Origin: a virus
IMG/VR virus record: IMGVR_UViG_3300044646_000620
Location: 1 to 34,396 of that record
DNA: 34,396 bases
Strand: one strand, 5' to 3'
In this document: positions 1 through 34,396 of the stretch, piece after piece
Numbering within the stretch: position 1 is the stretch's first letter
How the letters are laid out: each line of letters starts with the position of its first letter
The notes under the pieces: generated by a model
Database searches by the model: none
What the model saw: only the letters and a program-made list of their open reading frames with translations
Told to the model about the DNA's origin: nothing
Made by a program: the position numbers and the translations under genes

Positions 1-1324
1 CAAGAGCACGCTCTGTGCAGGCATCGCCTTGAAGCTCATGTTCGACGGCGAGCCGGGGGCCGAGATCTATTCGTGTGCCGCCGACCGCGACCAGGCCCGG
101 CTCGTCTTTGAGATGGCGAAGGTCTGCGTGGAGAACTCGCCGAAGTTGCGGAGCCGCCTGCGGGTCTTTCGTAACTCGATCGTGCGGGAGGACACGCACT
201 CAACGTACAAGGCCCTGTCGTCGGAGGCGTTCACGAAGCACGGGCTGAACGCTCACGGGATTATTTTCGATGAGCTCCACGCCCAGCCCGACAGGGAATT
301 ATGGGATGTGATGACCACAAGTTCCGGTGCCAGAAGACAGCCGCTGTGCGTTGCATTGACCACGGCCGGCTACGACCGGAAGAGCATTTGCTGGGAGATC
401 TGGCGATACGCCCTGGCCGTCCGCGACGGGGCGATCAAAGACCCCACCTTCCTGCCTGCGATCTACGCCGCCGATCCCGAGGACGATTGGACGAAGGAGG
501 CGACCTGGCGGAAGGCCAATCCGAACCTCGGCGTGAGCGTGAAGCTCGATGACCTGCGGGTGCGGTGCAAGCGTGCCCAGGACATGCCGAGCGAGGAGAA
601 CACCTTCCGGCGGCTGCACCTGAACCAGTGGACCGAGCAGGATACGCGGTGGCTGCGAATGGAGCACTGGGCACAGGGTAACGAGCCTTGTCCGGTGATG
701 CTGGATGGCCGGGAGTGTTTCGCTGGCCTCGACCTCGCCAGCACGTTCGACACGACCTGCTTCTGCCTGCTGTTCCAGTTGGACGATGGCCGGTTCTGGG
801 TTGAGCCGCATTTCTGGATTCCCGAAACGAACATGCGGGAGCGGGTGAAGCGCGACCGCGTGCCGTACGACCTCTGGCACAAGCAAGGGTTCCTGCACAC
901 CACGCACGGCAACGTCACGGACTTCGACCAAGTGCGGGCTGACATCATGGCCATGACCAAGAAATACAACGTGCGCCAAGTGGCGATCGACCGCTGGAAC
1001 GCCACGCAACTCTCGACGCAACTGCAAGGTGATGGGGTTTCAGTTCTAGGCTTTGGGCAGGGTTACGGCTCCATGTCGTCGGCCGCGAAGGCACTCGAAG
1101 CGGCTGTGTGTGGCGGCCGTCTCCTGCACGGCGGGCACCCTGTGCTGGCGTGGCAGGCGTCGAATGTGGCGATACAGAGCGATCACGCAGGCAACATCAA
1201 GCCCAGTAAGGCGAAGAGCAACGAGCGAATTGACGGCATCGTGGCGCTGACGATGGCCCTCGGCATCCACGCGACAGCAACCGCCCCGGCACCCGAGCAG
1301 AACTGGGACATCATCACGCTATGA
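1..1324 (+). CDS. terL: Terminase large subunit (TerL), 5' truncated by window edge
   Basis: This is the ATPase/nuclease motor that packages DNA into the prohead. The frame is open from base 2 and its first residues are KSTLCAG, the end of a Walker A GKST motif, so the true start lies upstream of the window and the internal TTG at 29 is not the start. Walker B is seen as IIFDELHA. The C-terminal RNase H-like nuclease shows its acidic positions in GLDLASTFD, VAIDRWN and NERIDGIVAL. This matches HK97-type Terminase_1 proteins. The stop overlaps the portal start by ATGA, so the two are coupled. terS should sit just left of the window. Confidence 0.95.
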   Translation, partial: KSTLCAGIALKLMFDGEPGAEIYSCAADRDQARLVFEMAKVCVENSPKLRSRLRVFRNSIVREDTHSTYKALSSEAFTKHGLNAHGIIFDELHAQPDRELWDVMTTSSGARRQPLCVALTTAGYDRKSICWEIWRYALAVRDGAIKDPTFLPAIYAADPEDDWTKEATWRKANPNLGVSVKLDDLRVRCKRAQDMPSEENTFRRLHLNQWTEQDTRWLRMEHWAQGNEPCPVMLDGRECFAGLDLASTFDTTCFCLLFQLDDGRFWVEPHFWIPETNMRERVKRDRVPYDLWHKQGFLHTTHGNVTDFDQVRADIMAMTKKYNVRQVAIDRWNATQLSTQLQGDGVSVLGFGQGYGSMSSAAKALEAAVCGGRLLHGGHPVLAWQASNVAIQSDHAGNIKPSKAKSNERIDGIVALTMALGIHATATAPAPEQNWDIITL

Positions 1325-2613
1325 GCGAAAACGCCGTCGCCGACTACAAGATGTTCGACCTGCGTGGCATCGACTGGCCCGAGGTTTCTTCCAGCCGTAC
1401 GCCTTCGGGCGTTCGCGTCAACGCCGACAACTCGATGGCGTGCTCGGCATACACGGCATGCATTCGGGTGATCTCCGACGCCGTCTCGGCCCTGCCGCTG
1501 CATGTGTTTGAGCGGATGGCGAACGGCGGCAAGCAAAAGGCCACGAGCCACCCGGTGTATCGGCTCCTGCACCAGCAGCCCAACCCGTGGCAGACGGCCC
1601 AAGAGTTCCGCGATTGGATGACGGGCATGTATCTGCACTACGGTGCGAGCTACGCCGAGATCCGCCCAGGTGCTCGAGGTGCCGTCTCTGAACTGTGGCC
1701 GCTGCACTCGTCTCGGATGGAAGCCGAGCGGCTGGAAGACGGGACGCTGCGGTATCGCTACCGCGAGCCGAGCGGCCGGCAGACGATCTACAGCCAAGAG
1801 CAGATCTTCGCCCTGCGGTTCACAACCGAGGACGGGATTAAGGCGATCCCCACGTACAAGATCTTCCAGAACGCCATCGGCCTGGCCCAGGCGTTGGAGG
1901 CCCACGGGTCCACCTACTTCGGCAACGGTGCCCGGCCCGGCATCGTGCTGGAGTCTGACAACCCGATCCCGGCTGAGGCGGCCGAGCGGTTGCGTGAGCA
2001 GTGGGAGCGGATGCACCGTGGCGCTGACCGGGCGTTCCGCACGGCTGTGCTGCCCAACGGCGTGAAGGCTCACGAGCTCAGCGGCAGCAACGAGGCGGCC
2101 CAGTTCCTAGAGACGCGGCAATATCAGGTGATCGAGATTTGTCGGGCGTTTCGCGTGCCGCCGCACATGATCCAAGACCTGACCCGCTCGACCTACTCAA
2201 ACATCGAGGTGCAAGGGACGGAGTTTGTGCAGCACTGCCTGCTGCCGCATCTCAAGCGATGGGAAGCCGCGATCAGCCGCGATCTGATCGTGGACGATGA
2301 GCGGTACTTCGCCGAGCACAACGTCAACGGCCTGCTGCGTGGCGACCACACAAGCCGGGCTGCGTTCTATGTGTCGGCGCTCCAAAACGGCTGGATGACG
2401 ATTAACGAGATCCGCGAGGCTGAGAACCTCAACCCGATCGGGCCGGAAGGTGACAAGCACTTCGTGCAGCTGAACATGACCACGCTCGACAAGCTGGGGC
2501 AGGAGCCGCCGGCACCCGAGCCCATGCCAGAGCCGCCCGTCGAGGACGAAGACACGCCGGCCGATGACGCCGAGGATGAAGCTGAACAGGAGGATTCCGC
2601 CGATGGAAATTGA
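1321..2613 (+). CDS. Portal protein (HK97 family)
   Basis: A 430-aa dodecameric head vertex protein through which DNA enters and to which the neck attaches. The N-terminal part (NSMACSAYTACIRVISDAVS), the middle LLHQQPNPWQTAQEFRDWM and the C-terminal QFLETRQYQVIEICRAFRVP / STYSNIEVQ segments are typical of HK97-type portals. The last 40 residues are a Pro/Glu/Asp-rich acidic tail, normally disordered. The start ATG overlaps the terL stop by 4 nt. Position between terL and the prohead protease is the standard head-module order. The coding end overlaps the protease start. Confidence 0.95.
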   Translation: MSENAVADYKMFDLRGIDWPEVSSSRTPSGVRVNADNSMACSAYTACIRVISDAVSALPLHVFERMANGGKQKATSHPVYRLLHQQPNPWQTAQEFRDWMTGMYLHYGASYAEIRPGARGAVSELWPLHSSRMEAERLEDGTLRYRYREPSGRQTIYSQEQIFALRFTTEDGIKAIPTYKIFQNAIGLAQALEAHGSTYFGNGARPGIVLESDNPIPAEAAERLREQWERMHRGADRAFRTAVLPNGVKAHELSGSNEAAQFLETRQYQVIEICRAFRVPPHMIQDLTRSTYSNIEVQGTEFVQHCLLPHLKRWEAAISRDLIVDDERYFAEHNVNGLLRGDHTSRAAFYVSALQNGWMTINEIREAENLNPIGPEGDKHFVQLNMTTLDKLGQEPPAPEPMPEPPVEDEDTPADDAEDEAEQEDSADGN

Positions 2614-3259
2614 ACGCCGCGACTTTGCCTTTGAGGACGAGCACGAACTGATCGTGGAAAGCCGTGCCGATGGCCGTGCCGCGATCATCGGCTATGCCGC
2701 CGTCTACAACCGGCTTTCTCTTGACCTTGGCGGGTTCAAGGAAGAGATCCTGCCTGGGGCGTTCGACAGGATCCTCAACCGCCAGCGTGGCAAGGGCGAC
2801 GTGGTTGCCCTGTTCAACCACGACTCCAACATCGTCCTCGGTCGCACATCTTCCGGCACGCTGGAACTCTCGTCCGACGAGAAGGGGCTGCGGTACGTGG
2901 TGACGCCGCCCGTGAGCCGGGCCGACGTGCTCGAGCTCATCCAGCGGCGTGACGTGCGTGGCTCGTCGTTCGCCTTCACGGTGGACCCGAAGAACGAATC
3001 GTTCCGCACCGGCGAAGACGGCAAGGCAGTGCGGCAGATCCGCGAGGTGAGCGGGCTGTACGACGTTGGCCCGGTTCTGGTGCCCGCGTACCCGTCCACG
3101 TCGGCCGGCGTTGCGATGCGGTCCTATGAAGCGTGGCTTGCGTCGCAGGTTGCGGCCGAGCCAACGCCCGAGCCTGTGGCCCAGGCGGATCGTTCGCGTT
3201 CGGCCCTGCGGGGTGTCGCCGCCGCCTGGGCCGCTTCTCTGAGGCTTCGCAATGGCTGA
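2603..3259 (+). CDS. Prohead maturation protease (HK97/U35 family)
   Basis: A serine protease that cleaves the capsid delta domain and itself during head maturation. I chose ATG 2603 because AGGAGG at 2588-2593 lies 9 nt upstream; an in-frame ATG at 2564 would overlap the portal more deeply. The 218-aa product has the family hallmarks: YAAVYN near residue 32, LPGAFDRIL near 50, ALFNHDSNIVLGRT with the catalytic His (about residue 73), and RGSSFAF with the catalytic Ser (about 121-122). The last 60 residues are Ala/Arg-rich and variable. It overlaps the next small gene by 8 nt. Confidence 0.93.
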   Translation: MEIERRDFAFEDEHELIVESRADGRAAIIGYAAVYNRLSLDLGGFKEEILPGAFDRILNRQRGKGDVVALFNHDSNIVLGRTSSGTLELSSDEKGLRYVVTPPVSRADVLELIQRRDVRGSSFAFTVDPKNESFRTGEDGKAVRQIREVSGLYDVGPVLVPAYPSTSAGVAMRSYEAWLASQVAAEPTPEPVAQADRSRSALRGVAAAWAASLRLRNG

Positions 3260-3422
3260 CGCCAGCTGCACGTGCGGCGAGAAACTGCGGTGCCGTTCTT
3301 CGCGCCCATGCGGTGACGAGCGGCAGCGTTATCTGCGTTGCCCGAGGTGCGGTGCACGCGCGGTGGCGTTTGTGAAAACAACAGTTTCGCAAGTGCGGTT
3401 CTGCAAGAGGGCGGCTAGGTAG
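3252..3422 (+). CDS. Small zinc-ribbon-like protein
   Basis: A 56-aa basic protein starting at ATG 3252 inside the end of the protease gene and ending at TAG 3420-3422. It has seven cysteines, including a CTC motif near the N-terminus and a CPRCGAR knuckle near residue 30, as in small zinc ribbons or Com-like phage proteins. It fills the space between protease and capsid that would otherwise be empty, and its reading frame carries no stop over 171 nt. Function is unknown; nucleic-acid or head-assembly binding are both possible. Too small to be sure it is translated. Confidence 0.55.
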   Translation: MADASCTCGEKLRCRSSRPCGDERQRYLRCPRCGARAVAFVKTTVSQVRFCKRAAR

Positions 3423-3470
3423 TGGCACTGTGGACTCCATCGGCAATACCGCCGGCGGAGATATCAAACA

Positions 3471-4790
3471 GTGGACAACCTCAAGAAGCTGCAGGACGAG
3501 GCCGTTAACCTCGCCAACCGGATCGACGCCGTGCGGGCCATCGAAGGCGACGCGGACAAGATCGCGGAGCGTGACCTTGAACTCGAGACGCTGACGGCCG
3601 ACGCCGCCAAGCTCGCCAAGAAGATCGACTTTGAGAAGTCGGTTTCCGAGTCGGCGAAGAATCTCCGCAGCGTGGTTGATCGCTGCACCCCGGCCCCCGA
3701 AGTGACCGAGGAGCGGAGCGAGAAGGTCCGCGTTGAGGCGGTCCCGTTCTCGGGTCGGCTCCGTGCGTTCGAGAACGCCCGCGACGCGTACTCGGTCGGC
3801 ATGTGGTTCAAGGCCAAGGGCGGCGATGCCGACGCGAAGCGGTGGTGCCAAGACCACGGCGTCGAGTCTCGCGCCCAGGGTTCGACCGGCAGCACCACGG
3901 GTGCGGCCTTCGTGCCCGACGTTCTCTCCTCGACCGTCATCCGGCTCGTGGACCAGTACTCGGCCTTCGCTCAGAACGCCACCAACGTGGTGATGCCGAG
4001 CGACGTTCTCCTGTTCCCGCGCCGCACGGCTGGTGCCACGGCGTACTGGATCAACGAGAACGCCGCCATTACTGCCAGCGATCCCACCAGCAACCAGGTG
4101 ACGCTGACGGCGAAGAAGGTCACGGGTGCGGTGACGATTGCGAGCGAGCTCCTGCAGGACTCCATCGTGTCGATCGCCGACTGGATCGCTGCGGAGCTGG
4201 CACTGACGCTCTCCAACGCCGTGGAAGAGGCTGCGTGGAGCGGCAACCCCAGCAACGCCCCAGCGGTTGCCGGGCTCGTCACGACTTACACGGGTGGCCT
4301 GCTGGCGGCGTCTGCTGCCACCTACGCCGCCTCGCTCGTGACGGCTGCCGGCGACACGCCCGACGAGGTGACCAAGGCGAACCTGCTGGCCATGATGGCC
4401 AGGGTTCCGCAGCACTCGCGTGCAGGTGCCAAGTGGTTCTGCTCGCCGTTCTTCTTCGCGGCGTGCATGCAGAACCTCGACCTCGCCCAGGGCGGGTCGG
4501 TGGGTTTGTCGCAGGGCATGGGTCCGACGTTCCTCGGCTCGGAAGTGGTCCTCACCGACCGCCTGCCGGCCGGTGCGGACTCGACGGGTGCCATCATGGC
4601 GCTGTACGGCAACATGGCCAACAGCTCCTACTACGGCATCCGCCAGGCCATCGAGATCGCGTCCAGCGATCAGGTGAACTTCCTGTCGGATCAGACCGTG
4701 ATCCGTGCGGTGGCCCGCGTGGCCATTACGCACGCCAACCTGGGCACCGACACCGTCGCCGGCCCGATCATCGGCCTCGTGGGTGCGTGA
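3471..4790 (+). CDS. Major capsid protein (HK97 fold)
   Basis: The 439-aa shell subunit. It starts at GTG 3471 with GGAG at 3457-3460, 10 nt upstream. Residues 1 to about 100 are a charged coiled coil (Lys/Glu/Asp-rich, MDNLKKLQDEAVNLANRID...), the delta domain that acts as an internal scaffold and is removed by the protease; there is no separate scaffold gene, as in HK97. The mature part begins near the Gly/Ser-rich QGSTGSTTGAAFVP and contains TAYWINENAAI and VTIASELLQDS, typical of Phage_capsid (PF05065). A strong terminator follows directly, which fits the need for high, insulated expression. Confidence 0.95.
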   Translation: MDNLKKLQDEAVNLANRIDAVRAIEGDADKIAERDLELETLTADAAKLAKKIDFEKSVSESAKNLRSVVDRCTPAPEVTEERSEKVRVEAVPFSGRLRAFENARDAYSVGMWFKAKGGDADAKRWCQDHGVESRAQGSTGSTTGAAFVPDVLSSTVIRLVDQYSAFAQNATNVVMPSDVLLFPRRTAGATAYWINENAAITASDPTSNQVTLTAKKVTGAVTIASELLQDSIVSIADWIAAELALTLSNAVEEAAWSGNPSNAPAVAGLVTTYTGGLLAASAATYAASLVTAAGDTPDEVTKANLLAMMARVPQHSRAGAKWFCSPFFFAACMQNLDLAQGGSVGLSQGMGPTFLGSEVVLTDRLPAGADSTGAIMALYGNMANSSYYGIRQAIEIASSDQVNFLSDQTVIRAVARVAITHANLGTDTVAGPIIGLVGA

Positions 4791-4822
4791 CGCCTGACGG
4801 CTTGACGTGATGTGCAAACTGG

Positions 4823-4859
4823 GCGGGCCGCTCCAACACGGGGCGGCCCGCTCTCTTTT
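4823..4859 (+). terminator. Rho-independent terminator after capsid gene
   Basis: A perfect 9-bp GC stem (GCGGGCCGC at 4823-4831 with GCGGCCCGC at 4843-4851) closes an 11-nt loop and is followed at once by TCTCTTTT. It begins 33 nt after the capsid stop codon and ends just before the ribosome site of the next gene, so it probably reduces transcription from the capsid gene into the downstream neck genes. Confidence 0.85.
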
Positions 4860-4869
4860 GGAGTCACGC

Positions 4870-5028
4870 ATGATCGTCAAGGTTGGTGGCACCGAGGCTG
4901 ACATTCGGGTGGAGGCCATCCTGTCGATGCCTCGGCTAAGTTTCACCGCGAACCACTTCGCATGGGCTCAGGCGCTCATGCCTCTGGGGATTCGCCCGAC
5001 TATGGGGACCGGCGCATTCTGGGGTTGA
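4870..5028 (+). CDS. Glycosyltransferase-like protein, N-terminal part (broken or recoded)
   Basis: Starts at ATG 4870 with GGAG at 4860-4863, 6 nt upstream. The 52 residues (MIVKVGGTEADIRVEAILSM..., ...GIRPTMGTGAFWG) run into TGA at 5026-5028, which lies in the 5' arm of a long hairpin. The rest of the protein continues after the hairpin in the -1 frame (5094 onward), where an acidic DYD motif appears. Together the two parts look like one GT-A/GT2-like protein of about 245 aa. Either the gene was broken by insertion of the hairpin or the ribosome crosses it by frameshifting or bypassing. Confidence 0.6.
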   Translation: MIVKVGGTEADIRVEAILSMPRLSFTANHFAWAQALMPLGIRPTMGTGAFWG

Positions 5029-5061
5029 GCCCTCTGGCTAAATGCCAGGGGGCTCAACCCC
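5021..5061. repeat. 18-bp near-perfect hairpin inside a coding region
   Basis: 5021-5038 pairs with 5044-5061 over 18 bp with a single G-T wobble, leaving the 5-nt loop TAAAT. The element is 41 nt, so it shifts frame, and it holds the TGA stop of the upstream reading frame. There is no T-tract, so it is not a terminator. I saw no second copy in the window. It could be a REP-like mobile palindrome of host origin or a recoding structure. Confidence 0.85.
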
Positions 5062-5093
5062 AGGACAAATGCGACCAAGTCAACACGCGGGTG

Positions 5094-5654
5094 ATGGAGC
5101 AATTCATCGACAAGGCCGAGTACCTGCTGACGATCGACTACGACACGTTCTTCACGAAGGAGGACGTGGAGCACCTGTTTGCCATGGCGATGACGTTCCA
5201 GTGCGACGCCATCACGGGGCTGCAGACGAAGCGTGAAGACGGCCGCCCGATGCTCACGCTGAAGGGCACGCTGGACAATCCGCCCGAGGGCGGCACCACC
5301 AGCCTGCCTATGTCGTGGTTTTCTGAGCCTGTGCAGGAAGTGGATAGCGCCCACTTCGGGCTTACCGTCATTTCTACGGCCGCCCTGAAGCGGTGCAAGA
5401 AGCCTTGGTTCTGGTCGAAGCCCGGCCCAGACGGTTCGTGGAACGAAGGCCGAGTCGATCCCGACATCTACTTCTGGCGCAACTGGCGCGAGAGCGGGAA
5501 CCGCGTGTTCGTCACGCCCCGCGTGGTTCTCGGCCACGGCGAGTATGTCGTGACGTGGCCAGGCCAGCACCTCGGCAAGCCTGTGTTTCAGTGGACAACG
5601 GAATTCACCAACACCATGAAACGCCCTGAGTCTGCATGGAGTGTGCCCCAATGA
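5094..5654 (+). CDS. Glycosyltransferase-like protein, C-terminal part
   Basis: This frame holds the catalytic half: AEYLLTIDYDTFFTKEDVEH contains a DxD-type metal/nucleotide-sugar site (DYD), and the end has VDPDIYFWRNWRESGNRVFV and VLGHGEYVV, the distal acidic and His positions seen in GT2-like enzymes. Coding character is clear from about 5062. ATG 5094 is the first convincing start after the hairpin but has no good ribosome site, which favours expression as a continuation of the 4870 frame. It would be expected to glycosylate a virion or host-surface component; the acceptor is unknown. The stop overlaps the next start by ATGA. Confidence 0.65.
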   Translation: MEQFIDKAEYLLTIDYDTFFTKEDVEHLFAMAMTFQCDAITGLQTKREDGRPMLTLKGTLDNPPEGGTTSLPMSWFSEPVQEVDSAHFGLTVISTAALKRCKKPWFWSKPGPDGSWNEGRVDPDIYFWRNWRESGNRVFVTPRVVLGHGEYVVTWPGQHLGKPVFQWTTEFTNTMKRPESAWSVPQ

Positions 5655-5890
5655 AGAAAATTACATTCACCCGCGCGTGGCGTGCCTACCGCAAGGGGCA
5701 GTCAGTCGAGATCACGGGCGGGCTGGCGACGCAGCTGGTGGCTCAGGGCGTGGCCATCGAAGACCGGCAGCAGGATCTGATCGAGACGGCGGCAGTTGAG
5801 CACCAGGCCGAGACGGCCGACGCGACACCCAGGAAACGAGGACGCCGTGCAGTATCGCAGCCTGACTCGTCAGACCGCCCCAGCCGTTGA
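5651..5890 (+). CDS. Small conserved neck-region protein, unknown function
   Basis: A 79-aa protein whose ATG overlaps the previous stop (ATGA). The N-terminus MKKITFTRAWRAYRKGQSVE is followed by ITGGLATQLVAQGVAIE, a compact beta-rich segment found in small proteins between capsid and connector genes in many phages; the C-terminal third is polar and charged. It ends 44 nt inside the following gene. No specific function can be assigned. Confidence 0.75.
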   Translation: MKKITFTRAWRAYRKGQSVEITGGLATQLVAQGVAIEDRQQDLIETAAVEHQAETADATPRKRGRRAVSQPDSSDRPSR

Positions 5891-6461
5891 GCCCGTAACG
5901 CTCGCCGAGGCCAAGGCCCATCTCCGGGTCGATACCACCACTGACGATGCCTACATCGGCACTCTCATCACGGCGGCCCGCGAGTGGTGCGAGCAGTACC
6001 TAGACCGCACGCTGGTGCACACCCAGTGGGCTATGCGGCTGGACGCGTTCCCGCCAGACGGGACGCACGACATCGAGCTACCACGCCCGCCGATGGCGAC
6101 TGCCGGCACGACTACGGCGGTGGCCCTGACGTTCACGTTTGAGAACGGCACGACCTCGACCTACTCGACCGCCAGTTACCGCGTGGACCGCGACGGCACG
6201 CCTGGCACCGTAAAGACGCTGTACGGCCAGACGTGGCCGCCGCACCTGCGGGATGACAATGCCATCAGCGTGACGTGGTGGGCCGGCTACGGGGCGAGCG
6301 GTGCAAGCGTCCCGGCGGCGATCCGGCACGCAATCCTGATGCTTGCTGCCCACTGGTACGAAAGCCGCCTGGCGGCTGTCGCCACGGGTGCTGTGCCGCA
6401 AGACGTGCCCTATGGCGTGAAGTCTTTGCTGGACTCGCAGAAGTGGGGCTCCTACCGATGA
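5847..6461 (+). CDS. Head-tail connector (gp6-like, phiE125 gp8 family)
   Basis: An adaptor that forms a ring below the portal. The start is GTG 5847 (V-QYRSLTRQ), with GAGG at 5838-5841, 5 nt upstream; an upstream in-frame start at 5796 has no such site. The N-terminal EPVTLAEAKAHLRVDTTTDD and LITAAREWCEQYLDRTLV are diagnostic of the helical gp6-like connector fold, followed by a beta domain. The product is 204 aa. The stop overlaps the next start by ATGA. Confidence 0.9.
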   Translation: MQYRSLTRQTAPAVEPVTLAEAKAHLRVDTTTDDAYIGTLITAAREWCEQYLDRTLVHTQWAMRLDAFPPDGTHDIELPRPPMATAGTTTAVALTFTFENGTTSTYSTASYRVDRDGTPGTVKTLYGQTWPPHLRDDNAISVTWWAGYGASGASVPAAIRHAILMLAAHWYESRLAAVATGAVPQDVPYGVKSLLDSQKWGSYR

Positions 6462-6775
6462 TCGACCCCGGCAAGCTCCGCGAGCGCGTCACGGTGCAGA
6501 TCGCCAGCGGCACGACCAACGCCCTCGGCGAGACGGTGCTGGCGTGGGCCAACTCCTCGGCCGTGTGGGCAAGCGTGGAAGGCGTGTCTTCCCGCGAGGC
6601 CCTGGCGGCCGGCCAGCAAGACACGACGATCACGCACCGCGTGCGGCTCCGCTACCTGCCGGGCCTGACGCAGCGCGATCGGTTCTCGTGGGGATCCCGC
6701 ACGCTGAACATTGTCAGCCTGCTCGAGTACAACAACCGGGCCGAGCACGTTGCCATCTGCGAAGAGGTGACGTGA
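6458..6775 (+). CDS. Head-tail adaptor / head closure protein
   Basis: A 105-aa protein that seals the neck after packaging. MIDPGKLRERVTVQ, WASVEGVSSREALAAGQQ, and THRVRLRYLPGLTQRDRFSW match the SPP1 gp16-type Phage_H_T_join family (PF05521). The ATG overlaps the connector stop (ATGA), and the stop touches the next ATG (TGATG). Confidence 0.9.
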   Translation: MIDPGKLRERVTVQIASGTTNALGETVLAWANSSAVWASVEGVSSREALAAGQQDTTITHRVRLRYLPGLTQRDRFSWGSRTLNIVSLLEYNNRAEHVAICEEVT

Positions 6776-7419
6776 TGGCTGGCGGCATTGACATCACGGT
6801 TGAGTTTCCAGAGCTGGAGGAAATCCGAAAGGCATTCCTTACGCTCCCGAAAAACCTGTCAGCCAAATACATGGCTTCCGCGCTTGGCCAGGCCATCGAC
6901 CCAGGCTTTAAGCTGCTAAAGACGCTGACGCCGAAAGGCCCGACCGGCAACCTGCGGCGAGCCATCCGCAAGAAGACGAAGCGATATACGAAGACTGGCT
7001 CAGGCGTTGCTTTGGCTGGCTTCACAGCGCCGCCGCGGAAAAAGGCCAGTGATCTCAAATCGAACGAAAAGGGGCAGCACCAGGGCTTTCTGGAGTTCGG
7101 CACCAAGCGCCGCACAACGAAAGGCCGGATAGCCAGCAGTTTTCGTCGCAGCGGCCCCGTGCGCGTTGTGGTTGCCAAGCGATCCGGTGCCGTCACGACG
7201 AAGCCAAAGCCGCCGAAGGGATTTGTGCGGGCGGCACCAAAGGGCGGAACCGTCGATCTTGGCGAGTTCCCGATCGGCGGCAAGGCTGGCGTGCCGCCCG
7301 TAAAGACTGCGTTTGATCGCACCCGCACGCAGATTTCATCCAAGCTGAATTCCGAGATGACGAGGGCGCTCAATAACGCAATCAAAGAAATGGCCAGTCC
7401 ATTCAGGAGAGGCCTGTAG
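6775..7419 (+). CDS. HK97 gp10-like tail completion protein
   Basis: A 214-aa protein starting at ATG 6775, one base overlapping the previous stop. It begins with an acidic helical segment (MAGGIDITVEFPELEEIRKA) and continues with TLTPKGPTGNLRRAIRKKTKRY, the typical signature of HK97 gp10/Mu-like tail completion proteins. FLEFGTKRR is another hallmark. It is longer than usual because of a Lys/Arg/Pro-rich insert in the middle. It lies between adaptor and tail terminator, as in the standard neck order. Confidence 0.85.
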   Translation: MAGGIDITVEFPELEEIRKAFLTLPKNLSAKYMASALGQAIDPGFKLLKTLTPKGPTGNLRRAIRKKTKRYTKTGSGVALAGFTAPPRKKASDLKSNEKGQHQGFLEFGTKRRTTKGRIASSFRRSGPVRVVVAKRSGAVTTKPKPPKGFVRAAPKGGTVDLGEFPIGGKAGVPPVKTAFDRTRTQISSKLNSEMTRALNNAIKEMASPFRRGL

Positions 7420-7421
7420 CT

Positions 7422-7838
7422 GTGTCACTCAAATCGCCCGAAGCCGTCCTCCGCACTGCCCTGGTTGGCACCACGGCCGTTACCTCGCTCGTCAGCTCCA
7501 GGATCTACCCGGTGCTGGCCCCGGCGTCTGCGGCACTGCCGTTTGTCACGTGGCGTCGGTCAGGCATTGAGCGAGAGCAGACACTTGGCGGGCCGATGGG
7601 CATGCCTCGCGTCAGCGTGGAATACAGCATTTACGGCACCACCTACGAAGAGGCTCGCCGGGTAGCCGACGCCATGCGTCGCGTTCTGGATGGGTACGGC
7701 GGAACGGCGGACAATACGGAAGTGAAGCAAACGTCGCTCGAGGACGAGTCGGACGACTTTGTGCAGCTGGCGGGAGCGGATCTCCCGCCGGTTTATCAGG
7801 TAACGCAGCGTTACGACTGCTGGTGGAGCGAGGGCTAG
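7422..7838 (+). CDS. Tail terminator (DUF3168-like)
   Basis: A 138-aa protein starting at GTG 7422. SPEAVLRTALVGTTAVTSLV, RIYPVLAPASAALPFVTW and YEEARRVADAMRRVLDGYGG fit the DUF3168/gpU-like fold that caps the growing tail tube and joins it to the head. Its place just before the tube genes supports this. Confidence 0.87.
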   Translation: MSLKSPEAVLRTALVGTTAVTSLVSSRIYPVLAPASAALPFVTWRRSGIEREQTLGGPMGMPRVSVEYSIYGTTYEEARRVADAMRRVLDGYGGTADNTEVKQTSLEDESDDFVQLAGADLPPVYQVTQRYDCWWSEG

Positions 7839-7841
7839 AAC

Positions 7842-8219
7842 ATGCCGATCACGCCGCACGACTCTAGTGGCACGACGTTTTCCTTTGCTGGCGCCACGTA
7901 CACCGTTACGTCGATCACTTACAGCATCACCGACAATAACGCCAGCGATCAGATTGACGTGTCTCACCTCGGGCAAACGGCCGGAAGCACCGTGCTGACG
8001 ATGAGCAGGCCACTGAAGGGCTCGGCTGGAGACACGGGCAAGGAAGTCAGTGTTGAGTTCTTAGCGGCAAGCGCTGGCCCGATTGCTCAAGGGGCAACGG
8101 GAACGCTTGTGATTACTGGCGGACTGGTGCTCAGCGTGACCGCCACATGCAAGTCTTCAAGCGTCACGCTCACGGTGAATGATGCCGTTCGTGGCAGCGC
8201 TTCTTTCCAGGTGCCGTAG
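7842..8219 (+). CDS. Tail tube-like protein 1
   Basis: A 125-aa beta-rich protein with many Ser/Thr residues and no helices apparent. TSITYSITDNNASDQIDVSHLG resembles the N-terminal loop region of siphovirus tube proteins, and position between the tail terminator and the chaperone genes supports a structural tube role. It is followed by a second small protein of the same kind, so the tube might be built from two proteins or one may decorate it. Assignment is by position and composition. Confidence 0.65.
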   Translation: MPITPHDSSGTTFSFAGATYTVTSITYSITDNNASDQIDVSHLGQTAGSTVLTMSRPLKGSAGDTGKEVSVEFLAASAGPIAQGATGTLVITGGLVLSVTATCKSSSVTLTVNDAVRGSASFQVP

Positions 8220-8237
8220 CCACACAGGGAGGCCCCC

Positions 8238-8558
8238 GTGGCGACACATAGCACCAACGTACAGGCGTCGTGGGGCGGCGTGCCATTTTCGGAGATCATT
8301 GATCTCTCGTGGCAGTACGGCGGCGGCATGCCGAAGGGGCGTGGCGTCAACTGGACCGACGAGCGTGGCAGCCTCACGCTGACTTGCCTCGGCGCGACGA
8401 ACATCAGCACGGCCGAGCATGGCACTGCCAAGCTGCTCTCTGTCTCAGGCGGCGGCGCCGACTTGACGCTGTATGCAATCTATGAGTCGTTGAGCGTTGC
8501 GCCCGAGTTGAACGGAATCACCCGTTACACCGCGACGTTCAAGTTTCTGGATTGGTGA
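8238..8558 (+). CDS. Tail tube-like protein 2
   Basis: A 106-aa protein starting at GTG 8238 with GGGAGG at 8227-8232, 5 nt upstream. It contains short beta strands and ends in ITRYTATFKFLDW, like the last strand of tube proteins. It is not clearly homologous to its neighbour at 7842 beyond size and composition. The role as tube or tube-associated protein is inferred from its place directly before the tail chaperones. Confidence 0.6.
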   Translation: MATHSTNVQASWGGVPFSEIIDLSWQYGGGMPKGRGVNWTDERGSLTLTCLGATNISTAEHGTAKLLSVSGGGADLTLYAIYESLSVAPELNGITRYTATFKFLDW

Positions 8559-8561
8559 CAA

Positions 8562-8915
8562 ATGGGACTGAAGGAACAGATCAAGGCCGCAAGCGTGCGC
8601 AAGCCGTTAAAGGTGCACGTCAAGGAGTGGAACCTTGATGTGTACGTGCGGGTGCTAAGCGTTGGCGAGCGTGATGACTGGGAGCTGGCCTGGCTCGACA
8701 TCCGAAACAAAGGCGTCGAGAAGTTCCACAACTTCCGGGCGTTCTACTTGGCTCGCACTCTGTGTGACGAACACGGCGTGCGGATTTTCCAAGACAACGA
8801 ACTGGACGAAGTGGCAAAGCTCGACGGGGCCGTAATGGGCGAACTGTTTGACGTGGCGCAGCGGCACAACAAACTCACGGAGGCGGACGTAGTCGAACTA
8901 GCCGGCGAGCTTTAA
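8562..8915 (+). CDS. Tail assembly chaperone (gpG-like)
   Basis: A 117-aa protein that would coat the tape measure during tail assembly. It has VHVKEWNLDVYVRVLSVGER and RDDWELAWLD, then RAFYLARTLCDEHGVRIF, the usual pattern of siphovirus tail assembly chaperones. It ends GEL-stop at CTT TAA. A short second frame (8902-9222) continues with the gpT-type domain in the +1 frame, so a fraction is probably made as a longer G-T fusion. Confidence 0.8.
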   Translation: MGLKEQIKAASVRKPLKVHVKEWNLDVYVRVLSVGERDDWELAWLDIRNKGVEKFHNFRAFYLARTLCDEHGVRIFQDNELDEVAKLDGAVMGELFDVAQRHNKLTEADVVELAGEL

Positions 8916-9222
8916 CGCCAGGCCATCTCGGCGGTTCTTGTTCATGCTGGCCGGTCATCTCGGAATGACGGTCGGCGAGCTCGAGCAACGGATGGACAGC
9001 CGCGAGCTCAGCGAATGGCTGGCTTTCGCTCGCTACTACCAACCGCTAGACAACTCATGGGCGCAGGCGGGAGTGATTGCCAGTGCGGTCCTTGCCCCGT
9101 ACTCCAAGCGTGGGCAATCCCCAAAGCCTGCAGACTTCATCCCAACTGACTCGCCACCGCAGCACAGGACGCAAATACTCGACGTGCTCGCCCAGATGAA
9201 GCGAGACCTAGACGGCAAATGA
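8902..9222 (+). CDS. Tail assembly chaperone, gpT-like part (frameshift extension)
   Basis: The frame opens right after TAG 8899-8901 and the first ATG inside it is 8944, with no ribosome site, so expression by frameshift from 8562 is the better model. MLAGHLGMTVGELEQRMDSRE followed by SEWLAFARYY is the signature of the lambda-T-like domain, which recruits tail tube protein to the tape measure. The predicted G-T fusion is about 220 aa. It ends 1 nt before the tape measure start, as usual. Confidence 0.8.
   Translation, partial: PASFNARPSRRFLFMLAGHLGMTVGELEQRMDSRELSEWLAFARYYQPLDNSWAQAGVIASAVLAPYSKRGQSPKPADFIPTDSPPQHRTQILDVLAQMKRDLDGK
8907..8916 (+). promoter_or_regulatory. Probable +1 ribosomal frameshift site (GAG CTT TAA C)
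   Basis: The G-type chaperone ends in CTT TAA C. A Leu tRNA on CTT can slip +1 to TTT, then read AAC and stay in the open frame that holds the T-type domain. The arrangement (CTT followed by a stop and C) is the same as in the prfB +1 site CTT TGA C. No strong upstream Shine-Dalgarno-like stimulator is seen; GGCGAG at 8904-8909 is weak. A -2 shift would give the same frame. Confidence 0.6.
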
Positions 9223-9223
9223 A

Positions 9224-10546
9224 ATGAGCACGGCACTCGGATTGGCAATGCAGATCAGTGCGAACACGGCCCAGCTGGCCCAAGCTGTGGCCGATGTCAA
9301 CGCCAAGCTGGACTCCATGGGGGAGGCTGGGAAGAAAGCGTCTGCCGACCTCGGCACGCTTAAAAACATCGAGATCGGCAAGCTGGCTCTAGGCGGGCTC
9401 AAGGCTGCCACTGACGCATTTCTAAGCCTGAGCGGTGCAGTTGTCGGCGCCGCCTCGTCTGTGACATCGTTCGCTCTGAGTGTCGGCGAAGAGCTCGACG
9501 CACTAAACGACGTTGCCAATCGGACAGGCGTTGGCGTCGAGGCATTGCAGGCTTATGCCAGAGCCGCCGCCGACACTGGCGTAAGCGTGGAGTCATTTGC
9601 CAAGCAGATGGGAAAGCTGACGGTCAACATTGGTGCCGCATCGCTCGACGAGAAAGCGCAAAAGAAGTTTGAGAATTTGGGCATTGTCTTTGAAGAGTTA
9701 AAGGCCGCAACGCCGGAGAAGCAATTCGAGCAGGTCGTTGACGCAATCTCTCGGATTGCGGACCCGGCAGAGCGTGCCGCCACTGCGGTGAAGTTCTTCG
9801 GCAAGGGCGGCATCGAGCTTGGCGAACTCTTTACGCTTGGGCCCGGGGCTCTGACCCAGATGAGAGAGGAGGCCGTGTCGCTCGGCCAGGTTGTCAGCTC
9901 TGATGCCGTCAAGGCAATCGACAACATGAACGATTCATTTGCTGCGGTGTATGCCACGGTCAAAGGGCTGACCGGTGCGATCCTCGGCGAGCTTGCGGGG
10001 CCAATTAGCCAGATTGCCCAAGACCTTCTTGGCGTCATTAGGCAGGCAGGGCCGCAGCAGATTGCCCAGCAGGTGGCTCAGGGCTTGCTTGATTTCATCA
10101 AGCTCGCGGGCAATTCGTTCTTTAAATTAGCCGAGTTTATCGAAGCGTTTATCAAGAAGTTTGGCCCGATCCTTGGTCTCGACATCCGCAGCGAAGCAGA
10201 GAAGGAATTGGAGGCGCTTCGCAACAAGGAAGCGGGCACCACTCGCACAGTCAGCATCGGCGGCCGGCCAGTTCTGCAATTCACGCCCGGATCACTGACG
10301 CCAGAAGAGCAGTCTCGGCGTGGCGACCTCGAGCGGCAGGTTGCGGCCGAAGCATCGGGCGGTGTGCTGCGGCAGTTCCAGGCAAACTTTAACGCGGCGA
10401 TCGACAACGCTAATCAATCACTACAGCAGAGAATTGACCAGAACGCTGCCACCGCTGAGCCAAACGAAGCGGAAAAGAAGCAAGTACAGCTGCTCGAGCA
10501 AATCAACCGCAACGGCCAAGTTGGAACTGTGGAGATCCTTAACTAG
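9224..10546 (+). CDS. Tape measure protein (short)
   Basis: A 440-aa, Ala/Gly-rich, mainly helical protein directly after the chaperone pair. Features are AQAVADVNAKLDSMGEAGKK (coiled coil near residues 20-40), a hydrophobic AVVGAASSVTSFALSVG stretch, EELDALNDVANRTGVGVEAL and LQAYARAAADTGVS of the TMP_2/prophage tail length region, and a Gln/Asn-rich C-terminal coiled coil. At about 1.5 angstrom per residue it predicts a tail near 65 nm, short for a siphovirus. The C-terminal end lacks any obvious lytic domain. Confidence 0.87.
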   Translation: MSTALGLAMQISANTAQLAQAVADVNAKLDSMGEAGKKASADLGTLKNIEIGKLALGGLKAATDAFLSLSGAVVGAASSVTSFALSVGEELDALNDVANRTGVGVEALQAYARAAADTGVSVESFAKQMGKLTVNIGAASLDEKAQKKFENLGIVFEELKAATPEKQFEQVVDAISRIADPAERAATAVKFFGKGGIELGELFTLGPGALTQMREEAVSLGQVVSSDAVKAIDNMNDSFAAVYATVKGLTGAILGELAGPISQIAQDLLGVIRQAGPQQIAQQVAQGLLDFIKLAGNSFFKLAEFIEAFIKKFGPILGLDIRSEAEKELEALRNKEAGTTRTVSIGGRPVLQFTPGSLTPEEQSRRGDLERQVAAEASGGVLRQFQANFNAAIDNANQSLQQRIDQNAATAEPNEAEKKQVQLLEQINRNGQVGTVEILN

Positions 10547-10548
10547 CC

Positions 10549-11421
10549 ATGGCCGTTTTGTCCTACCGCGAAGTCATCCCCCGCACTGGGTCTCACAGGT
10601 TCGGCGAGTCGCCAACGGCCGAGCGCAAATACATTGTCACGCTTGACGAGCCAACCGGCACACGGGAGATCGTTGAGGCGATCGGCATTTTTCACGCAGA
10701 CCCGCACCCCGAACTGAGCTACCTGCTGTGCCTGAACATTCAGGTCAACGAAACGGATGCATACCATGCGGAGGTAAGCTACAGCTACGAGGTTCCAAAG
10801 CAAGAGAGCCTAGACCCAAATCCGCTGGCTAGACCGGACGTGTGGTCGTTCTCAACGAGCGCTGCCCAGGTGCCGTGGCTGTACTACTACCATGGAACTG
10901 GAAACAACGACGTGAGGCCTCTCGTTAATGCGGCCAACGACTACATCGAAGGGCTTACGACGGTTGCGCCAGAGGTTCGGGCAACGATCTCAGGGAACCG
11001 CGCAAGCTTTCCCCTGGCCTTGGCTGCTGAAGTCACGAATGCCATCAACTCTGCGCCGTACCTTGGCGGGGCAGCCTATACGTGGCAATGCAACGGCATC
11101 AGCGGCCAGCAGGCTATAGAAGTCGTCAACGACACTGAGGTGCGGTATTGGCAGATAGGCGTCGAGCTTACGTATCGCAAGCATGGATACATTGAAAAGA
11201 TTCCGCACGTAGGGTGGCACTACATCGACGGTGGCAAGAAGCGTCGAGCCTGGTCGTGGAACGACGGCGGTGACGAAAAGGGGGACGCTTCGGCACCTCA
11301 GCCACTAGACGAAAACGGCGGGCTGAAGTGCCCTGGCAGCGACTGCCTGCCAGACCAGCTTTTGCGACGCCCGTTTCCGGCAATCAATTTTAGTTCGTTT
11401 TTCGGCACGCCGCCGTTCTAG
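10549..11421 (+). CDS. Tail-tip / distal tail protein, unknown
   Basis: A 290-aa protein right after the tape measure, where distal tail proteins (Dit/tail hub) sit. It begins MAVLSYREVIPRTGSHRFGE and has beta-rich stretches, several Tyr-rich runs and a C-terminal CPGSDCLPDQLLRRPFPAIN tail. No catalytic motif is seen. Its codon use is less GC-biased than that of the head genes. Dit-like function is inferred from position only. Confidence 0.6.
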   Translation: MAVLSYREVIPRTGSHRFGESPTAERKYIVTLDEPTGTREIVEAIGIFHADPHPELSYLLCLNIQVNETDAYHAEVSYSYEVPKQESLDPNPLARPDVWSFSTSAAQVPWLYYYHGTGNNDVRPLVNAANDYIEGLTTVAPEVRATISGNRASFPLALAAEVTNAINSAPYLGGAAYTWQCNGISGQQAIEVVNDTEVRYWQIGVELTYRKHGYIEKIPHVGWHYIDGGKKRRAWSWNDGGDEKGDASAPQPLDENGGLKCPGSDCLPDQLLRRPFPAINFSSFFGTPPF

Positions 11422-11429
11422 GAGCCCTC

Positions 11430-11798
11430 ATGCCAGACATCAACTACACCATCAGCGCTCGTGTTTCTAAGGGGCCGCTCTCGCAGTCCCTTGCCGCATC
11501 TGGCGTTACCGCAGACATGGCCACCGCTGGCATGCTGTCTCAGACGCTCAACCTTGGCACGGCTGTGACGCAGATCAGCACGGCCACGCTTGGCAGCGTC
11601 GGCCTCGCATTCGCTCGCTCGCTGGCAACCGAGACAACGCACACTGTGTCCTTTGGCCGCTACAGCGGCGGCACACTGTATGAAACTGCCAGCCTCAGGG
11701 CAGGCGAGGCGGCGATACTGCGGCTCGCTCCAGGCGACTACGCAGCCAAGGCTGCAGTTGGTGGATCTCGGTTGCTGCTCACCATCATCGAGGATTGA
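11430..11798 (+). CDS. Small tail structural protein, unknown
   Basis: A 122-aa Ser/Thr/Ala-rich protein preceded by GGAG at 11421-11424. It has a beta-repeat-like appearance (SGVTADMATAGMLSQTLNLG, ASLRAGEAAILRLAPGDYAA) without Cys or catalytic residues. The later protein at 33601 is of similar size, beta-rich and Thr-rich, so it may be related in fold. Role in the tail tip is inferred from neighbours. Confidence 0.6.
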   Translation: MPDINYTISARVSKGPLSQSLAASGVTADMATAGMLSQTLNLGTAVTQISTATLGSVGLAFARSLATETTHTVSFGRYSGGTLYETASLRAGEAAILRLAPGDYAAKAAVGGSRLLLTIIED

Positions 11799-11800
11799 GC

Positions 11801-12280
11801 GTGTCCGGCAAACCAGACGGCAAGGCCGCAAAGACCGAGCGTGTCGCGTTCACTCGGCCGGCAGCTGAGCGGATTGCCAAGGTGGTCCGCAAGGTCGAGG
11901 CCGGGGATCGAGGTGCAGCGCCACTGCGTTTTGATAGGGTCGGCGCTGGCGGCAGTAGCAAGGTCTTCCGTGTCTGCACCTACACAGGCGCATGGTCGCT
12001 GAATGCGTCCAAGGTTGTCACGTTTCGCAACCAGACGAACACGGTGCAGGCCGTCAATTTGTTTCTCGCCCTGCCAGATAATGGGCAGCGAAACTGTGCG
12101 ATTGCCAAGGACGGCACGGAGTGGCATTTGATTCAGTGGCAGTGGGACGTTTCGACGGCTCTCAGCAGTGTCACGCTCACCACGGCGTCGCTTGAGTTCA
12201 GCCGCATTAAGGTGGCGTCGCTCGGAACTGAGTCCACCACGTACATTTCAATCACCACTTGCGCAACAGCAACCGCCTGA
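11801..12280 (+). CDS. Tail structural protein, unknown
   Basis: A 159-aa protein starting at GTG 11801 (a TTG at 11795 overlapping the previous stop is the alternative). The N-terminus is basic (KPDGKAAKTERVAFTRPAAE); the rest is beta-rich with several aromatic residues (YTGAWSLNASKVVTFRNQTN). Nothing enzymatic is visible. Its stop overlaps the next ATG by one base, which ties it into the tail-tip operon. Confidence 0.6.
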   Translation: MSGKPDGKAAKTERVAFTRPAAERIAKVVRKVEAGDRGAAPLRFDRVGAGGSSKVFRVCTYTGAWSLNASKVVTFRNQTNTVQAVNLFLALPDNGQRNCAIAKDGTEWHLIQWQWDVSTALSSVTLTTASLEFSRIKVASLGTESTTYISITTCATATA

Positions 12281-12921
12281 TGTCGCTCGTCAACCAAGGT
12301 GGAAAACTGCTGCTGACCAATGGCGTGCTCGCCAGCGGGGCCGAGTGCTGCTGTGCGAAGCCATGCGACTGCGGGTCGTGCTCGCTGACGCTGACAGTCA
12401 ACGGCACCGTCGTTCCAATTGGAAACGGCCTCGGGGCGCACTCGTGCGATGCGCCGTGCGAGCCGACGTGCGAAGATTTTCTTCGAGAGACTATTGGGAC
12501 GGGCTTGCCTTCTGAAGGATGCGCTCCGACCAACCAGAACCCCTGCCCTGAATTCTTGGATTTTACGGGGCAGCCAATGGTGACGAGTGGCGTGTCGTGC
12601 GGAAGCTTTGCAAGTGCGTGCCTTCACTGCAGCGAAGATGGGCTGTGTGTGCGTGTGTTTTATTATGCCGTCACAGTCTATAGCTGCAACAACGGGCAGG
12701 CCTTCGATTACCATTACCGCGCCAGATACGCAGATTACACGCTTGACCTATTGCCGCCGTGCGACCAGAGCGCTGTATTGGAAAAGATAGACAGTGGCGA
12801 TTACCAGCCGTTGCTGGATGTGAATCTTGCTTGCGCTGGCCCGGTGGCAGCCGACGCCGGCCCTTGTGGCGGCTGCGAAGACGACTCCGTCGTGCAGATT
12901 TCCTGCAATCCGTTTATATGA
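12280..12921 (+). CDS. Cysteine-rich tail protein
   Basis: A 213-aa protein with 21 cysteines (about 10 percent), starting at ATG 12280 in a TGATG junction. The N-terminus MSLVNQGGKLLLTNGVLASG precedes a dense cluster ECCCAKPCDCGSC; later clusters include CDAPCEPTC and CGGCED. The even spread suggests many disulfides or bound metal, and there is no signal peptide, so the folding would be completed in the virion or extracellularly. It lies among tail-tip genes, where receptor-binding proteins sit. Receptor or host-wall contact is my inference. Confidence 0.65.
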   Translation: MSLVNQGGKLLLTNGVLASGAECCCAKPCDCGSCSLTLTVNGTVVPIGNGLGAHSCDAPCEPTCEDFLRETIGTGLPSEGCAPTNQNPCPEFLDFTGQPMVTSGVSCGSFASACLHCSEDGLCVRVFYYAVTVYSCNNGQAFDYHYRARYADYTLDLLPPCDQSAVLEKIDSGDYQPLLDVNLACAGPVAADAGPCGGCEDDSVVQISCNPFI

Positions 12922-13388
12922 TTCGCGGCACGCGCCAAAACTTTGAGGCTCGACTGCGTCAGCGTGGTTACACGGTGAACGAAGTGCGCGAATGCGTCGT
13001 TTCTGAAGACGGCGACTTTGTGACGGTGGACGAGACGCACTCCGCCTACCCACGAGAGATAAAGCCTGGCTACCGTCAGCCGGCGTGGACGCCGCTCGGG
13101 CAGCGTGCTGCATCCGCCGGCCCAGGCACTGAACTCACCAAGCTCGTGGCCCGCTTCGGCATCGCCTACACGCCCGGATGTTCCTGCCGCAGCATGGCCG
13201 TCAAGATGAACGCCCTCGGCCCTGACTGGTGCGAGGGCGACGGGATGCCAGAGATCCTCGGCGTCATGCGTACCGAGCACGCCAAGCGCTGGCAGGCCCG
13301 GCAGACGATCCTGCCGTGGAGCGACCTCGGCGCACGCCAGCTTGTCCTTCTCGCCTGCCGCCGGGCTCGAGCTAAGGCCGAAGGTTGA
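12918..13388 (+). CDS. Tail-region protein with conserved Cys motif, unknown
   Basis: A 156-aa protein starting at ATG 12918, overlapping the previous stop by ATGA. The C-terminal half has GTELTKLVARFGIAYTPGCS, then CRSMAVKMNALGPDWC, a Cys/Trp motif that I have seen at the end of phage tail-associated proteins but cannot name. The N-terminal half is short and polar. Role unknown. Confidence 0.6.
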   Translation: MIRGTRQNFEARLRQRGYTVNEVRECVVSEDGDFVTVDETHSAYPREIKPGYRQPAWTPLGQRAASAGPGTELTKLVARFGIAYTPGCSCRSMAVKMNALGPDWCEGDGMPEILGVMRTEHAKRWQARQTILPWSDLGARQLVLLACRRARAKAEG

Positions 13389-13423
13389 CGGCTCGGCTAC
13401 GGTGGCGTGCGAAAGGGCTCGCC

Positions 13424-13711
13424 GTGCCAGACGATCACGTGTTCACATTGAACGGCGACGAGCGGTGGCTTCTGCGTTTCACCACGCTGAAGGGCGCTGC
13501 CTACGGCTACACGTTCTCGCAAAAGGCGAAGCACCCCCGCATCATCCTTGACGCTCGCATGCGTGGGCGGAAGAAGCTCGAGGTGCTCGTGCACGAATTG
13601 CTCCACGCCCTGAATCCAACGCAGTCGGAGGAGCACGTGGAGCAGCAGGGCAAGGACATTGCCAAGGTGCTCTGGGCGTTGAACTACCGAGAGGTGAACG
13701 ATGGCACGTAG
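13424..13711 (+). CDS. HExxH putative zinc metallopeptidase
   Basis: A small protein with the zinc-binding motif VLVHELLHALNPTQSEEH (HExxH with a following Glu/His), as in SprT-like or other short metallopeptidases. GTG 13424 has AAAGGG 6 nt upstream and begins PDDHVF. A TTG at 13385 that overlaps the previous stop would add 13 basic residues. It might process a virion protein or act at the host surface; neither is shown. The product of 95 aa is close to a bare catalytic core. Confidence 0.65.
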   Translation: MPDDHVFTLNGDERWLLRFTTLKGAAYGYTFSQKAKHPRIILDARMRGRKKLEVLVHELLHALNPTQSEEHVEQQGKDIAKVLWALNYREVNDGT

Positions 13712-14606
13712 CGCCACGACATTCCGTCGCAAGAACGCTTCCGACCCGTGGCTTGTCACCACGCTCGACGGTGGCGTCACACGCATCGACTTCGCCAGCC
13801 GGCTGTGGGTGCTGCTCTCCAGCGATTGGCACTGGGACTCGATGAAGTGCAACCGCGAGAAGCTGGCGTCAGACCTACAGAAGGCGAAAGAACTCAACGC
13901 CGCCGTGCTCAGCATCGGCGACCACTTTGACGCCATGGGGGGCAAGTACGATCCCCGCAGCAATGGCAAGTGGGACGTTAGGCCAGAGTTTCAGAGGGGC
14001 AACTACTACGACGACATCGTGACGCAGTGTGCCGAGTGGCTGGAGCCCTACCGTGAGCAGATGGCTCTCATCACGCCGGGCAACCACGAGACTGCTGTGC
14101 GGAAACGCATGGAAACGTGCCTCACCACCAGGCTTGTGGAGCAGCTGCGGGTGAAGGGCTCGAAGTGCCGACACGCCGGCTATTCGGGCTGGGTGCTGTT
14201 CCGGGCTAAGGCCGGCAAGACCAACTCGGCCCTGTACCGACTCTGGTACCACCACGGCTACGGCGGCGGCGGGCCTGTCACCCGGGGCGTGATCGACTAC
14301 AGCCGCTACCTCGTGGACGTGGATGCCGACTGCATTCACGCTGGCCACGTCCATCAGCGGACGCTCATTGAAGCGAGCCGCCAGCGGCTATCGCCAACCG
14401 GCATTGCCAAGGTGCGGCCGATGCACCTCGTGCGGTCAGCGGCCTACAAGCAGGAGTGCCTCACCGACGGCTGGGCTGTTGAGAAGGGCATGAGTGCCAG
14501 ACCGCTTGGCGGATGGTGGATGCTACTCCGGTGGAACACAGACCACACCGAACTACGTGCCTCGTTTCATGACTCACCAAGGGACGACAATGACGACGAC
14601 GTTTGA
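13701..14606 (+). CDS. Calcineurin-like metallophosphoesterase
   Basis: A 301-aa protein with the full metal-binding series: SSDWHWD (D42, H44), GDHFD (D74), GNHE (N128, H129), YHHG (H184, H185) and GHVH (H216, H218). It resembles phage DNA-repair exonuclease/phosphoesterase proteins, so a nucleic acid or nucleotide substrate is likely. The gene starts 11 nt before the end of the preceding HExxH gene. Confidence 0.88.
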   Translation: MARSATTFRRKNASDPWLVTTLDGGVTRIDFASRLWVLLSSDWHWDSMKCNREKLASDLQKAKELNAAVLSIGDHFDAMGGKYDPRSNGKWDVRPEFQRGNYYDDIVTQCAEWLEPYREQMALITPGNHETAVRKRMETCLTTRLVEQLRVKGSKCRHAGYSGWVLFRAKAGKTNSALYRLWYHHGYGGGGPVTRGVIDYSRYLVDVDADCIHAGHVHQRTLIEASRQRLSPTGIAKVRPMHLVRSAAYKQECLTDGWAVEKGMSARPLGGWWMLLRWNTDHTELRASFHDSPRDDNDDDV

Positions 14607-15150
14607 AGCCGCCAACGAACAACTCCGCCAGGCCGTGCAGCAGCGGCGTGACGCCCAGGCCGCAGGCAGGCCGCATGAGCAGTGGTACGACGTGTCGCAG
14701 CCGGCGACAGAACCGGCGGCACCTGTCGCCGAAGCAGAGGAAACGCAACACGACGAGTTGGACGGCATTGCCGACGAGCCATACATCAAGCACCTGCTAC
14801 AGCAGCAGCGGCTGCGTGGCGATTCGCTGTTGTCCTCCGACGTGCATCCGACGAGCCAAGAGTTCTTTGACCTGTGCGACGCGCTCAAGGAGATGCACCG
14901 GCGTAAGAGCCGAGACTACGGCTGCCCGAGTGGAGAAGACCCGCTGGCCAACATTCGCAACGGCGCGAAGTTCGTCGGCATCCCGTCGTGGAAAGGCGCG
15001 ATGGTGCGACTGTCCGACAAGGTCACTCGGCTGGCGGCGTACAACGCCACGGGCCGGCTGGAGAACGAGAGCCTCGAGGACAACCTGTTCGACCTCGCCA
15101 GCTATTCGCTGCTGGCCCTGCTGCTGCACCGGGAGGAGCACGGCAAGTGA
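14590..15150 (+). CDS. DUF1599 (nucleotide modification associated domain 1) protein
   Basis: A 186-aa protein. Residues 1-60 are acidic, Gln-rich and low complexity. The rest holds KSRDYGCPSGEDPLANIRN, VGIPSWKGAMVRLSDKVTRL and NESLEDNLFDLASYSLLALL, the DUF1599 core, a MazG/dUTPase-like all-alpha nucleotide pyrophosphohydrolase relative with acidic metal sites. It is likely to act on a nucleotide pool or modified nucleotide. ATG 14590 starts 17 nt before the end of the phosphoesterase gene. Confidence 0.83.
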   Translation: MTTTFEAANEQLRQAVQQRRDAQAAGRPHEQWYDVSQPATEPAAPVAEAEETQHDELDGIADEPYIKHLLQQQRLRGDSLLSSDVHPTSQEFFDLCDALKEMHRRKSRDYGCPSGEDPLANIRNGAKFVGIPSWKGAMVRLSDKVTRLAAYNATGRLENESLEDNLFDLASYSLLALLLHREEHGK

Positions 15151-15362
15151 GCCGCTCGGGCGACGCCTACATCCTGACGCAGCGCGAGCCGCTGCCTGAC
15201 GCCTACCTCGTGGAGTGCGAGCAGGACGCCAGGCGGTTCCAGGGTGCCTACACGGGCACGAGCGGCACGCTCGCGGCCCACGTTATGCGGCTGCTGGCCG
15301 AGGTGCGACGGCTCAAGGTGGCGTCTGCGTTGAAAGAAAATGCCACGCCGATTTCTTACTGA
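15147..15362 (+). CDS. Small hypothetical protein at end of the late operon
   Basis: A 71-aa protein whose GTG overlaps the DUF1599 stop (GTGA). It starts SRSGDAYILTQREPLPDAYL and ends in a helix AAHVMRLLAEVRRLKVASAL. No motif recognised. It is the last + strand gene before the oppositely oriented integrase. Confidence 0.6.
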   Translation: MSRSGDAYILTQREPLPDAYLVECEQDARRFQGAYTGTSGTLAAHVMRLLAEVRRLKVASALKENATPISY

Positions 15363-15534
15363 GCCGGGCCGGCGGTTGAGATGCGGCAGGGTTTCTCCCT
15401 TTCCCCTGCTGGCGTCTCCCGCCGTGCCAGGCTCACGCCGCCGGTCGGTCCTACCTAATTCCCTACCTAGTTCCGGCGACACTACGCAATTACGCCGCCG
15501 GCCTATCGCCTGACGTTTCCTCGGTACTTGTGGG
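15363..15534. other. Convergent intergenic region with tandem repeat, possible integrase-arm/attP region
   Basis: This 172-nt gap separates converging genes. At 15449-15474 a 13-nt unit (CCTACCTAATTC-like) is repeated twice in tandem, and the block ACGCCGCCGG occurs at about 15435 and 15491. Next to the 3' end of an integrase gene, such short direct repeats are candidate arm-type integrase sites. No clean terminator with a T-tract is visible for either strand. Assignment is tentative. Confidence 0.35.
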
Positions 15535-16452
15535 CTACTGCCGAGGATTTGTCGGTGGTTCGGACAGGTTGAGTGGCGGCATCACGTCCACGCTGGCCTG
15601 CTGCGTCGGGCAGATCGTGGGATCGACGTACCGCTCCTGGAGCTTGGGGTCGCTGTGATCGAGCACCTGCGTGGCCGCAGCGGTTCCGCCAGCCAGGGCG
15701 GCGTATGACGCTCGCGTACGACGCAGCCCGTGGAAGCCCCGATACTGCACGCCGGCCAGACGGCACAGCAGCTTGAGGCTGGTCCACAGGGAGCCCTTGC
15801 ATCGGTCCCACGGCCACACCATATCCTCTGGCTGGCCTTGCTTGAGCGCCAGCATTGCGGCCAAGTCGGCCGTAAAGTCACGCTCGATGTCGTGCGTCTG
15901 CCCTTTGCGAGTCTCGCCCTTAAACACGACCCGGCGACGCTCTAGGTCAATCTCGCCCCACCGGAGCGACATGAGGGCCGTGGCCCGCTCGCCGGTGCAG
16001 TAGGCCATGTAGATGATTGTCGCCCACCACCAGGCGGACGGCTTGCCGCCCGTGCGTCCCTTTCTGTGGCGGGCACGGCGGATCAACTTGGCCACGTCAT
16101 CGGCCGTGTAGGCCCGGCCGGTCGGAATCGACTTCGGCACTCTGATCCTTGGCAACTCAGGGAACTCGGCCACCCATCGCTTGCGGGCCGCCAGATTCCA
16201 GGCTGCGGCCAGCATCACCTTGTCCTTCTGCACCGTAGCCGGACGCACGACACGGCCACGGCATGACTGCGTAGCACGAGCCCTGAGGTAGCGACTAATC
16301 GTGAGGTCATCTAGGTCGGCCACGGTCGGCTCGTGCCCTAGAAACGCACGGAGGCGTTCCAGAAGCATTCCGTACAGGGCCATCGTCTTTGCGTCGAGGT
16401 TCCGAAGGTCTGCGTATCGCTCAAACAGTTCTGCCAGCGTCATGGTGTCCAT
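15535..16452 (-). CDS. int: Tyrosine-recombinase integrase
   Basis: A 305-aa site-specific recombinase for lysogeny. On the - strand it starts at ATG 16452-16450 with GGGGAGA 7 nt upstream. The N-terminal SAM-like core-binding domain covers about 1-105 (AELFERYADLRNLDAKTMAL). The catalytic domain shows R156 (TGERATALMSLRW), K178 in the beta-hairpin, H241-x-x-R244 (FHGLRRTRAS), H266 (VLDHSD) and the nucleophile Y275 (QERYVD). It lacks the long arm-binding N-terminal domain of lambda Int. It is the only - strand gene in the window. Confidence 0.93.
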   Translation of the reverse strand: MDTMTLAELFERYADLRNLDAKTMALYGMLLERLRAFLGHEPTVADLDDLTISRYLRARATQSCRGRVVRPATVQKDKVMLAAAWNLAARKRWVAEFPELPRIRVPKSIPTGRAYTADDVAKLIRRARHRKGRTGGKPSAWWWATIIYMAYCTGERATALMSLRWGEIDLERRRVVFKGETRKGQTHDIERDFTADLAAMLALKQGQPEDMVWPWDRCKGSLWTSLKLLCRLAGVQYRGFHGLRRTRASYAALAGGTAAATQVLDHSDPKLQERYVDPTICPTQQASVDVMPPLNLSEPPTNPRQ

Positions 16453-16644
16453 CGCTCGTCTCCCCTTTTTGGTGCTAGTGTACACCAGTATACAAAGTTG
16501 AGAGAGGTCTCGCCTCCACTCGAACATTGGAACTATCGGCAGGCCGGCTGGCCCGATTTTGAGGGCCATGCCGGGGCTGGGGATTTGGGCAGTTTGGCGA
16601 TTCGGACAGTTTGATTTGCAACGGGTCGACGATACTATTGGGGC
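16453..16644. promoter_or_regulatory. Divergent int/xis control region
   Basis: A 192-nt divergent gap. For the + gene, TTGATT (16611-16616), a 16-nt spacer and TACTAT (16633-16638) form a promoter whose start site would fall at or next to ATG 16645, so a leaderless or nearly leaderless mRNA is expected. On the - strand, TATACT (16492-16487) fits a -10 for int, but a good -35 is missing. The palindrome GTGTACAC at 16478-16485 and the repeated CAGTTTG at about 16591 and 16607 are operator candidates. Confidence 0.5.
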
Positions 16645-16995
16645 ATGATCGCCATGGCTAACCCGTTCGCGGGATACATGACCGTCCGGCAGGTGATGAA
16701 GGAAATCGAGGCTTTGGCCCCGAGCACCGTCACTCGCCTGGTCTACGACGAGGACAAGCCACGACCCGAAGGCAAACGGTTTGCCGGAACGCTGATTCCT
16801 GGCCACGGCTGGATGATCCAGCGAAAGAGTGTCGAGCAGTTCATCGAGGAGGAGAAGTCGCGCCCCAAAGGCGTCGGATTTCCTCGAGGACGTGACCGCA
16901 GTGCCCCAGAGGATGACTCTGGTCAGCAGGCCAAGAAGACTGCAAAGCGGCCCGCAAAGTCAGCCCGGCCAGCGAAGAAGGCCAAGGGCAGCTGA
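16645..16995 (+). CDS. Excisionase-like HTH DNA-binding protein with basic tail
   Basis: A 116-aa protein divergent from int. Residues 10-70 (MTVRQVMKEIEALAPSTVTR ... HGWMIQRKSVEQFIEEE) look like a MerR/HTH_17-type excisionase fold where a Trp-Ile strand is followed by the recognition helix of a DNA-binding wing. The last 40 residues are a Lys/Ala/Pro/Arg-rich tail of histone-H1-like character. It may be Xis or a lysogeny regulator. Starts at 16645 or 16654 are both possible. Confidence 0.65.
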   Translation: MIAMANPFAGYMTVRQVMKEIEALAPSTVTRLVYDEDKPRPEGKRFAGTLIPGHGWMIQRKSVEQFIEEEKSRPKGVGFPRGRDRSAPEDDSGQQAKKTAKRPAKSARPAKKAKGS

Positions 16996-17037
16996 AGAAT
17001 TCTTGGAAAAGTGCGTTTTGCCCGGCATTCACCCCTA

Positions 17038-17066
17038 TTGAATATGCAACGATCTGCCGATATGAT
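17038..17066 (+). promoter_or_regulatory. Sigma70-like promoter P1 with operator 12-mer
   Basis: TTGAAT (17038-17043), 17-nt spacer, TATGAT (17061-17066). The spacer contains TATGCAACGATC at 17043-17054, which is repeated at the second promoter near 17.98 kb at almost the same offset. The promoter would drive the small gene at 17123 and the T5orf172 gene at 17277. Confidence 0.6.
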
Positions 17067-17122
17067 TGGGCATGCGAGCGAATGAGACTCCCTCGCAGGA
17101 CTTTCAGGCCACGGAGGGCCAC

Positions 17123-17263
17123 ATGCGACGCACGATCGACAACTTGCTGCCCGGCCTGGTGCTGGTTCGCATCGGCCAAGAGCTCGGCACGGACTCGCCG
17201 GCGGCTCGCGCCTTGCACGATCTGCTTGAGTTTGTTGCATCAATCCCGTTCAAGTTCCTCTGA
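17123..17263 (+). CDS. Small hypothetical protein (46 aa)
   Basis: ATG 17123 has GGAGGG at 17113-17118, 4 nt upstream, clearly better than the in-frame ATG 17072 whose distance from promoter P1 would make it leaderless. The product MRRTIDNLLPGLVLVRIGQE ... continues into a helical C-terminus. It could be a small regulator of the switch region, but no DNA-binding motif is apparent. Confidence 0.5.
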   Translation: MRRTIDNLLPGLVLVRIGQELGTDSPAARALHDLLEFVASIPFKFL

Positions 17264-17276
17264 CGATAGGTGACGC

Positions 17277-17975
17277 ATGGACGCTTCTGATGACGGCAGT
17301 CTTCGTCGGATTCAATACGGCTACTGGACGCTTTGGTGCCGCAAGTTCGGATACCGCAGCTACCGCAACGTGTACGCCGTCTACATGGCGCGAGATGGCG
17401 AGGAGTTCCATCAGGAAGTGCATCGTGTCTACGGAACGCTTGGGAACGGCCAGCAATTCGCTGGATTTCTTATTCGTTCGCAAGTGCGGAAGCACGCCTA
17501 CGCTGCCCTTTCGGACGCCTTCTGCACAGGGCTGAAATCTAAGGAGCGACGCGGCGGAACCTGGGTTGTCGTTGAATCAGGCTCGCCAGAGTCCGCACTC
17601 GCTCATCGGGACGTGGCCGACGTGAAAGACGAGATGATGCAGACCGGGCCAACGCACTCGTTTTGCGGCGTGTACTTCATCAGCAACTCGCGCGGTGCGG
17701 TCAAGATTGGAAACACAGCATCCAGCATCATGCAGCGGCTGACAACGCTTCAGGGTGGGTCTGCGTACCCACTGACGCTGATTGCGTTGATCAACACAAC
17801 GTCACACAAGAAGCTCGAGGCCGAGCTTCACAAGAAGCTCAAAGCCAAGCGGCTCCAAGGCGAATGGTTTGAGATGACCGACGAGGAAGCAATCGGTGTG
17901 GCGAAGGATCACGGCGGCTACGCCGTCACCAGGCGTCCGTACCGCTCAACGCTCATGCCGAAATGCCGTGCTTGA
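17277..17975 (+). CDS. T5orf172/MUG113 (GIY-YIG-related) domain protein
   Basis: A 232-aa protein. The C-terminal part, residues about 125-205, has VYFISNSRGAVKIGNTASSI, RLTTLQGGSAYPLTLIALI and ELHKKLKAKRLQGEWFEM, the T5orf172/MUG113 pattern, a GIY-YIG nuclease relative often found in phage repressor-region and antirepressor proteins. Residues 1-120 are an unfamiliar aromatic- and Arg-rich domain. It is enclosed by the two operator-bearing promoters, so a role in the lysis-lysogeny switch is plausible but unproved. Confidence 0.75.
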   Translation: MDASDDGSLRRIQYGYWTLWCRKFGYRSYRNVYAVYMARDGEEFHQEVHRVYGTLGNGQQFAGFLIRSQVRKHAYAALSDAFCTGLKSKERRGGTWVVVESGSPESALAHRDVADVKDEMMQTGPTHSFCGVYFISNSRGAVKIGNTASSIMQRLTTLQGGSAYPLTLIALINTTSHKKLEAELHKKLKAKRLQGEWFEMTDEEAIGVAKDHGGYAVTRRPYRSTLMPKCRA

Positions 17976-18020
17976 CGGTATGCAATGATCGCCGTATACA
18001 TATGCAACGATCATTCCATA
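17972..18020 (+). promoter_or_regulatory. Sigma70-like promoter P2 with two operator copies
   Basis: TTGACG (17972-17977), exactly 17 nt, TATACA (17995-18000). TATGCAATGATC lies in the spacer at 17979-17990 and TATGCAACGATC at 18001-18012, over the start site; their spacing is 22 nt, two helical turns. The second copy is half of an imperfect 20-bp palindrome at 18001-18020 centred on GATC. P2 would drive the early operon starting at 18129. Confidence 0.7.
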
Positions 18021-18040
18021 CGCCAGACTACTGTACGAAA

Positions 18041-18060
18041 GTTCGAGTCCCCTCATTTTG
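18041..18060 (+). other. tRNA T-arm-like block, possible att core
   Basis: GTTCGAGTCCCCTCATTTTG looks like the T-loop and 3' part of a tRNA gene, but the 5' half of the T-stem (GAAAG) does not pair, and no complete tRNA can be folded upstream. Integrase core sites often copy a tRNA 3' end, so this may be an attP core, though it lies 1.6 kb from int. Low certainty. Confidence 0.25.
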
Positions 18061-18073
18061 TTGGTCCCACCCC

Positions 18074-18101
18074 TTGACGCCGTACTGGACGGCCGTACAT
18101 T
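18074..18101 (+). promoter_or_regulatory. Possible second early promoter upstream of 18129
   Basis: TTGACG (18074-18079), 16-nt spacer, TACATT (18096-18101). The direct repeat GCCGTAC occurs at 18079-18085 and 18092-18098, 13 nt apart. The -10 is weak, so this is a candidate only; it would supplement P2. Confidence 0.35.
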
Positions 18102-18128
18102 TCCGCAACCCACACGAAAGGAAGCAGC

Positions 18129-18383
18129 ATGAACGCTGAAGCAACGAACGATCCCGGCCACAACGAATACCTCGCCGCCGCCGCCGGCATGCGTGAAACG
18201 TACGGGTGGCGTGACACGAGCAACACGCCGAAGACGCCCACCTACGCCATCGGCGACTTCGTCAGCGGAGTCTCGGCCGGCAAGCGTTGGTCCGGCCGCA
18301 TTTGGGAGATCGACGGCGACCGGCTCTCCATCGAGATCGACGGCGGATGGCTGGCCGTCAGCGCCAAGGACGTGACGCACTGA
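18129..18383 (+). CDS. Small hypothetical protein, SH3/KOW-like strand pattern
   Basis: An 84-aa protein; AAAGGAAG 5 nt upstream gives a clear start. The second half, YAIGDFVSGVSAGKRWSGRI, then WEIDGDRLSIEIDGGWLAVS, has alternating hydrophobic and Gly/Asp turns like a small SH3 or KOW barrel. First gene of the early operon after P2. Function not known. Confidence 0.65.
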   Translation: MNAEATNDPGHNEYLAAAAGMRETYGWRDTSNTPKTPTYAIGDFVSGVSAGKRWSGRIWEIDGDRLSIEIDGGWLAVSAKDVTH

Positions 18384-18522
18384 ATCAAGGGACCGCTGCC
18401 CGGTGGAACCGGACTGCGGAAGGAGTGCGGCGGAGCCGCAGCAGCAGGGACGCAAGAACAACCCGCCGAGCAGGACGCAGAGCGGGCATTTTCCAGATTC
18501 CAGAAACACGAAAGGACGCGAG
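18384..18522. other. Leader of the RecT-like gene with hairpin
   Basis: A 139-nt gap without a convincing gene. It holds a 6-bp hairpin with a GGA loop (TGCGGC 18426-18431 with GCCGCA 18435-18440). An in-frame extension of the RecT-like gene from 18403 is open, but it is low complexity and lacks a ribosome site. Confidence 0.4.
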
Positions 18523-19392
18523 ATGAGCACGGAAATCAGCACAAACACGACGCCAGCTAGGGGGCTCGCCTTGGCGAGTTTTGAAGACGCGATGCGGTTT
18601 TCGCAGATCGTTGCGAAGTCGCCATTCGCGCCGAAAGATTTTCAGGGCAAGCCGGAATCCTGCCTGCTCGCGATTCAGCACGGCAGCGAAGTTGGGCTCT
18701 CGCCGATGCAGTCGCTCCAGAGCATTGCGGTCATCAACGGGCGGCCGACGATCTGGGGTGACGCTGCCCTGGCCCTGGTGCAGTCCAGCCCCGTCTGCGA
18801 GTACGTCCGCGAGTACACGGAAGGCGAGGGCGACGGCCTGGTGGCCGTCTGCGAGGCCAAGCGTCGAGGCTACCCGCAGCCCACCGTGGTGCGGTTCTCG
18901 ATGGCAGACGCCAAGCGGGCCGGGCTCGCCGGCAAGTCTGGCCCATGGTCCCAGTACCCGGCTCGGATGCTGACGCTGAGGGCTCGCGGCTTCGCCCTGC
19001 GTAACGCCTTCGCAGACGCCCTGCGTGGGCTCATCACGGCCGAAGAGGCACAAGACTACCCGCAGGCAGAGCCGGCCAGAGAACCGGCCAGCGAGCCAGC
19101 GGCGAAGACCGCCAAGGCTGGCGACGGCATCACAGTGAGCCACGTCAAGTCGTTCTTGCCGCCGCAGGAATCGGCTGTTGGCAAGGCGAAGCTCGCGGTC
19201 AGCTCGTGCAAGACGATTGACGAGGCCGACAGGCTGAGGGCTCACATCGAGAAGCGGCACGCCGAGGGTGTGCTGACCAAGGCCGAGCACGACGAGCTCG
19301 TGCAGCTGCTGCACCACCGCGTCGAAATGCTGATCGGCGACAGCGGCACGGAGTTCGAGCACGAGGCCGCCGGAACGGAGGCACTGTCGTGA
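18523..19392 (+). CDS. RecT-like single-strand annealing protein
   Basis: A 289-aa protein with AAAGGA at 18511-18516 before ATG 18523. The core SCLLAIQHGSEVGLSPMQSL, AVINGRPTIWGDAALALV, GKSGPWSQYPARMLTLRARG and NAFADALRGLITAEEAQD fits the phage RecT/annealase family, used with DNA ends for recombination and repair. The C-terminal region after residue 180 has an Ala/Pro/Glu linker and a helical tail. No lambda-type or YqaJ exonuclease is seen beside it, so it may work with a host nuclease. Confidence 0.75.
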   Translation: MSTEISTNTTPARGLALASFEDAMRFSQIVAKSPFAPKDFQGKPESCLLAIQHGSEVGLSPMQSLQSIAVINGRPTIWGDAALALVQSSPVCEYVREYTEGEGDGLVAVCEAKRRGYPQPTVVRFSMADAKRAGLAGKSGPWSQYPARMLTLRARGFALRNAFADALRGLITAEEAQDYPQAEPAREPASEPAAKTAKAGDGITVSHVKSFLPPQESAVGKAKLAVSSCKTIDEADRLRAHIEKRHAEGVLTKAEHDELVQLLHHRVEMLIGDSGTEFEHEAAGTEALS

Positions 19393-19766
19393 CACCGACG
19401 CAAGCCCAGCGAAACGGGCCAAGGCACACGGAGGTTCAGGTGAGCGACTACTGGCGAGAAGACACCGCGACGATGCCGCTGTTCCAGCAGCGAGCGCCGA
19501 GCGTCAACGGCTCGGCTACCTCGGCGCAGGCGGCCGACTCGCTGACGCCGAAGACGCTGAACGCGTTGCAGGCCAAGGTGCTGCGGTTCCTGCAGACGTG
19601 CGGTGCATTCGGTGCGACGGACGAGGAGATGCAGCTAGCCCTCGGAATGAATCCGTCAACGCAGAGGCCGCGACGGATCGAGCTTGCACGGCGTGGTCTC
19701 GTGGTGACATGCGGCACCAGGCGGACGAGCAGCGGGCGGATGGCGACGGCGTGGAGGGTTGCGTGA
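19389..19766 (+). CDS. Winged-helix protein of replication/recombination region
   Basis: A 125-aa protein whose GTG overlaps the RecT-like stop (GTGA). The C-terminal 75 residues (LNALQAKVLRFLQTCGAFGA, TDEEMQLALGMNPSTQRPRR, IELARRGLVVTCGTRRTSSG) form a clear winged helix, with RPRR at the recognition helix. Similar proteins follow recombination genes in phages. Likely DNA-binding; target unknown. Confidence 0.75.
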   Translation: MTPTQAQRNGPRHTEVQVSDYWREDTATMPLFQQRAPSVNGSATSAQAADSLTPKTLNALQAKVLRFLQTCGAFGATDEEMQLALGMNPSTQRPRRIELARRGLVVTCGTRRTSSGRMATAWRVA

Positions 19767-19909
19767 TGAGCCTTGTGCTTCACATGACGAACAACCACGA
19801 CGGCGCTGGACTGCTTGACGAGTTCGGCCCCGACTCTGAGTGGGCTTACTGGTTTGATAACGACGAGGACGATGAGGCGTACGGCAATTTGCTGGACGCT
19901 AGCGAATGA
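19766..19909 (+). CDS. Very small acidic protein (47 aa)
   Basis: Starts at ATG 19766 sharing one base with the previous stop (TGATG). The product is MSLVLHMTNNHDGAGLLDEF... with a run of acidic residues (NDEDDEAYGN). The high net negative charge suggests a DNA-mimic-like or inhibitor peptide, but this is only composition. Confidence 0.5.
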   Translation: MSLVLHMTNNHDGAGLLDEFGPDSEWAYWFDNDEDDEAYGNLLDASE

Positions 19910-19978
19910 GATTCCGCGTGCGTCTTGTGGACGTAAGCGGTGGCTGGTGAAGGGACGCGAAAGCAAAGGAGACGAGAC

Positions 19979-21019
19979 ATGGCTATGGCAGTACTTGATT
20001 CGGTTGCAGTTAGCGGAAAGCACATTGAGTCCCGCCCCGACGTTGGGCTTAGGGAGCGGCTTGAGCAGCTCAGGCTCGACTACGACGTGGTTCGCGTGAA
20101 CATCAGTTCCGTCGATACGGACAGGAACGAATACCAGACGAGGCAGCATTCGATCGTGGATCGCGAAACGGTCGAGCGATACAAGATGTCGCTTAACTCA
20201 AATTCGTGCGTCTTTCCTGAGATGCTGTTTGCCGCCACTTCTGGCAGCAGGAAGACCGGAGCTAAGTCACTTACCCCCGTCTGTGGCCGGCATCGGATCG
20301 TAGCCCACAAGGAGGCTGGCATTACTTCCACGACAGCCCTTGTTGTGTACGTGAGGACAGACCTAGACAAGGCGAAGCTCGTCACGCTCTCGCGATGGGA
20401 CAACTTCCGAAATGGCGCGCCGGAGACGGTAAACGCGCATTACCAAGGTCTTGCGCAAGAGTGCATTGCTACTGCCGGAGGAGTGTTGAACGGGTTTCCG
20501 CCAAAGGACGTGATCGACGACATCGCCGCCCGAAACGGAATTGGCGGGCAGTACAAGACCAGGCTGAAGATGCACATCAAGGCCATGCTCTTTCAAGCGG
20601 AGTGCCGTTCGCTGAGGATCCCGCGAATCCCAGACAACGCTGCGCTGTGTGCCGCTGCCTATGAGTTCGTTGACCGCGAAGGGTTCGAGGATGTCGCGAA
20701 AGCCGTTTGCGCAAATCAGTCTCACAAGGGGATCGCCGGCGTCGTGAAAGAGTGCAATCAGCGGAGGCTTTCCGGAAGCTCTGCCGTCGCATTTATCAGG
20801 GACGCATCGAACGGATTTTCCGAGTGTCCCGATCGCATGACGGCGGCGGACGAGGTCAGGTTGCGGTGCAACGCATTCACGACTTCTCTGAAAAAGCTGG
20901 ACCAAGACCCATCGGTTACCAAGCACGATGCGGAACTTCTTGAGAAGCACATCGTGGAGGCCTTCGATCGTGCTGCTCAAGTGACTTCTCGAATCAAGGA
21001 GCGACACACCGATGAGTAA
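19979..21019 (+). CDS. ParB/Srx-like N-terminal domain protein
   Basis: A 346-aa protein starting at ATG 19979 after AAAGGAG at 19965-19971. Residues 40-115 carry the ParB-like nuclease fold: RVNISSVDTDRNEYQTRQHS and VCGRHRIVAHKEAG (the GxHR-type motif at about 103-106). The remainder is helical with no recognised partition helix-turn-helix, so it is more likely a ParB-like nuclease/regulator than a plasmid partition protein. The next gene overlaps it by 8 nt. This block has visibly lower third-base GC than its neighbours, a hint of separate acquisition. Confidence 0.7.
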   Translation: MAMAVLDSVAVSGKHIESRPDVGLRERLEQLRLDYDVVRVNISSVDTDRNEYQTRQHSIVDRETVERYKMSLNSNSCVFPEMLFAATSGSRKTGAKSLTPVCGRHRIVAHKEAGITSTTALVVYVRTDLDKAKLVTLSRWDNFRNGAPETVNAHYQGLAQECIATAGGVLNGFPPKDVIDDIAARNGIGGQYKTRLKMHIKAMLFQAECRSLRIPRIPDNAALCAAAYEFVDREGFEDVAKAVCANQSHKGIAGVVKECNQRRLSGSSAVAFIRDASNGFSECPDRMTAADEVRLRCNAFTTSLKKLDQDPSVTKHDAELLEKHIVEAFDRAAQVTSRIKERHTDE

Positions 21020-21677
21020 AAAACGCGACTACGTTAGGCAGTCCGAGTCTTTGCATCCGAGCGCCGTAGAGTTCTCTGCGTTTGTTCACCACTTGCACGA
21101 GCAGGGCAAGCCTGTGACTCGGGCAGTTGCTATCAAGTGGATTATTTCCTCTTACAAACGAGAGGCGCTAATTCGCTACGGGGCAAACAGACGTGCCACT
21201 ACTGCGATCCGTGCCGGGCAGGTCGCTGGCGACCGCCAGATAAAGCGTGAGGGTCTAACGAAGAGCGCGGTTTCTTTTTCGCGAGACGGCTCAACTATTA
21301 CCGAGAGAGAGGCGGAAGCGTTTTTTGATACCGGAATCTGTGTTGTCATGCAGAGGCTAGTCAGTTCTCGTGCGGGAACGTACGTGTACGACAAGTCCTC
21401 CAAGACTTTTTCGCCAGTTTCGGTAAGTAACGTGGCGTCAAAGCGAAGGAACGTCGGTGTTGTTAGGAAGATTCTTTCTGCGCTCTCTGAAGCCGACCTG
21501 ACTGCCGAAGGTGTTTCCGAGAAATGCTCTGTAGACGTGCATTCCGTCAGGAACAACCTGAACAGGCTTCGTCGCGCAGGCGCCGTGGAGCAGGCCGGAA
21601 AGCAGAAAGGTATGGGGCGTGGCAAAACCCAGATTGTTTATCGGCTCAAAGAGGCGGTTTGCAATTCCAGTACTTAG
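21012..21677 (+). CDS. Partner of ParB-like gene, C-terminal winged helix
   Basis: A 221-aa protein overlapping the ParB-like gene. Residues 150-215 (VRKILSALSEADLTAEGVSE, KCSVDVHSVRNNLNRLRRAG) read as a winged helix; the N-terminal 140 residues are basic and unfamiliar. The pair behaves as a two-gene module with distinctive codon use. No function is claimed. Confidence 0.65.
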   Translation: MSKKRDYVRQSESLHPSAVEFSAFVHHLHEQGKPVTRAVAIKWIISSYKREALIRYGANRRATTAIRAGQVAGDRQIKREGLTKSAVSFSRDGSTITEREAEAFFDTGICVVMQRLVSSRAGTYVYDKSSKTFSPVSVSNVASKRRNVGVVRKILSALSEADLTAEGVSEKCSVDVHSVRNNLNRLRRAGAVEQAGKQKGMGRGKTQIVYRLKEAVCNSST

Positions 21678-21748
21678 AGACGAGCCGCCCTCGTGACAGG
21701 CACGGTGCCGCTTCGACGCGGCGGGGCGGAATGGAAAGGAATCCACCA

Positions 21749-22576
21749 ATGGCACAGCACAAGGTCGACATCTACATGCCGCTGTACGTCAGGGACTTCC
21801 TGACCTCAACCTTCGGCTGGTCGGCCGAGGAGCGAGGCCACTACCTGACGCTTCTGATGCTGGCATGGGATCGCGGCAGCCTGCCGGCCGAGCTCGAGCA
21901 CCTAGAGCGGTTCTCGCCCGGCATCACGTCCGTCTGGCACATGCTGGCTGACAAGTTCCCGATCGGCGAGGACGGCCAGCGCCGCAACGCACGCCTGGAG
22001 CAGCACCGGGAACGGTGCGTGGAACTCAAGGAAAAGCGGGTGGAGGCGGCAAGGCGGGCAGCCTCGGCAAAGGCAGCGGCGATGGCTGCGCGAGCAAACG
22101 GTGAGCAAACGCAGAGCAATCGTGGAGCAAACGCAGAGCAGACGCAGGGCAATCGTGAAGCAAACGTGATCCATCCAACGTCAACGTCAACGTCAACACC
22201 AACGTCAACTTCTTCCCTTCGGGAAGAGATAAATACACACACACACACGGCGGAAGACGACTTTCGCCAGCCAGGGTGGGCGGCAGACGAGTGGCAGCGG
22301 TTCGTGACCGTCTGGAACGTCACCGAGCGGGCCGAGCCATGGCCGCACCTGACGGCCCCCGACGGCTGGGCTGACCTAGCCGCCACGCCTGGATGGCTCC
22401 AGCGTGCCAGCGAGGCAATGGCCCGCCTGCCTAGCCGCCAGTACTTCGACAGGCCACTACCTCTGACGAAGTTTTTTGACTTCATGGACAGGATCAGGGC
22501 CGGCGAGTTCGCCGACCCGAAGGTGCAGCACCAGGCACGAGGACGTGGACGCCAGCCGGCAGGAGGGAACCTGTGA
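21749..22576 (+). CDS. DUF1376 replication-initiation-like protein
   Basis: A 275-aa protein; ATG 21749 has AAAGGA 8 nt upstream (21735-21740), better than ATG 21731. The N-terminal part DIYMPLYVRDFLTSTFGWSA, EERGHYLTLLMLAWDRGSLP is the DUF1376 (YdaU-like) domain, which sits at phage replication loci. It is followed by a long helix, an Asn/Gln/Thr-rich linker made by short tandem DNA repeats, and a C-terminal DnaD-like helical portion with Trp-rich motifs. It is probably the origin-binding or helicase-loading initiator. Confidence 0.75.
   Translation: MAQHKVDIYMPLYVRDFLTSTFGWSAEERGHYLTLLMLAWDRGSLPAELEHLERFSPGITSVWHMLADKFPIGEDGQRRNARLEQHRERCVELKEKRVEAARRAASAKAAAMAARANGEQTQSNRGANAEQTQGNREANVIHPTSTSTSTPTSTSSLREEINTHTHTAEDDFRQPGWAADEWQRFVTVWNVTERAEPWPHLTAPDGWADLAATPGWLQRASEAMARLPSRQYFDRPLPLTKFFDFMDRIRAGEFADPKVQHQARGRGRQPAGGNL
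22177..22248 (+). repeat. In-gene microsatellites (AACGTC unit and AC dinucleotide)
   Basis: AACGTC is repeated in tandem at 22177-22206 (five units, one as AACACC), giving a Thr/Ser run; an AC run occupies 22235-22248, giving Thr-His repeats. An upstream stretch (about 22099-22165) repeats a longer GAGCAAACGCAGAGC-type unit. They lie in the linker of the DUF1376 protein, so length change would alter linker length; in-frame changes need multiples of three. Confidence 0.8.
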
Positions 22577-23052
22577 GAACGTGGGAAGAGAACAAGACGG
22601 CCATTAACCAGCTGTGGCCTATGGCTCAATTCACGGAAGAAGAGCGGAGGCTGTGGGGAGACGATCTGCGGTCGCTCGACCAGTCGGTGCTCTACGACGC
22701 CATACGCAATGTGAAGCGAAACAGCGAGTCGCTTTACCCGCAGCTGAAGTGGGTGCGCGACGAGTATCGCCGCCTTGACGCATCTCGCAAGTGGTCGCGG
22801 TCCTCGAAGGCGTCGGCATCTGAGCAGCACGAACGAGTTTGCATCGACAAGGACACTGATGCACGCAATCGGGAAGAGCTAAAGGCTCTCGTTGAAGTTA
22901 CTGATCCAGCCGGTTTCTCAATGACCGTTGACGTGATTGCGGACAAGGCGTCTGCGCTTCAGATTGAGATGGCCACGGCTTTTCGTTTGGTCAAGTACCT
23001 GCACAACAGGCTTGGAATGTCCAACGGCGGAAACATCGGAGAAGCAACATGA
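22573..23052 (+). CDS. Replication-region protein, possible helicase loader
   Basis: A 159-aa protein; GTG 22573 overlaps the DUF1376 stop. The N-terminus LWPMAQFTEEERRLWGDDLR, YDAIRNVKRNSESLYPQLKW resembles the N-terminal helical domain of phage loader/initiator partner proteins. There is no Walker motif, so it is not a DnaC-type ATPase. Position between DUF1376 and a LexA-like protein suggests a replication role. Confidence 0.5.
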   Translation: MRTWEENKTAINQLWPMAQFTEEERRLWGDDLRSLDQSVLYDAIRNVKRNSESLYPQLKWVRDEYRRLDASRKWSRSSKASASEQHERVCIDKDTDARNREELKALVEVTDPAGFSMTVDVIADKASALQIEMATAFRLVKYLHNRLGMSNGGNIGEAT

Positions 23053-23270
23053 CACCCGAAGCCGACATCGACCTGACGCCACGCCAGCGGCAGGTGTACG
23101 AATTCATCAAGGCGAACGCAGGGTATTTTGGGCCGGCGATCAGAGAGATTGCCTCGGGCCTGTCGATCCGCTCGCCGAATGGCGTTGTCTGCCACCTCGA
23201 TGCCTTGGAGCGGAAGGGCTACATCAGCCGCCGTCGAGGCGTGGCCCGTGGAATCGAGGTGACGAAATGA
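23049..23270 (+). CDS. LexA-type DNA-binding domain protein (no peptidase domain)
   Basis: A 73-aa protein that starts with ATGAC overlapping the previous stop. Its whole length is the LexA N-terminal winged helix: LTPRQRQVYEFIKANAGYFG, PAIREIASGLSIRSPNGVVC, HLDALERKGYISRRRGVARG. The S24 autoprotease domain is absent, so it cannot self-cleave. It could compete for LexA boxes or act as a constitutive regulator; no LexA box was identified. Confidence 0.8.
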   Translation: MTPEADIDLTPRQRQVYEFIKANAGYFGPAIREIASGLSIRSPNGVVCHLDALERKGYISRRRGVARGIEVTK

Positions 23271-23518
23271 GCCCGCACCAGGCTATGGCGTTCTTGCGCA
23301 CAGTCGCTGATCGTTGCTGCCGTCCCGTGGAAGGCGTCACGCGAGGCGAGGCCGATATGGTCAAGGGCCGGTTTCACCAGTGTGCCGACGTGATCTCGGC
23401 GCTCTGCGACCGTCTCGTTGACCAGGCCCGTACGTTCGAGGTGATCGAGGGCCATCTGCAGGACACGCCGTGGCCGCTGCTGAAGCCCGATGACAACGAT
23501 CCGGGGGCCGCGCTATGA
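23267..23518 (+). CDS. Small hypothetical protein
   Basis: An 83-aa helical protein whose ATG overlaps the previous stop (ATGA). It has AMAFLRTVADRCCRPVEGVT and a second helix, with an acidic Pro-rich tail. No motif recognised; it is coupled with the LexA-like gene and the next membrane peptide. Confidence 0.6.
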   Translation: MSPHQAMAFLRTVADRCCRPVEGVTRGEADMVKGRFHQCADVISALCDRLVDQARTFEVIEGHLQDTPWPLLKPDDNDPGAAL

Positions 23519-23676
23519 GCATCACCGATTGGGTGTGGATCTCCGTTGGTCAATTCACGCTGGGGGCGACGTTCGCCCTGGGCATTTTTGTTGGGATAGC
23601 ACTTACGCGAAAGGACTCGACGCATGGCGACGGCAACGAAGGAACGAAAGAGAGCCCGCAGCGGGATCACGCTTGA
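23515..23676 (+). CDS. Small single-pass membrane protein (53 aa)
   Basis: ATG 23515 overlaps the previous stop (ATGA) and ends at TGA 23674-23676, 53 nt inside the clamp gene. Residues about 8-30 (WISVGQFTLGATFALGIFVG) form one transmembrane helix, followed by a polar tail KDSTHGDGNEGTKESP. It is supported by start-stop coupling and composition only. Confidence 0.5.
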   Translation: MSITDWVWISVGQFTLGATFALGIFVGIALTRKDSTHGDGNEGTKESPQRDHA

Positions 23677-24769
23677 TCTCGTCGAGTTCCGCAATGCGGT
23701 CAAAACTGCCGGGAAGGCCGTTTCGAGACGGTCCAACAACACGGCCGTCACCAACTTGTGCATCGGTAACGGGCTCGTCACTGGCACCGACATGGACTGC
23801 CGCATCGACGTTGAACTCATGGACGCTCAGTGCGAGCCAGTGCTTTTGCCAAGGGACAGGCTGCACACGATCCTGATGAACGCCACCGGCGACACAGTGA
23901 CGCTGACGCCGGATGGCTCGACGTGCAGGATTGAGACGAAAGGCTGCGAGTGGAGGTTGCCGACTGAGTCTGCCACCGAGTTTCCGCTATGGGAGCCAGA
24001 CGGCTTGCACCCGATTCTGTCCATGACAGGCGACGAGTTCGGTCGTGCTATCAGGTCCGTGATCTACGCCATTGACAAAGAAAGCAGCCGGTACGCTCTC
24101 GGCGGTGTGTTCATTGAGTGCGTCGGCACGAAGGCGTTTTTCGTTGCCACCGACGGCCGCCGGCTTAGCGCGGCCGAGGTTGTTCGAGACGCAGCGACAG
24201 ACGACTTTGTTGCCGAGCCGAAGGGCACCGAGAAGAAGTCGCCGATTGTCCCGTCGTCGCCGCTGAGTTGGCTGTCGAATCTTGCAGGCGCTGACGAGAC
24301 GGTATCGCTGGAGTGCGACAACAGCACCTTCCGTGGCAATGTCGGTGCCGTCACCGTGACGTGCAGGCTGATTGACGGGCGGTTTCCCAGGTGGCGAGAC
24401 GTGTTGACGAGCGAGTTGCCGCCTCCGCACTCCATTCGGAGGAGCGAGCTGTCGCACGCAATCAGCTGTGCCGCCGTGGTTTCGACTGAGGCTTCTAAAG
24501 GCGTCCGGCTGTCGTTTGACGGCGACACACTGACGCTCACGGCCAAGAGCTCCGAGGCCGGCGAGTCAACCGTTGAGTGCCCCGTAGAGACGGCTGGCGA
24601 TTCTGCCGTGGTGAAGCTTGATCCGAAGTTTGTGCATGCGTTCCTGAAGCCGTTTGGCCAGGACGACGAGCCGTGCGTGGCCGTCCACGTCTGCAAGGCC
24701 GACGGCAAGACGGTCATGAAGGTTGGCGACTCCTACACCGGCGTAATCATGCCGCTGGCGGAGGACTGA
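23624..24769 (+). CDS. dnaN: DNA polymerase III beta subunit (sliding clamp)
   Basis: A 381-aa homolog of the bacterial clamp. It starts MATATKERKRARSGITLDLV and shows the three-domain pattern: first domain with NTAVTNLCI, second with SSRYALGGVFIE and FVATDGRRLSAAEVV, then DGRFPRWRDVL, and the C-terminal TGVIMPLAED end that forms the peptide-binding pocket. No polymerase gene is present, so it probably recruits host Pol III to phage DNA. Confidence 0.9.
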   Translation: MATATKERKRARSGITLDLVEFRNAVKTAGKAVSRRSNNTAVTNLCIGNGLVTGTDMDCRIDVELMDAQCEPVLLPRDRLHTILMNATGDTVTLTPDGSTCRIETKGCEWRLPTESATEFPLWEPDGLHPILSMTGDEFGRAIRSVIYAIDKESSRYALGGVFIECVGTKAFFVATDGRRLSAAEVVRDAATDDFVAEPKGTEKKSPIVPSSPLSWLSNLAGADETVSLECDNSTFRGNVGAVTVTCRLIDGRFPRWRDVLTSELPPPHSIRRSELSHAISCAAVVSTEASKGVRLSFDGDTLTLTAKSSEAGESTVECPVETAGDSAVVKLDPKFVHAFLKPFGQDDEPCVAVHVCKADGKTVMKVGDSYTGVIMPLAED

Positions 24770-24772
24770 ACC

Positions 24773-25249
24773 ATGAGCAGAGTAACTGTGGACTGGGCCG
24801 AGGTTCGCCTTCTCTTGGAAACCGGCATGGCCAACGCTGAGGTGGCACGCACGCTTGGGTGTGCTGCGTCAACCATCGACAGGGCAGCAAAGAAGCTTGG
24901 ACTGCCTCGCCGCCGTGGTCGGCCAGGGCCAAAGCGTTTCATCGACAAGCCGCTGTTCTTCAAGTTGTGGCACGACCCAGAGATGACGAGGAGCGACATT
25001 GCCAGAGCGGTTGGCGTCAGCGCCTCGACGGTGGACAAGTTTGCCAGAGAGAACCACCTAGGGAAGCGGGCGTTTCCGGCTAAGAAGACACGGCCCGAGT
25101 TCGCGCCAGACAACTGGAGCGAGCCGCCGGCGCCTGACTCGCTGGCCCTGTGCTCGTGGGTGCAGGAGAGGATCGTGACGCTGCAGATCAAAGAACGGCA
25201 CTACGCCGAGCGTAGAGCTGAGGTGTGGGGTGAGGCTCGAGGAGCGTGA
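24773..25249 (+). CDS. Tandem helix-turn-helix DNA-binding protein
   Basis: A 158-aa protein with two similar HTH units: GMANAEVARTLGCAASTIDR (about 19-38) and MTRSDIARAVGVSASTVDKF (about 68-87). The rest is basic, with a C-terminal helix. This looks like a sequence-specific regulator, possibly controlling replication or late genes, though it might also bind as a recombination-type protein. Confidence 0.75.
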   Translation: MSRVTVDWAEVRLLLETGMANAEVARTLGCAASTIDRAAKKLGLPRRRGRPGPKRFIDKPLFFKLWHDPEMTRSDIARAVGVSASTVDKFARENHLGKRAFPAKKTRPEFAPDNWSEPPAPDSLALCSWVQERIVTLQIKERHYAERRAEVWGEARGA

Positions 25250-25255
25250 GGACGC

Positions 25256-25474
25256 ATGGCGCACGCCACGCTACGATTCGACCTGAGCGATCCCGACGAC
25301 GAGCGGCAGCATCGCTACGCCCTCGCGGGCCGTGAGGCGCTGATAGCCCTGGAGGCGATTGAGCAGCACTGCCGCAGCCGCCTCAAATACGGCGAGCCGA
25401 CGCCAGAGGCAGTCCGCGACCTGGAGTGGGTGCGGGCGTTGGTGCCGCCCGAACTCACGAGCCTGCTGGAATAG
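25256..25474 (+). CDS. Small hypothetical protein (72 aa)
   Basis: MAHATLRFDLSDPDDERQHR is followed by two helices (AGREALIALEAIEQHCRSRL). It starts 6 nt after the tandem-HTH stop. Similar small proteins accompany phage replication genes; function not known. Confidence 0.6.
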   Translation: MAHATLRFDLSDPDDERQHRYALAGREALIALEAIEQHCRSRLKYGEPTPEAVRDLEWVRALVPPELTSLLE

Positions 25475-25529
25475 GATCGTTTGGGAAACATATCTGTATT
25501 GATGAGTGACGCTAATGAAATCAGGAACC

Positions 25530-25871
25530 ATGGACATTGACAACACGCAGGACGCGGCCGAGCCGTCTCCTGCATCCGTTGGTTCTCAGCCGGTGGCGTG
25601 GGCAGTAGCCCTTGGCGACAAGGGCCGTGTTCTGGACGGCATCTACATCAGCAAGGCAAAGGCCGATGAGGTGCTGGAGTGGCGAAATGAAAACACCGAA
25701 TACGGCGCAAGGCTGATTCCGCTATACGACTTGCCGCAGCCCACGCTTACCGACGAGGAGCGGGAGGCGATTGAGAAGGCCATCGGGCGAGAACTGGACG
25801 CTGAGTGGTACGGCGGGCCTGAGCCCGTCAGAGTGGTGGCGCTTCGCGGGCTTCTGGAACGATTGAAGTGA
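25530..25871 (+). CDS. Hypothetical protein (113 aa)
   Basis: Starts uncertainly: ATG 25530 follows AGGA closely, while ATG 25515 and GTG 25506 are alternatives. The protein reads SQPVAWAVALGDKGRVLDGI then VLEWRNENTEYGARLIPLYD, a pattern of short uncharacterised phage proteins that display query-like modified-residue fragments; then an acidic helix. Function not known. Confidence 0.5.
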   Translation: MDIDNTQDAAEPSPASVGSQPVAWAVALGDKGRVLDGIYISKAKADEVLEWRNENTEYGARLIPLYDLPQPTLTDEEREAIEKAIGRELDAEWYGGPEPVRVVALRGLLERLK

Positions 25872-25875
25872 GAAC

Positions 25876-25892
25876 GGCTGCATTGAGCAGCC
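25876..25892 (+). promoter_or_regulatory. Short hairpin upstream of 25910 gene
   Basis: GGCTGC (25876-25881), loop ATTGA, GCAGCC (25887-25892) form a perfect 6-bp stem 10 nt before the ribosome site GAAAGGA. It is a simpler version of the structured leaders at 26.2-27.1 kb and may play a similar role. Confidence 0.4.
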
Positions 25893-25909
25893 CGAGAAAG
25901 GACGTTGAT

Positions 25910-26170
25910 ATGACACAGGAAGATGCCGGGTCTGCTCCAATGCTTGGTTCTGCATCGGGTTCCGAATGGCGATTTGGCGCAATCGACAACAAGCAGGAGT
26001 TGATTGACGAGGCGTGCAGGGCGTCGTTTTTCGGCGTCCCTGTTGGCGAACTGAGCAGGACTGAACTGCTTGCCGCTTTCGGATCGCTGCTCAAGCAGAG
26101 AATGTACGACCAAGAACTGGCAGACAGCGTCAAGAATATGTTCTCGCTGGCAAAACGGTGGCAGTCATAG
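25910..26170 (+). CDS. Hypothetical protein (86 aa)
   Basis: ATG 25910 follows GAAAGGA by 7 nt, preferred over GTG 25868 which would overlap the previous stop. It contains LIDEACRASFFGVPVGELSR, TELLAAFGSLLKQRMYDQEL and is helical. No known motif. Confidence 0.55.
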   Translation: MTQEDAGSAPMLGSASGSEWRFGAIDNKQELIDEACRASFFGVPVGELSRTELLAAFGSLLKQRMYDQELADSVKNMFSLAKRWQS

Positions 26171-26244
26171 GCAGAACGCGACGGATAAGCGGCGGCCCCG
26201 CCGTCCGCTTCATCCGCTGGTTCTGTGAGCGTAGAAAGGGAGAC
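26170..26244 (+). ncRNA. Structured RNA leader, copy 1
   Basis: Starts at the last base of the previous stop. Outer arms CAGAAC (26172-26177) and GTTCTG (26220-26225) pair over 6 bp. Inside, AAGCGGCGG (26187-26195) pairs with CCG-T-CCGCTT (26201-26210) leaving loop CCCCG. A GAAAGGGA ribosome site and ATG 26245 follow. 59 nt (26183-26241) are identical to copy 2. It may be a cis-acting translation or transcription control element. Confidence 0.55.
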
Positions 26245-26520
26245 ATGAGCACCACCATTCAAGAAATCTGCCAGCACTTCGAGAGCGTCGTCAATCCGCA
26301 GGGCTGGACGAAAAAATCGCTCACGCAACGGGACGACTATTCATTCGAGGTCGAGGTGGAGTACGCCGAGGGCGACCCGCGAAAGTGGGTACTCGTCTCT
26401 GATGACCGTTTCGCCACGCTCAACAAGGTGAAGGTCTACGAGTTGCTCGCATCGCCAAAGATGAGCGTCCAAGCACACGGCCCGTGGATTTGTCGGTTTT
26501 GGAAAAGACTCGTCGGGTAG
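26245..26520 (+). CDS. Hypothetical protein (91 aa)
   Basis: Has a strong ribosome site (GAAAGGGAG, 26234-26242) after structured leader copy 1. MSTTIQEICQHFESVVNPQG precedes beta-strand-like EVEVEYAEGDPRKWVLVSDD. No motif or family recognised. Ends just before leader copy 2. Confidence 0.6.
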   Translation: MSTTIQEICQHFESVVNPQGWTKKSLTQRDDYSFEVEVEYAEGDPRKWVLVSDDRFATLNKVKVYELLASPKMSVQAHGPWICRFWKRLVG

Positions 26521-26598
26521 CCACAGAACACGCAGGATAAGCGGCGGCCCCGCCGTCCGCTTCATCCGCTGGTTCTGTGAGCGTAGAAAGGGACGACG
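26521..26598 (+). ncRNA. Structured RNA leader, copy 2
   Basis: Outer arms CACAGAAC (26522-26529) and GTTCTGTG (26572-26579) form an 8-bp closing stem. The inner hairpin, AAGCGGCGG with CCG-T-CCGCTT, is identical to copy 1, and 26535-26593 is identical to 26183-26241. ATG 26599 follows the same GAAAGGGA. The repeated pairing between arms argues for an RNA, or DNA cruciform, structure. Confidence 0.6.
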
Positions 26599-26967
26599 AT
26601 GGATATTGAATCGGTGTTTCTCAGGGCGATGTTTCAGGCCACCGACAACTGGATTCTGCGAGGCGGGCCTGAGCCAAACGACAAAGCGATCTTGGCGCTC
26701 GCACCGGAGTTGGCCGGATTCATCGCCGCAGCAAACGAGCCGGAAGACGACGAGGAGGACGGCATGGAGTGGATTCCCGTGCGCGAGCGACTGCCGGAAC
26801 CCGGCGTTCGCGTTTTGATTTTCTGCCCGCTGGCGGAACCTAACGAGGTCGCCGCTGCTGTGCTTCGCCATGAGGGCATGTGGAGAATGGACGACGGCGA
26901 GGTTTACGGGGAAACAGAGCCGACGCACTGGATGCCACTTCCGACGCGGCCGACCGGCGGCGAGTAG
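26599..26967 (+). CDS. DUF551 domain protein
   Basis: A 122-aa protein. The C-terminal part MEWIPVRERLPEPGVRVLIF and THWMPLP is the DUF551 (PF04448) signature, common in phage accessory genes. The N-terminal 55 residues are a separate acidic helical part. It is flanked by leaders 2 and 3. Function of the family is unknown. Confidence 0.82.
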   Translation: MDIESVFLRAMFQATDNWILRGGPEPNDKAILALAPELAGFIAAANEPEDDEEDGMEWIPVRERLPEPGVRVLIFCPLAEPNEVAAAVLRHEGMWRMDDGEVYGETEPTHWMPLPTRPTGGE

Positions 26968-27078
26968 CCACAGAACGCCAGAGATCAGCGGCCCGCGACC
27001 GCTGACGAAACAACAACCAGACGGCGGCATCGCGGGTCCGCTGCATCGCGTGGTTCTCTGGGAATCAGAGAGGGAACA
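26968..27078 (+). ncRNA. Structured RNA leader, copy 3 (diverged)
   Basis: Outer arms CCACAGAAC (26968-26976) and GTTCTCTGG (27053-27061) still pair in 8 of 9 positions. The inner hairpin is different: TCAGCGG (26985-26991) with CCGCTGA (26999-27005), 7 bp, followed by an A/C-rich linker and a direct repeat GCATCGCG. It leads to AGAGAGGGA and ATG 27079. Same architecture, changed sequence. Confidence 0.5.
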
Positions 27079-27201
27079 ATGAGCGAAACAGCGGTTATCG
27101 TTCTGGCGTTGGCGGTATTCGGCGTGATGATGGGCGCATTGTCCATCGGGTTCCCGCATAGGCCCAGCCATCGGCCTCGCTGGCATCGGCGACGCCGCTG
27201 A
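27079..27201 (+). CDS. Small membrane protein (40 aa)
   Basis: Strong ribosome site GAGAGGGA before ATG 27079; TGA at 27199-27201. Residues 5-24 (AVIVLALAVFGVMMGALSIG) form a transmembrane helix, then a short Arg/His-rich tail. It is the gene served by leader copy 3. Confidence 0.6.
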   Translation: MSETAVIVLALAVFGVMMGALSIGFPHRPSHRPRWHRRRR

Positions 27202-27342
27202 ATTGCGCTCTTGAGCGAAAAATTTGAGACGTAGAACCATGTAATTATCCCCACCTTAGCCGTGGATAATGCCGTTATTCGCAGGATTATCCATGGCTGG
27301 CTTCCGGCCCGTCTCGCTTGACACGCTCGCCACCATGCGGGC
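27202..27342. other. AT-richer gap with DnaA-box-like cluster, candidate replication origin
   Basis: Within 50 nt, three 9-mers resemble the DnaA box TTATCCACA: TTATCCCCA (27245-27253, +), TTATCCACG (27269-27261, - strand) and TTATCCATG (27287-27295, +). The first and second are arms of an inverted repeat ATTATCC/GGATAAT. An A/T stretch (GAAAAATTT) lies at 27217-27225. It sits directly downstream of the replication genes. A TTGACA at 27318-27323 has no -10 partner. Confidence 0.45.
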
Positions 27343-27741
27343 ATGGCGATCACGTTCGAGGTGCCTGGCGATCCCGTCCCGCAGCCGAGGCCCAGAGTCT
27401 CGACTCGGGGCGGGTTCGCTCGGGCCTACGTGCCTTCGACGCATCCCGTTCACGCCTACAGGCAGTCGATCGCTGCAGCTGCTCGAGGTGCTGGGCTTGG
27501 CGAGACCGGCGAGCCGCTGAATGTGGTAATCGACGCCGTCTTCGGTCGCCCGAAGTCGCACCTGAACAAGTCGGGCGTGAAGGCGACGGCACCGCGACTG
27601 CCCAGGCCCGACGTGGACAACCTCGGCAAGGCGGTGCTGGATGCCCTGCAGGACGTGATCGGTGATGACACGATGGTGTCTCGCCTGGTCGTGGAAAAGA
27701 GTTTCGGAACCGAAGGGCGCACGACCGTGCGAATCTCTTGA
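27343..27741 (+). CDS. rusA: RusA-type Holliday junction resolvase
   Basis: A 132-aa endodeoxyribonuclease that resolves recombination intermediates. It has the family N-terminus PGDPVPQPRPRVSTRGGFAR, the catalytic Asp set RPDVDNLGKAVLDAL (D90, D92, D100), GDD near residue 108, and a conserved Lys (K119). The length is typical for RusA. It agrees with RecT-like recombination in the phage. The stop overlaps the next TTG start by TTGA. Confidence 0.93.
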   Translation: MAITFEVPGDPVPQPRPRVSTRGGFARAYVPSTHPVHAYRQSIAAAARGAGLGETGEPLNVVIDAVFGRPKSHLNKSGVKATAPRLPRPDVDNLGKAVLDALQDVIGDDTMVSRLVVEKSFGTEGRTTVRIS

Positions 27742-28271
27742 GCAACGCCAGCCTCTATCGCTGCCTCGCTGAACATTGTCAGCAGCACAAGGTGCAGCAC
27801 TACCTCGAGATCGGCACACGCGAAGGCGGCAGCCTGCGAATCGTGCTGGAGAACGCCAGTGCGGATCTTCAGTCGATTTGGATTGCCGACATGTGGGGCA
27901 CCGACTACGGCGGCAGCGGTCGCGGTAGCCACGCACATATCGACCAGATGCTGGATGACTTTAACTTCGACGGACGCCGGGCGTTTCTCGACGGCAACAG
28001 CCGAGACACGATTCCGGCCTTGATGCCAGAGAAGGCCGAAGCGTTCGACCTGATCCTTGTGGACGGCGACCACTCCTACAAAGGCGGCATGGCCGATCTG
28101 GAAAACGCATGGCCGCTAGTGAAACCAGGCGGGTGCGTTTTTTTTCACGACATCACGCATCCGGCCCACCCGGACCTACTGGCGTGCTTCGACGAGTTCG
28201 TGTCGAAGCGTGGATCGCACAGTGAAATCATCCAAGAGCCGTACGGCGTGGGGATCGCATGGAAACGCTAG
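27738..28271 (+). CDS. Class I SAM-dependent methyltransferase
   Basis: A 177-aa protein starting at TTG 27738 in a TTGA overlap. LEIGTREGGSL is the SAM-binding motif I, DLILVDGDHSYKGGMADLEN resembles motif II of the Methyltransf_24 type, and VKPGGCVFFHD is a typical post-motif strand. Such small phage enzymes often sit with glycosyltransferases; the next gene is one. The target could be a sugar or a small molecule. Overlaps the next gene by 13 nt. Confidence 0.85.
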   Translation: MSNASLYRCLAEHCQQHKVQHYLEIGTREGGSLRIVLENASADLQSIWIADMWGTDYGGSGRGSHAHIDQMLDDFNFDGRRAFLDGNSRDTIPALMPEKAEAFDLILVDGDHSYKGGMADLENAWPLVKPGGCVFFHDITHPAHPDLLACFDEFVSKRGSHSEIIQEPYGVGIAWKR

Positions 28272-29161
28272 ACATTCCGGCACACCTGCTGCAGCCGTTG
28301 GAGGTGTTCGGTGATTCCTTGATCGCCAAGGCCAACGAAGGCGCGGCCCGCTTGGCCAATTCCAAGGTGGCAATCGTCGGCCTGGCCCGTAACTGCGGCG
28401 GCCCTCTGCGTGCGAACCTCGAGCAGGCTCTGCAGGTCGCCGAAGGCTGCCGAGATTGGCGGCTGCACATCGAAAGCAATGACTGCGACGATGACACGGT
28501 AGACGTGCTCGCTGAGTTCTGCCGTGCCCACAAGGAAGCCACATTCCACTACCAGATCCTCGGTCGGCAGCAGTTCTCGGCAGAGTTCGCCGGCCCTCGC
28601 ACCATCGCCTTGGCCGAGTACCGCGACGCCTGCCAGCGGTGGGTGCGTGCGTGTGCAGCTGATGCCGACTACGTCATAGCGATCGACTGGGACGCCTGGG
28701 GCGGCTTCTCTGTGCCCGGCCTGCTGAATGGCGTGGGCTGGCTTGTCGAGCTCCAGGGGGCGTACGGCATGGCCGCCGTTTCGCTGCTCGAGATGGCCAC
28801 CATGAGCATGGGCGAGGACAACACGCCGAAGCTGACCAGCGGGTGGGCTCACTACGACGCCTGGGCCTTGCGGCTCAATTCGTATTGGGACGACTACACC
28901 GCTGGCCTCGGCGGGTGGAAGCATCAGTGGATCCCACCCGTTGGATCGCCGCCGGTGCGTGTGTGTTCGGCCTTCGGCGGGCTCGTGGTGTATCGGACTG
29001 ATGCCTACCTGAAAGGCACGTACGACGGCGTGCACGATTGCGAGCATGTGGCGTTTCACAAAAGCATCGAGAAGGCAACAGGTGGGCAGGGGCTGTACCT
29101 GTGCCCGTCGATGCGAACTGTCATGCGGTGGATGAATGCGCGGCAACACCGCGACGATTAA
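28259..29161 (+). CDS. Glycosyltransferase (CAP59/GT-A-like)
   Basis: A 300-aa enzyme. VAIVGLARNCGGPLRANLEQ and WRLHIESNDCDDDTVDVLAE look like the nucleotide-binding part of CAP59-type mannosyltransferases, and DYVIAIDWDAWGG supplies a DxD-like metal site (DWD). The C-terminal half has many Trp and Gly residues and a conserved DCEHVAFHK. It is next to a methyltransferase, so sugar decoration of capsid, tail or host surface is a fair guess. Confidence 0.8.
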   Translation: METLDIPAHLLQPLEVFGDSLIAKANEGAARLANSKVAIVGLARNCGGPLRANLEQALQVAEGCRDWRLHIESNDCDDDTVDVLAEFCRAHKEATFHYQILGRQQFSAEFAGPRTIALAEYRDACQRWVRACAADADYVIAIDWDAWGGFSVPGLLNGVGWLVELQGAYGMAAVSLLEMATMSMGEDNTPKLTSGWAHYDAWALRLNSYWDDYTAGLGGWKHQWIPPVGSPPVRVCSAFGGLVVYRTDAYLKGTYDGVHDCEHVAFHKSIEKATGGQGLYLCPSMRTVMRWMNARQHRDD

Positions 29162-29483
29162 CGTCACCGAGTTCCGTGCCGAGTGGCTCAGCCACCGGCC
29201 GTTCTCGGCTATCTGCAGCCATTTCACGATCACTCGTGACCAGGCGGTGCGGCTGCGTCTCTTGTGGGATCTGCCGCCACGGAATGACCGCCGGCTCCGA
29301 TTCAAGCCAGATCGGCAGCGAGACCCGTCGCCGCGGGAGATCGCCCAGGCGTGCCGAGAGATCCAGGCCGGATGGGATGACCGCACACGCTACGAGCGGA
29401 CAGTAACGAAGCCGCAGACGTTTCAGGTGCGTGAGATCCAGACGCCAGACGAGCTCAGGCCGTACGTGGAGACCGACGAATGA
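29136..29483 (+). CDS. Possible HTH protein (115 aa)
   Basis: ATG 29136 overlaps the glycosyltransferase end by 26 nt. WLSHRPFSAICSHFTITRDQ, AVRLRLLWDLPPRNDRRLRF reads like a helix-turn-helix with a basic wing. No family can be named. Its end overlaps the next ATG by 4 nt (ATGA). Confidence 0.55.
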   Translation: MRGNTATINVTEFRAEWLSHRPFSAICSHFTITRDQAVRLRLLWDLPPRNDRRLRFKPDRQRDPSPREIAQACREIQAGWDDRTRYERTVTKPQTFQVREIQTPDELRPYVETDE

Positions 29484-29734
29484 GCCACGGAGACGCAGTG
29501 CTGGGCAAGATCGTGCTCGACTTCAGCCAGAAGTACGTCTCGATCTTCCTGTGCGAAGGCGACGGCAGCGTGCGTGACGCAGACCACTTCAAGTGGCCCG
29601 TGCGGCTGGACACGAAAGAGACGCGGCACGAGGTGCGTGACACCTTCGACTTTTTCTACGACTACATCAACGAGACCGTGAATGGGCCGGCGGATGACGA
29701 ACTGCAAGGGGTTGACGAGGAAGAGCCAGACTAG
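29480..29734 (+). CDS. Small hypothetical acidic protein
   Basis: An 84-aa protein with ATGA overlap to the previous stop. MSHGDAVLGKIVLDFSQKYV leads to a Phe/Tyr-rich, acidic tail (DDELQGVDEEEPD). No motif recognised. Confidence 0.55.
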   Translation: MSHGDAVLGKIVLDFSQKYVSIFLCEGDGSVRDADHFKWPVRLDTKETRHEVRDTFDFFYDYINETVNGPADDELQGVDEEEPD

Positions 29735-29750
29735 GAGCAGGAGACCACCC

Positions 29751-30062
29751 ATGCCATCCAGTGAGCAATTCGGCGCGTCGCCGGCCGAGATCGAGCAGTA
29801 CGGTGCGAATCTCTCGATCTGGGAGGCCGTGAAGCTGCTGCAGCGGTATGCCCCGCTCGTTGGCTTTGCCCGCGATTTCGCCACGACGCTCGACCCGTAC
29901 AAGAAGTCACTTCTCGTGGCCGACGCATGCGAATGGCTGGCGTCGCAGACCAACGCCCAGGCCGATGACCAGCTAGTGAAGCTCCTGGCCGACGTGCTCA
30001 AGACGCCGCAGGGCGAAGCCCTCGTCCGGTGGTGCCTGCTGCAGGTGGAGACCGCACGTTGA
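29751..30062 (+). CDS. Hypothetical protein (103 aa) upstream of lysis genes
   Basis: ATG 29751 follows CAGGAG by 8 nt. The product is helical: LSIWEAVKLLQRYAPLVGFA, YKKSLLVADACEWLASQTNA. There is no clear transmembrane segment. Stop overlaps the next gene by TTGA. Confidence 0.6.
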   Translation: MPSSEQFGASPAEIEQYGANLSIWEAVKLLQRYAPLVGFARDFATTLDPYKKSLLVADACEWLASQTNAQADDQLVKLLADVLKTPQGEALVRWCLLQVETAR

Positions 30063-30667
30063 ATGGCGACACTCTCTTTCGAGGCGCGGCCGTCTGTCTG
30101 GCGGTGGTTCTGGCGGTGGCTCCGTACCGAGCGGAAATCCTCTCGGCGTGCCGTCGTGTCGTGGAAGCCGCAAAAGAAAACGCCCATCTCCTGAGTCGGC
30201 TTGCGGTGATTGCCCTGCTTTTCGCCGCAGCGTGGGGCAAGGTGCCGCTGCCGTCCTTTCCTGTCGTGCCAGCGGCCCCGGTGGCCGTCGAGACGCCGAG
30301 CGACGAGATGAAGACGCTGGTGCAGCCGATTGCCGACGCCCTGCGTGGTGCCTCTGCCGTAGACCGTGCCCTGTGGGCCGAGACGTGGAACAAAGCCGCC
30401 GTGGTGGCTGCCGGCGATGCCGTCACGACCGAAGTGGTGTTCACCGACTCCCGTGCTCTGCGGCTGTTCACCGCCCTGGCCGTGGACATCGCCTGGCGGC
30501 GAATCGGGCAGCATGTGCCCGGCTCCAACGAATCGCTCAGGAGGGCCGTAGAGGCCGCGTACGGGTCCGCTGTTGGCACGGACGTGGTTCCGGTCACTGC
30601 GGACCTGCGGGGCCGTTACGTGGCGTTCTGTAAGGCCGTGGCTTGGGCCGGCATGAACGGGGGTTGA
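30059..30667 (+). CDS. Membrane protein with two predicted helices, upstream of protease
   Basis: Starts at TTG 30059 in TTGA with the previous stop. Residues about 6-23 (LFRGAAVCLAVVLAVAPYRA) and 45-62 (LLSRLAVIALLFAAAWGKVP) are hydrophobic helices; a Pro/Val linker follows, then a soluble helical region of about 120 residues. It is immediately upstream of a papain-like protease, so it may be part of the lysis cassette (holin or protease anchor). Two helices with a large soluble tail are unusual for a plain holin. Confidence 0.6.
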   Translation: MNGDTLFRGAAVCLAVVLAVAPYRAEILSACRRVVEAAKENAHLLSRLAVIALLFAAAWGKVPLPSFPVVPAAPVAVETPSDEMKTLVQPIADALRGASAVDRALWAETWNKAAVVAAGDAVTTEVVFTDSRALRLFTALAVDIAWRRIGQHVPGSNESLRRAVEAAYGSAVGTDVVPVTADLRGRYVAFCKAVAWAGMNGG

Positions 30668-30670
30668 ACC

Positions 30671-31594
30671 GTGGCCGAGCATGGCATGGGCTACGTCCCC
30701 GACCCAGCTGGAGCGGAAGCCTTCGTGGCAACGCTTCCGCATCCGACGCTTGCAACGGCCGGGCCGGATCTCAAGGCGGCCGATCAGGACGTGATGCTGT
30801 ACCCGGCCCTGCTCGCCTGCTCGCCGTCGTGGCGGCGTGGGTCGCAGGGCAACGTGGGATCGTGTGTCGGTTGGGGCGCGAGCCTGGCGGTGGACGTTCT
30901 CGCCGCGTGCGACATCCACTGGCGGAAAGAGCCTGAGTCGTGGAACGGTCGCACGATCGAGGCCAGCTTGTACGGGTTCTCTCGCGTCGAGGCCCGCGGC
31001 CAGCGATCAAACACCGGCGGCGACGGGTCCACCGGGTTCCATGCGGCCAAAAGCGTCCGCGACCTCGGCTGCCTGCACTACGGCGTGGACTACGGCGGCA
31101 CGATCATCCGCGAGGAAGGCAAGCAGCAGCGTGACCGTGAGTGGGGCCGCAACGGAGTTCCCGACGTGCTCGAGCCCTACGCCAAGCAGCGGCTGTGCTC
31201 AGAGACAACGTTAGCCACGTCATTTCGAGAGGCAGCGGCGGCGATCAGTAACGGCTACCCGGTGGTCGTGTGCAGCGGCCAAGGTTTCAGCATGAGTCGG
31301 GACGATGACGGCTTTTGCAAGGCCGGCGGCGTATGGTGGCACGCGATGTGCTTTATCGGCGTGCGATTCGGTAAGCGGCCCGGCCTCTTGTGTGCCAACT
31401 CGTGGGGCGACAGCAACACGGTTGGAAAGCACTTCCCTGACAACATGCCTGATGCCGTCCGCAAGTGTTCTTTCTGGGTCGATGCCGAAGTGGTGGACCG
31501 AATGCTTAGCGGGCGTGATTCCTACGTCTACGCCGGCTACAGCGGATTCAAGCCGACGCAAATGCCAGACAACTGGCTGAGGGGAATTCTGTGA
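30671..31594 (+). CDS. Papain-like (C1A-type) cysteine protease, candidate lysin
   Basis: A 307-aa protein with the full papain signature: Gln59 and Cys65 in GSQGNVGSCVGWG (Q to C distance 6, as in papain Q19/C25), His224 in GGVWWHAMCFIG, and Asn243 in CANSWGD (papain NSWG). Starts at GTG 30671; no signal peptide. It lies between two-helix membrane genes and a lipoprotein plus holin-like gene, and no lysozyme, amidase or transglycosylase was found in the window. Host-envelope proteolysis at lysis or entry is the natural reading, but is inference. Confidence 0.8.
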   Translation: MAEHGMGYVPDPAGAEAFVATLPHPTLATAGPDLKAADQDVMLYPALLACSPSWRRGSQGNVGSCVGWGASLAVDVLAACDIHWRKEPESWNGRTIEASLYGFSRVEARGQRSNTGGDGSTGFHAAKSVRDLGCLHYGVDYGGTIIREEGKQQRDREWGRNGVPDVLEPYAKQRLCSETTLATSFREAAAAISNGYPVVVCSGQGFSMSRDDDGFCKAGGVWWHAMCFIGVRFGKRPGLLCANSWGDSNTVGKHFPDNMPDAVRKCSFWVDAEVVDRMLSGRDSYVYAGYSGFKPTQMPDNWLRGIL

Positions 31595-31869
31595 TGCGTT
31601 GGATCATCTGCCTGTCGATTGCCCTGGCTGGCTGCGTGGCAACGCTGCCCAGCGATCCCAGCGTCACTGCTGATCTCGCCTGCGAGACAGCCCGCATGGT
31701 CGTGCAGCTGCGGCAGGAGATCACGCCGAGCCCCGTCCCGGCATCAGACAAGTGCGAGAACTGCGACGGAACAGGAAAGATTGGCGACGGGCGTATTGTC
31801 ATGCCATGCCCCATTTGCAAGGGCACCGGCAAAAAGCTGCAAAGCGTGTGCAAGGACTGCCCGAAATGA
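31594..31869 (+). CDS. Lipoprotein with DnaJ-type CxxCxGxG motifs
   Basis: A 91-aa protein starting at ATG 31594 in TGATG with the protease stop. The signal peptide MRWIICLSIALAGC ends in a lipobox LAGC (Cys14). The C-terminal half has CENCDGTGKI, CPICKGTGKK and CKDC, tandem zinc-finger-like DnaJ motifs. A lipoprotein in the lysis cassette recalls o-spanins, but the zinc-like module is new to me. Both envelope disruption and zinc or protein binding are possible. Confidence 0.75.
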   Translation: MRWIICLSIALAGCVATLPSDPSVTADLACETARMVVQLRQEITPSPVPASDKCENCDGTGKIGDGRIVMPCPICKGTGKKLQSVCKDCPK

Positions 31870-32198
31870 CCACCGACGAACTCACCACCTACGTCTGGGA
31901 TCGGCTTCCGGCTCGCCGTCGGCTGGTGGGCCGACGTGTCGTTGACCGCATCGTGCGGCGTGCTGTCCGCACATGGCCTCACGGGGTAATTGAGCAGTGC
32001 GACCGTCAGCAGTGCGACGTGCTGGGCAAATACTGGATTCGCTCGCTTGAGCGTGGTGAGCGGCACGAGGTTCAGGGATTCCTGGGGTCCATCGTGCTCG
32101 GTGCCATCATCGCCAAGATCGTGGGATTGTTGATCGACTGGTGGTGGGCACGGCAGGAAAACCGGCTGGCAATGCTGGAGATGACGAGGGCCGTATGA
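31866..32198 (+). CDS. Small membrane protein in the lysis cassette
   Basis: A 110-aa protein whose ATG overlaps the lipoprotein stop (ATGA). N-terminal residues 1-70 are Arg-rich; one transmembrane segment (GSIVLGAIIAKIVGLLIDWW) lies near residues 78-97, followed by a charged tail. It may be an i-spanin-like or holin-associated protein. It overlaps the next gene by 4 nt. Confidence 0.6.
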   Translation: MTTDELTTYVWDRLPARRRLVGRRVVDRIVRRAVRTWPHGVIEQCDRQQCDVLGKYWIRSLERGERHEVQGFLGSIVLGAIIAKIVGLLIDWWWARQENRLAMLEMTRAV

Positions 32199-32431
32199 CG
32201 GACGCAGCGAAAGACACGATGTTCGGCATCATGGAACGCTGGGGCTTCCCGGTGCTCGTGGCGATTGCAGCCGGGTGGATACTGCGAAACGACGTGCTGT
32301 TGCCCCTCGTCGAGGAGCACCGGTCTTTCGTGAAGTCGCTGTCAGAGACGCAGCGTGAGATCAGCAAGGCCGTGAGCGAGCAGACGAGACTGCTCTACGC
32401 ACTGCAACCCAAGTCCGGGCAGGAGAACTAG
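32195..32431 (+). CDS. BhlA-like holin candidate
   Basis: A 78-aa protein with one N-terminal transmembrane helix (WGFPVLVAIAAGWILRND, about 16-33) followed by a polar helix of heptad character (EEHRSFVKSLSETQREISKA). This is the arrangement of BhlA/UviB-type holin-like proteins. Overlaps the previous gene by ATGA. Function as holin is not shown. Confidence 0.65.
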   Translation: MTDAAKDTMFGIMERWGFPVLVAIAAGWILRNDVLLPLVEEHRSFVKSLSETQREISKAVSEQTRLLYALQPKSGQEN

Positions 32432-32433
32432 CC

Positions 32434-33186
32434 ATGCCGATGAGTGCAAGACTGCTGCGGCCCCGCACTGGCGGCATCAGCACAGGCAAACTTCGGCAAA
32501 GTCTGGCGTTGTATCTGCCGCTCAATGAGACGGCGACTAGCGGCAACGTGACCGCCGTGGACAACAGCGGGAACGGCTTCAACTTCACAAGCGTCAACTC
32601 TGTGCTGTCAACCTCTGGCAAGGTCGGCAACGCACGCGAGTTCATCAAAGCGAACCAAACGCACCTTCTCGGCGGCAGCACCAGTTCGTTGCTGGAGTTT
32701 GGAGGAGCCGATTGGTCGCTCCAGTTTTGGTTGAATCTGACCGGCCCGCTGCCGACAACCGGAACGAACGCAACGATACTGTCGCGCAACGTCGACAGCA
32801 GCGGCAGTTTTGCGGCTAGCGAATTTTCGGTAACGATGTTTTTCAACAGCGGCGCGACGAATCTCAGCGTCAACGCTGCTAACACCATCACGTTCACGCA
32901 GTTCGGCTCGTTGCTTGCGAACACGTGGCACCACATTGTGCTGACCAACAGCGGCGCAACACTGTCGTACTACCGCGACGGCAGCCTGATTTCCACCGGC
33001 ACCCGCACAGGAACGTGGTTGACGGGCGCGCGACACACCGTCATCGGCATTCCGAATACCAACGCAATGGCAACACAGACGATAGATGCGAAAATTGACG
33101 AACTTGCGAAATGGAATCGCACTCTATCCGCCGATGAGATTGCCGCCCTGTGGAATAAGGGCAACGGCAGGAGCCTCGTGGTATGA
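32434..33186 (+). CDS. LamG/concanavalin-A-like lectin domain protein
   Basis: A 250-aa protein. Residues about 20-245 are a jelly-roll lectin: SLALYLPLNETATSGNVTAV, WSLQFWLNLTGPLPTTGTNA, NTWHHIVLTNSGATLSYYRD, IDELAKWNRTLSADEIAALW. The HHIV/YYRDG and DELAKWNR motifs are hallmarks of LamG_3-type domains. It is likely a virion glycan-binding or receptor-binding protein. It ends 4 nt into the next gene. Confidence 0.85.
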   Translation: MPMSARLLRPRTGGISTGKLRQSLALYLPLNETATSGNVTAVDNSGNGFNFTSVNSVLSTSGKVGNAREFIKANQTHLLGGSTSSLLEFGGADWSLQFWLNLTGPLPTTGTNATILSRNVDSSGSFAASEFSVTMFFNSGATNLSVNAANTITFTQFGSLLANTWHHIVLTNSGATLSYYRDGSLISTGTRTGTWLTGARHTVIGIPNTNAMATQTIDAKIDELAKWNRTLSADEIAALWNKGNGRSLVV

Positions 33187-33560
33187 GCGTGACCGAGCAG
33201 ATCGACGCCACGCTGGCCGCGCTCCTGCCGTCTGTGACGGCGCAGCAAGACGGCTATTTCGCAGAGCATGGCGTCTACTACCAGATGCTCTGGACGCACA
33301 CCTCGCCGCCGACCGGCCCGACCGCGCCCGACAATCTCTCTGCCGTGCCGGTAGGTCAGTCTCCTGCACCTGTGGCGGGATTGCCTGCGACAATGCGGAG
33401 CCGGATGAGGATCGACACCTACGGCAAGCCAGACGGCTGGACGATGACGCTACAAGCGGTCATCGACGGCCAGGTGTGGCAGCGGTCGATTGACTGCGGA
33501 GTGGATGCCTCGCGGTCTAGCGGATGGACGCTGCTGCCAACCGAGCCACTGCAAGCCTAG
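33183..33560 (+). CDS. Hypothetical structural-type protein
   Basis: A 125-aa protein with ATGA overlap to the lectin stop. DATLAALLPSVTAQQDGYFA precedes beta segments such as GWTMTLQAVIDGQVWQRSID. It might be a fibre or chaperone companion of the lectin protein. No motif recognised. Confidence 0.6.
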   Translation: MSVTEQIDATLAALLPSVTAQQDGYFAEHGVYYQMLWTHTSPPTGPTAPDNLSAVPVGQSPAPVAGLPATMRSRMRIDTYGKPDGWTMTLQAVIDGQVWQRSIDCGVDASRSSGWTLLPTEPLQA

Positions 33561-33600
33561 ACCCAGAAACGCCTAGCCTTAAGACACAGGAGAGCCCCCA

Positions 33601-33957
33601 ATGCCCGACGCCATTCTGTTTCGCAAGCACCGCGACTTTGACATCACGCTGCACACCGCCACGAGCCTGGCCACCACGCTCGATATGCGTGACGTTGCAG
33701 GTGCCGTTCTATCCATTGGCACGATCTCAACCAACGCCAGCACGCTCCAGATGTGGGTGGGAGCCACGCCGACCGGCACCTTCCGCCGACTATTCAAGAC
33801 GGACGGCAGCGTCTGCGACCTGACCCTGTCGGCCTCAAGCACGGACGGCCGGGCCTACTCGCTGCCTGACGAAGTGTTCGGCACCGAGTACCTGAAGATC
33901 GTGTCGGCCACCACGAACAGCACCGGCACCACCGGCGTTGTGATGTTCAAGAGCTAG
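33601..33957 (+). CDS. Beta-rich virion-type protein, unknown
   Basis: A 118-aa protein; ATG 33601 has AGGAGAG at 33588-33594, 6 nt upstream. It starts MPDAILFRKHRDFDITLHTA and is rich in Thr, Ser, Gly and beta strands (VGATPTGTFRRLFKTDGSVC, EYLKIVSATTNSTGTTGVVM). It resembles small structural proteins of head or tail decoration, but this is composition only. Confidence 0.6.
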   Translation: MPDAILFRKHRDFDITLHTATSLATTLDMRDVAGAVLSIGTISTNASTLQMWVGATPTGTFRRLFKTDGSVCDLTLSASSTDGRAYSLPDEVFGTEYLKIVSATTNSTGTTGVVMFKS

Positions 33958-33975
33958 GGCAAAGACGCCCCCCCT

Positions 33976-34392
33976 ATGCCTCAACGTATGCCCGCCCATA
34001 GGCCGCTGCGCCTGCGTTCGTCGCGTCAGCGGCGAGACGATAGCGCCAGGCCCAACGCGTCGGCGCGTGGGTATTGCGACAAGGCGCACAGGCGGTGGCG
34101 TCAGGCTGTGCTGACGCGAGACGCTTGGCAATGCCGGGCCTGCGGTGCGGTCTGCCAAGAGTACGCACAGGCAGACCACGTTGTGCCTGTTAGTCAGGGT
34201 GGTGCGAGGTATGACGTTGCGAATGGTCAAACTCTCTGCAGGTCGTGCCACGGACGCAAAACCCGACGCGAGCAAGGCGAAGTCGGATCGCAAAGTCGCG
34301 TCGCGGTCGCGCGTGCGAGCCAGGCCGTGGCCTCGCGGCCGACTGCGAGCCGAGGCCAGGGCGGTCAAAACCACCCCAACTTTGGCCAATAA
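33976..34392 (+). CDS. HNH endonuclease
   Basis: A 138-aa protein with a clear HNH fold: C53-x-x-C56, the core AQADHVVPVSQGGARYDVAN (D67, H68, N83), and C88-x-x-C91-H92. HNH genes next to terS/terL assist packaging-site cleavage in HK97-like phages, so with terL at the opposite end of the window a circular map is suggested. The last 40 residues are repetitive Ser/Arg/Ala/Gln, translated from a GC-rich, low-complexity stretch. Ends 4 nt before the window edge. Confidence 0.92.
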   Translation: MPQRMPAHRPLRLRSSRQRRDDSARPNASARGYCDKAHRRWRQAVLTRDAWQCRACGAVCQEYAQADHVVPVSQGGARYDVANGQTLCRSCHGRKTRREQGEVGSQSRVAVARASQAVASRPTASRGQGGQNHPNFGQ

Positions 34393-34396
34393 AAAC

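Follow-up and report, generated by a model that had tools for sequence, protein, structure and literature searches.

A probable lysis module of planctomycete phages with a predicted papain-fold peptidase as endolysin equivalent

The DNA analyzed here is a viral record of 34,396 bases (the window), whose left end lies inside the gene for the terminase large subunit and whose right end falls at an HNH gene. Its gene content runs from terminase through portal, S78 prohead protease, capsid and tail to integrase and replication genes and finally HNH. Because the record starts within the terminase large subunit and ends at HNH, it corresponds to a phage genome that is almost complete and was opened close to the packaging site; in relatives, the terminase large subunit comes after HNH. 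A cassette of five genes (tm, pap, lip, sm and hol; 30059-32431) is located between RusA and HNH/terminase (Table 1). The start of tm forms a TTGA overlap with the preceding gene, and the starts of lip, sm and hol each fall within the preceding stop codon (TGATG, ATGA and ATGA, respectively), which makes translational coupling of these three genes likely. The slot just 3′ of hol holds LamG, FN3 or fibre-like proteins. All five reading frames described as coupled genes in the first-pass annotation of this DNA are present, with stop/start overlaps, and the two-helix membrane protein and the small membrane protein that it named are both borne out by hydrophobic segments.

Table 1. Genes of the cassette and its flanks in the window.
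Feature	Position	Strand	Remarks
up1, small soluble protein, 103 aa from internal ATG	29751..30062	+	co-conserved; likely sixth module member
tm, two-helix membrane protein, 202 aa	30059..30667	+	TTG start; hydrophobic segments 5-23, 42-60
pap, papain-like cysteine peptidase, 307 aa	30671..31594	+	catalytic set Q59, C65, H224, N243 with W245
lip, small lipoprotein, two CxxCxGxG and a further CxxC	31594 (or 31591)..31869	+	from sequence
sm, small membrane protein, 110 aa, holin candidate	31866..32198	+	one strong helix 72-90
hol, 78 aa, holin candidate	32195..32431	+	one N-terminal helix (18-36), charged tail
HNH endonuclease, start of packaging module	33976..34392	+	PF01844 E 2.5e-11; flank, outside cassette

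Scanning viral contigs with the peptidase yielded 57 distinct relatives (L002–L058; 69-93% identity). The gene order tm, pap, lip, sm, hol is kept in every relative whose contig extends far enough, so that the co-conservation proposed as a check in the first-pass annotation holds. pap recurs in all 57, lip, sm and hol in 56 each, and tm in 49. The five genes are thus real, yet the cassette was probably drawn too short, since a sixth small gene, up1, is conserved ahead of tm in 46 of the 57 loci, the remainder being mostly without that stretch of sequence. Median identity is highest for pap (86%) and hol (82%), followed by lip and tm (62-63%), up1 (59%) and sm (46%). Against close relatives, pap displays a pN of 0.08-0.12 versus a pS of 0.49-0.59 (pN/pS about 0.16-0.23), indicating purifying selection; this and the recurrence of the five genes in the same order exclude chance reading frames. 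One relative (L046) has a deletion of 12 residues that takes away the NSWG motif, which may reflect an error in assembly or an inactivated copy. The module was found at over 200 freshwater and prophage loci in all. A search of the phage collection with pap gave no match, and the genome contigs scanned with alignment A1 contained no relatives.

Single-sequence searches of Pfam, PHROGs and PDB with pap found nothing; they are too weak for this protein, and profiles were required. An alignment of 54 divergent homologues, the most distant at 25% identity, has just 16 invariant columns, among them Q59, C65, H224, N243 and W245, the counterparts of the oxyanion Gln and of Cys, His, Asn and Trp in papain. 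The papain order Q, C, H, N with its Asn-x-Trp motif is therefore present in full, in agreement with the complete Q/C/H/N set noted at first reading. A PDB search with the 54-homologue profile placed papain entries in all of the best six positions (E 0.009-0.03); the Pfam C1 family gave no match at E ≤ 1 for any of the 54 members. An AlphaFold (AF2) model of pap built on the diverse alignment A5 (the 54 homologues) reached a pLDDT of 89.8 and a pTM of 0.91, a result that depends on alignment diversity, as 22 near-identical sequences gave a pLDDT of 42. Foldseek ranked xylellain on top (E 6e-10), then cathepsins and papain; 164 PDB chains matched at E ≤ 0.001, and the best 50 of these 164 are all C1-type proteases. 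Against viral structures, the model retrieved Peptidase C1 proteins of phages and giant viruses, with mycobacteriophage Lysin A and a Gordonia phage endolysin lower among the matches. The invariant residues, the PDB profile search and the predicted fold together make the assignment of pap as a papain-fold peptidase with an intact predicted active site well supported. Compared with C1A proteases (xylellain 3OIS, cathepsin B, papain), pap is alike in the order and identity of Q, C, H and N, in the NxW motif and in predicted fold (Foldseek E down to 6e-10), but differs in having no single-sequence family match and about 17% identity to xylellain, and in being phage-encoded in an operon with membrane proteins. 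No recognised peptidoglycan-cutting domain was detected in pap (Pfam, PHROGs) or in the 54 members (Pfam), no significant match linked pap to the NlpC/P60, CHAP or C39 families, and no cell-wall-binding domain was recognised.

The peptidase is flanked by proteins with membrane or lipid anchors. The C-terminal domain of tm (about residues 75-202) constitutes a conserved accessory domain, a homologue of which lies directly 5′ of the peptidase at 148 of 162 loci (iterative HMM). Its anchor consists of two helices in the window and of one helix or a lipobox in other relatives, suggesting a domain that faces outward. No helix is predicted for up1. lip carries a short signal sequence with the lipobox LAGC (MRWIICLSIALAGC), as defines a bacterial lipoprotein, and a lipobox was detected in 50 of its 56 relatives. 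The DnaJ-type motifs ascribed to it are only partly those of DnaJ: CxxCxGxG is present, but the match to DnaJ_CXXCXGXG (PF00684; E 3e-6, 27.7 bits) is under the curated cut-off of 32.7, and lip has two CxxCxGxG plus one CxxC versus four motifs in the DnaJ central zinc domain. Two full CxxCxGxG motifs are kept in 34 of the 56 relatives, and the paired CxxC alone is a general feature. In three prophages (L081, L082 and L086), the lipoprotein runs on into a thioredoxin-type segment with CGPC or CPPC; the fusion in L082 matches Pfam Thioredoxin (E 4e-6), and in L081 the motif is present but Pfam gives no significant match. L077–L079 encode an exported thioredoxin-like protein of its own. Overall, an exported CxxC or thioredoxin protein lies downstream of the peptidase in 21 of 35 representatives versus 1 of 35 antisense controls. 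This antisense-controlled test replaced a plain count of downstream Cys-motif genes, which was inflated by the HNH gene.

For the two remaining membrane proteins, no significant match to holin families (Pfam, PHROGs) was obtained. sm has a weak match to a PHROG annotated 'holin' (phrog_4237, E 0.019); hol has no Pfam match at E ≤ 10, and its best PHROG (E 0.11) has no function assigned there. The BhlA-like character attributed to hol holds for architecture, one N-terminal helix followed by a charged tail as in BhlA/UviB, and is not seen in either family collection. Both proteins are holin candidates by their predicted topology.

The module is exchanged as a unit. In phages whose TerL is 88-96% identical to that of the window, the peptidases are only 33-59% identical and the adjoining genes have changed too; one locus (L167) has an entirely different membrane protein set on the same plan. 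It also occurs in planctomycete prophages with Terminase_6, a lambda-type portal, a Mu-like capsid and HK97-type genes. Since packaging and capsid genes are unrelated among these carriers, the module moves without regard to virion type and follows the host rather than the capsid type, as expected for lysis and unlike virion maturation.

The host was approached through homologues in cellular replicons. A tblastn search of plasmids returned a weak match (E 0.3) in pPLIM01 of Planctopirus limnophila DSM 3776, a 37,010-base circular 'plasmid' whose annotation reveals a complete tailed-phage genome (a phage-plasmid). There the peptidase homologue PLIM_RS21800, accepted on profile match, conserved catalytic residues, synteny and blastp (E 6e-7, small set), directly precedes a small exported Cys-containing protein, HNH and terminase. 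A partial match in a Caballeronia plasmid (E 0.02) was dismissed as chance. A profile search found the peptidase gene in 13 of 392 genomes from the phylum to which a Planctomyces MAG with this same element belongs, and the closest chromosomal copy, in a planctomycete prophage, is 43% identical to pap over its length (E 1e-61). Given the homologues in pPLIM01 and in planctomycete prophages, the host of the window's phage is most likely a planctomycete, as the first-pass annotation had guessed.

Its other broad statement, that no peptidoglycan hydrolase could be recognised, stands as far as the searches reach. No peptidoglycan hydrolase was among the families listed for the window (Pfam and PHROGs, 61 frames) or for the circular, complete pPLIM01 (Pfam, 54 genes); each list was limited to 25 families, and most unknown window proteins were rescanned singly or in a second set. 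In 35 further contigs (34-60 kb each) and pPLIM01, no match above cut-off was obtained for Amidase_2, Phage_lysozyme, SLT, NLPC_P60, M15_3 or M23, six families for which control genomes did give matches. The negative result applies to recognisable families, and as most contigs are linear and perhaps incomplete, a hydrolase could sit in the missing part of these; only pPLIM01 is both circular and complete.

Topology differs within the peptidase family. The pap of the window has no export signal and no N-terminal signal-anchor helix. An N-terminal membrane helix is present in 84 of 201 full-length homologues and absent in 117, including the window's clade, and the peptidase tree implies at least two changes between anchored and unanchored states. 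By analogy with signal-anchor and holin-dependent endolysins, the two export modes would place peptidase action in the envelope.

Taken together, we consider it likely that the gene set is a lysis module of planctomycete phages with a papain-fold endolysin equivalent. Lysis is supported by the position of the module next to HNH/terminase with membrane proteins around it, by its exchange as a block between phages, by its presence in planctomycete prophages whose capsid and packaging genes belong to unrelated types, and by an enzyme that is without export signal in the window's clade and has a signal anchor in others. The locus also has the make-up of an endolysin locus, a late cassette with holin-like proteins near packaging genes, the holin nature being judged by topology. 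The placement is comparable to that in lambda, where the lysis genes stand just before terminase. The LamG, FN3 or fibre-like genes after hol mean that the neighbours alone would also fit a host-recognition region.

In the mechanism that we propose, a papain-fold (C1-like) cysteine peptidase would stand in for the endolysin that normally cuts peptidoglycan. Expression of the coupled operon late in infection would yield the peptidase in the cytoplasm, and sm and/or hol would act as holins that let it cross the inner membrane; sister clades would instead export it by means of an N-terminal signal anchor. Once in the periplasm, the peptidase would cut peptide bonds of the load-bearing layer, which may consist of peptidoglycan stem or cross-link peptides or of a disulfide-rich protein layer. 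Two envelope-anchored partners would act beside it, the accessory domain of tm and the Cys-motif lipoprotein. Since the lipoprotein bears a thioredoxin domain in relatives, it probably handles thiols or disulfides, and may thereby keep C65 reduced or open disulfide cross-links.

The substrate could be of either kind. One candidate role for the peptidase, plausible if somewhat short of an even chance, is that of a peptidoglycan endopeptidase, an ordinary endolysin with a C1-like fold acting on a normal peptidoglycan wall. P. limnophila, host of the pPLIM01 homologue, and other planctomycetes have lysozyme-sensitive peptidoglycan sacculi with DAP, so that the view of a planctomycete protein wall without peptidoglycan is out of date (PMC4432640). 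No other peptidoglycan hydrolase was found in the complete pPLIM01 phage genome, the viral fold search returns lysins, and papain-like domains are already known in actinophage endolysins: mycobacteriophage LysA proteins contain a papain-like peptidase domain, N5, thought to cut peptidoglycan peptides (PMC3314691), and Gordonia phage BetterKatz has a separate cysteine protease-like endolysin gene, gp29, adjoining a glycoside hydrolase gene (PMC3314691, PMC4982276). Against this role, the best fold matches of pap are true C1A proteases rather than NlpC/P60, CHAP or C39 peptidoglycan peptidases, and neither a significant peptidoglycan peptidase match nor a wall-binding domain accompanies it. That general-protease fold would suit a less likely role, to be held tentatively, in which the peptidase digests an envelope protein layer whose disulfides are opened by the Cys-motif lipoprotein or thioredoxin. 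The antisense-controlled excess of downstream thioredoxin/CxxC proteins, with its Pfam thioredoxin matches, points the same way, as does older chemistry describing a disulfide-stabilised, Pro/Cys-rich protein envelope in Planctomyces maris (reviewed in PMC3035269); however, for those species that were tested, the idea that peptidoglycan is absent has been overturned (PMC4432640), and the thiol partner may do no more than keep the catalytic cysteine reduced. In view of the DAP-containing sacculi of planctomycetes, which lysozyme attacks, peptidoglycan peptides are a slightly more likely substrate than a protein layer. Of the lysis by attack on a protein envelope suggested at first reading, lysis is supported by place, exchange and export modes, and the evidence for a protein target is indirect: such a target is possible by analogy with the disulfide-rich envelopes of the related P. 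maris (PMC3035269) and from the thioredoxin domains in several relatives. Less likely than not is the stronger form of that idea, lysis without any murein hydrolase, in which the protease and a membrane-anchored disulfide reductase would dismantle a disulfide-linked protein layer.

Roles other than lysis appear improbable. The fibre-like LamG/FN3 genes directly 3′ of hol would suit a virion protease, one that processes capsid or tail proteins or opens the envelope from the tail at entry; but head maturation is already served by separate proteases (Peptidase_S78 in the window, a ClpP type in pPLIM01), the module accompanies unrelated capsid and portal types, and the N-terminal membrane anchors of 84 of the 201 homologues are unsuited to a virion part, leaving this reading with little probability. 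A lysogenic or host-takeover factor that alters the envelope, for instance in phage exclusion, with a hydrolase of unknown type lysing the cell, is just as hard to favour. Some carriers are indeed prophages or a phage-plasmid, and a hydrolase of an unknown family would escape our searches, yet the genes are coupled and stand in line with the late packaging genes, and all phages of the group with a contig spanning this position were found to have them. Genes for exclusion tend to be patchy in distribution.

Within the lysis reading, the module resembles several known systems. With the actinophage endolysins (LysA N5, BetterKatz gp29) it shares a papain-superfamily peptidase in a phage lysis cassette. 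There, however, the peptidase is as a rule joined to or beside a glycosidase or amidase, whereas here no second hydrolase was found and a predicted C1A-type fold is the sole candidate lytic enzyme; the probable host is a Gram-negative planctomycete, and the partners are an accessory membrane protein and a Cys-motif lipoprotein or thioredoxin. As among SAR and holin-dependent endolysins, forms with and without an N-terminal membrane helix exist, here within one enzyme family, and the catalytic domain is a C1-like peptidase instead of a muramidase or amidase. An inner-membrane protein with an outward domain and a small lipoprotein beside the lytic enzyme recall the spanins (Rz/Rz1), from which the module differs by its conserved Cys motifs, its thioredoxin fusions and an accessory domain that is itself a lipoprotein in some relatives; Rz-like PHROGs gave only weak matches to the relatives' proteins (E 0.02-0.09). 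The literature searched contained no description of this module or of any lysis system of a planctomycete phage, and for papain in a lysis cassette only the actinophage endolysin papers were relevant.

For decades it has been disputed to what extent planctomycetes rely on peptidoglycan or on protein in their envelope. With a probable peptidase-only lysis module in the laboratory strain P. limnophila DSM 3776 and at over 200 loci, the question becomes testable, as the bonds that the enzyme has to cleave for the cell to burst would tell what holds a planctomycete cell together. The module also provides a marker for planctomycete phages in metagenomes, and pap, which falls outside the endolysin classes known so far, is a candidate lytic enzyme.

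The slot following hol, the last cassette gene and holin candidate, is highly variable across relatives, encoding LamG, FN3 or fibre-like proteins, and probably functions in host recognition. The pair encoded between RusA and the cassette is kept in many relatives.

Features in the window (bare coordinates) and in two related loci
Feature	Coordinates	Remarks
LamG protein	32434-33186	directly after hol
Methyltransf_24 family protein and weakly glycosyltransferase-like protein	27738-29161	between RusA and cassette
Calcineurin-like phosphoesterase	13701-14606	PF00149, E 8e-5; follows tail genes
75-aa membrane protein	L167:5140-5367	directly after anchored peptidase
75-aa membrane protein	L162:1095-1322	directly after anchored peptidase

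The 75-aa protein of the L167/L162 clade, whose peptidase homologue carries an N-terminal membrane helix, weakly matches Transgly_assoc (GlsB-like) and is possibly the holin of that clade. Another homologue (L046:5561-6442) lacks 12 residues, including the NSWG motif, perhaps reflecting either an assembly error or a dead copy. In the L082 prophage, the peptidase reading frame near the match is apparently disrupted; the downstream thioredoxin-lipoprotein is intact.

Locus L059 (NC_014149.1, 1-37010) is the Planctopirus limnophila plasmid pPLIM01, and a 37,010-base contig of genome G322 (L080, L089) matches it. The G322 chromosome encodes a second papain homologue, adjoining a phage tail tube gene (L080, L089). 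Reportedly termed only a plasmid in the 2010 genome paper, pPLIM01 encodes terminase, portal, ClpP-type protease, capsid and tail proteins, ParB and integrases; it is a phage-plasmid, i.e., the complete genome of a temperate phage.
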